From Flavobacteriaceae bacterium (GTDB lineage: Bacteria > Bacteroidota > Bacteroidia > Flavobacteriales > Flavobacteriaceae), in NCBI GenBank assembly GCA_028825365.1, contig JAPKAF010000003.1, forward strand, positions 1 to 60,687: a stretch of 60,687 bases of DNA. The letters are read 5' to 3'. Below are positions 1 through 60,687 of this stretch, in pieces. Made by a program: the position numbers and the translations under genes. Below the pieces are notes generated by a model. It was not told where the DNA came from, ran no database searches, and saw nothing but the letters and a program-made list of their open reading frames with translations. The first letter of the stretch is position 1. Each line of letters begins with the position of its first letter.

Positions 1-177
1 ATTTTAAAATTCGCAGATAAAAACTTAAAAACTAATGCTAAGGTTTACTTTGAAATAAACGAATATTTGTATAATGATATTAAAAAGCTTTTGTTAGGTT
101 ATGGATATATTAATATCAATCTAAAAATTGATGCTTTTGGTAAAAACAGATTTGTAAGTGCTGTTAAATCAAGATAA
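1..177 (+). CDS. prmC: C-terminal fragment of peptide chain release factor N5-glutamine methyltransferase (truncated by window start)
   Basis: Frame 1 open from base 1: ILKFADKNLKTNAKVYFEINEYLYNDIKKLLLGYGYININLKIDAFGKNRFVSAVKSR*; FEIN...FGKxR pattern typical of the PrmC/HemK C-terminus. Confidence 0.75.
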   Translation: MLKFADKNLKTNAKVYFEINEYLYNDIKKLLLGYGYININLKIDAFGKNRFVSAVKSR

Positions 178-341
178 GATTTGTTGGCTTAAAGATCTTT
201 GCTGAAACCAACTAAAAAGGTTTAGTTACAATAATTAAAACATTTTTCTATTTTTTAAAATGATACTCCCTATTAGTTAAAACTTTTTTTTGTCTTTAAG
301 TATATATTAGATCAATACTAACTTATAAAAAATTTATACAA

Positions 342-1241
342 ATGAAAAAATTACTATTATTATCGTTACTCGTCCCTTTATTTGGATGGTGTCAAGTAAA
401 ATCAGGTGTAACCTATTCAGAACACCCAGCTTATGATGTAGTTACGAAATCTTATCAAATATGGGGATCTGGAACTGAAGCTGAACTTAGAGCTCTGTAT
501 GCAGAGGACGCCAAATTCTGGGGGCCTGGTGACGAAGAAGCGAATAATGTAGATTCAGAAGTAAGCACTATGCTTTGGTGGCAAGAGAATTTTAGCGCTA
601 TAAAATTTACTGTGATGGAAGGAGCTACACCAGATATTATTAAGTATGAGGATGATAAAAAAGGAGCATGGACTATGGACTGGATGGTGTTTTCTGGTGT
701 GAACAAAGCCAGTGGTTTAGCTGTTAAAGCGAATATTCACTCAAATAGATATGTGACGAACGAAGGAAAAATCACGATGTCAATGAGCCACTTTGATCGC
801 GAATCCTTTGGTGCACAAGCTCAAGTATCTTTTGGAATGCATAGAAACGGTCGTGTTTATGATAAACACCCAATCATTGATAAAGTGAATGAAATGGTTG
901 TACATTTCGAGGCTGGAGAAATTTCGGAATTGGCTTCTTACTTTTCAAAAGATGCAGAGTTTTATCGACTTGGTGTGGACGGAAACTTAAACTTAGAAGA
1001 ACGTACTGCTACATGGCATGAGGCAGTAGCAACAAGCAGTATTCGTAATTTAGAACAGTCAGGATATCCAGATGCTATTTATTACTCAAAAGACGAAGGT
1101 CAGTGGGTGGTTCAGTCATGGTGGTGGGTAAACAACACAAATGCAGAAACAGGTGAAGAAACTCGCGAATATTTGCACATGAGTCATAACTTTAACAATG
1201 AAGGCAAAGTGACTAGAGAAGTTATTTATATGGCTAATTAA
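342..1241 (+). CDS. Secreted protein with two tandem SnoaL/NTF2-like domains
   Basis: 299 aa, signal peptide MKKLLLLSLLVPLFGWCQ; two repeated halves (HPAYDVV..LYAEDAKFWGPG and HPIIDKV..YFSKDAEFYRLG). Confidence 0.75.
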   Translation: MKKLLLLSLLVPLFGWCQVKSGVTYSEHPAYDVVTKSYQIWGSGTEAELRALYAEDAKFWGPGDEEANNVDSEVSTMLWWQENFSAIKFTVMEGATPDIIKYEDDKKGAWTMDWMVFSGVNKASGLAVKANIHSNRYVTNEGKITMSMSHFDRESFGAQAQVSFGMHRNGRVYDKHPIIDKVNEMVVHFEAGEISELASYFSKDAEFYRLGVDGNLNLEERTATWHEAVATSSIRNLEQSGYPDAIYYSKDEGQWVVQSWWWVNNTNAETGEETREYLHMSHNFNNEGKVTREVIYMAN

Positions 1242-1270
1242 GCACTATGTATTTTTTTTAAAATTCATAT

Positions 1271-1299
1271 AAAAAACCCGCTCAAATAGCGGGTTTTTT
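1271..1299 (+). terminator. Rho-independent terminator
   Basis: AAAAAACCCGCT-CAAAT-AGCGGGTTTTTT, 12-bp perfect stem with T-tract, 30 bp after the SnoaL-like gene. Confidence 0.9.
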
Positions 1300-1381
1300 A
1301 ATTTTATAATATGTAAGAATACCAGACTAAAAGAATGTTATTATATTTGAACTAGAAGAATCTTATCAAGATTATTAACAC

Positions 1382-1549
1382 ATGAAACAACGTATTAAGC
1401 ACTGTAACATATGTAATGTGGATTTCTCTACAATGTTTAGGGTTCAATTTAAAACCCCGAAAGAATGGGTGTTTGTGTGTGAAGAATGTTTGATTCAAAT
1501 CAAAAAAAACAACAGTGAGTATAAATACGGAGGTACCTGGAAGAAATAA
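1382..1549 (+). CDS. Small two-CxxC (zinc-ribbon-like) protein, 55 aa
   Basis: ATG..TAA: MKQRIKHCNICNVDFSTMFRVQFKTPKEWVFVCEECLIQIKKNNSEYKYGGTWKK; two CxxC pairs; below the size cut-off of the ORF track. Confidence 0.75.
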   Translation: MKQRIKHCNICNVDFSTMFRVQFKTPKEWVFVCEECLIQIKKNNSEYKYGGTWKK

Positions 1550-1628
1550 CCAATTAAATTCGAGCTAATTCTATCAAATCTTTCGCAAAATAATTCTTTG
1601 ATTTTACAGCCAATGGAGATGTCTTAAT

Positions 1629-2300
1629 TTAAATTATATTTATACACTTAAAAATTTCATTAAAATCTGATATTGAATTTTTGTTATTTGGATCTTTTAT
1701 AAAAGATCCATGAATTTCTTTCGACCCTATTTTTTTGAATTCTAGTATGTTATTGATATTAACTCCACTTCCCGGCATAATAATTATCTTGTTTTCAGCA
1801 ATATTTATTAATTCCTTTAAAAGATCTAAACCTTTGACTGCTGTTTCAGCCTGACCTGATGTAAGTATTCTATCTGCCTTAAGTTCAATTAATTGATGTA
1901 ATGCATCAATTGGACTTAAAGCTTCATCAAAAGCTCTGTGGAAGGTAAATTCAAGAGGTTTAGACAACTCTATTAATTCCCTAGTTCTTGAAATATCTAT
2001 ATTATTATCCTTCTTAGTTAGTATTCCAGAAACAATTCCTTTACAACCAAGTTCTTTAAAAATAATTATATCCTTCTTTATCTGTTCAAATTCTTCACCT
2101 GAATAATTAAAATCACCATCTCTTGGTCTAATTAAGATAAATACAGGAATATTTAACTCACTTATTACTTTTTTAGATAATTCAAAATTAGGAGTTAAAC
2201 CACCTACAGCTAAATCTTCACAAAGTTCAATTCTTTGTGCACCACCTTTCTGAGCATTTAATGCAGACTCATAAGAATTTGCGCAAACCTCTAATATCAT
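1629..2300 (-). CDS. cutC: Copper homeostasis protein CutC family
   Basis: MILEVCANSYESALNAQKGGAQRIELCEDLAVGGLTPN, characteristic CutC N-terminus; TIM-barrel-sized protein. Confidence 0.93.
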   Translation of the reverse strand: MILEVCANSYESALNAQKGGAQRIELCEDLAVGGLTPNFELSKKVISELNIPVFILIRPRDGDFNYSGEEFEQIKKDIIIFKELGCKGIVSGILTKKDNNIDISRTRELIELSKPLEFTFHRAFDEALSPIDALHQLIELKADRILTSGQAETAVKGLDLLKELINIAENKIIIMPGSGVNINNILEFKKIGSKEIHGSFIKDPNNKNSISDFNEIFKCINII

Positions 2301-3919
2301 TTTATTTCTTCTTTTTCTAGATGTTTAGAATAATTAATATCTAGTTCGTCTAATCTTTTAAAGTAGTTTTCAGCCCTTAATTTAAACTCTGTAAAATTAG
2401 TCCTATTGCTGCTCCAAAGCACTTCAGAAAGTGCTAAGATTCTTGGAAATACCATGTATTCTACATGTTCACTAGTTTTCATATACTCTGTCCAAACATT
2501 AGCTTGTGCGCCAATAATATATTTCTTCTCGTTTTCATTTAATTCTTCAGGAATTGGATTGTAATTATATACTTCTTCGATAGGAGTGAAGCCTCCAATT
2601 GCAACTGGCTCTCCTTCCTTTTTTGTTTGATAGTGATCGAAATATAAATTTGCATTAGGAGCCATGATAACTTCATGACCCATTTGTGCAGCTTTGATTC
2701 CTCCACTTTCTCCTCTCCACGACATAACTGTAGCATTAGGAGCAAGCCCACCATCTAAAATTTCATCCCAGCCAATTATTTTTTTACCTTTTGAATTAAT
2801 ATATTTCTCCATTCTAGTTATGAAGTAACTTTGAAGTTCATGCACATCTTTTAATCCTTCTTTTTTAATTAAACCCTGACATTGACTACACTCTTCCCAT
2901 CTTTTTTTTGGAGCTTCATCTCCTCCAATATGAATATATTCACCAGGAAATAAACTAATTACTTCATCAATTACATCCTCCAAAAAACTAAAGGTAGTTT
3001 CTCTTGTGCAAAAAATATCTTCGAAAACACCCCAGCTAGTTGCTACTCCTATTTGTTCTTGCCTACAGCTTAAATATGGATAGGATGCTATGGCTGCTTG
3101 TGCATGTCCAGGCATTTCAATTTCAGGGATAATTAGTACTTCTCTAGAGTTTGCAAAGGCTACAATTTCTTTAATTTCTTTTTGTGTGTAATAGCCTCCG
3201 TATCTAGTTTTGTCATACTTAATAGGTTTATCCGTATAATGTCCAGCTAAAGTGGAGTCTCTATATGATCCAATTGAATTAAGTTTCGGGTATTTTTTAA
3301 TTTCAATTCTCCAACCTTGATCTTCTGTTAAATGCCAATGAAATGTATTAAATTTTAGCATTGCTAAAGCATCAATATATTTTTTAATAAAATCTACTGA
3401 ATACATATGTCTACTAACATCAAGATGCATTCCTCTGTATTTAAATTTAGGTGAATCTTTAATTATTTGACATGGGATTTTTATTTCATCTAAGCTTGTT
3501 TTGTTATTTTCAAATTCAACAGGTAACAGTTGTCTTAGAGATTGTACAGCATAAAAAGCTCCTTTATTAGAACTACTGTATATATTAATTTCATCGGCTA
3601 GTATTTCTATTTTGTAACCTTCATCATTTTCAATGTTGTTTTTTATGAAATTAATTTCATTACCTGCACTAAAGAATTTAAATAGTTTAGTAAATGAATT
3701 ATTATCATTTTCTCCAATTTTAATAAAATCCTTCAAAAAATCCGCAGATATTTTAAAATCATCAGGGTAATTTATAGTAGTATTATTAGATAATATAAAG
3801 TCACCGCCTGTTAAAACTTGTGAGTCTGGATTTGGAATTATTTCATTTGAAAATGCAAAAAAATTACATGAATTAATAAATAAAAAAAGACTAAAAACTA
3901 TTATTCTCTTGTGTGTCAT
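2297..3919 (-). CDS. Beta-N-acetylhexosaminidase, GH20
   Basis: GH20 motifs: YRGMHLDVSRHMY, WHLTEDQGWRIEIKKYPKL, HIGGDEAPK catalytic D-E; signal/lipoprotein leader. Confidence 0.95.
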   Translation of the reverse strand: MTHKRIIVFSLFLFINSCNFFAFSNEIIPNPDSQVLTGGDFILSNNTTINYPDDFKISADFLKDFIKIGENDNNSFTKLFKFFSAGNEINFIKNNIENDEGYKIEILADEINIYSSSNKGAFYAVQSLRQLLPVEFENNKTSLDEIKIPCQIIKDSPKFKYRGMHLDVSRHMYSVDFIKKYIDALAMLKFNTFHWHLTEDQGWRIEIKKYPKLNSIGSYRDSTLAGHYTDKPIKYDKTRYGGYYTQKEIKEIVAFANSREVLIIPEIEMPGHAQAAIASYPYLSCRQEQIGVATSWGVFEDIFCTRETTFSFLEDVIDEVISLFPGEYIHIGGDEAPKKRWEECSQCQGLIKKEGLKDVHELQSYFITRMEKYINSKGKKIIGWDEILDGGLAPNATVMSWRGESGGIKAAQMGHEVIMAPNANLYFDHYQTKKEGEPVAIGGFTPIEEVYNYNPIPEELNENEKKYIIGAQANVWTEYMKTSEHVEYMVFPRILALSEVLWSSNRTNFTEFKLRAENYFKRLDELDINYSKHLEKEEIK

Positions 3920-3977
3920 TTTAGTATATTAGATGTTTTAAAGATAATAAAAATAGGTTATTCTCCAACCGTAATTT

Positions 3978-5969
3978 ATGAACGCAAAAGAACAAATAAT
4001 TTCTCTAAGATCTGAATTACATAAACTTAATTATAATTATTACGTTCTTGATGATTCTAGTGTATCGGATTATGACTTTGATTTAAGATTAAAAGAGCTC
4101 AAAAAATTAGAGGATTTACATCCTGAATTCTACGATTCAAATTCTCCAACAGTGAGAGTGGGAGGGGATATCACAAAAAACTTTGCAACAATTGTACATA
4201 ATTCTCCAATGTATTCTTTAGATAATTCTTACTCAATTGAAGATTTATATGATTGGGAGAAGAGAATAAAAAAAATAATTGAAGATAATATTGAATATAC
4301 ATGTGAGCTAAAATATGATGGCGCGTCTATTAGCCTTTCTTATATTGATGGCAAATTTGTGAAAGCAATTACAAGAGGAGATGGTATACAAGGCGATGAT
4401 GTCACTCCAAACATCAAGACAATCCCTACAGTGCCGTTAGTTCTTCAAGGAGATTTTATTAAAAATTTCGATATAAGGGGTGAAATAGTAATGCCTATAG
4501 AAGGTTTTAAGAAACTCAATTCAGAAAGAGTGTCAAACGGCGAAGAGCCATTTAAAAACCCCAGAAACACTGCTTCTGGTAGCTTAAAACTGCAGGACAG
4601 TAAAGAAGTTTCTAAAAGACCTTTGGAATGTCTCTTATATTCTATTGTAGAATCTAGTGGTATAATTAAATCTCAATATGAATCTCTTGAGATTGCAAAA
4701 AAATTGGGTTTTAATGTTTCAAATGAAATTAAATTAGCCAAATCAATAGAAGAAGTTTTTGAATTTATTAAATACTGGGAGATCAATAGAAATAACCTTC
4801 CATTTGAAATTGATGGAGTTGTAATTAAAGTGAATGATACTAATCAGCAAAATGAATTAGGTTTTACTTCCAAATTTCCAAGATGGGCAATCTCTTATAA
4901 ATTTAAACCTGAGCAATCTTCCACTATACTAAAAAACATTTCTTATCAAGTTGGGAGAACGGGCTCAATAACTCCTGTTGCCAATTTTGAACCAATAGAT
5001 TTAGCAGGAACAATTGTTAAAAGAGCATCATTACATAATTCGGACTTTATTAATAAGATGGACATTAGAATAAATGACACTGTGTTCGTTGAAAAGGGAG
5101 GAGATATTATTCCTAAAATCGTAAAAGTTGATTTATCTAAAAGATCAGTTAGTTCAGAAAAAACAATATATATAAATCATTGTCCTGAGTGTAACTCAGA
5201 ATTAAAAAGAAATGAAGATGAAGCGAATCATTACTGTTTAAATTACAACTTCTGTCAACCTCAAGTTTCAGGTAGGATACAGCATTTTATTTCTAGAAAA
5301 GCAATGGATATAGATGGGCTAGGAGCAGAAACTGTCAACTTATTAGTAGAGCATAATTTGATAAAGAATTATTCAGATTTATATAGATTAAAAACTGAAG
5401 ATATTATAGGGCTAGAAAGAATGGCTCAGAAAAGTTCTGAAAATCTTATAAGTGGTGTTCTGTTGTCAAAAGAAATTAGTTTTGATCGAGTCTTATACGG
5501 CTTAGGAATTAGACATGTAGGGGTGACAGTTGCAAAAAAATTAGCTTACCATTATAATAATATAGATGCTCTTATGTGTGCGTCTTATGAAGATTTAGAG
5601 ACTGTAGATGAGATAGGTGGTAAAATTGCAGAAAGTGTTATTAACTTTTTTGCTGCTCAAGAAAATATCATGATAATTAACGATCTTAAGTTTTATGGAT
5701 TAAATTTTCAAATATCCAGTAGTAAAATTATTAAATCCGATAAGCTTTTAGGATCTATGTTTGTAGTTAGTGGAGTTTTTTCACAATTCTCAAGGGATGA
5801 ATTGAAGCTTGAAATTGAAAAAAATGGAGGTAAGGTAAAATCATCAATATCTACCAAAACAAGCTATGTTATAGCTGGAGATAATATGGGGCCAAGTAAA
5901 AGACTTAAAGCGGAATCTTTAAATGTGGCTATAATTTCTGAAGAAGACTTTGTTAAAATGATTAAGTGA
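3978..5969 (+). CDS. ligA: NAD-dependent DNA ligase
   Basis: CELKYDGASISLSY (KxDG) active site, Cys4 zinc finger CPEC..C..C, HhH and BRCT domains. Confidence 0.98.
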   Translation: MNAKEQIISLRSELHKLNYNYYVLDDSSVSDYDFDLRLKELKKLEDLHPEFYDSNSPTVRVGGDITKNFATIVHNSPMYSLDNSYSIEDLYDWEKRIKKIIEDNIEYTCELKYDGASISLSYIDGKFVKAITRGDGIQGDDVTPNIKTIPTVPLVLQGDFIKNFDIRGEIVMPIEGFKKLNSERVSNGEEPFKNPRNTASGSLKLQDSKEVSKRPLECLLYSIVESSGIIKSQYESLEIAKKLGFNVSNEIKLAKSIEEVFEFIKYWEINRNNLPFEIDGVVIKVNDTNQQNELGFTSKFPRWAISYKFKPEQSSTILKNISYQVGRTGSITPVANFEPIDLAGTIVKRASLHNSDFINKMDIRINDTVFVEKGGDIIPKIVKVDLSKRSVSSEKTIYINHCPECNSELKRNEDEANHYCLNYNFCQPQVSGRIQHFISRKAMDIDGLGAETVNLLVEHNLIKNYSDLYRLKTEDIIGLERMAQKSSENLISGVLLSKEISFDRVLYGLGIRHVGVTVAKKLAYHYNNIDALMCASYEDLETVDEIGGKIAESVINFFAAQENIMIINDLKFYGLNFQISSSKIIKSDKLLGSMFVVSGVFSQFSRDELKLEIEKNGGKVKSSISTKTSYVIAGDNMGPSKRLKAESLNVAIISEEDFVKMIK

Positions 5970-5971
5970 GA

Positions 5972-6886
5972 CTATACTTCAATTGACACTCCTTCATACT
6001 TTTTATTTTTAAATGAATCAAAGTAAAAATCAATTTTACCTAAAAATAATCCATGGCAGCCGACTTGGTTTACAATTACTTTCTCCCCCACAATATTATC
6101 AATTACCACAGGTTTATTTAAAAACGTATGTGTATGTCCGCCTATAATAAGATCTATATCTTTAGTAGCTTTAGCCAGACTTGTGTCGGATACTTTATTT
6201 TGATAATCATCATATTTATAACCAAGATGAGATAAGCAAATAATTAAATCACACTTTTCTGTTTGTTTTAATGTACTAACAATTCCTTGAGTAATTTCTA
6301 TAGGATCCAAATAATTAGTTTCTTTATATAGGTTTTTTGTAACCATTCCATCCAGTTCTACTCCTAATCCAAAAATTCCAATTTTGATTCCGTCCTTGTA
6401 AAAAATCTGATAAGGTTTGACATGAGTATCTAAAACTGTATTTTTAAAATCATAGTTTGCAGAAACAAAATTAAAATTTGCATGAGGTAATTGTTTGTAA
6501 AGACCATCAATCCCATTATCAAAATCGTGGTTACCTAAAGTTGCTAAATCGTATTTTAACATACTCATTAATTTAAATTCTAACTCCCCACCATAGTAAT
6601 TAAAATAAGGAGTACCTTGAAAAATATCTCCGGCATCTAATAAAAGTGTATTAGCATTCTCATTTCTTATTTTTTCAATAATAGTTGCTCTTCTTGAAAT
6701 ACCGCCTTTTAAGGCAAACTTTTCATTATTTTTATCAAAGGGATCTATATGACTATGAACATCATTAGTATGAAGAATAGTTATTTTTTTTGAGCTATTT
6801 GCTTTGCAACTATTTGTTAGAATAGAGGTTGAGGCAAGAGCGGCACTAGAATAAAGTGTGTTTTTTATAAAGTTCCTTCTTTTCAT
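5972..6886 (-). CDS. Metallophosphatase, 5'-nucleotidase N-terminal domain only; Tat-like leader
   Basis: MKRRNFIKNTLYSSAALAS leader; HTNDVHSHIDPF, GDIFQGTPYF, LGNHDFDNG, GGHTHTFLN metallophosphatase motifs. Confidence 0.9.
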   Translation of the reverse strand: MKRRNFIKNTLYSSAALASTSILTNSCKANSSKKITILHTNDVHSHIDPFDKNNEKFALKGGISRRATIIEKIRNENANTLLLDAGDIFQGTPYFNYYGGELEFKLMSMLKYDLATLGNHDFDNGIDGLYKQLPHANFNFVSANYDFKNTVLDTHVKPYQIFYKDGIKIGIFGLGVELDGMVTKNLYKETNYLDPIEITQGIVSTLKQTEKCDLIICLSHLGYKYDDYQNKVSDTSLAKATKDIDLIIGGHTHTFLNKPVVIDNIVGEKVIVNQVGCHGLFLGKIDFYFDSFKNKKYEGVSIEV

Positions 6887-7644
6887 TATTTTTTTATAAT
6901 AAATCTGTTATCAATTTTAGATTTTAACGTATCGATTTCAATAAAATAATCAATTAATAAATCTCTTATTTTATAATTTAAAACTGTGTTTTCTACACTT
7001 TTTTCGAAAAAAGTCATCTTATCACCTCCTTTAAGTAAGAAATCACTTGTAGCTACATAATAATACTTATCAATATTAATTTTATTATTATTAATTTCTG
7101 CATTGACTAGTTTATAGTTTTTATCTAATTCAATTTTTAGTCTTGAAATTGGATGAGCTCGTCTAGCGATTGTTAAATAATCTATAAGTTCGTAAACGTC
7201 TTTTCCAGAAAGTTTTGCAACTACTACCTCATTTTCAAAAGGCATTAAATTATAAGCTGTCTTCTTATTTATATTTCCTGTTGAAATGGCTGACCTTATA
7301 CCTCCATAGTTAAGTAGGACAAAATCGATATTTTTACTTTTTTTAGATTTAAAAACTGGGTTAGCTAATTTATAAACTGCATCAGCCATCATATTTCCTA
7401 CTGCAGTGTTTAAATCACCATTTTTTTTATCATAATTCTTAGGTGAATATGCGTAAGTCGTGTAAAGATCTTTTTCAATATTTTTTTTATATGGTTTTAT
7501 GAATTTTAAAAATGTTGAATCTTCACTTACAGAGTTATTTATCTCTACTCGGCTAGATTGAACTTCATATAATTGAAAACCTTCATTACAACTAAAAGTA
7601 GCTAGTAAAATAGAGGATATAAATAGTTTAATTATTGATTTCAT
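6886..7644 (-). CDS. Lipoprotein, 5'-nucleotidase C-terminal domain only
   Basis: Likely start MKSIIKLFISSILLATFSCNEGF (lipobox); LNYGGIRSAISTGNI and TSDFLLKGGDKMTFF 5'-nucleotidase C-domain motifs; supplied ORF start (7791) is probably too far upstream. Confidence 0.85.
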   Translation of the reverse strand: MKSIIKLFISSILLATFSCNEGFQLYEVQSSRVEINNSVSEDSTFLKFIKPYKKNIEKDLYTTYAYSPKNYDKKNGDLNTAVGNMMADAVYKLANPVFKSKKSKNIDFVLLNYGGIRSAISTGNINKKTAYNLMPFENEVVVAKLSGKDVYELIDYLTIARRAHPISRLKIELDKNYKLVNAEINNNKINIDKYYYVATSDFLLKGGDKMTFFEKSVENTVLNYKIRDLLIDYFIEIDTLKSKIDNRFIIKK

Positions 7645-7705
7645 TGGAGTTTTAGTGTTTAAATCAAATTCATCTTTATTACATTTGTATAATACTTTTA
7701 AATAT

Positions 7706-8224
7706 ATGTTTTTTAAATTATTCAAGAAAAAATCAAACGATAAATATTTAAATAATATTCTAAATAACCGCAAAGTTTCAGTTAACAACAATAAAATTAA
7801 ATCTGTTGGTGTTATAATAAACTTAGAGGAGTTTAGCGATTATGATTCGTTAAGAAATGTTTTTACATACCTAGGTGTAAATGAGAACAAAATAAAATTT
7901 GTCGCTTATGTTACTGAAAAAGATGAAACTCTTACTAGTTGGGATTCTTACTTTACTCCATTAGATTTTGGATGGAATGGAAATATTTCTAATTATGATG
8001 TAAATGAATTCATTGAAACTGAATTTGATGCTCTGATAAGTTACTACAATGAAGACCTTTATGAGTTAAACTTAATAACTGCAAAATCAAAGGCGAATTT
8101 TAAAATTGGAGTATCTAGTAAAGACCAAAGACTACATGATTTTATAATTAATATCAAATGTAGTTTTGTTGATATTTTTAAAACAGAAATTGAGAAATAC
8201 TTAAAAGGTTTACAAAAAATATGA
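7706..8224 (+). CDS. Conserved protein of unknown function (DUF6913-like)
   Basis: MFFKLFKKKSNDKYLNN...KSVGVIINLEEF...; coupled to dapA (overlap 8221-8224); start at 7706 preferred to 7655. Confidence 0.65.
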   Translation: MFFKLFKKKSNDKYLNNILNNRKVSVNNNKIKSVGVIINLEEFSDYDSLRNVFTYLGVNENKIKFVAYVTEKDETLTSWDSYFTPLDFGWNGNISNYDVNEFIETEFDALISYYNEDLYELNLITAKSKANFKIGVSSKDQRLHDFIINIKCSFVDIFKTEIEKYLKGLQKI

Positions 8225-9108
8225 GTATTAAAAAATTTATAGGTACTGGAGTTGCTTTAATTACGCCATTTAATAAAGACTTTTCAATTGATTATAATTC
8301 TCTTGAAAAACTAGTTGAATTTAATATTTCTAACGGTATTGATTATTTAGTTATAAATGGAACTACTGGTGAAAGCCCTACTATTAGTTCTTCTGAAAGA
8401 GAGTTGTTAATAAATACGGTTGTAAGTGTTAATAAAGGAAGAGTTCCGTTAGTTCTAGGTATTGGAGGTAATGATACTAGAAGTGTAGTGGAGGAGATAA
8501 ACTCATCTAGCCTTGAAGATATTTCAGCTATTTTATCTGTTTCTCCATATTATTCCAAACCAACTCAAGAGGGAATTTATCAGCACTATAAGTATATTTC
8601 AAATAATACATCTAAACCCATTATAATTTATAACGTTCCTGGTAGAACTTCCAAAAATATATTACCAGCAACTACTTTAAGACTTGCTAATGACTTTGAT
8701 TCTATAATTGGCATCAAAGAGGCAGGAGGGGATATGGATCAATACTTAGAGTTAATTAATAACAAACCCAAAGATTTTTTGATAATTTCTGGAGATGATG
8801 ATTTAGCTTTATCATCAGTAAATGCTGGTGGTGATGGAGTTATTTCTGTTATTGGTCAAGCATTCCCTAGACAGTTTTCTGACATGATTAATTTTGCCTT
8901 AAATAATGATTTCTCAAGCGCTCAATCAATTAATAAACAGCTATCTGAAATGATATCTCTGATATTTGAAGAAAATAATCCAGCAGGAATAAAGTCATTA
9001 TTACATGAGATGAATTTGTGTAATGATATTCTAAGAATTCCACTATTATCTGTTTCTCCAAAATTAAGAAGGGGAATTTTAAAGGAACTTAACAAATTAA
9101 TCTCCTAA
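8221..9108 (+). CDS. dapA: 4-hydroxy-tetrahydrodipicolinate synthase
   Basis: GTGVALITPF, NGTTGESPTIS, IIYNVPGRTS, GIKEAGG motifs. Confidence 0.97.
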   Translation: MSIKKFIGTGVALITPFNKDFSIDYNSLEKLVEFNISNGIDYLVINGTTGESPTISSSERELLINTVVSVNKGRVPLVLGIGGNDTRSVVEEINSSSLEDISAILSVSPYYSKPTQEGIYQHYKYISNNTSKPIIIYNVPGRTSKNILPATTLRLANDFDSIIGIKEAGGDMDQYLELINNKPKDFLIISGDDDLALSSVNAGGDGVISVIGQAFPRQFSDMINFALNNDFSSAQSINKQLSEMISLIFEENNPAGIKSLLHEMNLCNDILRIPLLSVSPKLRRGILKELNKLIS

Positions 9109-9159
9109 TAATATTTTAAAGACTATAGATCTATATTTTTTATATACATTAAATTTGTT

Positions 9160-9167
9160 TATTTTTG
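9160..9167 (+). promoter_or_regulatory. Candidate Bacteroidota -7 element TAnnTTTG (TATTTTTG) upstream of bamD
   Basis: TATTTTTG followed by ATG at 9184. Confidence 0.5.
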
Positions 9168-9183
9168 CAAATTGATTATAATT

Positions 9184-9969
9184 ATGAAACAAACTCTACT
9201 TACATTACTTATATCAACAATATTTCTGTCTTGTGGCGAGTATCAAAAGGTGCTTAATGGAGATGACATCGCTTCAAAATTTACTTTAGGGACATCTTTT
9301 TATGATGATGGAAATTTCTCAAAAGCGAACAGACTTTTTGAACAAATCGTTCCTAAATACAGAGGAAAGCCCCAAGCCCAAAAATTAATGTACATGCACG
9401 CTATGTGTTTTTATGAAACAAAAGATTTCTATGCTTCAAACTATAGAATGGAAAAATTTGTAAATACTTACCCTAATAGCGAGAAAAATGAAGAGATAGC
9501 TTTTCTAGCTGCTAAGAGTTATTATTTTATGTCACCTCCTTTTTCAAAGGATCAAACTGACACTAAAATTGCAATTGATAAATTACAGTTATTTATAAAT
9601 ACATTCCCTGATTCTGAATATATAGCAGATGCTAACTCACTTATATTTGAACTGGATTATAAACTTGAGTATAAGGTTTATAATACTGCATTACAATACA
9701 ACACCCTTAATGACCATGAAGCTGCTATAAAATCATTCAATAACTTTGTGGTGGAATTTCCAGGATCTTCTCTTAGAGAGAAAGTATTGTATTATAAATT
9801 TGACTCAGCATACAAGTTAGCTGTCAATAGTGTCAATTACAAGATGCAAGACAGAGTAGACGATGCGATTACATATTATAATTCTTTCTTAAAGTATTAC
9901 AATGAATCTGAGTTTATCGAAGATTTAGAATTAAAATTTGAGGAATTGAATAAATTAAAAACAACTTAG
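9184..9969 (+). CDS. bamD: Outer membrane protein assembly lipoprotein BamD
   Basis: Lipobox IFLSCGEYQKVLNGDD; TPR-like repeats; typical flavobacterial BamD; start at 9184 preferred to TTG 9172. Confidence 0.92.
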   Translation: MKQTLLTLLISTIFLSCGEYQKVLNGDDIASKFTLGTSFYDDGNFSKANRLFEQIVPKYRGKPQAQKLMYMHAMCFYETKDFYASNYRMEKFVNTYPNSEKNEEIAFLAAKSYYFMSPPFSKDQTDTKIAIDKLQLFINTFPDSEYIADANSLIFELDYKLEYKVYNTALQYNTLNDHEAAIKSFNNFVVEFPGSSLREKVLYYKFDSAYKLAVNSVNYKMQDRVDDAITYYNSFLKYYNESEFIEDLELKFEELNKLKTT

Positions 9970-9982
9970 AAATTAAATAAAA

Positions 9983-10315
9983 ATGGATTTAAAGAAAGTA
10001 AAGGCACCAGTTAGTACAGAAACATACGATAGAAATATTATTGATAAATCAACCGATAATATCTATGAAGCAATTTCAATTATATCTAAGAGATCTGAAC
10101 AAATCAATTCTGATATACGTACAGAATTAATTGATAAATTAGAAGAGTTTGCTACATACAACGATAGTTTAGAAGAGATTTTTGAAAATAAAGAGCAAAT
10201 TGAAGTTTCTAAGTTTTACGAAAAGTTACCTAAGCCTCATGCGTTAGCTGTTCAAGAATGGCTTGATGAAAAAATATATCACAGAAATAGCTCTGAAGAA
10301 TCACTAGAAAAGTAA
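9983..10315 (+). CDS. rpoZ: DNA-directed RNA polymerase omega subunit, Bacteroidota type
   Basis: MDLKKVKAPVSTETYDRNIIDKSTDNIYEAISIISKRSEQI; located between bamD and coaBC. Confidence 0.88.
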   Translation: MDLKKVKAPVSTETYDRNIIDKSTDNIYEAISIISKRSEQINSDIRTELIDKLEEFATYNDSLEEIFENKEQIEVSKFYEKLPKPHALAVQEWLDEKIYHRNSSEESLEK

Positions 10316-10319
10316 TCTA

Positions 10320-11528
10320 ATGTCAGTTTTAAGCGGAAAAAAAATATTACTAGGTGTAACTGGTGGTATCGCTGCTTATAAAACTGCTAATTTAGTTAGG
10401 TTATTAATAAAGTTAGGTTGTCATGTTAAAGTTGTTATGACACCCTCTGCTAAAGACTTTGTTACACCATTAACATTATCCACACTTTCAAAGAATCCTG
10501 TTTTATCTACATTTACCACAGATGAGGATGATGAGATGTGGAACAATCACGTTGAATTAGGTCTATGGGCAGACTTATTTATAATTTGTCCTGCTACGGC
10601 CAACACTTTATCTAAAATGTCCAGTGGAAATTGTGACAATCTATTAATAGCTACATATTTATCTGCTAAATGTAAAGTTTATTTTGCTCCAGCTATGGAT
10701 CTAGATATGTATAAACATGAATCAACTAAATTATCAATTGAAAAACTTATTTCTTTTGGTAATATGTTAATTCCGCCAGAGTCTGGTGAATTAGCAAGTG
10801 GGTTAGTTGGAAAGGGTAGAATGGCAGAACCTGAAAATATTGTTACTTTTATTGAAAAAGATTTATCTAGTAATTTGCCTCTAAGCGGAAAGACTTTTTT
10901 AATTACTGCTGGTCCAACATTTGAATCAATAGACCCTGTCAGGTTTATAGGTAATCATTCCAGTGGAAAAATGGGTTTTGAGTTAGCAGAGACAGCTTCT
11001 AATTTAGGAGCTAATGTTATATTAATTAGTGGTCCAACTAACGAAAAGTTGAAATCTAAGTCTATTCAGCTAAAACTAATAACTTCATCTGATCAAATGT
11101 TTGAAGAGGTTGTAAATAAATATCGTTCAGCAGATGTGGTTATAATGTCAGCTGCGGTAGCAGATTTTAAACCTAAATCTATTTCCAATAAAAAACTAAA
11201 AAAATCTAATCAGAACTTATCTATTGAAGTTGAGAAAACCAAAGATATTTTATCTCACCTTGGTAAGACAAAAACTAATCAACTTTTAATAGGTTTTGCC
11301 CTGGAAACAGATAATGAAATTGAGAATGCTAAAAGTAAATTAATTAATAAAAATTTAGATTTAATAATCTTAAATTCTCTAAATGATAAAGGAGCAGGTT
11401 TTGGTTTTGATACTAATAAAGTTTCTATTATATCAAAAGAAAATAAAATTATTAATTTTCCGTTAAAACATAAGAAAGATGTCTCTTTAGATATTATTAA
11501 TAATATAATTGAATTAATAAATGAATAA
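10320..11528 (+). CDS. coaBC: Bifunctional phosphopantothenoylcysteine decarboxylase / phosphopantothenate-cysteine ligase
   Basis: GKKILLGVTGGIAAYKT; ITAGPTFESIDPVRFIGNHSSGKMG. Confidence 0.97.
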   Translation: MSVLSGKKILLGVTGGIAAYKTANLVRLLIKLGCHVKVVMTPSAKDFVTPLTLSTLSKNPVLSTFTTDEDDEMWNNHVELGLWADLFIICPATANTLSKMSSGNCDNLLIATYLSAKCKVYFAPAMDLDMYKHESTKLSIEKLISFGNMLIPPESGELASGLVGKGRMAEPENIVTFIEKDLSSNLPLSGKTFLITAGPTFESIDPVRFIGNHSSGKMGFELAETASNLGANVILISGPTNEKLKSKSIQLKLITSSDQMFEEVVNKYRSADVVIMSAAVADFKPKSISNKKLKKSNQNLSIEVEKTKDILSHLGKTKTNQLLIGFALETDNEIENAKSKLINKNLDLIILNSLNDKGAGFGFDTNKVSIISKENKIINFPLKHKKDVSLDIINNIIELINE

Positions 11529-12408
11529 AATATTTCTATATTTTTTTTTAATTTCTTTTACACATACATTTTCACAAGAACTAAATTGTAGTGTTATTGT
11601 TAATGCCACAAAGACAGGCGATGAGAATTTGCAAATTTTTAAAACTTTAGAAAATCAAATCTCAGAATTTATAAATAACTCGAATTGGAGTAATATTTCT
11701 TTTTCAAATAAGCAAAGAATAAATTGTTCAATGATTGTTAATATTAATTCTTATGATAATGATGTTTTTAGTGGGACTCTACAAGTACAGTCATCTAGAC
11801 CGATTTTTAATTCCTCTTATGAATCACCAATTTATAATTACATAGATAAAGATTTTTCATTCAGATATCAAGAATTCCAAAATTTCGTTTTTAATCCAAA
11901 TCAGTTTGAATCAAATCTAATTTCTGTTTTGTCATATCACGTCTATATTATTTTAGGCATGGATTCTGACTCCTTTGAATTAAACTCTGGCAAAAAATAT
12001 TACGAGCAAGCTAGGAATATTTTAGATTATTCTAATGGAACTAATTACCTTGGTTGGAATGCTAAAGATGGCCGTCAGACTCGCTATTATTTAATTGATA
12101 ATATACTATCCCCAACGTATAAAGAGTTTAGTTCTGCATTGTATGACTATCATCTTAATGGTTTAGATAATATGTTTGAAGATGTTAAAAAATCAAAAAT
12201 AAATATTAGCAAATCTATTATATCTTTTGAAAGAATGAATAGTCGTAGGCCTAATTCATATATCTTGAAAGTATTTTTTGACGCGAAGTCTGATGAAATT
12301 CAAGATATTTTTAGTGCTGGGCCTAGTGTAGAAATAACTAATTTAATTTCAATGTTGTCAAAAGTAGCTCCTATGCATTCAAGCAAATGGAGAAAAATAA
12401 AATTTTAA
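11521..12408 (+). CDS. porD: DUF4835 / PorD-family protein (type IX secretion-associated)
   Basis: Signal peptide then QELNCSVIVNATKTGDENLQIFKTLENQISEFINNSNW; between coaBC and recN. Confidence 0.82.
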   Translation: MNKIFLYFFLISFTHTFSQELNCSVIVNATKTGDENLQIFKTLENQISEFINNSNWSNISFSNKQRINCSMIVNINSYDNDVFSGTLQVQSSRPIFNSSYESPIYNYIDKDFSFRYQEFQNFVFNPNQFESNLISVLSYHVYIILGMDSDSFELNSGKKYYEQARNILDYSNGTNYLGWNAKDGRQTRYYLIDNILSPTYKEFSSALYDYHLNGLDNMFEDVKKSKINISKSIISFERMNSRRPNSYILKVFFDAKSDEIQDIFSAGPSVEITNLISMLSKVAPMHSSKWRKIKF

Positions 12409-12427
12409 ATTATAATCTTTAAATACA

Positions 12428-14080
12428 GTGTTAAAAAACCTATCCATAAAAAACTACGCGCTTATTGATGATTTGAATGTAGATTTCAACAATGGATTAA
12501 CTATAATTACAGGTGAAACTGGGGCTGGAAAATCAATTTTAATAAATGCATTATCCCTTCTTTTAGGAAAAAGATCAGATAGCTCATCGATTAACAACTT
12601 GAATAAAAAGTGTATTGTTGAGGCAACTTTTGATCTTTCTAATTATAATTTGAAGAATATTTTTACAGATAATAATCTTGATTATGATACCGATACTATA
12701 ATTAGAAGAGAAATATTACCTTCAGGAAAATCACGCGCTTTTGTTAATGACTCTCCAGTAGTATTGAATCAACTATCATCTATTAGCCAATATATTATAG
12801 ATATTCACTCTCAGCACCAAAATTTAGATTTAGTAAATATTGATTTTCAATTTGATGTAATTGACTCTGTTTCTAATAATAATAAATTATTAAAAGAATA
12901 TAAAGTTAAATTCCTAAAATATAAAAATTATAAATCCGAACTAAAATTAATTAAAGACTCTAAACTAGAGCTTTCAAAAGCTTTTGATTATAATAACCAT
13001 CTTTTAGATGAAATTAACAATTTAAATATTTCTGATATTAATCTAGATGATCTAGAAAACTCTTATAAAGAGTTGTCTAATTTTGAAGATATTAAGAGTG
13101 ATTTAAATCTCAGTAGCTCTATTTTGAATGATAACGAGCATGGTATAATTTCGTTAATGAGTAAGTTGAATTTAAACCTCAAAGACTTGTCTTCCAAGTC
13201 CAATTCTTTCTTAAGTCTATATAATAGATTAAATTCAATCTATATTGATTTAGATGATATCTCTAAAGATATCCAAGCTTCAAATGATAGGTTAACTAAC
13301 AGTCCTGTAGAATTATCCGAAATAAGTGATTTGTTATCAAAAATAAACAATGTTTTAAGAAAACACTCTGTTGATAATTTGAATGATCTAATTATTATCC
13401 AGTCTGATTTAGCTACCAAGGTTTCTAAGTCAAATAATATTGATGATGAAATTCAATCGCTTAATTCCTTTATTAAGACCATGGAGAGTGAATTATTAGT
13501 TTTATCTAAACAGTTAAATAGTAATAGGGTTAATGTAATTCCGAACTTAGTTAAAAACCTCAAGGAAATCTTAGGTGATTTAGGCATGAAGAGTGCTCAG
13601 TTTTTAATTGAAATTAGCCCAGTTGAGGATTTTCTTTTTAATGGAATGGATAAATTAGAATTTAAGTTTAGTGCTAATAAAGGATCAGACTTTAAATTAT
13701 TGAAACATTCTGCTTCAGGAGGTGAAATTTCTAGGATTATGTTAGCTATCAAATCTATTATTGCCAACTATAAAAAATTACCGACATTAATGTTTGATGA
13801 GATTGATACTGGAGTTTCTGGGGAAGTATCTAATAAAATTGGAGATATTATGCAAGAAATGAGTTCTAGGATGCAAATATTCACAATTACGCATTTGCCT
13901 CAAATTGCAGCGAAAGGGGAGTCTCACTTTAAAGTATATAAAACAGAAATGGATGACTCTACTACAACTAACTTAATAAAATTAAATAATCAAGACAGAA
14001 TTGTGGAAATTGCAAAAATGCTAGAAGGAGATAACATTTCTAACTCTGCTGTTGCTCATGCTAAGCAATTACTCAATTAA
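12428..14080 (+). CDS. recN: DNA repair protein RecN (GTG start)
   Basis: LKNLSIKNYALIDDLNVDFNNGLTIITGETGAGKSIL; SGGEISRIMLAIKSI; FDEIDTGVSGEV. Confidence 0.97.
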   Translation: MLKNLSIKNYALIDDLNVDFNNGLTIITGETGAGKSILINALSLLLGKRSDSSSINNLNKKCIVEATFDLSNYNLKNIFTDNNLDYDTDTIIRREILPSGKSRAFVNDSPVVLNQLSSISQYIIDIHSQHQNLDLVNIDFQFDVIDSVSNNNKLLKEYKVKFLKYKNYKSELKLIKDSKLELSKAFDYNNHLLDEINNLNISDINLDDLENSYKELSNFEDIKSDLNLSSSILNDNEHGIISLMSKLNLNLKDLSSKSNSFLSLYNRLNSIYIDLDDISKDIQASNDRLTNSPVELSEISDLLSKINNVLRKHSVDNLNDLIIIQSDLATKVSKSNNIDDEIQSLNSFIKTMESELLVLSKQLNSNRVNVIPNLVKNLKEILGDLGMKSAQFLIEISPVEDFLFNGMDKLEFKFSANKGSDFKLLKHSASGGEISRIMLAIKSIIANYKKLPTLMFDEIDTGVSGEVSNKIGDIMQEMSSRMQIFTITHLPQIAAKGESHFKVYKTEMDDSTTTNLIKLNNQDRIVEIAKMLEGDNISNSAVAHAKQLLN

Positions 14081-14107
14081 TCTTATATTTGTTAAAAATC
14101 TTATAAT

Positions 14108-14920
14108 ATGTCATATAATCTTTTAAAAGGAAAAAGAGGTATAATATTCGGAGCTTTAGATCATAATTCTATTGCTTGGAAAACTGCTGAAAGAGTTCAT
14201 GAAGAAGGAGGTACCTTTGTTTTATCTAATGCGCCAGTCGCTATGAGAATGGGTGAAATTGATAAGTTAGCAGAGAAAACGGGTTCTACTGTTATTGGAG
14301 CTGACGCAACTTCTATTGAAGACTTAGAGCACTTAATTTCTGAATCAATGAAAATATTAGGTGGTAAATTAGATTTTGTCTTACACTCTATAGGAATGTC
14401 TATTAATGTAAGAAAAGGTAGACATTATACAGATCAAAAATATGATTGGACTCAAAAAGGTACAGATGTATCAGCAATGTCATTTCATAAAGTTATGCAA
14501 ACATTATATAAAGCAGACGCAATGAACGAGTGGGGTAGTATCGTAGCTCTAACTTACATGGCTGCTCAAAGAGTATTCCCTGATTATAATGATATGGCAG
14601 ATAATAAAGCATTTTTGGAAAGTATAGCTCGTAGTTTTGGATATTTCTTTGGTAAAGACAAAAATGTAAGGGTTAACACTATTTCTCAATCTCCAACTCC
14701 TACTACAGCTGGAAGTGGAGTCAAAGGTTTTGATGGTTTTATTAATTATGCCGAAAAAATGTCTCCATTAGGAAATGCTACTGCTTTAGATTGTGCTAAT
14801 TACACAGTTACATTATTTAGCGACCTAACAAAGAGAGTTACACTTCAAAACTTATATAATGATGGAGGTTTTAGTAATATGGGTGTTAGTGATTCTATAA
14901 TGGATTCTATCACAAAATAA
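14108..14920 (+). CDS. fabI: Enoyl-[acyl-carrier-protein] reductase (NADH)
   Basis: GKRGIIFGALDHNSIAWKTAERVHEEGG; YNDMADNKAFLESIARSFGYFFG; ISQSPTPTTAGSG. Confidence 0.96.
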   Translation: MSYNLLKGKRGIIFGALDHNSIAWKTAERVHEEGGTFVLSNAPVAMRMGEIDKLAEKTGSTVIGADATSIEDLEHLISESMKILGGKLDFVLHSIGMSINVRKGRHYTDQKYDWTQKGTDVSAMSFHKVMQTLYKADAMNEWGSIVALTYMAAQRVFPDYNDMADNKAFLESIARSFGYFFGKDKNVRVNTISQSPTPTTAGSGVKGFDGFINYAEKMSPLGNATALDCANYTVTLFSDLTKRVTLQNLYNDGGFSNMGVSDSIMDSITK

Positions 14921-14958
14921 TATACTCAATTACTGCTTTGTTTAACTAAATTTGTTAA

Positions 14959-15972
14959 ATGGTATCTATTAATATTTCATTTATAATTCCTGTTTACAAT
15001 AGGCCTGAAGAAATTGAGGAGCTTCTAAATAGTTTTGTAAATTTAGAAGGTTTTTTTGATTTTGAAATTGTTATTATTGAAGATGGTTCCAGCAATTGTT
15101 CAGACAAAATTGTATCAATATTTTCAGAAAAATTAAATATATCTTATTATAAAAAAAACAATACTGGTCCTGGTGATTCTAGGAACTATGGTATGAAAAA
15201 AGCACAAGGTAATTACTTTATAATATTAGATTCAGATTGTATATTACCTAGCAATTACTTGATTAATTTCTTCCAAAATATAAATAACGAGTATGTTGAT
15301 TGTTTTGGAGGAGTAGATGACTCGCATTTTTCTTTTACAAATTTTCAAAAAGCTGTGAATTTTACAATGACATCTTTTTTAACCACTGGAGGTATAAGAG
15401 GTGGTAATATAAATTCTAAGAATTTTCAAGCTAGAAGTTTTAATATGGGAATTTCTCAAAAAGCGTTTGATTTAACTGGCGGTTTTGGAAATATTCACCC
15501 TGGTGAAGACCCAGATTTATCTCTAAGAATATCTGATCTTGAATTAAGTTCTAGTTTGTATAATAACGTGAAAGTGTTTCATAAAAGAAGAGTTAATATT
15601 CATGCTTTTTTTAACCAAGTTTATAAGTTTGGAATGGTTAGGCCAATTATAAATACTTGGCATCCAGATTCTAATAAGATTATTTTTTGGTTGCCTAGTT
15701 TTGCGCTTTTTTATTTGATTTTAAGTTTTGCCTTAATTCCATTTAATTTTTTTATCCCCCTATTGATAGTTTTTCTTTATGGAGCTTTAATATTTATTAA
15801 CTCATTAATTACAAATAGGAGCGTATTAGTAGCTTTTTATTCAATATTTACTACTCTGATTCAATTTGTTGGTTATGGATTTGGTTTTCTAAAATCAAAT
15901 TTTATTTTATTATATTCAAATAGAAATATCGAAGATAAATTTCCTAATTATTTTTTTAAAAACAATAATTAA
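14959..15972 (+). CDS. Family 2 glycosyltransferase with C-terminal TM segments
   Basis: SFIIPVYNRPEEIEELLNSF; GDSRNYGMKKAQGNYFIILDSDC; hydrophobic C-terminus. Confidence 0.9.
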   Translation: MVSINISFIIPVYNRPEEIEELLNSFVNLEGFFDFEIVIIEDGSSNCSDKIVSIFSEKLNISYYKKNNTGPGDSRNYGMKKAQGNYFIILDSDCILPSNYLINFFQNINNEYVDCFGGVDDSHFSFTNFQKAVNFTMTSFLTTGGIRGGNINSKNFQARSFNMGISQKAFDLTGGFGNIHPGEDPDLSLRISDLELSSSLYNNVKVFHKRRVNIHAFFNQVYKFGMVRPIINTWHPDSNKIIFWLPSFALFYLILSFALIPFNFFIPLLIVFLYGALIFINSLITNRSVLVAFYSIFTTLIQFVGYGFGFLKSNFILLYSNRNIEDKFPNYFFKNNN

Positions 15973-16916
15973 TGATAATTAAAAAATCATATAAGATTAA
16001 TTATAAAACATTAAATAATTTTATCATTTTTTTGGTAATTTCTTTTCTCTTTTCTACTATAGTCAAATTGACTAAGGTTTACACAAAAACCGTTACTTAT
16101 AAAATTAACTTAACTGAAATTGCAGATGATAAAATAGTTACTAACCAATCTGCTGATAGTATTAGTTTAACCGTTTCATCATTTGGTTTTGATTTTATTA
16201 AGCATTATTTATCGAATCAATCAATCAATATTCCTTCAAGAAATAGTATTGATAATTCAAAATCTTTTATACTAACCAACTCTAATACGTATACTAACAT
16301 TGTTGATTTAATAAAACCTGAATTCAATTTAATCTCAATTAATTTTGATAGTCTTTTTTTTAACTATGACAGGTTAAAATCAAAAAAAATACCTATAGTT
16401 TTAAATTCTAATATTAGTTTTTCACAAGGTTATGATTTTTTTAAAAGTTATAAATTATCGAAGGATTCGGTTATTGTTGTTGGTCCAGAATTAATTTTAA
16501 ATTCAATTAATTCTATTAATACTTATGATTTAGAACTCACAGATTTAAAATTAAGTTTAACAGAGTCTGTTAAGCTTAATTTATTAGAAGCTAATAATTT
16601 AAAGTATTCTGATAAAACTGTTGATGTTTTCATCGATGTTGAAAAGTCTACCGAAGCTATTTTGAATATTCCTGTTTCTATTGTCAATATTCCAAAAGAT
16701 ATTAAGATTAATTATTACCCAAAAAACATAAAAGTCTCTTTTACTACTAGTTTAGAGAATTATCAAATTTATAGTTTTAAAGATTTTGAAATTACTTGTG
16801 ATTTTAATCAATTTCATGAAGGTGGAAAATTGAAACCTACAATAATAAAAAAACCTAATTTTATAAAAAATTTAAGTTTGACAAATGAGAATGTTCAATA
16901 CGTCATTTTAAAATGA
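15972..16916 (+). CDS. YbbR/CdaR-like membrane-anchored protein
   Basis: Single N-terminal TM, repeated YbbR-like beta domains; between GT2 and coaE. Confidence 0.7.
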   Translation: MIIKKSYKINYKTLNNFIIFLVISFLFSTIVKLTKVYTKTVTYKINLTEIADDKIVTNQSADSISLTVSSFGFDFIKHYLSNQSINIPSRNSIDNSKSFILTNSNTYTNIVDLIKPEFNLISINFDSLFFNYDRLKSKKIPIVLNSNISFSQGYDFFKSYKLSKDSVIVVGPELILNSINSINTYDLELTDLKLSLTESVKLNLLEANNLKYSDKTVDVFIDVEKSTEAILNIPVSIVNIPKDIKINYYPKNIKVSFTTSLENYQIYSFKDFEITCDFNQFHEGGKLKPTIIKKPNFIKNLSLTNENVQYVILK

Positions 16917-17491
16917 AAAAAATTGCAATAACTGGTGGTGTCGGAAGTGGTAAAACATATATTTCAAATATATTTTTCAAACTAGGTATACCCATTTTCA
17001 CATCTGATGAATGCGCAAAAAAAATTATTAATTCAAATATTCATGTAAAAAACAAGTTGATTAATCATTTTGGTAAAGACTGTTATATATCTAATAAACT
17101 TAACAAAAAATATGTTTCAGATTTAATATTTAATGATAAGTCTAAACTTCAATTAATAAATTCTATTGTACATCCTTTTGTTAAGAAAGACTATGAAAAT
17201 TGGTTAGATCATCAAGTAGCTCCTTATACTATATATGAATCTGCAATTATTTTTGAAAACAACACTGAAAATAATTTTGATAAAGTTATTGGAATTGTTT
17301 CTGATGTAAAGTTAAGACACTCTAGACTCTTATCTAGAGGTATGAACAGTTCATCAATTAAAAACATAATGAGTAATCAAGTTACAGATGTTTTGATTGT
17401 GAATTTTTCCGATTTTATAATTTATAATAATTTAAATGCAGATTTGATCAATGATGTTAATAAGATTCATTTGGAAATCTTAAATCATTAA
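16913..17491 (+). CDS. coaE: Dephospho-CoA kinase
   Basis: IAITGGVGSGKTYISNIFFKLGIPIFTSDECAKKI. Confidence 0.95.
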   Translation: MKKIAITGGVGSGKTYISNIFFKLGIPIFTSDECAKKIINSNIHVKNKLINHFGKDCYISNKLNKKYVSDLIFNDKSKLQLINSIVHPFVKKDYENWLDHQVAPYTIYESAIIFENNTENNFDKVIGIVSDVKLRHSRLLSRGMNSSSIKNIMSNQVTDVLIVNFSDFIIYNNLNADLINDVNKIHLEILNH

Positions 17492-17551
17492 TTTTTGTTA
17501 ACTTATGGTTAAATCTATGTCTCATTATATTATTAATATTAATTTAGTTGT

Positions 17552-19162
17552 ATGAATAAAAAGTTCTTTATACTGATATTAATCTTAATGAGTCTATCTC
17601 TTTTGGGAATAATTTCTGTACAGAGTTATTTTATTAAGAGTAATATTGATAAAAGCATGGAACAATTTGCTTTAAATATCAATAACATTTTACTTGAAGT
17701 TTCCAAGGATATACAAAAAAGAGAATATTCTGAGTATGTGTACAAGTTTAATGAGCTTATAAATAGTGGAGTTAATATCGATACTACTGCAATAAATAAT
17801 TTATACTTTATAAGTGAAAATAATGGTTCAAATGAAACTATTATTTATCGAAATGGTATAATAGAAGAAAGTTTAAAATTACCTTCTTTTTTAGATATCA
17901 ATATTGATAGTATTAATATTACACGAATTTCAAATGAAAGAGAGCAAAAAATATTTAGCCTTAGCTCTAATAATACAGATACTAGACAATTTACCCCTGA
18001 GCAATTACTGTTAAGAATAGGAGAAATTTCAAGGAGCAAAGAGATTTTATTTGAAACTGCATATAAAGATCTGGCTAAAAGAAATCCAATACATAGAAGA
18101 ATCTCTCAAGATGAGATTAATAGTCTTATCACTGATGCTTTATCAGAATATAATTTAAACTTGAATTTTGAATTTGGAATTTTTGATAAAGATTTATTAA
18201 CTAGAGTTCAGTCAGATAATTTTGATTTCAGCAGTTGGGATAGAAATCTAAGCTTCAGTACACCTATATTTACGGATAACAATAATTCGAGTGATTTTAG
18301 TATAAACTTATATTTCCCAAACCTTAAAAATCAATTTTCAGCCTCTGACTATTCCTATTTTGAAGGGATTATCTTATCTATAGTGTTTACTGTAATTATT
18401 ATTATAGTTTATATAAGCACAATTTCTCAACTATTAAAACAAAAAAAAATAGCACAAATTAAATCAGATTTTATAAATAATATGACTCATGAGTTTAAGA
18501 CTCCTATTGCAACTATTAACCTAGTACTAGATTCTATTAAAAACCCAAAAATTATAGATAATAAAGAACTAGTCATTAATTACCTGAATATGATAAAAGT
18601 TGAAAATAACAGACTTAATGAACAGGTAGAGAATGTATTAAGAATTTCTAAATTAGATAAAAATGAATTAAACATTAAGAGAATTGATCATGATTTACAC
18701 GAATTAATTCATAGTGCAGTGAGTCATTTAGATTTAATAATGAAAAACAAAAACGGGAAAATAGAATTAGAGTTAAATTCAAAGTTTACAAATATAAAGG
18801 CTAATCAGACTCATTTTACTAATGCTATAATTAATATTATTGATAATGCTATTAAGTATTCTGAAAACAACCCCGTAATTAAAATATCCACTAGAAATGT
18901 ACAAAAGATATTAAATGAGAAAGATATTATATTAACTATTTCAGATAATGGTATAGGGATGTCAAAAGACGTTCAGAGCAAAATTTTTGAAAAATTTTAT
19001 CGTGAACAGTCTGGTAATTTGCATAATGTCAAAGGTCATGGATTAGGATTGTCATATGTAAAAAAAATAATAAAATACCATAAAGGGGATATTTCCGTTA
19101 GTAGTTCACCAGGCAAAGGAAGTTCCTTTGAAATAAAATTACCAGTTTATAATAAAAAATAA
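17552..19162 (+). CDS. Sensor histidine kinase
   Basis: TM segments; HEFKTPIATINLVLDSI; HATPase DNAIKYS, DNGIGMS, GHGLGLSYVKKI. Confidence 0.95.
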   Translation: MNKKFFILILILMSLSLLGIISVQSYFIKSNIDKSMEQFALNINNILLEVSKDIQKREYSEYVYKFNELINSGVNIDTTAINNLYFISENNGSNETIIYRNGIIEESLKLPSFLDINIDSINITRISNEREQKIFSLSSNNTDTRQFTPEQLLLRIGEISRSKEILFETAYKDLAKRNPIHRRISQDEINSLITDALSEYNLNLNFEFGIFDKDLLTRVQSDNFDFSSWDRNLSFSTPIFTDNNNSSDFSINLYFPNLKNQFSASDYSYFEGIILSIVFTVIIIIVYISTISQLLKQKKIAQIKSDFINNMTHEFKTPIATINLVLDSIKNPKIIDNKELVINYLNMIKVENNRLNEQVENVLRISKLDKNELNIKRIDHDLHELIHSAVSHLDLIMKNKNGKIELELNSKFTNIKANQTHFTNAIINIIDNAIKYSENNPVIKISTRNVQKILNEKDIILTISDNGIGMSKDVQSKIFEKFYREQSGNLHNVKGHGLGLSYVKKIIKYHKGDISVSSSPGKGSSFEIKLPVYNKK

Positions 19163-19168
19163 CATAAT

Positions 19169-19870
19169 ATGAGTGATGTAAATAATAGAATTTTATTAGT
19201 TGAAGATGATCAAAATTTCGGAATCATTTTAAGAGATTACCTCATAATTAATAATTATGATGTAATACATGCTAAAAATGGTATGGAGGGTTTTGAGAAG
19301 TTCAAAAAGAATGATTTTGATTTATGTATTCTTGATGTTATGATGCCTTATAAAGATGGATTTACTCTAGCTAAAGAAATTAAAGAAAAAAATCCTGACG
19401 TTCCAATTATCTTTTTAACCGCTAAATCTCTAAAAGAGGATGTATTAAAGGGCTACAAAGTAGGTGCAGATGATTACCTAAAGAAACCTTTTGATAGTGA
19501 GGTTCTACTAATGAAAATTAATGCTATTATAAATAGAAATATAAGAACCTCAGTGGTGGAATCTTCTGAATTTGAATTTGAATTCGGAGATTTTCATTTA
19601 AACTCTAAGTTAAGACATCTTTCTTATTTAGATAATTCACCAGTTAAGTTATCTCCAAAAGAAAACCTTCTTTTAAAGATGTTGATTTTATATAAGAATG
19701 ATTTAATGCCAAGAGAGTTGGCTCTAACAAAAATTTGGAGAGATGATAATTACTTCACATCAAGAAGTATGGACGTTTATATTGCTAAACTCAGAAAGTA
19801 TTTAAAAAATGATGAATCAGTTGAAATTATAAATATTCATGGAGAAGGATTTAGACTAGTTGTTAATTAG
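19169..19870 (+). CDS. OmpR-family response regulator
   Basis: ILLVEDDQNFG; LCILDVMMPYKDG; KKPFD; C-terminal winged helix. Confidence 0.95.
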   Translation: MSDVNNRILLVEDDQNFGIILRDYLIINNYDVIHAKNGMEGFEKFKKNDFDLCILDVMMPYKDGFTLAKEIKEKNPDVPIIFLTAKSLKEDVLKGYKVGADDYLKKPFDSEVLLMKINAIINRNIRTSVVESSEFEFEFGDFHLNSKLRHLSYLDNSPVKLSPKENLLLKMLILYKNDLMPRELALTKIWRDDNYFTSRSMDVYIAKLRKYLKNDESVEIINIHGEGFRLVVN

Positions 19871-20764
19871 TTCATCTATAGTTTTTATTATATTTTTTAC
19901 TTTGTAATTTTGACTAAACCAAATTATATTTTTCTTTGACTTAAACCAAGTCACTTGTCTTTTAGAAAATCTTCTTGTATTTTTTTTAATTTCATCTATT
20001 GCTAAGTCTAAATTTAGCTCCCCACTTAAGTAGTTAAATATCTCTTTGTAGCCAATAGTATTCAAACTATTTAATTTTTTATATTCTAGCAATTGTTCAA
20101 CTTCATTAACTAGACCATCTTTAATCATTTTATCCACCCTATTATTTATCCTCTCATAAACTATTTCTCTATCTGCATTAATCCCTATTTCAATTACTTT
20201 AAAGCCGCGATTAATCTTTGTTTTTTTTAAATAGGAAGAATAAGGTTTCCCACTTGAGATTGTAACTTCTAATGCTCTAATTATTCTCCTGTGATTTTTT
20301 AAATCAATACTATTATAGGTAGTTAGATCTAATTTCTTTAATTTATTCTGCAGATAAATTATACCTTTAGTTTCAAGTTCATTATTTAATAATTCTCTTA
20401 AACTATTTTCAATTTTAGGTATTTTATCAAGTCCATAGATTATTGCATCTACATATAGTCCTGATCCACCAACTAAGATTGCAAGATCTGATTTTTCATG
20501 AATATTATTTATGATTTCAATAGTATCTTTTTCAAATTCTCCTAAGGTGTATATTTCTGTGATACTTTTATTATTAATTAAATGATGTTTAACATCATTT
20601 AATTCCTTGTTTGAAGGTTTCGCCGTCCCTATGTTCATTTCTTTATAAAACTGCCTAGAATCAGCTGATATGATCTCTGTATTGTAATAATTAGCTAATA
20701 CTAAGGATAGGTTAGTTTTACCAATTGCAGTTGGCCCAACTATTGTAATTAAGTATTTATCCAT
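19856..20764 (-). CDS. miaA: tRNA dimethylallyltransferase
   Basis: MDKYLITIVGPTAIGKTNLSLVLA; SADSRQFYKEMNIGTAKP; start at 20764 overlaps the 3' end of the upstream channel gene. Confidence 0.96.
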   Translation of the reverse strand: MDKYLITIVGPTAIGKTNLSLVLANYYNTEIISADSRQFYKEMNIGTAKPSNKELNDVKHHLINNKSITEIYTLGEFEKDTIEIINNIHEKSDLAILVGGSGLYVDAIIYGLDKIPKIENSLRELLNNELETKGIIYLQNKLKKLDLTTYNSIDLKNHRRIIRALEVTISSGKPYSSYLKKTKINRGFKVIEIGINADREIVYERINNRVDKMIKDGLVNEVEQLLEYKKLNSLNTIGYKEIFNYLSGELNLDLAIDEIKKNTRRFSKRQVTWFKSKKNIIWFSQNYKVKNIIKTIDELINN

Positions 20765-21590
20765 CCGTAAGTGGCTCACCACATTTTGAGCAAAAGATTG
20801 CATCATCAGAATGTTTGTTCTTTAAACAATTTGAGCATGATTGTGTATTTAATTGTATCTCTTTTCTTTCTGTTAGTGTCATATTTGAAGTGACTATTCC
20901 TGTAGGTATTGCAATAATGCCATAACCTAATATCATTATTATTGACGATATAAATTTGCCTAAAGCTGTAAAAGGTACGATATCACCATAACCTACGGTC
21001 GTTAGTGTAACTATAGCCCAATAAATGCTTTTAGGAATATTTTCAAACCCACTATTAATATTGCCTTCAATCAAATACATCATAGCTCCTAAAATCACAC
21101 AAAGAATAATAACAAATAACAAAAAGACTATAATTTTTGCCCTACTTGCTAATAATGATCTTCTTAAGTTAGTTGAAGCCCCTATAAACCTATTCATTTT
21201 TAATATTTTAAATATTCTCATTAGTCTTAAAGCTCTAAGTGCTGCTATAGGTTGCGCACCTACTACAAATAATGAAATATATTTAGGAATTATTGATAGT
21301 AAGTCAATTACTCCATAAAAACTAAATATGTACCTAAAAGGTTTTTTTACAGAAACTATTCTTAATATATATTCGACAGAAAATAAAACTGTAATTATCC
21401 ACTCACTATAGTTCAGAAAATTAATATATCTTGAGCTGATCCCGTCTAAACTTTCTATAATTACAAGAAAAACACTTAGTATTATAAAAAACAGTAGAAT
21501 TATATCAAATACTTTACCCGCTTTAGTATCGGCTTCATAAATTACTTCATGAATCTTTTTCCTCAAAGAACCTACAGGTTTACTGCTCAT
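20757..21590 (-). CDS. Six-TM voltage-gated-like potassium channel with C-terminal zinc-ribbon-like motif
   Basis: S4-like RALRLMRIFKILKMNRF; filter TTVGYGDIVP; C-terminus CSNCLKNKHSDDAIFCSKCGEPLTDG. Confidence 0.92.
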   Translation of the reverse strand: MSSKPVGSLRKKIHEVIYEADTKAGKVFDIILLFFIILSVFLVIIESLDGISSRYINFLNYSEWIITVLFSVEYILRIVSVKKPFRYIFSFYGVIDLLSIIPKYISLFVVGAQPIAALRALRLMRIFKILKMNRFIGASTNLRRSLLASRAKIIVFLLFVIILCVILGAMMYLIEGNINSGFENIPKSIYWAIVTLTTVGYGDIVPFTALGKFISSIIMILGYGIIAIPTGIVTSNMTLTERKEIQLNTQSCSNCLKNKHSDDAIFCSKCGEPLTDG

Positions 21591-21594
21591 TTTT

Positions 21595-22956
21595 TTAGTA
21601 TTGTAAAAGTTTTACTTTTTTTGATTTCTTTAAAAAGCTTTGTATTATTAGTTGGTTGTCTTTGTTTTGATCCATTTTTATCAAAATTGTTTTTAAAACA
21701 TCAATATTGTTTATTTGAAAGTTTAAGTTAAAATATCCTAAACCAATAAACAAACCATCTTCTACTAAAATAAAACTATTTTCATCTACATTTCTTCCTT
21801 TATCAATAATAGCAAAATTTTGTTTGTCAAAATTTAGGTACTTAATAGCTTTTAAAATTCTTAGATTATAATCTTCATATTTCTCCAAATTAATACAGGC
21901 CCCAGAGCATTCTTTAATTGTGTACTTAAAACAACTATTTTTAGACTTGTAAATTCCACAAAGTTTTTGACACAGATTGTATTCATTGATAAGCTTATTT
22001 AAAAACGCTATACCTGCATTAATATTTTTAAACGTAGTTATTGGTTTTGTAGAAGTATTAATTTTAGAAATCTTTAAATTTATATAGTTATTTTCATCAT
22101 TAGAGCTATAAAGTCCATAAGGATAAACACTTTTTCTTAGCTTTCTATTGTAGATAGGTTTATGTAATTTGATTTGATTACTCTCTTTTAGTAAAGCAAT
22201 TAATTCACTTCCTGTTTCATCATAACTAACGGTTTCCGTATGTAATTGTAACTTTTTAGATTTATTGTCTTTGCCTGCAAAATGCTGGTTAATTCTTTTT
22301 TTTATGTTTTTACTCTTACCTATATAAATTATCTTAGAATTTTCATCATGCATATAGTATATACCAACACTGTTAGGCAAATCATCTAAAATTTGACTCA
22401 ATTTTTTAGACAAACTTTTTTTATTACTATTTTTTATATTTTCAATAATAATTTTTTTCTCTAAATCTTTATCTAGTAATAATTTAAATAACTTAACTGT
22501 AGCTAGAGCATCTCCACTAGCTCTGTGGCGTTGAGTAAGAGGTATTCCTAGTTGTTTGGTTAGTTTACCTAGACTATAAGAATCCATATCTGGGATTAAC
22601 TTTTTTGATAATTCTAAAGTACATAATGTGTTTCTTTTAAAATTATAGCCAAGTCTACTGTATTCAGTTTTTAATATTCTATAATCAAAGGATGTGTTAT
22701 GTGCAACAAAAATTGTGTCTTCAGTTATTTCTAAGATTCTTTTAGCAACTTCGTGAAACTTAGGTGCATTGCGAAGCATTTTATTATTAATACCTGTAAG
22801 ATTAACTACAAAAGGCTGAATACTTTTTTCTGGGTTAATTAAAGATATAAACTTATCGACTACTTCATTACCGTCAAATTTGTAGATAGCAATTTCTGTA
22901 ATTCCTTCCTCATTGAATTTCCCTCCAGTAGTCTCTATATCAATAATGCTATATAT
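21595..22956 (-). CDS. DnaQ-like 3'-5' exonuclease fused to GIY-YIG (UvrC-type) nuclease domain; apparent ATA start
   Basis: Supplied ORF starts at ATG 22779, but the frame continues upstream: (ATA)YSIIDIETTGGKFNEEGITEIAIYKFDGNEVVDKFISLINPEKSIQPFVVNLTGINNKM..., containing ExoI DxE; GIY-YIG part SVGIYYMHDENSKIIYIGKSKNIKKRINQH. Confidence 0.85.
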   Translation of the reverse strand: MYSIIDIETTGGKFNEEGITEIAIYKFDGNEVVDKFISLINPEKSIQPFVVNLTGINNKMLRNAPKFHEVAKRILEITEDTIFVAHNTSFDYRILKTEYSRLGYNFKRNTLCTLELSKKLIPDMDSYSLGKLTKQLGIPLTQRHRASGDALATVKLFKLLLDKDLEKKIIIENIKNSNKKSLSKKLSQILDDLPNSVGIYYMHDENSKIIYIGKSKNIKKRINQHFAGKDNKSKKLQLHTETVSYDETGSELIALLKESNQIKLHKPIYNRKLRKSVYPYGLYSSNDENNYINLKISKINTSTKPITTFKNINAGIAFLNKLINEYNLCQKLCGIYKSKNSCFKYTIKECSGACINLEKYEDYNLRILKAIKYLNFDKQNFAIIDKGRNVDENSFILVEDGLFIGLGYFNLNFQINNIDVLKTILIKMDQNKDNQLIIQSFLKKSKKVKLLQY

Positions 22957-22965
22957 GATAATTTT

Positions 22966-23619
22966 TTAATTTCTAGATCCAAAAATATTACTACCAACTC
23001 TAATCATGTTACTTCCGCAATTTACAGCAAGTATATAGTCATTACTCATACCCATAGACAATGTTTTTATATTTTTATCAGTTTTTTTGAATTCGTTAAA
23101 AAAATCATTTAATAAATTAAATTCCTTTTTTAGTATAGATTGCTCACTTGTATTACTAGCCATCCCCATAAATCCAGTTATATTAATGTTTTCTAGTGCT
23201 GAAACAAATTCTGATTTTAATAAGTCTGAAGCTTCTTTATATGTTAGACCAAACTTACTCTCTTCTGAAGATATTTTTATTTGAATTAAACAGTCTATTT
23301 TTCTATCATTTTTTTTTGCCTGTTTATTTATTTCTTTCAAAAGTTTTAAGTTGTCAACTCCGTGAATTAGGTTTATAAATGGAGCAATGTACTTTACTTT
23401 ATTTCTTTGAAGATGCCCTATCATATGCCAGTTGATATCCTTTGGTAAGTTGTTTTGTTTTGATACAAGCTCTTGTACTTTATTTTCACCAAAAATTCGT
23501 TGCCCAAATTTATAGGCTTTCGTAATTTCAATTTCACTTTTTGTTTTTGAAACTGCAACAAGACTGACTTTACTGCCAATCTCTGATTGAATTTGACTTA
23601 TTTTTTTTTCTATACTCAT
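22966..23619 (-). CDS. yggS: YggS/PLPBP family pyridoxal-phosphate homeostasis protein
   Basis: VSLVAVSKTKSEIEI; FGENKVQEL; WHMIGHLQRNKVKYI; LSMGMSNDY. Confidence 0.95.
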   Translation of the reverse strand: MSIEKKISQIQSEIGSKVSLVAVSKTKSEIEITKAYKFGQRIFGENKVQELVSKQNNLPKDINWHMIGHLQRNKVKYIAPFINLIHGVDNLKLLKEINKQAKKNDRKIDCLIQIKISSEESKFGLTYKEASDLLKSEFVSALENINITGFMGMASNTSEQSILKKEFNLLNDFFNEFKKTDKNIKTLSMGMSNDYILAVNCGSNMIRVGSNIFGSRN

Positions 23620-23624
23620 AATAA

Positions 23625-24515
23625 TTATTGAAATTGTTTAGAAACAACTTCAGCTTTTTTATTATTAGAATAATCATAAAACCCTTCTTTTGATTTAACT
23701 CCTAACTTCCCAGCTAATACCATATTTTTAAGTAGAGGAGAAGCAATATACTTCGGGCTTTTAAATCCGTCATACATTACATTTAATATTGACAAGCATA
23801 CGTCTAGCCCTATAAAATCAGCCAATTGAAGCGGCCCCATCGGGTGTCCCATTCCTAATTTCATGATAGTATCAATACTTTTTACAGAACTAACTCCATG
23901 GTGAAGAGATTCGATTGCTTCATTTATCATAGGTAGTAAAATTCTATTAGCAATAAACCCTGGGTAATCATTAACTTCTACAGGTATTTTTTTTACTTCT
24001 TTTGTAATATTGTTAATAAACTTTAAAGTTTCTAAATCAGTTTCATAACCTTTGATAACTTCTACTAATTCCATTATTGGAACTGGGTTCATAAAATGCA
24101 TGCCTATAACTTTATTAGATCTATTCGTAGATGAGGCAATTTCAGTAATAGAAATTGAGGAAGTATTTGAAGCTAAAATTGTATTACTTGCGTAGTAGCC
24201 ATCTAATTCTTTAAATATTTTCATCTTTAAATCTAAGTTTTCCGTTGCAGCTTCAATTACTAAATCTACATCTGTTGGAGTACTATTAATATTAGTATTA
24301 GTTGTAATATTATTTAATGTGTTATTTTTCTCTACAATTGAAATTTTTTCTTTTGTAACCATTCTATCTAAATTATTAGATATAGTTTTTATCGCCTTGT
24401 CTAATGAACTTTGGTTAATATCAACAAGAGTAACTTTAAAGTTATTTTGAGCAAATGTATGAGCAATTCCATTACCCATTGTTCCAGCACCAATAATTAC
24501 AATATTTCTTTTCAT
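23625..24515 (-). CDS. 3-hydroxybutyryl-CoA dehydrogenase
   Basis: VIIGAGTMGNGIAHTFAQNNF; GMHFMNPVPIMELVEVIKG; GHPMGPLQLADFIGLD. Confidence 0.95.
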   Translation of the reverse strand: MKRNIVIIGAGTMGNGIAHTFAQNNFKVTLVDINQSSLDKAIKTISNNLDRMVTKEKISIVEKNNTLNNITTNTNINSTPTDVDLVIEAATENLDLKMKIFKELDGYYASNTILASNTSSISITEIASSTNRSNKVIGMHFMNPVPIMELVEVIKGYETDLETLKFINNITKEVKKIPVEVNDYPGFIANRILLPMINEAIESLHHGVSSVKSIDTIMKLGMGHPMGPLQLADFIGLDVCLSILNVMYDGFKSPKYIASPLLKNMVLAGKLGVKSKEGFYDYSNNKKAEVVSKQFQ

Positions 24516-24599
24516 TTTATTAAATTATGTTACAGTACAAATGTAATATTTTTATATCCATAATAAAGCTAGAATTTTAATGTAAATATATTTACTTTT

Positions 24600-25247
24600 A
24601 TGATCTTGAAAGATACATTTAAGCATAAAGGTTTAAGGAATAAGTTAGCTCTAGAAGTGAAGCGTAAAGGAGTTTTGGACTTTAAGGTTTTAAAGGCTAT
24701 TGAGTGTATTCCTAGACACTTATTTATGGATTCAAGTTTTATAGATCATGCTTACCAAGATAAAGCTTTTCCTATTGGAGCAGGGCAAACAATTTCTCAG
24801 CCATACACTGTAGCTTTTCAATCAGAATTACTAAAAGTTAAAAAAGGAGATAAAATACTAGAAATAGGTACTGGTAGTGGTTATCAAACGGCTGTATTAT
24901 GTGAGCTTGGAGCTATTGTTTACTCTGTAGAGAGACAAAAAGAATTATTTAAAAAAACAACTTTGTTTTTGCCAAAAATAGGTTGTTATCCTAAAAAATT
25001 AATATTTGGTGATGGATATCAAGGCTATGAAAATGAAGCACCTTATGATTCTATTATTGTTACTGCTGGAGCTCCATTTATCCCAAAAATGTTGCTATCT
25101 CAGCTTAAAATCAATGGAAAATTAGTTATACCATTAGGAATTGAGACACAAACAATGACACTTATTATCAAAATTTCTGAAAAAAAATATAAAAAAGTCG
25201 AATTTGGAGATTTTCAGTTTGTACCACTTTTAAAGGAGAAAAATTAA
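24600..25247 (+). CDS. pcm: Protein-L-isoaspartate O-methyltransferase
   Basis: PIGAGQTISQPYTVAFQ; ILEIGTGSGYQTAVLCELG. Confidence 0.95.
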   Translation: MILKDTFKHKGLRNKLALEVKRKGVLDFKVLKAIECIPRHLFMDSSFIDHAYQDKAFPIGAGQTISQPYTVAFQSELLKVKKGDKILEIGTGSGYQTAVLCELGAIVYSVERQKELFKKTTLFLPKIGCYPKKLIFGDGYQGYENEAPYDSIIVTAGAPFIPKMLLSQLKINGKLVIPLGIETQTMTLIIKISEKKYKKVEFGDFQFVPLLKEKN

Positions 25248-25705
25248 CTTTTGTTTTCTTTCTTAACTCGGTCTAAGTTTCTTTTATTATCACGATCGAT
25301 CATTGTCTGCCTTTTGTCATAAAGTTTTTTCCCTTTTGCAAGTGCTATCTCTAGCTTAGCAATTCCTTTTTCATTGGTATATAATTTTAAGGGAATTATA
25401 GTCAGACCAGTATTTTTTACGCTTTTATTTAACTTTTGAAGTTCTTTTTTATTTAGCAGTAATTTTCTTGTTGATTTTGGGAAGTGGTTAAAATTTGCAG
25501 AAAAAGAGTATGTTTCAATATTCATGTTAACTACAAATAGCTCTATTGATTCATTAAATTCACAGAAGCTTTCGGAAATAGATGCTTTACCAAGTCGTAT
25601 AGATTTAATTTCTGTACCAGATAACACTATACCAGCGTTATACTTATCAAGAATTTCATATTCAAACCTTGCTTTTTTATTTGTAATAGTTATTTTCCCT
25701 TTCAT
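25244..25705 (-). CDS. smpB: SsrA-binding protein
   Basis: NKKARFEYEILDKYNAGIVLSGTEIKSIRLGKASISESF; KGKKLYDKRQT. Confidence 0.96.
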   Translation of the reverse strand: MKGKITITNKKARFEYEILDKYNAGIVLSGTEIKSIRLGKASISESFCEFNESIELFVVNMNIETYSFSANFNHFPKSTRKLLLNKKELQKLNKSVKNTGLTIIPLKLYTNEKGIAKLEIALAKGKKLYDKRQTMIDRDNKRNLDRVKKENKS

Positions 25706-25765
25706 TTTAATAAAACTAGTTATTGTTAATTAGTTTTTAATAACTAAGATACCAAATATATGTTT

Positions 25766-25800
25766 TTTGCATTATTAAACCTGCCATTTGTTTATTTTTG
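25766..25800 (+). promoter_or_regulatory. Candidate Bacteroidota promoter TTTG-N23-TATTTTTG upstream of glyA
   Basis: TTTG at 25766-25769 and TATTTTTG at 25793-25800, 25 bp before the ATG. Confidence 0.55.
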
Positions 25801-25825
25801 AATTATAAATTCTAATAAATTATAT

Positions 25826-27100
25826 ATGTCAAAAGATCAAATAATCTTTGATTTAATCAAAGATGAAAAAACTAGGCAAATCGAAGGGATTGAATTAATT
25901 GCTTCTGAAAACTTTACAAGTGATAACGTCATGAAAGCGACTGGTTCTGTCTTAACAAATAAATATGCTGAAGGTTACCCAGGTAAGAGATATTATGGTG
26001 GTTGTGAGGTAGTGGATAAAATTGAGACATTAGCAATAGAAAGAGCGAAAAAACTATTTGGTGCTTGTTGGGCTAATGTTCAACCTCACTCTGGAAGTCA
26101 GGCAAATTCTGCTGTCTTTTTTGCTTGTTTAAATGTTGGAGATAAAATCCTAGGTTTTGATCTATCACACGGAGGACATTTAACACATGGCTCTTCGGTT
26201 AATTTTTCTGGACAATTATACGACCCTGTTTTTTACGGAGTAGAAAAAGAAACTGGAATTTTAAATTACGATAAAATACAAGAAATTGCTACAAGGGAAA
26301 AACCTAAGATGATAATAGCAGGCGCTTCAGCTTATTCTAGGGACATAGACTATGAGAGGTTTAGAGAGATTGCAGATAGTGTAAATGCTTTACTATTAGG
26401 AGATATTTCTCATCCATCAGGTTTAATAGCTAAAGGAGTTTTGAATGACCCTGTTCCTTTTTGTCACATAGTAACTACTACAACTCATAAGACATTAAGA
26501 GGCCCAAGAGGTGGTTTAATATTAATGGGAGAGGATTTTGAAAATCCTTTTGGAATTAAATTTAAAAGTGGGAAGTTAAAAAAAATGTCTTCATTACTAG
26601 ATTTAGCGATTTTTCCAGGTAATCAAGGTGGTCCACTTGAACATGTTATAGCGGCTAAAGCTATAGCTTTCGAGGAGGCTTTACAAGATGATTTTATGTA
26701 TTATATTTTAAATGTCAAAAAAAATGCCCATGTAATGGCGAATGAATTCATAAAAAAAGGCTACAATATTATTTCTAATGGAACAGATAATCACATGATG
26801 TTAATAGATCTTAGAAATAAGGATATTGATGGAAAGTCTGCAGAATATGCTCTAGGAGTTGCTGATATTACTGTAAATAAAAATATGGTTCCGTTTGATG
26901 ATAAATCACCATTTGTTACTTCTGGGATAAGAGTAGGGACTGCTGCTGTTACAACTAGAGGTTTAGATGCTGATGATATGGTTAAAATTGTAAACTTTAT
27001 TGATGAGGCTATAATGAATCATGATAATGAAGATAAGCTGAAAGAAATTGGTTCGAATGTCAATTCAATGATGAGTAAATTTCCGCTTTTTTCAATTTAA
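25826..27100 (+). CDS. glyA: Serine hydroxymethyltransferase
   Basis: [47 protein letters not shown]. Confidence 0.98.
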
Positions 27101-27101
27101 A

Positions 27102-28691
27102 CTAATCATTAACTATAATATGTTGATAAGCACCCAAATCAGGTGAATTAACTCTACTTATGTTTAGTAAATCTAAAGGATGTTCAACTGCCTGTTGTGG
27201 GTCTCCTAGATTAATTAATTCAGACCCCTGAAGTATAAATAATTCATTGTTATAAGGGTTTTTGAAATCTGTATTTAAATTTAAATATAAACTTTGATAT
27301 TTATCAGTATTTGTAAAATCAAAATTACTTTCGTTTGAAAAATTATCATTAATATCGTCGAATTTAATCATACAATTTTTAAACATAAAATTTAAATCAG
27401 ATTCATCATATTGCTCTATCAAAAGTTCAATAGCTTCACTTCCAGAAACGATACTATTACTCATACTAAAGTTCAAGTTTGGATTACTTACTATTTCACC
27501 TTCATTATTTAACCAATAATTATTCACTAATAAGCTTGGAAATTGTCTAAAACTATTATTCCAAAAATTTGTTATTGTACAATGTGTTAAGTTATAATTT
27601 CCTCCATAAGTAGCTGCAAATGATGATTGCCCACTTTTATTAATAACTAAATTACTCGCTGACACTGAAGAAGATTTAGCTAAAATTCCAAAATTGCTAG
27701 AATTAAAAATTTTAGAATTATTAATAATTAACTGATTAGTTGAGTTTAAATAACCTTCAGAGTATATTCCAATAGTTGAATTTTTTATTGTTAAGTAATT
27801 TATAAGATTATTAACACTCCCTTTAAATAGCCAAATAGTACCCCATTGTCCGGGCGTGTTTTCAAAACTAGTTTCTAATCTGTCTCCTTCAAATATAACT
27901 TCATTTTCTAGTGTTTCTTGATTTTCACTAAATTCACCATTTATATGAATTGAGGCTCCATTTGTGACTAGTATTCCTGAATTTGAATGAAAATGAATTC
28001 TAGCTCCTTTATTAATGGATAATATACTGTTCTCTGGAACAGCAGCATAACCATAAATTACATATGGCTTTTCATTAGTAAAATTCAATTCATTTTCAGA
28101 TAAAAACCTTCCTTGTATATTGGTTTCATCTGAAATTCCATCATTGTCAATATCAAAACTCAAGGTTTCAATAATTGTTTCTCCTGTATTATTATTAATA
28201 TATTTTTGAGGATAAATAAAAACTGCATCCTTAACTAAAGTTATAAGTTCTACCGTTTGGGAATTATATCCAGTATCAAAAATTATTTTGTCATTGTATA
28301 AAAACTGATTAGCATCTTCACTTAGGTTTGTGATATCTACTGTCGTTTCTATAAAAATAAATAAGCTGTCTTTAGCTAATAGCTCGATGTTTTCGAAGTG
28401 TTTACCCGAGTCATTTTGTGTCCCATAAATACCATCTACATTTAATCTGTAGTAAGAATTTTCTCCATTTTCAAGATCTATATTGGGAATTAAAATATTT
28501 TCATTAGAATTATTATAAACCTTTAAATTGTACGTGCTAGAACCAATATTAGTAAAGACAGTATCTAAGTACACTGAATCTTTTGAGAAGCTTAGTTGTG
28601 TTTCAGTAACTTTAAAATTAAAATCTTCTCTACATGAGCTCCAAAAAACGATAATAATAATATTTAATATTAATGAAAATAACTTTTTCAT
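27102..28691 (-). CDS. Lipoprotein with predicted right-handed beta-helix region
   Basis: Lipobox IIVFWSSCREDF; repeated LTIKNSTIGIYSEG/LIINNSKIFNSSNFGILAKSS pattern. Confidence 0.65.
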   Translation of the reverse strand: MKKLFSLILNIIIIVFWSSCREDFNFKVTETQLSFSKDSVYLDTVFTNIGSSTYNLKVYNNSNENILIPNIDLENGENSYYRLNVDGIYGTQNDSGKHFENIELLAKDSLFIFIETTVDITNLSEDANQFLYNDKIIFDTGYNSQTVELITLVKDAVFIYPQKYINNNTGETIIETLSFDIDNDGISDETNIQGRFLSENELNFTNEKPYVIYGYAAVPENSILSINKGARIHFHSNSGILVTNGASIHINGEFSENQETLENEVIFEGDRLETSFENTPGQWGTIWLFKGSVNNLINYLTIKNSTIGIYSEGYLNSTNQLIINNSKIFNSSNFGILAKSSSVSASNLVINKSGQSSFAATYGGNYNLTHCTITNFWNNSFRQFPSLLVNNYWLNNEGEIVSNPNLNFSMSNSIVSGSEAIELLIEQYDESDLNFMFKNCMIKFDDINDNFSNESNFDFTNTDKYQSLYLNLNTDFKNPYNNELFILQGSELINLGDPQQAVEHPLDLLNISRVNSPDLGAYQHIIVND

Positions 28692-28701
28692 AATCAGATT
28701 C

Positions 28702-29739
28702 TTATTTTTTTATTATCTCAATTTCAAATATTTTATCCCACATTTTCCCTGTAACAAATAATGTTTGACTCTCTTTGTTGAATGCTATGCCATTTAAAAC
28801 ATCTAAATTATTGTGATTTGTAACTCTTTGTTTTAGCCCAGAAAGATCAATTACTCCTTCTACTGCACCTATAATCGGATCTATAATTGCCACTCCGTTT
28901 TTCAAGTATCTATTTGCATATATTTTACCATTTACCCATTCTAACTCATTTAGACCATTAACCTTTCCTTTATTAGTGTAAACTTCAAAATTGTCAATTT
29001 CTTCAAATGTATTTGGGTCTAGTATCCAAATTTTTTCAGTGCCATCACTTTTGAATATTTTACTCGAATTATTACAGAGTCCCCAACCTTCTAAACTTTT
29101 ATTGTAATAGAACTTATCTATTAATTCTAAATTCTCTAAATCATATACCAATCCAATACTTTCCCTCCATGTTAATTGAATTATTTTATCATTTATAATC
29201 GTTAATCCTTCTGCAAAGTATTTATTAGAAATATTAATTTCTGATAAAGTTTCACCTGTTTTATATTCAGTTTTTCTTAATTTTGATTTACCGTATTTCC
29301 CAGTACTTTCGTATAAAAAACCTTTATTAAATTCTAACCCTTGAGTATAAGAATTTATATCATGAGGGTAAGTATTAATTATTCTGTAAGAATAAATTTT
29401 CGGTTTTTTATCATTAAGAAGAATAAAACTATATTTTTTTGATTTATTCGTATTATTAAAAAACGAAACAACATTAATATTATTTTGACCAAGTCTTAAA
29501 TTTTCAAGTTCAAATTCTAAATTATTTAGTGAGTTGTCTATAAAGTTGTAAATTAATTTACTCGAGTTGTAAACCTTAATTGAATCAAATTTTTCATGGA
29601 CAGTTAATTTAATGGTTTCGTTGCGCTGTAGTTTTTCTTTAATATTTGATGTGATATTTAAATTAGCATCAAGATTATTGTTGCATCCAAATAAAAAGAA
29701 GGATAAAATTATTTGTAATATTTTGAAGCTCATAAGCAT
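28702..29739 (-). CDS. Glutaminyl-peptide cyclotransferase, bacterial glutamine cyclotransferase type
   Basis: Lipobox SFFLFGCNNN; YPHDINSYTQGLEFNKGFLYESTGKYGKSKLR; LNELEWVNGKIYANRY; LNGIAFNKES. Confidence 0.93.
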   Translation of the reverse strand: MLMSFKILQIILSFFLFGCNNNLDANLNITSNIKEKLQRNETIKLTVHEKFDSIKVYNSSKLIYNFIDNSLNNLEFELENLRLGQNNINVVSFFNNTNKSKKYSFILLNDKKPKIYSYRIINTYPHDINSYTQGLEFNKGFLYESTGKYGKSKLRKTEYKTGETLSEINISNKYFAEGLTIINDKIIQLTWRESIGLVYDLENLELIDKFYYNKSLEGWGLCNNSSKIFKSDGTEKIWILDPNTFEEIDNFEVYTNKGKVNGLNELEWVNGKIYANRYLKNGVAIIDPIIGAVEGVIDLSGLKQRVTNHNNLDVLNGIAFNKESQTLFVTGKMWDKIFEIEIIKK

Positions 29740-29817
29740 TTGTATATTGGCAATTTATTTATTTAAATTAACTTAAAAAAATCTTAGCGTATTATAAATC
29801 ATTTGTATATTTACATT

Positions 29818-29918
29818 GGCAAGTCCTACACAACTAGCTCCTGTTTAATCCTCCAGAGTGGGAACACAGCAAAGGTATACGGTTGTAGCGGTGTGATGTA
29901 GGTAGCTTGCCTTTTTTT
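29818..29918 (+). ncRNA. ffs: Small bacterial signal recognition particle RNA with intrinsic terminator T-tract
   Basis: Terminal stem GGCAAG...CTTGCC; long hairpin with CCAGAGUGGGAACACAGCAAAGG apex (GGAA tetraloop, AGCA); TTTTTTT tail; layout as in other Bacteroidota SRP RNAs. Confidence 0.88.
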
Positions 29919-29949
29919 TATTATATTTCCTTCATAATATTCCAACCAC

Positions 29950-30747
29950 ATGTCAAAAGTAATTTTAATCACAGGTGCTTCTTCTGGGATAGGTAAAGCA
30001 TTAGGAGATTTTTTAACTATTAAAGGTTTCAAGGTTTATGGAACAAGTAGAAATTCTTCTAATTACATAAATTCTAATTTTATATTATTAGACCTAGATG
30101 TCCAAAACTCTTCAAGTATAGATCTCTGTGTTGAGAAAATAACTAAGATTGAAGGTAGAGTTGATGTTTTAATTAATAATGCAGGAGTTGGCATTACAGG
30201 GCCTTTAGAAGAGTTGCCAGAAAACGAAATCGAAAATAATTTTAAAACAAACTTATTTGGTCCTATAAATATTATAAAAAAGGTTTTACCTGTTATGCGA
30301 AAAAACAAACAGGGTTTAATTATTAATGTTACATCAGTTTCTGCTTGTGTAGGCACTCCATATAGATCTATTTACAGCGCAAGTAAAGCTGCTTTAGATT
30401 TAGTTTCTGAAACCTTAAACATGGAAACTAAGCCATTTAATATTAATGTTGTGACTATAGCTCCAGGTGAGTTTGCGACAAATATTGCTTCTAGAAGATA
30501 CCATGCTTTAATTAAAAAGGACTCTGTATACTTTTCTAGTTATTCTAAAGCTCTTAAATTAATGAATGAGCATGTTGATAGCGGTTCTGACCCTAAATTA
30601 ATTGCTAAACTAGTTTTCAAGATAATTAATACTAATAATCCCAAAAAGAAATATACAGTTGGCTCTTTTTTAGAAACAGTTGCCCCATATCTAAAACTCC
30701 TTCTTCCTCAGAAATTATTTGAATATATAGTGATGAGAAGTTATTAA
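29950..30747 (+). CDS. SDR family oxidoreductase
   Basis: ILITGASSGIGKALGDFL; NNAGVG; YSASKAALDLVSE. Confidence 0.93.
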   Translation: MSKVILITGASSGIGKALGDFLTIKGFKVYGTSRNSSNYINSNFILLDLDVQNSSSIDLCVEKITKIEGRVDVLINNAGVGITGPLEELPENEIENNFKTNLFGPINIIKKVLPVMRKNKQGLIINVTSVSACVGTPYRSIYSASKAALDLVSETLNMETKPFNINVVTIAPGEFATNIASRRYHALIKKDSVYFSSYSKALKLMNEHVDSGSDPKLIAKLVFKIINTNNPKKKYTVGSFLETVAPYLKLLLPQKLFEYIVMRSY

Positions 30748-30846
30748 TACTATTCACTAATTTGTTAATATGTTTACAAGCATTTTAATTTTTAATTTTT
30801 TTATTTATTGTAATTTTAAAATGTACATAATCACAAAAAATCTACT

Positions 30847-31500
30847 ATGAAATTTTTTATTGACACAGCAAATTTAGATCAAATTAAAGAAGCGCAAGAC
30901 TTAGGTGTTTTGGATGGTGTTACCACTAATCCTTCCTTGATGGCTAAAGAAGGAATTACTGGAAGGGAAAATATTTTACAACATTATAAAGATATATGTG
31001 ATATAGTAGATGGTGACGTTTCAGCAGAAGTCATTGCAACAGACTTTGAAAACATGATTTCTGAAGGAACTGAATTAGCAAATCTTCATAGTCAGATAGT
31101 TGTAAAGTTACCAATGATTAAAGATGGAATTAAAGCTGCGAAATATTTTAGTGATAACGATATTAAAACTAATGTTACATTAGTTTTTTCTGCTGGTCAA
31201 GCACTTTTAGCCGCTAAAGCTGGAGCGACTTATGTATCACCATTTATAGGTAGGTTAGATGATATTTCAACAGATGGTTTAAATCTAATAGCAGAAATCA
31301 GATTAATTTATGACAACTATGGGTTTACAACACAAATCCTAGCAGCATCTGTTAGACACACGATGCATGTAATAGATTGTGCTAAAATAGGTGCAGATGT
31401 AATGACTGGCCCGCTAAGTTCAATTTCTGGACTGTTAAAACACCCTTTGACTGATATTGGTTTAGAGAAGTTTTTAAGTGATTATAAAAAGGGTAATTAA
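30847..31500 (+). CDS. fsa: Fructose-6-phosphate aldolase / short transaldolase family
   Basis: [75 protein letters not shown]. Confidence 0.95.
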
Positions 31501-32954
31501 TTTATTATATTATCTAGGTTGTCACTAAATAGATTTACGTTAGATTCAATTATATTCATTTTTGAGTCTACTATAATTGTTTTTCTTATATACTGAATTC
31601 CAAGTAGCCTTTTTGCTATCTCCGCATTACGTAATTTGAATTCATTTATTGGTGTCTTACTTTTACATTCAGAGCAGCTACAGTAACTAGAGTTTATTTT
31701 TAGTTTATTAAGCCACTTATCGTTGCTGATATTGTCTATGTTAATTGAAATGAAGTTGATGTTTGGGTATTTATTTTTTAATTCTTTAACTTTATTGTGG
31801 CTATACTTAAAAGAGTTTTTTGAGTTTTGACTCCAAAAATAAATTAAGGATTTATCATTTATTAAATTATTAATGTTTACTGGTATTTTATTGCTATTAA
31901 TAAGCTCTATTATTGGTAATTTTTTACCCTTTTTTAGCTTCTTTAGACTGTTAAATAGTGTTGTAATTCTTTTCTTTTGATAATTTTTAGAACTATCACT
32001 AGTTGTTTTGTTTATGTTTAAATAGTGATTGTATATTTTATTAGCCTCCCCTTGAGTTTTGCTAAATGACAAAAACCTTCTGGTAATAAATGAAGTTAAT
32101 CTAGATTTAATTTCCTGGTTAGTTACTAAGCTATCTATTAGGTTTAACTTTATTAAATTATATTTAGTATTGTCTTTTTTAAATAATTTTTTATTATTTG
32201 TTTTTATGAATTCTTCATATGCTAAATTATCGAAGTGTGGAAATAAAAAATTATAATAATGGTAAAATTCCTGTAGTAGGGTGTTGTTGTAATTTATGTT
32301 TTTTCTAAAGTCATAAAAATCTTTTGGGTATAATATATCGTCACTATTATTTAATTCAATAAATCGATAAGCTTCTTTTTTTGAATTAAAAATATACTCA
32401 ATTGTGTGTATTGCAACTCCTTTAAATAAAGTAGAGATAGGGGTTGAAGAAGTAAAACTTTTTAATAGCTTAATCTCATTTAGTTTAATAGAATCTAATT
32501 TATTTTTAAAACTTGTGGGGTTTAGTTTATATAAATTAGAGCTATTTCTTCTGGAATTCTCATATTTAGTAAATAAATTTATTAAGTAATTGTTCTTTTT
32601 TGATCCTAGTCCACTAAATGATAGTGATTCGTCAAAATCTAAAGTATTTACTCTTAGTGTAATACTGTCTTTCGGCTCTAATAGTATTAGTTGGTATTCA
32701 TTGCCATGTGAAAATCCATAGAAGCCAGGAACAGTTGATTCTATTTTTGTAATAAATCTGTTATTTGAATCTAAAAATAATGTATCAATTATGACATTTG
32801 ACTTAAAAATAGTTATTTTTTTGTCTGTTGGGTTTATTATTTCACCACCTATATAGCTATAGGTAATATCTCTTTGATTTTGACAATCACAAAGTATTAT
32901 ACTTAATAATAAAAACCCAAAAATTCTTTTCATGTTATTCATTGATAAGGTCAA
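31497..32954 (-). CDS. TlpA-like lipoprotein with thioredoxin-fold C-terminus lacking the CxxC
   Basis: Lipobox [13 protein letters not shown]4369-like N-terminal part; [38 protein letters not shown]. Confidence 0.7.
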
Positions 32955-33047
32955 AAATAAATATGAATATCGTTTAATTGTGTTAATTACCTGTTAAATT
33001 AAATCTATTTAATCAAAGTAGATTAAGTTTTTAGCGATTAGATTTTA

Positions 33048-33055
33048 TATTTTTG
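33048..33055 (+). promoter_or_regulatory. Candidate -7 element TATTTTTG upstream of the ABC-F gene
   Basis: TATTTTTG 23 bp before the ATG at 33079. Confidence 0.45.
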
Positions 33056-33078
33056 CAGAAATTTTTAATTTCATTTTT

Positions 33079-34698
33079 ATGTTATCAGTTTCAAATCTTT
33101 CAGTTCAGTTTGGTAAAAGAATTTTATTTGACGATGTGAACACATCCTTTAACAATGGTAATTGTTATGGTATAATAGGCGCAAACGGTTCGGGTAAGTC
33201 TACTTTTTTGAAAATATTGGCAGGAAAATTAGATCCTACATCTGGTAATGTCCACTTAGAGCCTGGGAAAAGAATGTCTGTTCTAGAGCAAAATCATAAT
33301 TTGTATGATAACAAAAATGTCTTAGATACTGTTATTATCGGTAACAAGCCCCTGTATGATGTTAAATTAGAAATGGATACTCTGTATGCAGATTATAACG
33401 ATGAAAATGCAGATAAAATTGGTGTACTCCAGCAAAAGTTTGAAGAAATGGATGGCTGGAATGCTGAAAGTGCTGCTGCGGCAATGCTATCAAATTTGGG
33501 GATTGAAGAAAGGCTGCATTATACCTTAATGAAAGATATTGATGCTAAGCTGAAGGTTAGAATATTATTGGCTCAGTCACTATTTGGTAATCCAGATGTT
33601 TTAGTCATGGATGAGCCTACTAATGATTTAGATTACGAAACGATATTATGGCTTGAAAATTTTCTTGCTAATTTTGACAACTGTATAATTGTAGTTTCCC
33701 ACGATAGACATTTTTTAGATTCTGTTTGTACACACATTTCTGATATTGATTTCAATAAAATATTACATTACTCTGGTAATTACACGTTTTGGTATGAATC
33801 ATCTCAATTAGCATTACGTCAACGTACTCAGCAAAATAAGAAAGCTGAAGAAAAGAAAAAAGAACTACAAGAGTTTATAGCTAGATTTAGTGCAAATGTT
33901 GCAAAAAGCAAGCAAGCTACAAGTAGGAAGAAAATGATTGATAAGCTAAATATTGAAGAGATAAAGCCCTCAAGTAGAAGGTATCCTGCTATTATATTTG
34001 ATAGAGATAGAGATGCTGGGGATCAAATATTAAATATTGAAAACCTCTCATTTTCACTTGAAAATAATATTCTCTTTGATAAAATAGATTTAAATATTGC
34101 TAAAGGAGATAAGGTTGTGATCTTTTCTAAAGATTCCAGAGCTACTTCCGCATTTTATGAAATCATCAATTCTAATCAAAATAAATACTCTGGTAAATTT
34201 AATTGGGGTATAACCACATCACAATCTTACTTACCTATTGACAATCATGAGTTTTTTAACAAAGATCTTAGCTTGGTTGAGTGGTTAAGGGAGTGGGCTA
34301 CTACTGAAGAGGAAAGAGAAGAAGTTTATTTAAGAGGCTTTTTAGGTAAGATGGTGTTTAGCGGAGAGGAGGCTTTAAAAACCTGTAATGTTTTGTCAGG
34401 AGGAGAAAAAGTTAGGTGTATGTTGTCTAGAATGATGATGTTTAGAGCAAATGTTTTGATGCTTGATGAGCCTACTAATCATTTAGATTTAGAGAGTATT
34501 ACTGCATTTAATAACTCCCTTAACAAATTTAAAGGCACTATTCTATTTACTACCCACGATCATCAATTTGCTCAGACTATAGCAAATAGGGTAGTGGAAC
34601 TAACTCCAAAAGGAATCATAGATAGATACATGAAGTTTGATGAGTACATGCAAGATGATAAAATTAAAGAATTAAGAAATAAGATGTATAAAAATTAA
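33079..34698 (+). CDS. ABC-F family ATPase (YbiT-like)
   Basis: Two ABC domains: GANGSGKSTFLKIL; VMDEPTNDLD; LSGGEKVRCMLSRMM; MLDEPTNHLD. Confidence 0.95.
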   Translation: MLSVSNLSVQFGKRILFDDVNTSFNNGNCYGIIGANGSGKSTFLKILAGKLDPTSGNVHLEPGKRMSVLEQNHNLYDNKNVLDTVIIGNKPLYDVKLEMDTLYADYNDENADKIGVLQQKFEEMDGWNAESAAAAMLSNLGIEERLHYTLMKDIDAKLKVRILLAQSLFGNPDVLVMDEPTNDLDYETILWLENFLANFDNCIIVVSHDRHFLDSVCTHISDIDFNKILHYSGNYTFWYESSQLALRQRTQQNKKAEEKKKELQEFIARFSANVAKSKQATSRKKMIDKLNIEEIKPSSRRYPAIIFDRDRDAGDQILNIENLSFSLENNILFDKIDLNIAKGDKVVIFSKDSRATSAFYEIINSNQNKYSGKFNWGITTSQSYLPIDNHEFFNKDLSLVEWLREWATTEEEREEVYLRGFLGKMVFSGEEALKTCNVLSGGEKVRCMLSRMMMFRANVLMLDEPTNHLDLESITAFNNSLNKFKGTILFTTHDHQFAQTIANRVVELTPKGIIDRYMKFDEYMQDDKIKELRNKMYKN

Positions 34699-37121
34699 TT
34701 TCTTAATTCAGCACCAAAATTAACATGTAAACTCTTTATAATTTTGTTCATTAAATTATCAATTTCTATTTCAGATAATGTTTTTTCGTTACTAGATATA
34801 TTAAGGCTTATCCCATAACTTTTTTTATTTGGAGGTAATTTATCTCCCTGATAAACATCAAATAAGCTTACCTCTTTGATTAACTTTTTATCTACCTTAA
34901 TACAGCAGTTAAAGATTGATTCAAAATCTATATTTTCATCTAATAACATAGATAAATCTCTAGTTACTTCAGGGTATTTAGGTATTTCATTTACGTGGAT
35001 AGCTTTATTGCTTACAATTGATACGATTGTATCCCAATTAAATTCAGCATAAAATACTTGTTGGTCTATATTAAAACTATTTAATATTTGATTTTTCACT
35101 ACTCCGTAAGTTACAATCTCTTTTTTTCCTAAAAACAAAGACTCACCCTCATTTAAGTTTGACAGCGTGGTTGGTTTTGAAATTGTATTATTAATCCCTA
35201 GTTTTTGTAACAATGATTTAACTATTCCTTTTGTGTAATAATAGTCAGTTTTTTCTTCAGTTGAATTCCAATTTTTCTTTGAAACATTACCTGTAATGTA
35301 AATTGCTAATTTTTTATCTTCAACTCTTTTTTCTTCAATTTTTTTATAGATTTTTCCAAATTCAAATAATTTTAAATCGGACTGCTTTCTGTTTATATTA
35401 TGTGATGTTACTTCTAAGCCAGAAAAGAGCATGCTTTGTCTTAATACAGATAAGTCCAGACTTAAAGAGTTTATTATTTTTATATCATTTTCTTCATCAT
35501 CATCTTCACTGATACTGCTAAACTCTGGAGAGGTTAATGAATTAGTCATTATTTCATAATAGCCGTAAGAAACCAGAATATCGCTAATTGAGTTTTGAAC
35601 ATTGTGTTCTGAAAAGAGTTTAATACCGTCAATTGATGAGTTAAGCTTGTGGTTTGGTTTTATATTATTGTATCCATAAACTCTTAGTATTTCTTCTATT
35701 ACATCAGCTTCCCTTTGAACATCATTTCTGTAATAAGGAATACTTAGTCCAAGACGAGTTTCGGTAATACTGTTAATTTTTATATCTAAAGATGTTAAAA
35801 TTTCTTTTATAGTTTCGTGGTTAATTTTTTGACCAATAAGTCTGTCTACTTGATCATAATTTAATAAAACTTCAAAATCATCTAATTTTTTGGGGTATAA
35901 ATCCTCTATTTCACTAGAGATAACTCCACCGCAGATTTCTTTAATTAAAATAGCTGCTCTTTTTAATGCGTATTTTGTAATATTAGGATCTATCCCTCTT
36001 TCAAACCTATAAGATGCATCTGTGTTTATTCCATGATGTTTAGCGGATTTCCTTATGGTTATAGGATCAAAATAGGCACTTTCTAATAAAATTGATTTAG
36101 TTGATTCTTTAACTCCTGAATTGATTCCTCCATAAAGACCTGCCATACAAAGTGGTTTATTGCCACTGCAAACCATAAGGTCTAAGTCTGTTAGCTCTCT
36201 TTCAATTCCATCTAAAGTTGTAAACTTTGTACCTTTTTTTAATGTTGTTACTTTTATTTTATCATCAACTATACTATCGTAATCAAATGCATGTAAAGGC
36301 TGTCCTAAATCATGAAGGACATAATTAGTTATATCAACAATATTGTTAACAGGAGTTAAATCAATGGATTTTAGTCGGTTTTTTAACCATTCTGGTGACT
36401 CCTTGACTTTAATATTATTAATTACAATTCCACAATATCTAGGTGCTTTTTTAGAGTCTTGAACATCTAATTTTAAATTAATAGCTCTATTGTCTATGTT
36501 AAAATCACTAACTGAAGGAGTTATTAGTTCTAGATTAATTCCTTTATGCATTAAGCCTACCTTCAGGTCTCTGGCAACACCAAGATGACTCATTGCGTCA
36601 GCTCTATTGGGGGTCAGTCCTATATCAAAAACTTTATCATTTTCAATATCATAAATTTCACTAACCAAAGTTCCTGGTTTGTGTTCTTTTTTGAATACTA
36701 TGATTCCATCATGAGAAGTACCTAGGCCGAGTTCATCTTCAGCACATATCATACCTTGGCTACTTTCTCCTCTGATTTTACTTTTTTTAATAATTACTTC
36801 ATCATCATTGAAGTAAAGTTTAGCTCCTACCATTGCAACTGCCACTGTCTGCCCAAGCTCAATGTTTGGTGCTCCACATACAATTTGAATATTCTCTTCT
36901 TCACCAACGTCAACTGTCGTAACCTTTAATCTATCGGCGTTAGGATGTTTTTCGCAAGTCAAAACCTTACCAATAACTATATTTCTTAACCCTCCTTTTA
37001 TAGATTCAAAGTTAGAAATACCTTCAACTTCAAGACCTAATTCAGTTAATAATTTTGAGGTATCCTCAGTGCTTTCTTTGAGGTTTATAAATTGTTTTAT
37101 CCAGTTGTTAGATATTTTCAT
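34695..37121 (-). CDS. pheT: Phenylalanine-tRNA ligase beta subunit
   Basis: MKISNNWIKQFINL; tRNA-binding domain VDVGEEENIQIVCGAPNI; ITNYVLHDLGQPLHAFDYD; FDX-ACB C-terminus. Confidence 0.98.
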   Translation of the reverse strand: MKISNNWIKQFINLKESTEDTSKLLTELGLEVEGISNFESIKGGLRNIVIGKVLTCEKHPNADRLKVTTVDVGEEENIQIVCGAPNIELGQTVAVAMVGAKLYFNDDEVIIKKSKIRGESSQGMICAEDELGLGTSHDGIIVFKKEHKPGTLVSEIYDIENDKVFDIGLTPNRADAMSHLGVARDLKVGLMHKGINLELITPSVSDFNIDNRAINLKLDVQDSKKAPRYCGIVINNIKVKESPEWLKNRLKSIDLTPVNNIVDITNYVLHDLGQPLHAFDYDSIVDDKIKVTTLKKGTKFTTLDGIERELTDLDLMVCSGNKPLCMAGLYGGINSGVKESTKSILLESAYFDPITIRKSAKHHGINTDASYRFERGIDPNITKYALKRAAILIKEICGGVISSEIEDLYPKKLDDFEVLLNYDQVDRLIGQKINHETIKEILTSLDIKINSITETRLGLSIPYYRNDVQREADVIEEILRVYGYNNIKPNHKLNSSIDGIKLFSEHNVQNSISDILVSYGYYEIMTNSLTSPEFSSISEDDDEENDIKIINSLSLDLSVLRQSMLFSGLEVTSHNINRKQSDLKLFEFGKIYKKIEEKRVEDKKLAIYITGNVSKKNWNSTEEKTDYYYTKGIVKSLLQKLGINNTISKPTTLSNLNEGESLFLGKKEIVTYGVVKNQILNSFNIDQQVFYAEFNWDTIVSIVSNKAIHVNEIPKYPEVTRDLSMLLDENIDFESIFNCCIKVDKKLIKEVSLFDVYQGDKLPPNKKSYGISLNISSNEKTLSEIEIDNLMNKIIKSLHVNFGAELRN

Positions 37122-37224
37122 TATTTCTTTTTAAGAATACAAATATAATAATACTAAGTTTGTAATGAAATCGAAAAAGTTTTTTTAATAATAAGTTTTT
37201 AATGATATTTAATATAAAACATTT

Positions 37225-38433
37225 ATGAGGTATTTTGTTATTTTGTTAGGCTTTATTTTTATAACCTCTTGTGATAATGTGGTTAACGAAAAATTAGACC
37301 TAGGTTGGTATGTGGGTAATTTAGAGGTTGAAAAAGATAAATACCTCCCTTTTGATTTTTCTGTAATTAATGATAGTACTTTGGTTGTAAGTAATTCATC
37401 TGAACTTGTAGAGTTTAAAGTAGAGTATTTACAGGATTCAATTTTTATTAAATCAAAAATATTTGAAGGCTATATTAAAGGAGTCTTAGACAAGGGAGTA
37501 ATAAATGGCGTATTTATTATTGAGAGTCTAGATAGATCTATTCCTTTTCACTCAGTCAATAGTTCAGATCGTTTTGATATTCAATTTGAAGAAAATAAAA
37601 AACTAACTTTAAATTCCTGGAAATTTATTTTCAATCCTGATCTCGCTAATGAATCCTATTCAATTGGAATGTTTGAGTCTATTGGAAACAATAAGATTAA
37701 TGCAACGTTTAGAACCAATACTGGAGATTATGGCTTTATGGAGGGTGGATATAAAGACAATAAGCTCTTATTATCAACTTTTAATGGTTCTAGAGCTTAC
37801 CTTTTAGAGGCTGAATTTAAAGGGGATAGCATAAAGGGAGTGATATATCAAGGCAACCACTCAAAAATGACGATTAAGGGTGTGGTAGACAATGATTTTA
37901 AATTAGCAGATGCTTACGCTCTAACTTATTTAAAAAACAATAATGCAAGCTTTGATTTTTCTTTTGAGAATACTAAGGGGGATTTAGTTTCAATCAATGA
38001 CGATGTTTATACAGATAAGTCTTTGGTTATACAACTGATGGGTAGTTGGTGTCCTAACTGTCTAGATGAATCTATTTTTTATGTTGATTATTTAAACAAT
38101 AACGTCTTAAAAGATGTAGAGTTTATTGGATTAGCTTTTGAATACGCTAAAACTAAAGAGTTAGCAATAAATAGTATTTTAAAATTAAAAAATGAGATTG
38201 GTATTAATTATCCTATTTTACTAGCTCAATACGGAGGTACAAATAAAAAAGAGGCTTTGAAAAAATTCCCTATGTTAAATAATATAATTTCGTACCCAAC
38301 AACAATTTTTGTTAATAAAAGTAAAGAGGTTGTAAAGATTCATACTGGATTTAATGGTCCTGCCACAGGTGAAAAGTATATTGATTTTGTAAAAGAATTT
38401 GATAAAACGATTAAAAGTATGATCGCTAATTGA
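37225..38433 (+). CDS. TlpA-family lipoprotein thioredoxin
   Basis: Lipobox FIFITSCDNV; MGSWCPNCLDES active site; PTTIFVNKSKEVVKIHTGFNGP. Confidence 0.88.
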   Translation: MRYFVILLGFIFITSCDNVVNEKLDLGWYVGNLEVEKDKYLPFDFSVINDSTLVVSNSSELVEFKVEYLQDSIFIKSKIFEGYIKGVLDKGVINGVFIIESLDRSIPFHSVNSSDRFDIQFEENKKLTLNSWKFIFNPDLANESYSIGMFESIGNNKINATFRTNTGDYGFMEGGYKDNKLLLSTFNGSRAYLLEAEFKGDSIKGVIYQGNHSKMTIKGVVDNDFKLADAYALTYLKNNNASFDFSFENTKGDLVSINDDVYTDKSLVIQLMGSWCPNCLDESIFYVDYLNNNVLKDVEFIGLAFEYAKTKELAINSILKLKNEIGINYPILLAQYGGTNKKEALKKFPMLNNIISYPTTIFVNKSKEVVKIHTGFNGPATGEKYIDFVKEFDKTIKSMIAN

Positions 38434-38445
38434 GAAGTTTAACAA

Positions 38446-40551
38446 TTAGCCTATGTAGCTCCATAGGTCATTGTTTTGGGCTATGTGATTGTAGGTGTTT
38501 AGTAATGTTTTATTTTTGTTATCCAAAAGATCTTTATCTTCTTCAAGTATTTTTTTAGCGCATTTTCGTGCGTAAGTTAATATTTCTTGATCTGACATCA
38601 AATCTGCAATTTTTAGTGTGATAACTCCGCTTTGTTGTGTCCCCATTATGTCTCCAGGGCCTCTAATTTCTAAATCCTTTTCAGCAATTATAAAACCGTT
38701 ATTAGTTTCAGTCATGGTTTTAATCCTTAATCTGCTTTCGTTGCTAAGTTTATTTCCAGACATTAATATGCAGTAGCTTTTGTGTATGCCTCTTCCGACT
38801 CTTCCTCTTAATTGATGTAGTTGAGATAGGCCAAACCTTTCTGAACTTTCAATTACCATTACTGAGGCGTTAGGTATATTAACTCCAACTTCAATCACAG
38901 TAGTTGCTATTAGTATTTGAGTTTCCTTATTTTCAAACCTTTTCATTTCAAACTCTTTATCTTGAGCTTTCATTTTTCCATGTACTATGGATATTTGATA
39001 CTTGGGCTGTTCAAATTCTCTTGAAAGACTTTCATAGCCATCCATTAGATCTTTAAAGTCCATGTTTTTACTCTCTTCAATCAATGGGTATACAACGTAA
39101 ACTTGTCTGCCTTCATTTATTTGATCTTTAATAAATCTAAATACACTAAGTCTGTTTTTGTCATATCTATGAACAGTAGTGATTTCACGTCTGCCTGGGG
39201 GTAATTCATCAATTAAAGATATGTCAAGATCTCCATAAGCGCTCATTGCTAAAGTTCTTGGAATCGGTGTGGCCGTCATTATTAGTATATGCGGAGGAAT
39301 CACACTTTTTGCCCATAATTTACTTCTTTGAGCTACTCCAAATTTGTGCTGTTCATCAACTATTGCAAGACCTAAATTTTTGAATTTTACTTTGTCTTGA
39401 ATTAAGGAATGAGTCCCAATTATAATATCAATTTCTCCACTCTCTAATGACTTATATATGTCTTTTTTAATTGAAGCTTTAGTTGACCCTGTTAGTAGTA
39501 CTGTATTGATATTAAGTAATTTAGACATTAATAAAAATCCTTCATAGTGTTGTACTGACAAAATTTCAGTAGGAGCCATTAAGCAAGCTTGATACCCATT
39601 ATCTAACGCTATTAAAATTGTCATGAACGCTATTATAGTTTTACCAGAGCCAACATCACCTTGAAGTAACCTGTTCATTTGGGCTTTACTACCTAAATCA
39701 TTTCTAATTTCTTTTAACACTTTCTTTTGAGCATTAGTTAATTCAAAGCTTAAAACTTCATCATAAAACTTATTAAAATTATTTCCTACTATATTAAAAT
39801 TGTATCCTTTGATTTTGTCTTTTCTATATATATTTTTTTTTAATAATTGTAACTGTAGAAAAAGTAATTCTTCAAATTTCAATCTTCTTATCGACTCAGA
39901 TAATAGCTCGTTATTTTCAGGAAAATGAACATTATAAATAGCACTATTTTTATCTAACAGTTTTAATTCATTTATTAAGTAATCAGGAAGAGTTTCTTTA
40001 AATTTTATTTTAATATCAAAGAGTAGGATTTTCACCAAGTTAGAAATCACTTTATTACTAACTCCTTTTTTAATTAAAGTTTCTGTTGATGGGTATATAG
40101 GCTGTAGTTTAGCTCTTAGCTTAAGATTTTCAGTTTTAAATAGTTCTAGTTCTGGATGTGGAATAGATACTTTGTTTGCAAAAAAGCTAAGCTTACCAAA
40201 TATTATGTATTTAGTATTTAAGTTCAAGCTCTTTTTTAACCACTTTATAGACTTAAACCAGATTAATTCAATTTCGTCTTCTCCATCATAAAAATATGCA
40301 ACCAACCTTTTTTTTCTACCTATGCCTATTTCAGTAATATTTGAAATTTCACCAATAATTTGTACGTCGCAACTGAATTTTGGTAAGTCTTTAATCTTAT
40401 AATACTTAGATTTATCTAAATATCTCTTAGGAAAAAAATTTGCTAAGTCTTTATAATCAAAGATCTTTAATTCTTTTTTTATTAATTCAGACCTGCTGGC
40501 TCCAAGACCTTTTAAATAATCAATTGGTGTATTTAGTAAATTAGAATTCAT
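38446..40551 (-). CDS. recG: ATP-dependent DNA helicase RecG
   Basis: LLQGDVGSGKTIIAFM; DEQHKFGVAQR; TATPIPRTLAMS; QLHQLRGRVGRG. Confidence 0.98.
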   Translation of the reverse strand: MNSNLLNTPIDYLKGLGASRSELIKKELKIFDYKDLANFFPKRYLDKSKYYKIKDLPKFSCDVQIIGEISNITEIGIGRKKRLVAYFYDGEDEIELIWFKSIKWLKKSLNLNTKYIIFGKLSFFANKVSIPHPELELFKTENLKLRAKLQPIYPSTETLIKKGVSNKVISNLVKILLFDIKIKFKETLPDYLINELKLLDKNSAIYNVHFPENNELLSESIRRLKFEELLFLQLQLLKKNIYRKDKIKGYNFNIVGNNFNKFYDEVLSFELTNAQKKVLKEIRNDLGSKAQMNRLLQGDVGSGKTIIAFMTILIALDNGYQACLMAPTEILSVQHYEGFLLMSKLLNINTVLLTGSTKASIKKDIYKSLESGEIDIIIGTHSLIQDKVKFKNLGLAIVDEQHKFGVAQRSKLWAKSVIPPHILIMTATPIPRTLAMSAYGDLDISLIDELPPGRREITTVHRYDKNRLSVFRFIKDQINEGRQVYVVYPLIEESKNMDFKDLMDGYESLSREFEQPKYQISIVHGKMKAQDKEFEMKRFENKETQILIATTVIEVGVNIPNASVMVIESSERFGLSQLHQLRGRVGRGIHKSYCILMSGNKLSNESRLRIKTMTETNNGFIIAEKDLEIRGPGDIMGTQQSGVITLKIADLMSDQEILTYARKCAKKILEEDKDLLDNKNKTLLNTYNHIAQNNDLWSYIG

Positions 40552-40691
40552 TAAAATAAAAATAATATTTTTTTATGTTAATTACATTAATTACAATATT
40601 TAATATTGATATTAAATTGTTCATAATTAATGGTTATAAATTATTATAATATCCTATACATTATCTAAATTCACTCTTAAAAAATTTATCA

Positions 40692-42977
40692 GTGAATAAC
40701 TTACTAAATAATTTAAATAAATCTCAATTAGAACCGACTCTGCAGACTGATGGGCCAATGATCGTTATTGCTGGAGCTGGTTCAGGTAAAACTAGAGTTC
40801 TTACCTATAAAATTGCTTACCTGATGAGTAAAGGGGTTGATGCTTTTAATATTTTGGCTCTAACGTTTACAAACAAAGCGGCTAAAGAGATGAAAGAAAG
40901 AATATCTTCAATGTTAGAAGATAATGAATCAAAAAATTTATGGATTGGTACTTTTCACTCTGTTTTTGCTAAAATATTAAGAATTGAAGCTGATAAACTT
41001 GGTTACCCTACAAACTTTACAATTTATGATACTCAAGATTCTCAGAGATTAGTTTCATCAATTATAACTGAACTAAATCTTGACAAAGAGATATATAAAT
41101 ATAAACAGATTTACTCTAGAATCTCCAGCTATAAGAACAACCTTATAACTGTAAAGGCCTATAACTCAAATAATGAATTAATTGAAGCAGATAGACAGGC
41201 TAGAAGACCTAAGCTTATAGATATTTATACGGAGTATGTAAGCAGATGTTTTAAATCTGGAGCAATGGATTTTGACGATTTATTACTTAAAACAAATGAA
41301 TTATTATCAAGATTTCCTGAAGTTCTATCAAAGTATCAAAATATGTTTAAGTATGTACTAGTTGATGAATATCAAGATACAAACCACTCTCAATACTTAA
41401 TTGTAAAAGCATTATCTGACAAGTTTCAAAATATATGCGTAGTAGGGGATGATGCCCAGAGCATATACGGATTTAGAGGGGCTAACATTAATAATATTTT
41501 AAATTTTCAAAAAGATTATGATGATGTAAAAACCTTCAAACTTGAGCAAAACTATAGATCTACAAAAAACATAGTTAAAGCTGCAAATAGTTTAATTGAA
41601 AAGAATCAAAAAAGATTAGATAAGGTAGTCTGGACAGACAATTCTGAGGGAAATAAAATTAAAGTAAATAGACTATTAACTGATGGTGATGAGGGTAGGT
41701 TTGTTGCTAGTTCAATTTTTGAAAATAAAAATTCTAAGCAACTTCAAAATAAAGATTTTGCTATTTTATATAGAACAAATGCGCAATCAAGATCTTTTGA
41801 AGATTCATTAAGAAAAAGAAATATTCCATATAGGGTTTATGGTGGGTTATCGTTTTATCAGAGAAAAGAAATAAAAGATGTACTCGCTTATTTACGCTTA
41901 ATCATTAACGAGAATGACGAGGAGGCTTTTAAAAGAGTTATCAATTTTCCGGCTAGAGGTATAGGTCAAACAACAATTAATAAATTGTTGGTTGAGGCTA
42001 ATAACTTAAATATTTCCTTGTATGATTTGTGTAAAAGATCACAAGATTTACAATTAAATATTAGTTCTGGTATAAAATTAAAAATAATTAATTTCATCAA
42101 TCTCATTGAATCCTTCAAGATTTCAGCAAAGAATAAGAATGCTTTTGATATCGCTAATGATGTAGTTAATGAAACAGGAATAATTAAAACTTATAGTTCT
42201 TTAACTTCAATCGAAGATCAAGCAAAAATTCAAAATATTGAAGAAATGCTTAATGGTATTAAAGATTTTGTTGAAGTTCAAAGAGAAGTTCCTGAGTCAA
42301 CTGGCTCAATCAGCGAGTTCTTAGAAGATGTAGCGCTAGCTACAGATTTAGATAAAGACGATCAGGATACTAATAAGGTAGCTTTAATGACAATACATCT
42401 TGCAAAAGGTTTAGAGTTTCCAGTTGTTTATATTGTTGGTTTGGAAGAAAATCTATTTCCTAGTGCAATGAATTTAAATTCCAGAAATGATTTAGAAGAA
42501 GAAAGAAGATTATTCTACGTAGCTTTAACAAGAGCAGAAAAAGAAGCTTATTTATCTTATGCTCTTTCAAGGTATAGATGGGGGAAGTTAACAGATTCTG
42601 AACCTAGCAGGTTTATCGAAGAAATAAATGAAGAATATTTAGAGATTTTAACTTCTGTTAACGAAAATAAATTTAAACCCTTAATTCATAGTAAATCAAG
42701 CAACGAACCAAGTTTTAATAAATTAAGGTTTAAGAAAGTAACTCCAAAGCCTAGCCCTGTAGGGAATTTTAAGAAAGTTCAACGAAGCCCTGCTAATATT
42801 AATTTATTTGATAACAAACTGACTGTTGGAAATATTGTTGAACACATTAGATTTGGAAAAGGAGAGGTTGTTAATATTGAAGGTAGAGCAGCTGATATTA
42901 AAGCCGAGATTAATTTTGAAAATGGGGGTGTAAAAAAGTTATTATTAAGATTTGCTAAACTTAAAATTATAGCATAA
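40692..42977 (+). CDS. UvrD/PcrA-type SF1 DNA helicase (GTG start)
   Basis: IAGAGSGKTRVLTYKIAYL; LALTFTNKAAKEMKER; VDEYQDTNHSQY; GDDAQSIYGFRGA; LVALTRAEKEAYLSY-type motif VI. Confidence 0.97.
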   Translation: MNNLLNNLNKSQLEPTLQTDGPMIVIAGAGSGKTRVLTYKIAYLMSKGVDAFNILALTFTNKAAKEMKERISSMLEDNESKNLWIGTFHSVFAKILRIEADKLGYPTNFTIYDTQDSQRLVSSIITELNLDKEIYKYKQIYSRISSYKNNLITVKAYNSNNELIEADRQARRPKLIDIYTEYVSRCFKSGAMDFDDLLLKTNELLSRFPEVLSKYQNMFKYVLVDEYQDTNHSQYLIVKALSDKFQNICVVGDDAQSIYGFRGANINNILNFQKDYDDVKTFKLEQNYRSTKNIVKAANSLIEKNQKRLDKVVWTDNSEGNKIKVNRLLTDGDEGRFVASSIFENKNSKQLQNKDFAILYRTNAQSRSFEDSLRKRNIPYRVYGGLSFYQRKEIKDVLAYLRLIINENDEEAFKRVINFPARGIGQTTINKLLVEANNLNISLYDLCKRSQDLQLNISSGIKLKIINFINLIESFKISAKNKNAFDIANDVVNETGIIKTYSSLTSIEDQAKIQNIEEMLNGIKDFVEVQREVPESTGSISEFLEDVALATDLDKDDQDTNKVALMTIHLAKGLEFPVVYIVGLEENLFPSAMNLNSRNDLEEERRLFYVALTRAEKEAYLSYALSRYRWGKLTDSEPSRFIEEINEEYLEILTSVNENKFKPLIHSKSSNEPSFNKLRFKKVTPKPSPVGNFKKVQRSPANINLFDNKLTVGNIVEHIRFGKGEVVNIEGRAADIKAEINFENGGVKKLLLRFAKLKIIA

Positions 42978-43012
42978 AAAAAGAGGTTTAATAAAATTAA
43001 ACCTCTTTTTTT
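42976..43012. terminator. Bidirectional intrinsic terminator between convergent helicase and ompA-like genes
   Basis: AAAAAAAGAGGTTTAAT-AAA-ATTAAACCTCTTTTTTT, 17-bp perfect stem with A/T-tracts on both sides. Confidence 0.9.
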
Positions 43013-43028
43013 AAATAAATAATATAGC

Positions 43029-43880
43029 TTATTCAGTCATATTTTTCATTTCTTTTTCAATCATATCATAAAACTGATCAATTTTAGGCATAATTACAAT
43101 CCTTGTTCTTCTGTTTATTGATCGGTTTGATGCAGTTTCGTTATCAACTAAAGGTACGTGAAAACTTCTTCCTGCTGCAATTAATTTCTGAGGATTCACA
43201 TCTAAAGTTTCTAATACCCTCACTATAGATGTAGACCTTTTAACACTCAAGTCCCAGTTGTCTAACAATACACCTTTTTGAAAAGATTGACTATCAGTAT
43301 GACCTTCAACCATGCATTCGAAATCAGGCTTGCTATTGACAACAGTAGCTACTTTAGCAAGAATTTCTTTTGCTCTTTCAGTAACTTCATAGCTTCCACT
43401 TTTGAATAAAAGCTTATCAGATAGAGAAATAAATACAACACCCTTTTCAACATTCACTTCAATGTCAGGATCGTTTATTCCAATTTCTTTTTTAAGACTT
43501 GTTACAATTGCTAGTGTTACGCTATCTTTTTTGTTAACAGCATCTTGAAGTCTTGTAATTTTCAAATCTTTTTCTTTCATACTCTCCAAAGATCTTTCTA
43601 GATTATCAGCTCCCTTGGAAGTTAATATAGTTAAGTCTTTTGTACTTATCATTAAATCTCTAGTAGTTCTTCTTAAGTCGTCCACCTGATCTTTATAAGC
43701 GGTAGATAATGCTACTGCTGATACTTTCTCTTCAATACAAGCATTTAATTTTACAGTTGCTGTATTTAATAAATCTTGAGTGTTTCGTTGTTTGTTTTCT
43801 AATGAAGTGTATTCTTTTTTAGTAACACAACTACTTAAAATTAAAACAGTTAATAAACTTAATAAAATTGATTTTTTCAT
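43029..43880 (-). CDS. OmpA-family peptidoglycan-binding lipoprotein
   Basis: Lipobox TVLILSSCVTKK; OmpA motif VEGHTDSQSF..WDLSVKRSTSIVRVL..NRRTRIVI. Confidence 0.93.
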   Translation of the reverse strand: MKKSILLSLLTVLILSSCVTKKEYTSLENKQRNTQDLLNTATVKLNACIEEKVSAVALSTAYKDQVDDLRRTTRDLMISTKDLTILTSKGADNLERSLESMKEKDLKITRLQDAVNKKDSVTLAIVTSLKKEIGINDPDIEVNVEKGVVFISLSDKLLFKSGSYEVTERAKEILAKVATVVNSKPDFECMVEGHTDSQSFQKGVLLDNWDLSVKRSTSIVRVLETLDVNPQKLIAAGRSFHVPLVDNETASNRSINRRTRIVIMPKIDQFYDMIEKEMKNMTE

Positions 43881-43932
43881 CTGATATTTTTAAAAATTAT
43901 AATAATAATGTAAAAGTAAATAAAAGCTAAAC

Positions 43933-44934
43933 TTAATTACTAAAAAACTTAAAATATTTTAACTTAATATATTTTGACAACAAAAACGTTTTGTTCAGGT
44001 TGCTCAAGTTATTTAAGTTAGAATTAGTTTTTTGTCTTTTTTTAATTAATTCAGGTATTTTAAGGTAAAACGCAAAATGAGCTTTAATTATTGCAAAAAA
44101 GTGTAAAAATTTAAAATTCACTAAATAATAAATCCCAATTAAACCATCTATTATCATCTTAAATACAAGTGTAATTAATAAATTTTTATCTCTATTTTTT
44201 GTTATTGTAAAGAGACTATTTCTGAAATTTAAAAATGTTTTTCTTGGATTATCATATTCTAAAGTAGCTCCTCCAACATGGTACACAGTAGAATTATGAA
44301 TATATCTAACTTTAGAGTTTTGTTTTAAAATTCTCCAACATAAATCTATTTCTTCCATATGACTAAAAAAGGATTCGTCAAATCCATTTAAAGAATTAAA
44401 AATATCTTTTCTTATAAAGAAACATGCACCAGATGCCCAAAATATTTCTTTATTAAAGTTATACTGATCATTATCTTTCTCTATGATGTTGTGTACCCTA
44501 CCATCACAATAAGGAAATCCTAAGCTATCTATGAAGCCGCCTGCTGCACCAGCATAGTCAAAATAAGCTTTGTTATTATAGTTTAAAATTTTTGGTTGAG
44601 CGGCTGCTGTATTCGCATTTAATAAAAACTCTTTGATTAATGGCTTGAGCCAATTCTCAGTTACTTCTACATCATTGTTTAATAAACAAAATACATCTGC
44701 ATTAATTTCTTTTAAACCTTCATTGTATCCTTTAGCATAGCCGTAATTCTCTTTATTTTTAATAATACTTATCATAGGGTAATTAGATGAAATATAATCA
44801 ACAGATTTATCTGTTGAATTATTATCTATTATGTATAATTCAGCATCATTATTAGTATAAATAATTAAAGGATCTAAAAATTTTTTTAATAGTTTTAATC
44901 CATTCCAGTTTATTATAACTACAGCTAATTTCAT
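43933..44934 (-). CDS. Family 2 glycosyltransferase
   Basis: KLAVVIINWNGLKLLKKFL; DNNSTDKSVDYI; LLNNDVEVTENWL; EIDLCWRI. Confidence 0.95.
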   Translation of the reverse strand: MKLAVVIINWNGLKLLKKFLDPLIIYTNNDAELYIIDNNSTDKSVDYISSNYPMISIIKNKENYGYAKGYNEGLKEINADVFCLLNNDVEVTENWLKPLIKEFLLNANTAAAQPKILNYNNKAYFDYAGAAGGFIDSLGFPYCDGRVHNIIEKDNDQYNFNKEIFWASGACFFIRKDIFNSLNGFDESFFSHMEEIDLCWRILKQNSKVRYIHNSTVYHVGGATLEYDNPRKTFLNFRNSLFTITKNRDKNLLITLVFKMIIDGLIGIYYLVNFKFLHFFAIIKAHFAFYLKIPELIKKRQKTNSNLNNLSNLNKTFLLSKYIKLKYFKFFSN

Positions 44935-44939
44935 TTATT

Positions 44940-45371
44940 CTAGATATCTTTTATAAAATCATAACATTGTTTCTTGTAATCAATTTTACAGTAATAATGA
45001 TTAACCCCATTTGTCACCATAAGTAGTTCTGATTTTAAGCTCATATTATAAATTGCAATTTGATCAAAGGTTTTTTGAGTTATTTTAATTTCTGGAGATT
45101 TACATTCTACAAGTAGCTTAATGCTTCCATTTGTATTAAAAACAACTATATCATACCTTTTACTTAAATTATTAACTTTTAATGTTTTTTCAATATTAAT
45201 CAAAACATTAGAAAAATTCTTTTCATTTATAAGAAATTTAACACAATTTTGCCTAACCCATTCTTCTTTTGTAAGCTTAATATATTTTTTTCTGATTTCA
45301 TCAAAAATATAATCTCCATTTTCTTTATTTTTGATTTTAAATGTATAATTTGGAAAATTCAAGTTTAACAT
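44940..45371 (-). CDS. Orphan type I restriction HsdR N-terminal-like (PD-(D/E)XK) protein
   Basis: MLNLNFPNYTFKIKN...EEWVRQNCVKFLI...RYDIVVFNTNGSIKLLVECKSPEIKITQKTFDQIAIYN; start at 45371 preferred to 45434. Confidence 0.82.
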   Translation of the reverse strand: MLNLNFPNYTFKIKNKENGDYIFDEIRKKYIKLTKEEWVRQNCVKFLINEKNFSNVLINIEKTLKVNNLSKRYDIVVFNTNGSIKLLVECKSPEIKITQKTFDQIAIYNMSLKSELLMVTNGVNHYYCKIDYKKQCYDFIKDI

Positions 45372-45393
45372 AATACAAATTTCGTTTTTTTTT

Positions 45394-46416
45394 ATGACAT
45401 TAATTAAACAAATAGAAAATGATATAAAAAACAATTCTTTTTCTCCGATCTATTTATTAATGGGGGAGGAAGAGTATTATATTGATTATCTGACTAAATT
45501 AATTCAAAAGAATTCTCTAAAAGATCACGAAAAAGATTTTAATTTAAATATTGTTTATGGAAAAGACACCTCTATTGCTGATATAATTTCTATTTCTAAG
45601 CAATACCCAGTTATGTCAGAAAAAAAACTGGTAATAGTAAAAGAGGCTCAAGATCTTGTAAAAAAAGATATTGATGGAAACTCTTTGGATGACTTAATCA
45701 GTTATGTAAACAGTCCTTTAGATTCTACAATACTAGTTTTAAATTTTAAACATAAATCTCTTGATAAAAGAAAGGCTATCTATAAAGCAATTTTAAAAAA
45801 TGGTTTAGTTTTCGAAAGCAAGAAGCTATATGAAAACCAGGCTCAAGATTGGATTATTTCATATTTACAATCTTTTGGCTTTACGATTGATAAAAAATCC
45901 TCCTTTTTAATTACTGAGTTGTTAGGAACGGACATTAACAAAATAGCTAATGAATTAGATAAGTTAATAGTTTTAAAGTCTAAAGTTAAGACTATTAATA
46001 GCGATGATGTTGAAAAATTTATAGGTATATCAAAAGATTTTAACGTTTTTGAACTTAGAAAAGCGATAGGAGAAAAAAACTTATTTAAATGCATGAAAAT
46101 TATAGATTACTTTTCAAAAAATCCAAAATCCAATCCTATAGTTGTTATAGTATCTCTAATCTTTGATTTTTTTGTCAAGTTGTTTATATATCATAGTCTT
46201 TCTGATAAGTCAGATAAATCCGTCGCATCTGCATTAAAAGTTAGTCCATATTTTGTAAAAGATTATTCTTCTGCTGCTAGAAATTATTCTATGAAGAGTA
46301 TTTCTTCTAAGATATCAATTTTAAGGGAGTTTGATTTAAAATCAAAAGGTTTGGGTGCAACTAATATTACTAATTCAGACCTTTTAAAAGAATTAATATT
46401 TAAGCTACTACATTAA
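45394..46416 (+). CDS. holA: DNA polymerase III delta subunit
   Basis: IYLLMGEEEYYIDYLTKLI; KKLVIVKEAQ; IANELDKLIVLK. Confidence 0.93.
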   Translation: MTLIKQIENDIKNNSFSPIYLLMGEEEYYIDYLTKLIQKNSLKDHEKDFNLNIVYGKDTSIADIISISKQYPVMSEKKLVIVKEAQDLVKKDIDGNSLDDLISYVNSPLDSTILVLNFKHKSLDKRKAIYKAILKNGLVFESKKLYENQAQDWIISYLQSFGFTIDKKSSFLITELLGTDINKIANELDKLIVLKSKVKTINSDDVEKFIGISKDFNVFELRKAIGEKNLFKCMKIIDYFSKNPKSNPIVVIVSLIFDFFVKLFIYHSLSDKSDKSVASALKVSPYFVKDYSSAARNYSMKSISSKISILREFDLKSKGLGATNITNSDLLKELIFKLLH

Positions 46417-48819
46417 CTTAGGGAAATCCTGAGGATTTGATTCACTCATGATGTTATAAGCCATCTCGAATATATCATCTTTAGAAGGTTTAGAAAAGTA
46501 ATCACCATCAGTGCCATATGCAGGTCTATGATCTTTTGCGCTGAGTAGTTTCGGTTCACTGTCAAGAAAATTATAAATACTTTGTTTAGAAATTAATTCA
46601 CTTAAAATATAACCGGTACCACCACCAGGGACATCTTCATCAACAATTAATAATCTATTTGTTTTTGAAACGCTTTTACTTATTTCTTTTCCTAAATCAA
46701 AAGGAATTAAGCTTTGTACGTCTATTAGTTCAATTGATATATTAAAATTAGAAAGCTCTTGAATTACTTCTTGTATTAAGTTTAGCGTTGACCCATAGGA
46801 AACTACTGTTAAATCAGATCCTTCTCTTACGATTTCTACTTTACCAACAGGAGTTCTTATCTCAGAAAGATTTGAAGGTTCTTTTTCTTTTACTCTATAT
46901 GCATTTAAACACTCAATAATAAGTGAAGGCTGATCACTTTCTAGCATAGTATTGTAAAAACCTGCAGCCTTAGTCATATTTCTAGGAACTAATATATAAA
47001 TTCCTCTTAAAAAATTAACAATTCCACCAAGAGGAGAGCCTGAGTGCCAAATTCCCTCAAGTCTATGACCTCTGGTTCTTATTATAAGCGGTGCCTTTTG
47101 TTTGCCTTTTGTTCTGTAGTGTAGTGTAGCTAAATCATCGCTCATTATTTGAATGGCATACAGTAAGTAATCTAAATATTGAATTTCAGCTATAGGTCGT
47201 AGACCTCTTAATGAAAGACCGATTCCTTGTCCGATTATAGTAGCCTCCCTAATTCCAGTGTCGGAAACTCTAGCTTCTCCATATTTATCTTGAAGCCCCT
47301 CTAGACCCTGATTCACATCACCAATTTTCCCAGAGTCTTCACCAAAAATGATCACATTTTCTTTTTTTTCTAAAATATTATCAAAATTATTTCTTAGAAT
47401 AACTCTTGCATCAACCTCTTTACAATTATTGTCATAAATTGGTTTGACTTCATTAATTTTTAGTGGACTGTATTTGGACTCACTGTACAGATGTGAGCTA
47501 TAGTCTAACCTATTTTGATTTTGTTTTGAATTCACCCAATCAATAAGCTCCTTTTTTAAATTTAAATCAACTTTATTTAAGCTATATAAAACCTTCCTTG
47601 CAGTAGAAACTATATCTTTCTTATTTGGCTCGCTTGAATTTTTAAATGAATCAATTAATGAAATTATTTTATTGTTTAAGAATTTATGATCTATTTTATT
47701 TAAAATAGTTAACAGTTCTTCTTTTTGGTTTTGTGTAATTGATATTACAGATTTCCAAGCCTTAGCCTTGTCCTCTTTCACTTTCTTTTTTAAAGACCGT
47801 TCTATCTCAATTAATTCTTCATTTGTACTAATCTTGTTTGAAATAATCCATTCTCTCATTTTAGTATTACAGTCAAACTTTTTTTCCCAATCTAATCGAT
47901 CAGTATTTTTATACCTTTCGTGAGAACCAGATGTGGAGTGACCAAGAGGTTGAGTTAAATCTGTAACATGTATTATTACTGGAATATGTTTTTCTCTACA
48001 AATATTTTCTGCTTTTTCATACACCTTAATAAGGTTAACATAATCCCATCCTTTAACTTCAATAATTTCATATCCGTCTTTAGTTGATGTTCTTTGGAAG
48101 CCTTTTAATACTTCAGAAATATTCTCTTTAGTAGTATGATGTTTTGCATGAACCGAAATCCCATATTCATCATCCCAGACGCTGGTTATCATAGGAACTT
48201 GTAATACTCCAGCTGCATTTATTGTTTCAAAAAACAATCCTTCGCTAGTGCTAGCGTTTCCAATAGTTCCCCAAGCAATTTCATTACCATTTTTAGAGAA
48301 TCTTACAGAATCAGTTTTTTTATTATGTCTATAAATTTTAGATGCTTGAGCTAGACCTAAAAGTCTAGGCATTTGACTTGCTGTGGGTGAAATATCAGCA
48401 CTCGAATTTTTTTGTGCAGTTAAGTCTTTCCAATCGTAGTTGTCATCTAAGCTATGCGTAGTGAAATGACCTCCCATTTGTCTACCTCCACTCATTGGGT
48501 CATGATCTAAGTCTGTGTGAGCATATAAGCCCGCAAAAAACTCTAGTGAAGTAAGCTTTCCAATTGCCATCATAAAAGTTTGATCACGATAGTAACCAGA
48601 TCTAAAGTCACCATTTTTAAAGCTCTTTGCCATAGCTAGCTGAGGAATTTCTTTCCCGTCTCCAAATATTCCAAATTTAGCTTTGCCTGTTAAAACTTCT
48701 TTTCTTCCTAGTATACTACACTCTCTACTAGTTACAGCAATTTTGTAATCATTAATGACTTCCTTAATAAAATCTTTGTAAGACAAAGCTGGATTAACTT
48801 CTTTTGAAATTTTCGTCAT
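46408..48819 (-). CDS. Fused alpha-ketoacid dehydrogenase E1 alpha/beta (thiamine-dependent)
   Basis: N-terminal E1 alpha (GGRQMGGHFTTHSLD, GNASTSEGLFFETINAAGV) and C-terminal E1 beta (VIIFGEDSGKIGDVNQGLEGLQDKYG, RTPVGKVEIVREGSDLTVVSYGS). Confidence 0.93.
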   Translation of the reverse strand: MTKISKEVNPALSYKDFIKEVINDYKIAVTSRECSILGRKEVLTGKAKFGIFGDGKEIPQLAMAKSFKNGDFRSGYYRDQTFMMAIGKLTSLEFFAGLYAHTDLDHDPMSGGRQMGGHFTTHSLDDNYDWKDLTAQKNSSADISPTASQMPRLLGLAQASKIYRHNKKTDSVRFSKNGNEIAWGTIGNASTSEGLFFETINAAGVLQVPMITSVWDDEYGISVHAKHHTTKENISEVLKGFQRTSTKDGYEIIEVKGWDYVNLIKVYEKAENICREKHIPVIIHVTDLTQPLGHSTSGSHERYKNTDRLDWEKKFDCNTKMREWIISNKISTNEELIEIERSLKKKVKEDKAKAWKSVISITQNQKEELLTILNKIDHKFLNNKIISLIDSFKNSSEPNKKDIVSTARKVLYSLNKVDLNLKKELIDWVNSKQNQNRLDYSSHLYSESKYSPLKINEVKPIYDNNCKEVDARVILRNNFDNILEKKENVIIFGEDSGKIGDVNQGLEGLQDKYGEARVSDTGIREATIIGQGIGLSLRGLRPIAEIQYLDYLLYAIQIMSDDLATLHYRTKGKQKAPLIIRTRGHRLEGIWHSGSPLGGIVNFLRGIYILVPRNMTKAAGFYNTMLESDQPSLIIECLNAYRVKEKEPSNLSEIRTPVGKVEIVREGSDLTVVSYGSTLNLIQEVIQELSNFNISIELIDVQSLIPFDLGKEISKSVSKTNRLLIVDEDVPGGGTGYILSELISKQSIYNFLDSEPKLLSAKDHRPAYGTDGDYFSKPSKDDIFEMAYNIMSESNPQDFPKLM

Positions 48820-48888
48820 TAATTTAGGTGATTAATATTTTGCAAATGTAGTTAATCTATACGTTTTACGCAATTACGGAGATTAAAC

Positions 48889-51477
48889 TTAGTACCATTT
48901 CCTTCTAAATAGACCTAAAAGAACATCTGGTTCAAAAGTGAATAAAAATCTGATTTTTTCTTTATAATTAGAATTAACCAGATCAAAACTTTCACTTGAT
49001 TTAATAGGAAAGTATATTTCAAAATAATCAGCTATTATGTTTAAACGTAAACCGGTATCATAAACAAACCTAAATTGAGGACTTTCTTTATTATTTAGCA
49101 GACCTAAATCGACATATAGCAGGATATTTTTCCAAATTGTTGAACTTAAGTTTATAGTTGATATGAAATTATTACTATTTGAATTTATTAGCTTTGATTT
49201 GAAGCCTCCCTCTGCCATTATTATCTGCTGGCTAAAAAACCCGTTATTTTCAGATCTTCCATAATAATTGTAATCATACAGGTAGTCTGTAGGTCTATCT
49301 AATGAATAGTTAAAATAACTATTAGCTTGATTGTAGTTGTTGTGTATAAAGTATCCAGTAAAAACTCTGACATTTAACTCTCTGTTATTTTCATATAATT
49401 TTCTAAATTCATAACTAAATGAAATTTTTGAAAATTTCTCAGAAAGTTGGTAATCAATAAACCATTTTTTATGATTTATTAATCCAGGATTTAAACTAGT
49501 GTACTTTAAGTTAAAAATTTGATATTCTGGTGAGGTAATAACTTCCCCCTCATGGGAAATTTTTAAAAACCTTGCACCTAAAGAGCTTCTTTTATTAGAT
49601 CTTAAATTAATTTTTTTTCTAAAATTAAAATTAACAAATGAAGAATATATCTTAGCTAATGAATTTTGATTATTAGAAATAATATTAGCATACATACCAT
49701 AGTTAACTAAAAACAAATCTTTATTTCTAATGTTTTTTGAATTGTAAATAATTGCTGAACCAGACAGATGTTTTGAATTAGTGCTGTATAGTGGTTTAAA
49801 TTTGTAATTAAACTCTCTTTTAAATATAGACTTATTGTGAATTTCAGCTCCTAAATTCACACCATCATATATGTTTTTATAGCTAATTATTGGAGATATG
49901 TATATGTGATTAAAATTTGGATCTTCAATATCTTTAGCTAATTTTATTTTAAAAGGTTTATGTTTTAAAGATTCCTTTAAAGTTGTTGTCTTAGAATAGT
50001 ATTTTAAGTGATTAATATTTTCAATATCTATTAGTGAATCTAAATACAAGTTGTTATTACCAAAAAGCTTATTTATTTTATTTTTAAAATATAATGCAGA
50101 GTTCTCATTTTTCATTTTCAGCGTGTTACTTACTATATTAGAGAATTCTAATTTTTTAATTTTAGTACTCAAATTATATAGCAACAAACCAGATTTATAA
50201 TTGTTAGCTATTCTTTCATTAAATTTCAATAGCGAATCTTTAGGTATACTTAATTTTTGTGTATTATTTATTCTATGCATGTGTAGTATACCTAGAAAAT
50301 ATTTGTCATTATAGTTTAACTTTGAAGCGTATAGTTTTTTTAATCCAGGAAACTTAGATAAACTACCAGCTAAAGATATTTTCGGATAGAATTCCTCAAC
50401 ATAACTTATCATTATGTAAGTCTGAATGCCATCTTTAAGCCAATATTCCGATCTTGGGTTAGTAATTAATGAATTATCTAAAACTTTACTTAATAGTACT
50501 TTAAGAAGCTGTAATTCATAGTTGAAATTCTCAGGATAAACCTGCAATATCTTGGAAATAATATTTAAATCATAAATTTTATTATTATTGTAATCTACAT
50601 CACTAATTATAAATTTATTTTCATTGCTAATGTTTAACTCTTTTCTTAAAAAATCAAATACTTTTTTAGTACTCTCTTTAAGCTGACTTTTATTTAAATT
50701 ATAACTTTCTTTATTTTTATTTTTTAAAAAAATAAGTTCGCTACCATCAATTTTATTGAAAGACCTTTCTTTTTCTATGTATATTTTTGGGTCATATAAC
50801 TCTTTTGATTCCCAAAAACTATATTTAAAACTATTACCAATAGACAATTCACTTTTTGTTTCTCTAAGTTCTGTTGTTATTTTATAATTATTTGGTGTCT
50901 TTATTTCTAAGGAAGATATATTGTATTTAGAAGAAGGGATGTCATTTAAATTTTTATTACTGTAGTAGGTCCAATTATCTAAATTCAAGGCTGGGACTAA
51001 ATGCCAATACTGTAAATAATAATCTTTAGAGTTTGTGTATCCAAAACCAGTAAATTTACTGCTTGGAACCTTTATTGCGTATTTGATTTTTATTGTAGTA
51101 TCTAAAGAATCCAGCTTGACTACTATTATGTCTTCATGTCCATTTAATCTGTAATAATCTAGTTCATTATTATTACTGTCTTTTACGCTAGATATAGCAG
51201 TAAATCCGCGTTCTTTTTCCTTAGCAAAATGTATTTTATTATTATATTCTGCAGCAAAACTCTTTGCTAAAGCAGTGTTTTTTGAAATAAAACTATTATT
51301 CCAGTCGATTAAAATAATTGAATCTTGTTTGCCTTTTTTTGATTCTTCTAATTCTATTTGTTGATCTACTTTTAATATGTTTAAAAGAGTGTCTAATTCA
51401 ACCTTGATTTGCATGTCATATTGACAAAATAATAGGGTAGTAGTTAGGGTTAATAAAAGATTTAAATAGTTTTTCAA
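48889..51477 (-). CDS. M1-peptidase-like protein without zinc ligands, with predicted C-terminal outer-membrane beta-barrel
   Basis: Signal peptide; LLSKVLDNSLITNPRSEYWLKDGIQTYIM aligns by eye to the M1 HExxH...WLNEGFATY region; alternating beta-strand C-terminus ending LLGLFRRKWY. Confidence 0.6.
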   Translation of the reverse strand: MKNYLNLLLTLTTTLLFCQYDMQIKVELDTLLNILKVDQQIELEESKKGKQDSIILIDWNNSFISKNTALAKSFAAEYNNKIHFAKEKERGFTAISSVKDSNNNELDYYRLNGHEDIIVVKLDSLDTTIKIKYAIKVPSSKFTGFGYTNSKDYYLQYWHLVPALNLDNWTYYSNKNLNDIPSSKYNISSLEIKTPNNYKITTELRETKSELSIGNSFKYSFWESKELYDPKIYIEKERSFNKIDGSELIFLKNKNKESYNLNKSQLKESTKKVFDFLRKELNISNENKFIISDVDYNNNKIYDLNIISKILQVYPENFNYELQLLKVLLSKVLDNSLITNPRSEYWLKDGIQTYIMISYVEEFYPKISLAGSLSKFPGLKKLYASKLNYNDKYFLGILHMHRINNTQKLSIPKDSLLKFNERIANNYKSGLLLYNLSTKIKKLEFSNIVSNTLKMKNENSALYFKNKINKLFGNNNLYLDSLIDIENINHLKYYSKTTTLKESLKHKPFKIKLAKDIEDPNFNHIYISPIISYKNIYDGVNLGAEIHNKSIFKREFNYKFKPLYSTNSKHLSGSAIIYNSKNIRNKDLFLVNYGMYANIISNNQNSLAKIYSSFVNFNFRKKINLRSNKRSSLGARFLKISHEGEVITSPEYQIFNLKYTSLNPGLINHKKWFIDYQLSEKFSKISFSYEFRKLYENNRELNVRVFTGYFIHNNYNQANSYFNYSLDRPTDYLYDYNYYGRSENNGFFSQQIIMAEGGFKSKLINSNSNNFISTINLSSTIWKNILLYVDLGLLNNKESPQFRFVYDTGLRLNIIADYFEIYFPIKSSESFDLVNSNYKEKIRFLFTFEPDVLLGLFRRKWY

Positions 51478-51488
51478 AACTTGATTTA

Positions 51489-52175
51489 TTAAAAGTTAGG
51501 ACTAAGGCCAAAACTTTTATGAAATCCTTCGAGTATTTCTACAACTTCTTCCTTAGTATCTACAACGTGAATTAGATCAAGATCCTTTTTACTGATATTA
51601 TTTGTTTGAGTTAGTAATGTTTCTTTAATCCAACTCATTAAGCCTGACCAAAACTCAGTTCCAACTAAAATAATAGGAAATTTCTCAATTTTATGAGTTT
51701 GTATAAGCGTTATAGCTTCAAAAAGTTCATCTAATGTTCCAAAACCACCAGGCATTACTACAAAACCTTGAGAGTATTTCATAAACACAACTTTTCTTAC
51801 AAAAAAGTAATCAAAATCAATTTTTTTGTCATTATCAATGTAGACGTTGTCAAACTGTTCAAATGGTAATTCAATACATAGACCTACAGACCTACCATCA
51901 TTTTCCTTTGCACCTTTATTAGCAGCCTCCATAATTCCAGGTCCACCTCCAGTAATAACTCCGTAACCAGACTTGACTATACTTTGAGCTATTTCCGTTG
52001 AAAGTTGATAATACTTATCATCCCTTTTAGTTCTTGCAGACCCAAATATAGATACACAAGGTCCAATTTTACTCATTTTTTCAAACCCTTGGACAAATTC
52101 CCCCATGATCTTGAATATAGCCCATGAATCATTTGTTTTTATTTCATTCCAACCTTTTGGATTTAATTTTGACAT
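51489..52175 (-). CDS. LOG family (TIGR00730-like) protein
   Basis: VSIFGSARTKRDDKYY; GYGVITGGGPGIMEAANKGA; VMPGGFGTLDELFEAITLIQT. Confidence 0.95.
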   Translation of the reverse strand: MSKLNPKGWNEIKTNDSWAIFKIMGEFVQGFEKMSKIGPCVSIFGSARTKRDDKYYQLSTEIAQSIVKSGYGVITGGGPGIMEAANKGAKENDGRSVGLCIELPFEQFDNVYIDNDKKIDFDYFFVRKVVFMKYSQGFVVMPGGFGTLDELFEAITLIQTHKIEKFPIILVGTEFWSGLMSWIKETLLTQTNNISKKDLDLIHVVDTKEEVVEILEGFHKSFGLSPNF

Positions 52176-52189
52176 ATTTATTTTTTATT

Positions 52190-55021
52190 CTAATTTAATT
52201 CTTTTTTTAAGAATTGTCCAGTGTAACTTAATTTATTATTTATGATGTCCTCTGGTTTTCCTTTAAAAATTATTTCACCTCCATTTTTCCCACCCTCTGG
52301 GCCTATATCGATTATATGATCAACCATTTTTATTACATCTAGATTATGTTCAATTACTAGCACTGTGTTTCCTTTGTCTACTAATTTGTTTAAAACTATC
52401 ATTAAAACTCTAATATCTTCAAAATGTAGACCAGTGGTAGGTTCATCAAGTATGTAGAAAGTATTACCTGTGTCAATCTTAGATAATTCACTTGCTAATT
52501 TGATTCTTTGAGCTTCACCTCCAGATAATGTAGTGCTTTGTTGACCTAAAGTTATATAGCCCAAACCAACATCCTTAATAGTCTTTAATTTTTTATAAAT
52601 CTTTGGTATATGTTCAAAAAAACTAACTGCCTCATTTATTGTCATTTGAAGAACATCGCTGATTGACTTTCCTTTATATCTAATATCTAATGTTTCACGA
52701 TTAAACCGTTTACCTAAGCATACTTCACACTTTACAAATACATCCGGTAAAAAGTTCATTTCTATAAGTTTTAATCCACCACCTTTACAGTTTTCACATC
52801 TACCTCCAGTGACATTAAAACTAAATCTTCCAGGCTTATATCCTCTAATTAAAGATTCAGGTACTTTAGAATATAATGTTCTAACTTCGGAAAATAATCC
52901 TGTATATGTTGCAGGATTACTTCTTGGTGTTCTTCCGATTGGTGACTGATTTATATCTATAACTTTATCTATATGTTCAAGTCCTTTTATTGATTTATAA
53001 GGTAGTATATCCTTAAAACCATTAAAATAATAATTATTCATTATTGGGTATAAAGTTTCATTAATTAATGAAGATTTTCCACTACCGGAAACTCCAGTTA
53101 CTCCAATCATTTTGTTTAAAGGAATCTTTAAGCTTACATTTTTTAAATTATTCCCTGTACAGCCAGTTAGAATAATCTCTTTAGAATTACCACTTCTTCT
53201 TTTTTTTGGCCTTATAATTTGTTTAATATTATTTAGATAATCAGCCGTTAGTGAGCGACTTTTTTTTATATCACTCAAATTTCCTTGAGAAATTATTTCA
53301 CCTCCGTGCTTGCCGGCAAAAGGTCCAATATCGATAATGTGATCTGCACTTTCCATCATATCTTTATCATGTTCGACAACAATAATAGAATTACCAATAT
53401 CCCTCAGGGATTCTAAAGATTTTATTAATTTCTCATTATCTCTCTGGTGAAGACCTATGCTGGGTTCGTCTAGGATATACAAAACTCCAACTAATTGAGA
53501 GCCAATTTGTGTTGCTAATCTAATTCTTTGACTTTCTCCGCCTGATAGAGTTTTTGCACTCCTGCTAAGAGTTAAATAATCTAAACCAACATTAATTAAA
53601 AACTGCAGTCTACTTTTTATTTCTTTGTTAATATCTTCAGATATTTTCTTTTGATTTTCATTAAGCTTATCATCCAAGTTTTTAAACCATTCCAGTAGTT
53701 CTGAAATATCTTTATTAACTAGCTCGTCAATATTTTTATCGTTTATTTTAAAATAAAGAGATTCTTTATTTAATCTTGTTCCATTACAATCTTCACACTT
53801 TATACTATTCATGAAGTTCTTAGCCCATCTTTTTATAGACATAGATTCTGCATTGTCAAATTGATATTTGATAAAATTAATAATTCCTTCAAAATCAATT
53901 TTATATTCTCTTTTAACTCCTAAAGATTTACTTTCAACGATAAAATCATCTTTTCCTCCGTAAAGAATCATTTCAATAGCTTTTTTTGGAATATTTTTTA
54001 CTGGATCCTTTAAGCTAAAATTATGTTTTCTAGCAATAGTTTCAATTTGTTTATATATCCATGATCCTTTTTTATTCTCCAAAACAGAGATTCCCCCATT
54101 TTCTATTGATTTATTTTTGTCAACTATGATTTTATCTACGTTAACCACATTAACAATCCCAATCCCATTACAATTTTCACAAGCACCTTTTGGAGAATTA
54201 AATGAGAAGTTGTTTGGTTCTGGATTTTGATATGAAATTCCAGTTGATTCACACATTAAGTTTTTACTGAAATACCTAAAAGAATTATCTTCTATATTCA
54301 CTAACATAATTGTTCCTTCACCGTGATACATTGCAGTTTTAATACTCTCTAATAATCTTTTTTGATTATTTACATCATTACTTAGCTTTAACTTATCTAT
54401 TACTATTTCAATATCATGAATCTTATACCTATCCAATTTAAGCCCTTTTGTTAAATCTAAAATTTCACCATCAACTCTAACCTGAGTAAAGCCTTGCTTG
54501 CTTATTTGTTCAAATAACTCTCGATAATGACCTTTTCTAGATTTAATAACTGGAGATAAAAGAATTACTTTTTTATTGGAATAATTTTTTTGAATCAATT
54601 CGATTATTTGATCATCTGAGTAGCTGACCATTTTTTTATCTGTTTTATAACTATATGCTTCACTAGCTCTAGCATAAAGTAATCTTAAAAAATCATAAAT
54701 TTCAGTAATTGTTCCTACTGTAGATCTTGGAGATTTGTTGGTTGACTTTTGTTCTATTGCAATAACAGGAGATAGCCCATCAATTTTATCAACATCAGGT
54801 CTTTCTAAATTCCCTAAAAACTGTCTTGCATAAGACGAAAAAGTTTCTATGTATCTTCTTTGTCCTTCGGCGTATATAGTATCAAATGCTAAAGAAGATT
54901 TACCACTGCCTGATAGTCCAGTAATCACAACTAATTTATCTCTAGGAATAGAGACATCAATGTTTTTTAAGTTATGCGATTTAGCTCCTCTAATCTCAAT
55001 TTTACTCTCGATTTCTTTCAT
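52190..55021 (-). CDS. uvrA: Excinuclease ABC subunit A
   Basis: ITGLSGSGKSSLAFDTIYAEGQRRYIETFSSYARQFL; CENCKGGGLKLIEMNFLPDVFVKCEVC; LSGGEAQRIKLASEL. Confidence 0.98.
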   Translation of the reverse strand: MKEIESKIEIRGAKSHNLKNIDVSIPRDKLVVITGLSGSGKSSLAFDTIYAEGQRRYIETFSSYARQFLGNLERPDVDKIDGLSPVIAIEQKSTNKSPRSTVGTITEIYDFLRLLYARASEAYSYKTDKKMVSYSDDQIIELIQKNYSNKKVILLSPVIKSRKGHYRELFEQISKQGFTQVRVDGEILDLTKGLKLDRYKIHDIEIVIDKLKLSNDVNNQKRLLESIKTAMYHGEGTIMLVNIEDNSFRYFSKNLMCESTGISYQNPEPNNFSFNSPKGACENCNGIGIVNVVNVDKIIVDKNKSIENGGISVLENKKGSWIYKQIETIARKHNFSLKDPVKNIPKKAIEMILYGGKDDFIVESKSLGVKREYKIDFEGIINFIKYQFDNAESMSIKRWAKNFMNSIKCEDCNGTRLNKESLYFKINDKNIDELVNKDISELLEWFKNLDDKLNENQKKISEDINKEIKSRLQFLINVGLDYLTLSRSAKTLSGGESQRIRLATQIGSQLVGVLYILDEPSIGLHQRDNEKLIKSLESLRDIGNSIIVVEHDKDMMESADHIIDIGPFAGKHGGEIISQGNLSDIKKSRSLTADYLNNIKQIIRPKKRRSGNSKEIILTGCTGNNLKNVSLKIPLNKMIGVTGVSGSGKSSLINETLYPIMNNYYFNGFKDILPYKSIKGLEHIDKVIDINQSPIGRTPRSNPATYTGLFSEVRTLYSKVPESLIRGYKPGRFSFNVTGGRCENCKGGGLKLIEMNFLPDVFVKCEVCLGKRFNRETLDIRYKGKSISDVLQMTINEAVSFFEHIPKIYKKLKTIKDVGLGYITLGQQSTTLSGGEAQRIKLASELSKIDTGNTFYILDEPTTGLHFEDIRVLMIVLNKLVDKGNTVLVIEHNLDVIKMVDHIIDIGPEGGKNGGEIIFKGKPEDIINNKLSYTGQFLKKELN

Positions 55022-55076
55022 GCTACAAATCTACAATTTTATGATTCTTAATGTAATAAATAGTGTGTTTATATTT

Positions 55077-56792
55077 TTAAAATCCAATAGCTTTATCATC
55101 ACCTCTTTTGTCAGCTCCACCTTCTATTTTTCCGTCATTTAAAACTAATATACCCTCAACTTTTGAACTTATTTTTGAACTATCAAAATAAGTTTTGTAG
55201 CCATCTTTTTCTAATTTATCCACAACACTTTTGTTAAACCCAGTTGTTTCAAAAAGAACTACGTCTGGTAGCCACTGGTGATGAAATCTTGCTGCATTTA
55301 CAGCTTCTTGCATAGTCATTCCAAACTCATGAACATTTAATATGTTTTGAAGTACAGAGGTTATTATTGTTGAGCCGCCTGGGGTTCCCAAAACCATGTA
55401 TAATTCATTATTTTTTTCAATTATAGTTGGAGTCATTGAGCTTAACATTCTTTTGCCAGGTTCAATGCTATTGGCTTTAGCACCAATAAGCCCAAACATA
55501 TTAGGTACTCCCGGCTTGCTGCTGAAATCGTCCATTTCATTATTTAGGAAAAAACCTAATTCATCAGAATATAGTTTTGAGCCATAAGCTCCATTTAACG
55601 TAGTTGTTGCAGAAACAGAATTACCAAACTGATCTAAAATTGAATAATGAGTAGTCTCATTACTCTCACTTATATTTATACTTCCTGGATTGAGATCTTT
55701 TGATAGAGTAGGGGTAGAAAAAGAAAAGCCTTTCATCCTATCTGATAAATATTTTTGGCTAGTAATCTCTTTGTAAGGAATTTCATTAAAATCAGGATCA
55801 CCTAAATAAAAGCTTCTATCGGCGTATGCTCTTCTTTCTGCTTCAACTAAAACCTTTATATAATCAACTGAATTGTGACCATAGCTTTCAAGATCAAAAG
55901 GATTGATCATTTTCATAATTTGTTCTAAACAAATTCCGCCACTAGAAGGGGGGGACATTGAAATTATTTTTAAATCATCATACTCAAAAACTATAGGGTC
56001 TCTCCATTTTGGTTTATATAGTTCTAAATCTTCCATGGTTATTATTCCACCATTTTTTTGAATAAAATTTACTAATTTTTTTGCTGTTTCTCCTTCGTAA
56101 AATTCTTTCTTTCCATTTTGCATTATTTTTTTTAATGTATTCGCCAACGCGGGGTATTTTATCGTGTCATTCTCTTTCCAGGTTTTCATCCACAGCTTAG
56201 CTTTCTCAAACTCTTTTTCCCTTTCTCCATCCCAGAAAGTATTTTGGTTATTAATTTGTGGATAATATTGTTTTAATCTAGCCTCTTGCTTTTTTGTTAC
56301 TATAACCCCCTTTAAAGCTAGCTTAATCACTGGCTCAAAGATTTCTTCAATTGGTAGAGAGCCAAACTTTTCATACACTTCAAACATACCAGCTACTGTA
56401 CCTGGAACTCCTACTGCTAGTCCTCCAACTGTACTTAAGCCCTTTATAACATCACCATTTTTATCTAAGTACATGTCCTTAGTTGCGCCCATCGGAGCTT
56501 TCTCCCTGTAGTCTAATGCTCCTGTATCTCCATTATTTTTTCTGTAAACCATAAAGCCACCACCGCCAATATTTCCAGCATAAGGGTAGGCTACAGCTAA
56601 AGCTAGTTCTGTTGCTACCATTGCATCAAAAGCATTCCCGCCTTTTTTTAATATTTCAATTCCAATTTTAGAGGCTTCCTCTCTAGCGGTAACTACCATT
56701 GCATTTTCTGAAACAACTCCTCTTATAGGTTTTTTGTTATTGCAGCTAAATTGAGAAAATATGATCAGTAAAATTAAGTATCGATATAACAT
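55077..56792 (-). CDS. ggt: Gamma-glutamyltransferase lipoprotein
   Basis: Lipobox LIIFSQFSCNNK (start 56792 preferred to 56885); GGNAFDAMVATELALAVAYPYAGNIGGGGFMVYR; ETTHYSILD catalytic Thr. Confidence 0.95.
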   Translation of the reverse strand: MLYRYLILLIIFSQFSCNNKKPIRGVVSENAMVVTAREEASKIGIEILKKGGNAFDAMVATELALAVAYPYAGNIGGGGFMVYRKNNGDTGALDYREKAPMGATKDMYLDKNGDVIKGLSTVGGLAVGVPGTVAGMFEVYEKFGSLPIEEIFEPVIKLALKGVIVTKKQEARLKQYYPQINNQNTFWDGEREKEFEKAKLWMKTWKENDTIKYPALANTLKKIMQNGKKEFYEGETAKKLVNFIQKNGGIITMEDLELYKPKWRDPIVFEYDDLKIISMSPPSSGGICLEQIMKMINPFDLESYGHNSVDYIKVLVEAERRAYADRSFYLGDPDFNEIPYKEITSQKYLSDRMKGFSFSTPTLSKDLNPGSINISESNETTHYSILDQFGNSVSATTTLNGAYGSKLYSDELGFFLNNEMDDFSSKPGVPNMFGLIGAKANSIEPGKRMLSSMTPTIIEKNNELYMVLGTPGGSTIITSVLQNILNVHEFGMTMQEAVNAARFHHQWLPDVVLFETTGFNKSVVDKLEKDGYKTYFDSSKISSKVEGILVLNDGKIEGGADKRGDDKAIGF

Positions 56793-56878
56793 GATTTGGT
56801 GCTTTTTTGTCCTAAAATACTTATTCAAAATTAGAATTGAAACTATGATGTAGTATATTTGTATAAAATATATATTAA

Positions 56879-58258
56879 ATGACATTAATCAAATCAATTT
56901 CAGGTATTAGAGGAACAATAGGTGGGTTAGTAGGGGATAACCTTACTCCATTAGATATTGTAAAATTCACTTCTGCTTATGGAGTTTGGATTAAGCGTCA
57001 TAGTAGTTTAAATAAAATTGTCATTGGTAGAGATGCAAGAATCTCAGGCTCTATGGTTCAAAACTTGGTGATGAATACATTAGTTGGCTTAGGCTTTGAT
57101 GTTGTAGATATCGGACTTTCAACAACTCCAACTGTAGAGATAGCTGTTCCTTTAGAAAATGCTAGTGGAGGAGTAATCATTACAGCTAGTCATAATCCTA
57201 AGCAGTGGAATGCCTTAAAGTTGTTGAACAATAAGGGTGAATTCCTTAATGCTAGTGATGGAGTTGAGATTTTAGAATTAGCAGAAAATTGTGATTTTGA
57301 GTATAATGAAGTGGATAAACTAGGTAAAATAACGCAAGTTGATAATTATATAGATATTCATATCGATCAAGTTTTATCATTAGATGTTTTAGATGTAGAA
57401 AAAATCAAATCTTCAAAATTTAAAGTAGTAGTTGATGCGGTGAATTCAACTGGAGGTATCGCTGTGCCAAAACTTTTAAAAAAACTAGGAGTAGAGGTAA
57501 TTGAACTTTACTGTGAACCAAATGGACATTTTCCTCACAACCCTGAACCATTAAAGGAAAACTTAAAAGACCTGTCAAAGCTAGTAATAGAGAACAGTGC
57601 AGATCTTGGAATTGTAGTTGACCCAGATGTAGATCGTTTAGCTTTTGTATGTGAAGATGGTAGTGTTTTCGGAGAGGAATATACATTAGTTGCTTGTTCA
57701 GATTTTGTCCTTAGTAAAACTCCAGGATCTACAGTTAGTAATCTAAGCTCTACACGCGCTTTAAGAGACGTAACTATTAAGCATGGGTGTTTTTATGAAT
57801 CTAGTGCAGTAGGAGAAGTCAATGTGGTTGAAATGATGAAAAAAAATAATGCAGTTATAGGAGGTGAGGGTAACGGAGGAGTTATTTATCCAAAATCTCA
57901 TTATGGAAGAGACTCAATTGTAGGTATAGCTTTATTTTTAAATTTATTAGCTGAAAAAAATATTTCTGTTCTTAAGTTAAAGCAAGAGTATCCGCCATAC
58001 TTTATGAGTAAACAAAAACTTCAACTTAGTGATGACTTAGATTTTAATGCGATTAAAGATTTTTTAATGGATAAACATTCTTCAGAAAATATTAATGTTA
58101 TTGATGGATTGAAGATTGACTTTGAAAAATCTTGGGTTCAACTAAGAAAAAGTAATACAGAACCTATAATAAGAATATATAGTGAGGCTAAAACTCAAGA
58201 ATTAGCAGATAAACTAGCTAACAAATTCATTAAAGATATATCGGATAAGTTTCTGTAA
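56879..58258 (+). CDS. glmM: Phosphoglucosamine mutase
   Basis: SISGIRGTIGG; ITASHNPKQWNALKLL catalytic Ser; VVDPDVDRLAF. Confidence 0.93.
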   Translation: MTLIKSISGIRGTIGGLVGDNLTPLDIVKFTSAYGVWIKRHSSLNKIVIGRDARISGSMVQNLVMNTLVGLGFDVVDIGLSTTPTVEIAVPLENASGGVIITASHNPKQWNALKLLNNKGEFLNASDGVEILELAENCDFEYNEVDKLGKITQVDNYIDIHIDQVLSLDVLDVEKIKSSKFKVVVDAVNSTGGIAVPKLLKKLGVEVIELYCEPNGHFPHNPEPLKENLKDLSKLVIENSADLGIVVDPDVDRLAFVCEDGSVFGEEYTLVACSDFVLSKTPGSTVSNLSSTRALRDVTIKHGCFYESSAVGEVNVVEMMKKNNAVIGGEGNGGVIYPKSHYGRDSIVGIALFLNLLAEKNISVLKLKQEYPPYFMSKQKLQLSDDLDFNAIKDFLMDKHSSENINVIDGLKIDFEKSWVQLRKSNTEPIIRIYSEAKTQELADKLANKFIKDISDKFL

Positions 58259-59164
58259 TTATAATTTTTTAGATGGGTCTTTGTCTTTGTGTTTCCATCT
58301 TTTATGCGTCCAAGTATAAAACTCAGGCGCTTCTATAATTTGCTTCTCTACCTTTTTTATAAAAAGATCTGAAATTTCAAAATCCTTATAATCCCTTGGA
58401 GTAGTTGTGATTTTTTCAAATGTGGTCATATAATAACCTCTTTTTATTTTTTCTACTGATAAGAACGCTATTGCTAAGTTATATTTCTTAGCAAGCATTT
58501 CAGCTCCTGTGTGTATAGGCACATGAACATTCATGAATTTCCCCCAGTGGAAAGCTCTTTTTAATTTTGGAGTTTGGTCAGAGGCAAAGCCATATAAACA
58601 TAAATCTTTTGACTTAGTGTTTTTCCCTATCCTCGGTATAGCTTCTTTAGTGCTAATTAACTTACCGTTAAATTTGCTTCTTGATTTTTTTATAACCTTA
58701 TCAAAATAAGGGTTAGATAATTGTTTGTAAACTCCATATATATCATATTTCACAAACCTATCAAGAATAAATACCCATTCCCAACTTGCATAATGTCCGC
58801 ACATTACAATTAAATCTTGATTTGTTTTCTCAAGCTCTTTTAAAACTTCTATATTCTTAAACTGAAACCTTTCTTTAACTTCATTTTCAGTCATATTAAT
58901 AAACTTTATAGATTCTAAAATAACATCTGTTAAGTTTCTATAAGTTTTTAATTCTAGATTTTTAATCTCTTTCTTACTTTTTTCAGGGAAGACTAAAGTA
59001 AGGTTGTGTCGAACTGTTTGTCTTCTATATCTAATTATATAATAAAATATATAAAATAAAAAATCAGACAACTTGAAGAGTAAATAAAAATTTAACCTAG
59101 ATACTACCCAAAACATTGGGTATAACATAATAAAAGAAAAGAGGTTTGTAAATTTATTTAGCAT
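58259..59164 (-). CDS. Lysophospholipid/lipid A acyltransferase (LpxL/HtrB family)
   Basis: RQTVRHNLTLVFPEKS; CGHYASWEW HX4E motif; FASDQTPKLKRAFHWGKFM. Confidence 0.93.
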   Translation of the reverse strand: MLNKFTNLFSFIMLYPMFWVVSRLNFYLLFKLSDFLFYIFYYIIRYRRQTVRHNLTLVFPEKSKKEIKNLELKTYRNLTDVILESIKFINMTENEVKERFQFKNIEVLKELEKTNQDLIVMCGHYASWEWVFILDRFVKYDIYGVYKQLSNPYFDKVIKKSRSKFNGKLISTKEAIPRIGKNTKSKDLCLYGFASDQTPKLKRAFHWGKFMNVHVPIHTGAEMLAKKYNLAIAFLSVEKIKRGYYMTTFEKITTTPRDYKDFEISDLFIKKVEKQIIEAPEFYTWTHKRWKHKDKDPSKKL

Positions 59165-59210
59165 GAAGCAAATATAAATATATAAATTCTATAAATTAAT
59201 TTTATATATC

Positions 59211-59224
59211 ATGTTAATTAACAT
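59211..59224. repeat. Perfect 14-bp palindrome ATGTTAATTAACAT upstream of mnmE
   Basis: ATGTTAA|TTAACAT, 14 bp before the TACTTTTG element. Confidence 0.8.
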
Positions 59225-59237
59225 AACTCAATTTCAT

Positions 59238-59245
59238 TACTTTTG
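59238..59245 (+). promoter_or_regulatory. Candidate -7 element TACTTTTG upstream of mnmE
   Basis: Matches TAnnTTTG, 15 bp before the GTG start at 59260. Confidence 0.45.
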
Positions 59246-59259
59246 TAAAAAATTATTCT

Positions 59260-60648
59260 GTGATAAAGACTGATACAATTATAGCTTTAGCAACTCCCCC
59301 TGGAATTGGTGCAATATCAGTTATAAGACTTTCTGGAATTGATTCAATTATAATTTCTAACAAACTATTTAAGGCTTTAAATAATTTAGATCTTATTACT
59401 CAAAAGACCCATTCAATTAACTTAGGGTATATAATGGATTCTAAAACTATAATTGATAAAGTTTTAATATCTGTTTTCAAAGCTCCTAGATCTTATACTG
59501 GCGAGAATATTGTTGAGATATCCTGTCACGGAAGTGTGTTTATACAGCAAAAAATACTCGATTTATTCACAAGTAATGGTTGTAGGCTAGCTGACCCTGG
59601 AGAATTCACTTTAAGAGCTTTTTTAAACGGAAAAATGGATTTAAGTCAAGCAGAATCAGTTGCTGATTTAATTTCAAGTACAAGTGAATCTTCACATAAA
59701 ATTGCAATGGATCATATGAGAGGTGGCTTTAGTGAGGATATAAAGTTACTTAGAGAAGAGCTGTTGAACTTTGCTTCCTTAATTGAGTTAGAGCTTGATT
59801 TCTCAGAAGAAGACGTTGAATTTGCTAATATGAAAGCTTTTGAGGATCTACTAGTTAAAATTATATCAACACTTAAGAACCTTATTGATTCTTTCTCTTT
59901 GGGTAATGTAATTAAGGATGGAATTCCAATTTCAATAGTAGGGGAGCCAAATACTGGGAAGTCAACTTTGTTAAACTCTATTTTAAATGAGGATAAGGCT
60001 ATAGTTAGTAACATTGCAGGAACCACAAGAGACTCTATAGAAGATGAAATTGTTATAAATGGGATCAACTTTAGATTTATTGATACTGCAGGTATTAGAA
60101 CTACTGAAGATGAAATTGAATCAATAGGTATAAGAAAGACTTTTGAAAATATTAATAAATCTAATATTGTTTTATATGTTATTGACTCTTCAAAAGTTAG
60201 TAGTGATAATTTAGATTCTACAAAAGGTAAAATTGATAAACTAATTAGTACTTACTTAAACAAAAATATTTTACTCATAGCTAATAAAATTGATCTTGGT
60301 AATCTTTCATTTATTGAGCAGGAATTTTCAGACTATGATTTAATATCCATAAGTGCTAAAGACAATTTAAATATAGATAAGGTAAAAACTAAGATTTCAT
60401 CCTACATTGAGTTAGGGATAGTAAATAATTCAAGTTCAGTCGTTACTAACTCAAGACATTTTAGTGTACTAAATAACGCACTCACAGAGGTTCAAAATGT
60501 ATATAGTGGTATGAAAGATGGTATTTCAAGTGATTTACTTGCAGTTGATGTTAGACAGGCTCTATATCACTTTGGGGAACTTACTGGTGAAATCACTAAT
60601 GATGAATTACTAGGGAATATATTTTCTAAATTTTGTATTGGGAAGTAA
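59260..60648 (+). CDS. mnmE: tRNA modification GTPase MnmE (GTG start)
   Basis: DTIIALATPPGIGAISVIRLSG; VGEPNTGKSTLLNSIL; DTAGIRTTEDEIESIGI; C-terminus FSKFCIGK. Confidence 0.98.
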   Translation: MIKTDTIIALATPPGIGAISVIRLSGIDSIIISNKLFKALNNLDLITQKTHSINLGYIMDSKTIIDKVLISVFKAPRSYTGENIVEISCHGSVFIQQKILDLFTSNGCRLADPGEFTLRAFLNGKMDLSQAESVADLISSTSESSHKIAMDHMRGGFSEDIKLLREELLNFASLIELELDFSEEDVEFANMKAFEDLLVKIISTLKNLIDSFSLGNVIKDGIPISIVGEPNTGKSTLLNSILNEDKAIVSNIAGTTRDSIEDEIVINGINFRFIDTAGIRTTEDEIESIGIRKTFENINKSNIVLYVIDSSKVSSDNLDSTKGKIDKLISTYLNKNILLIANKIDLGNLSFIEQEFSDYDLISISAKDNLNIDKVKTKISSYIELGIVNNSSSVVTNSRHFSVLNNALTEVQNVYSGMKDGISSDLLAVDVRQALYHFGELTGEITNDELLGNIFSKFCIGK

Positions 60649-60687
60649 GTTCTAATGTAAAGAATACCCCAAAGTATCCCAAAACAG

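Follow-up and report, generated by a model that had tools for sequence, protein, structure and literature searches.

Where does translation begin in a gene whose reading frame holds no ATG, GTG or TTG ahead of the codons for its active site? The question is raised by a nuclease gene that follows yggS in the window, by which we mean the whole stretch of 60,687 nt analysed here, taken from a contig of a 96-contig, 1.43 Mb assembly of a Flavobacteriaceae bacterium. The minus-strand frame of this gene runs TAA (the yggS stop, 22968-22966)-AAA-ATT-ATC-ATA (22956-22954)-TAT-AGC-ATT-ATT-GAT-ATA-GAG, and no canonical start appears in it before the ATG at 22779-22777, which is codon 60 if ATA is counted as codon 1. 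The first-pass annotation had described the frame behind yggS as free of ATG, GTG, TTG and CTG for 59 codons and had expected the initial Met at the ATA; the sequence is exactly as described, and the family alignment puts the start at that codon. Among 53 long open frames of the window, two more reach a canonical start only after more than 60 codons (39983-40291 on the plus strand and 59712-60251 on the minus strand), and these may be antisense to real genes. Scans for promoter-like and terminator-like sequences around the nuclease gene gave background counts only. The features of the locus are as follows.

21595..22956, minus strand: exonuclease/GIY-YIG nuclease gene, ATA start to TAA stop, 453 codons
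22954..22956, minus strand: ATA start codon; ATA in the 4 genus genomes with the gene, ATT/ATC/TTG/ATG/GTG in other genera
22936..22953, minus strand: codons 2-7, with family-wide locked codon choice and out-of-frame starts purged; consensus TAC GCA ATA NTN GAC ATA
22486..22947, minus strand: DEDDh (DnaQ-like) exonuclease domain PF00929; catalytic D6, E8, D91, H144, D149
22153..22365, minus strand: GIY-YIG nuclease domain PF01541 (Pfam match)
21895..21972, minus strand: UvrC/Cho-like cysteine region; C329, C342, C350, C354 kept in 96-97%
22777..22779, minus strand: internal ATG (Met60), the standard ORF-finder start; a conserved internal residue, not a start
22966..23619, minus strand: yggS (PLP-binding YggS family); upstream neighbour in 182 of 195 loci examined
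22957..22965, minus strand: 9 nt gap from the yggS stop to ATA, read from the sequence
20757..21590, minus strand: downstream gene, ion-channel-type protein with zinc ribbon; a neighbour only, with no link to the start codon shown

The encoded nuclease and its N-terminus

The protein matches the RNase_T/DnaQ-type exonuclease domain PF00929 (Pfam E=6e-35) and the GIY-YIG domain PF01541 (Pfam E=2e-11). Residues D6, E8, D91, H144 and D149 are 100% conserved in 167 aligned orthologues, as is characteristic of a DEDDh exonuclease. In the second domain, G198-Y200, Y211-G213, R221, E258 and N270, together with the four cysteines, are kept in 90-100%, with the exception of I199, where the residue is mostly Val, and I212, which is Ile in 86%. 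These motifs, the Arg, Glu and Asn residues and the cysteines are those of the UvrC/Cho group of GIY-YIG nucleases, and the UvrC structure 1yd6 was matched. By analogy with UvrC, we take C329, C342, C350 and C354 to be a probable metal or Fe-S site. The best NCBIfam matches are the PRK07883 DEDD exonuclease models, with a top score of 262 bits where the cut-off is 495, and because such scores reach at most about half of the curated cut-offs, the flavobacterial nucleases are placed by their sequences on a branch separate from the PRK07883-type fusions. The product would be a nuclease of the DNA-repair type, combining a DEDDh 3'-5' exonuclease with a Cho/UvrC-like GIY-YIG endonuclease, and its role is presumably in repair. 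For the mycobacterial fusion of a Cho-like GIY-YIG domain with an epsilon-type exonuclease, an incise-then-digest repair role has been proposed (PMC1564403). The flavobacterial protein shares both nuclease domains, and their order, with the PRK07883 and mycobacterial fusions (PMC1564403), but no unusual start has been noted for other DEDD + GIY-YIG fusions.

Standard ORF calling begins at the internal ATG, and Met60 is present in 166 of the 167 aligned orthologues. Translation from this codon would shorten the protein and deprive it of the first exonuclease motif. However, the DxE motif (D6, E8), which had been located upstream of ATG 22779 when the locus was first annotated, is borne out by its conservation, and D6/E8 and the DIETTGG block occur in all orthologues, even those with ATG at codon 1. 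Moreover, the matched DinG exonuclease carries Met at the homologous internal site. A start at Met60 is thus very improbable.

Start codons in the genus and the family

Because the assembly is fragmented and 72.6% complete, a base error had to be weighed. Three more genomes of the genus encode the nuclease (84, 80 and 79% protein identity), and all three have ATA at the same codon and no in-frame canonical start upstream; in a fifth genus genome (64% complete), the gene is absent from the assembly. The start-codon alignment across close relatives that had been proposed as a check therefore gives ATA in all four genus genomes with the gene, at 8-9 nt from the yggS stop. The codon pair AT[CT]-ATA is also common to all four, and within the genus alone ATA and the preceding ATC/ATT are not separable; the family alignment favours ATA. 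The first-pass annotation had further considered a single ATG>ATA change, or that read-through of UAA could yield a YggS-nuclease fusion; the former could be an error of assembly or base calling. The fragmented assembly and the frame shared by yggS and the nuclease in the window speak for these explanations, yet in locus L004 the gap is 8 nt, not 9, and yggS is in a different frame, so read-through cannot be the mechanism there, and the frames are mixed over loci. An error is contradicted by ATA in four genomes and by ATT, ATC or ATA starts (hereafter ATH, or AUH in mRNA) in about 40 genera, some of them in single-contig genomes. Both explanations have practically no credibility left.

The gene is present in 379 of 400 sampled Flavobacteriaceae genomes. 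Codon 1 of 168 full-length orthologues, most of them drawn by a pattern limited to 12 ATN/GTN/TTN codons at this position, is TTG in 62, ATG in 45, ATT in 43, ATC in 7, ATA in 6, GTG in 4 and AAT in 1, the last with a TTG one codon upstream; loci from the protein search, which had no such restriction, gave the same codon set. The pattern search with codon 1 open to ATN/GTN/TTN found matches in 352 of the 400 genomes, and among the matches listed (150) the codons were TTG 49, ATG 45, ATT 38, GTG 11, ATC 4 and ATA 3, with no other. The best 27 loci outside the genus start with ATT, ATC, ATA or TTG, and none with ATG. Within Flavobacteriaceae, Leu at codon 1 is always TTG and Val always GTG, and TTA, GTA and GTT never occur. 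Thus, codon 1 is a start and not an internal hydrophobic residue.

An upstream in-frame canonical start is lacking in 55 of the 59 ATH genes, 10 ATH genes have a stop at codon -2, and in one of the four exceptions (L221) a TTG lies immediately 5' of codon 1 and is probably the start. The first downstream canonical codon in ATH genes falls at codon 19-60, always beyond D6 and E8, and no canonical in-frame start can yield the conserved protein. The start is conserved over species and is not an isolated mutation, as evidenced by the four genus genomes and by the about 40 genera with ATH starts (by the genus assignment of the sampled genomes). Initiation of the AUA/AUU type, the first of the explanations originally offered, is strongly supported by this distribution. 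Outside Flavobacteriaceae, 14 pattern matches from the same class have ATG, TTG, GTG or TTA and none has ATH, and order-level matches start with ATG or TTG.

Several variants of the gene were seen along the way. Short nucleases (about 360-373 aa, without the C-terminal part) have ATG, GTG or TTG starts and never ATH (L095, L096, L101, L144, L145, L153, L159, L160, L177-L179, L182, L183, L186-L188, L195-L197, L202 and L219). Two loci of one genus (L200 and L201) have an ATA-started frame of 174 aa that holds the exonuclease part alone, which may be a split gene or a frameshift. Assembly G336 (L034 and contig C77) contains the start region twice, once with ATT and once with TTG, the latter copy at a contig end, which suggests a strain mixture or a duplication.

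On a FastTree phylogeny of the 168 proteins, the start class switches 45 times, compared with a shuffled mean of 80. Changes between ATH and other starts number 27, at least 13 of which are forced by well-supported branches, and changes between ATG and other starts number 16. ATT and TTG starts are found together inside single genera; since the passage from ATT to TTG needs two substitutions, the lineage passes via ATG or a poor codon. The repeated exchange of ATH and TTG would be the pattern expected of selection for a weak start.

Sequence context, yggS and control genes

Codon choice just behind the start is unusually fixed. Over 188 conserved columns, codons 2, 3, 4, 6 and 7 deviate strongly from expected usage, and codon 7 is ATA in 149 of 160 against a background of 25%. 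From codon 8 onwards the deviation declines toward background, and most of the other strongly deviating columns are Ser, whose codons belong to a split family. In generic open frames, codons 2-7 are not fixed in this way (GAC 29%, TAC 27%, ATA 44%), and a generic 5'-end codon bias does not account for the fixed choice at codons 2, 6 and 7. When GAC and ATA were compared with weak starts in phylogenetically independent pairs, codons 6 and 7 went in the expected direction, with too few differing pairs for significance.

The same region is nearly free of competing starts. Compared with synonymous randomisation, and with counts not corrected for the shared ancestry of the genes, out-of-frame ATG in +1..+24 numbers 0 in 118 ATH and TTG genes against 0.53-0.63 per gene expected, while out-of-frame ATG/GTG/TTG numbers 0.29 in ATH and 0.11 in TTG genes against about 1.5. 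Predicted structure is also weaker than in randomised sequences (ATH/TTG -3.7/-3.9 versus -5.7/-5.9 kcal/mol). In ATG-start orthologues the purge is weaker, with out-of-frame ATG at 0.31 versus 0.63 expected and canonical starts at 0.84 versus 1.43. Canonical starts are likewise depleted in the 25 nt upstream of ATH and TTG genes (0.14/0.06 versus 0.47/0.42 shuffled), whereas no depletion is seen upstream of ATG-start genes (1.16 versus 1.03). A purge of competing starts would otherwise be hard to explain and thus gives separate support for the start at codon 1. SD-like 4-mers occur in 3 of 56 ATH genes, and the strong or extended SD motifs of S. aureus-type AUH starts are not found. This scarcity is what one expects of Bacteroidetes, in which structure and adenines upstream of the start tune initiation (PMC6847099). 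In ATH genes, A is found at -12 in 75% and at -11 in 85%, to which the yggS stop TAA contributes.

It is conceivable that ribosomes ending yggS restart at a close weak codon, in which case the start itself need not be efficient. This proposal draws on the presence of yggS upstream in nearly all loci, the 8-9 nt gap in the genus, and a gap below 31 nt in about half of the ATH genes. However, yggS-to-start gaps of ATH genes range from 6 to >130 nt, all three frames are represented among the 37 ATH loci with a gap below 60 nt (15/8/14), and short gaps are equally seen at ATG and TTG genes. Coupling to yggS termination, which had been suggested for this locus at the outset, is thus possible in the window with its 9 nt gap but, given the gap lengths and mixed frames, is rejected as a general mechanism. 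We consider reinitiation unlikely as the explanation of these starts.

The gap has a further peculiarity of its own. Perfect 7-nt tandem arrays, such as (TTTTAAC)n, (CAGTGAG)n, (AATGAAT)n and (AGACAGT)n, crowd just 5' of the start, with 10 in 7.8 kb of yggS-nuclease gap versus 6 in the remaining 469 kb of these loci, and five of these 6 lie within 230 nt upstream. The infC/ruvX control loci contain 0 in 198 kb, and no arrays of period 5, 6, 8, 9 or 10 were found in the scanned loci. The seven loci with gap arrays (L047, L050, L127, L156, L207, L224 and L225; in L156 the array spans -74 to -2 from codon 1) all have ATH starts, and a looser (TTTTAAC)2 occurs in L015, L046, L048, L075, L110, L120, L148 and L170. 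The units contain stop codons, which land in all three frames. Heptamer repeats 5' of start codons have been described in Beggiatoaceae, in Cyanobacteria and in some Bacteroidetes (PMC4679880).

Among the control genes, infC has an ATA start in 30 of 30 sampled family genomes (L231-L260), in a conserved setting of ATA-GCA-AT[AT]-(CGN/AGA). The ruvX gene, in which the catalytic Asp is equally close to the N-terminus, has ATG in 22, TTG in 3 and GTG in 2, and ruvC (L291-L320, nearest-start rule) has ATG in 15 and TTG in 14, with one undetermined. No ATH start occurs among the ruvX and ruvC control loci, so start selection is not generally relaxed. By the same nearest-start rule, roughly one in two of the family genomes sampled appears to have a TTG-started ruvC, which suggests that repair genes of Flavobacteriaceae commonly begin with TTG.

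A putative weak start, its possible control and its relatives

We read codon 1 as a weak but genuine AUH start by which expression of the Cho-like nuclease is limited, and on the sequence evidence we give this reading a probability of about 85%. The position of the start, its conservation and its cleaned context can be read from the aligned genes themselves. Initiation would take place at AUA 22956-22954, presumably via initiator fMet-tRNA and with low yield, and a start at codon 1 would give an N-terminal peptide of the type (M)YAILDIETTGGK(Y/F)NEEGITEIAIYK. The family appears to hold the gene mostly at weak starts, AUU/AUC/AUA or UUG, and less often at AUG/GUG. Such a start may be usable without an SD sequence through a low-structure mRNA that is nearly free of rival starts on both sides. 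The likely purpose would be to keep a potentially harmful nuclease scarce. As a quarter of the orthologues are ATG-started, a weak start is not essential everywhere.

How the weak start might be used is less certain. It is possible that the nuclease is tied to initiation fidelity through discrimination of IF3 against AUH, as for infC. IF3 represses non-canonical starts in E. coli as well as the GTC start of Streptomyces sigR, and does not discriminate against TTG (PMC5472188). Since TTG starts are tolerated by IF3 and yet match ATH starts in frequency, IF3 can hardly be the sole reason for these starts. A simpler explanation is that the weak start caps the amount of a nuclease harmful in excess without any IF3 regulation, and we regard this as having a little less than an even chance. 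It agrees with the abundance of TTG, with the frequent exchange on the tree and with the tolerance of IF3 for TTG (PMC5472188), and E. coli pcnB provides a precedent in the passage of PMC1780047 that cites it. However, a poor context would limit the nuclease equally well, yet structure and competing starts have been cleaned away, and infC is AUA-started in the same genomes. A controlling role of IF3 for the nuclease is a tentative proposal, and we attach similarly modest odds to the wider idea that Flavobacteriaceae may possess an IF3-controlled set of AUH-start genes, comprising at least infC and the nuclease and freed from SD sequences by purged competitors and structure.

To our knowledge, AUH starts are known for only a few bacterial genes. 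The nuclease resembles infC (which encodes IF3, uses AUU/AUC/AUA and is under IF3 autocontrol) in having an AUH start that is conserved over a wide clade and easily mis-annotated; unlike infC, which is invariably ATA here, it shifts among six codons, and its control by IF3 is hypothetical. E. coli pcnB, the poly(A) polymerase gene with an AUU start, is similarly a nucleic-acid enzyme kept low, according to the passages on it in PMC1780047 and PMC13009471, but E. coli employs Shine-Dalgarno sites. Streptomyces sigR also has a conserved non-canonical start, is stress-related and is mis-annotated in available genomes, although its GTC/GTT starts come with a strong conserved RBS and its IF3 control is experimental (PMC5472188). 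Conserved AUH starts outside infC are further represented by S. aureus ccpN (AUA) and cvfC1 (AUU) (PMC13009471) and by Listeria rnhC (ATC; PMC13068326), which is also a nuclease gene; the S. aureus sites rely on extended SD motifs, whereas the nuclease is SD-free with rival starts purged. In Borrelia burgdorferi pncA/BBE22 (AUU), the truncated annotation drops the N-terminal catalytic Asp, as it would here, but that case concerns one metabolic gene of one spirochaete, for which a structure has been determined experimentally (PMC13398362). The kind of start is therefore already known from infC, pcnB, sigR, Borrelia pncA, S. aureus ccpN/cvfC1 and Listeria rnhC. New are the gene and the phylum, the scale across the family with its near-cognate exchange, and the SD-free, competitor-purged context; no reports of this nuclease's start codon were found among the open-access papers searched.

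Gene finders accept only ATG, GTG and TTG, and the catalytic N-terminus of the nuclease is therefore likely mis-annotated in many genomes. If the proposed control by IF3 is true, limiting IF3 or lower initiation fidelity would result in more nuclease, thereby linking the state of translation to DNA repair or degradation. The natural swaps of ATT, ATC, ATA, TTG, GTG and ATG in one nearly universal nuclease constitute a ready-made experiment, and they offer a route to learning how a ribosome that is not guided by SD sequences locates a weak start.
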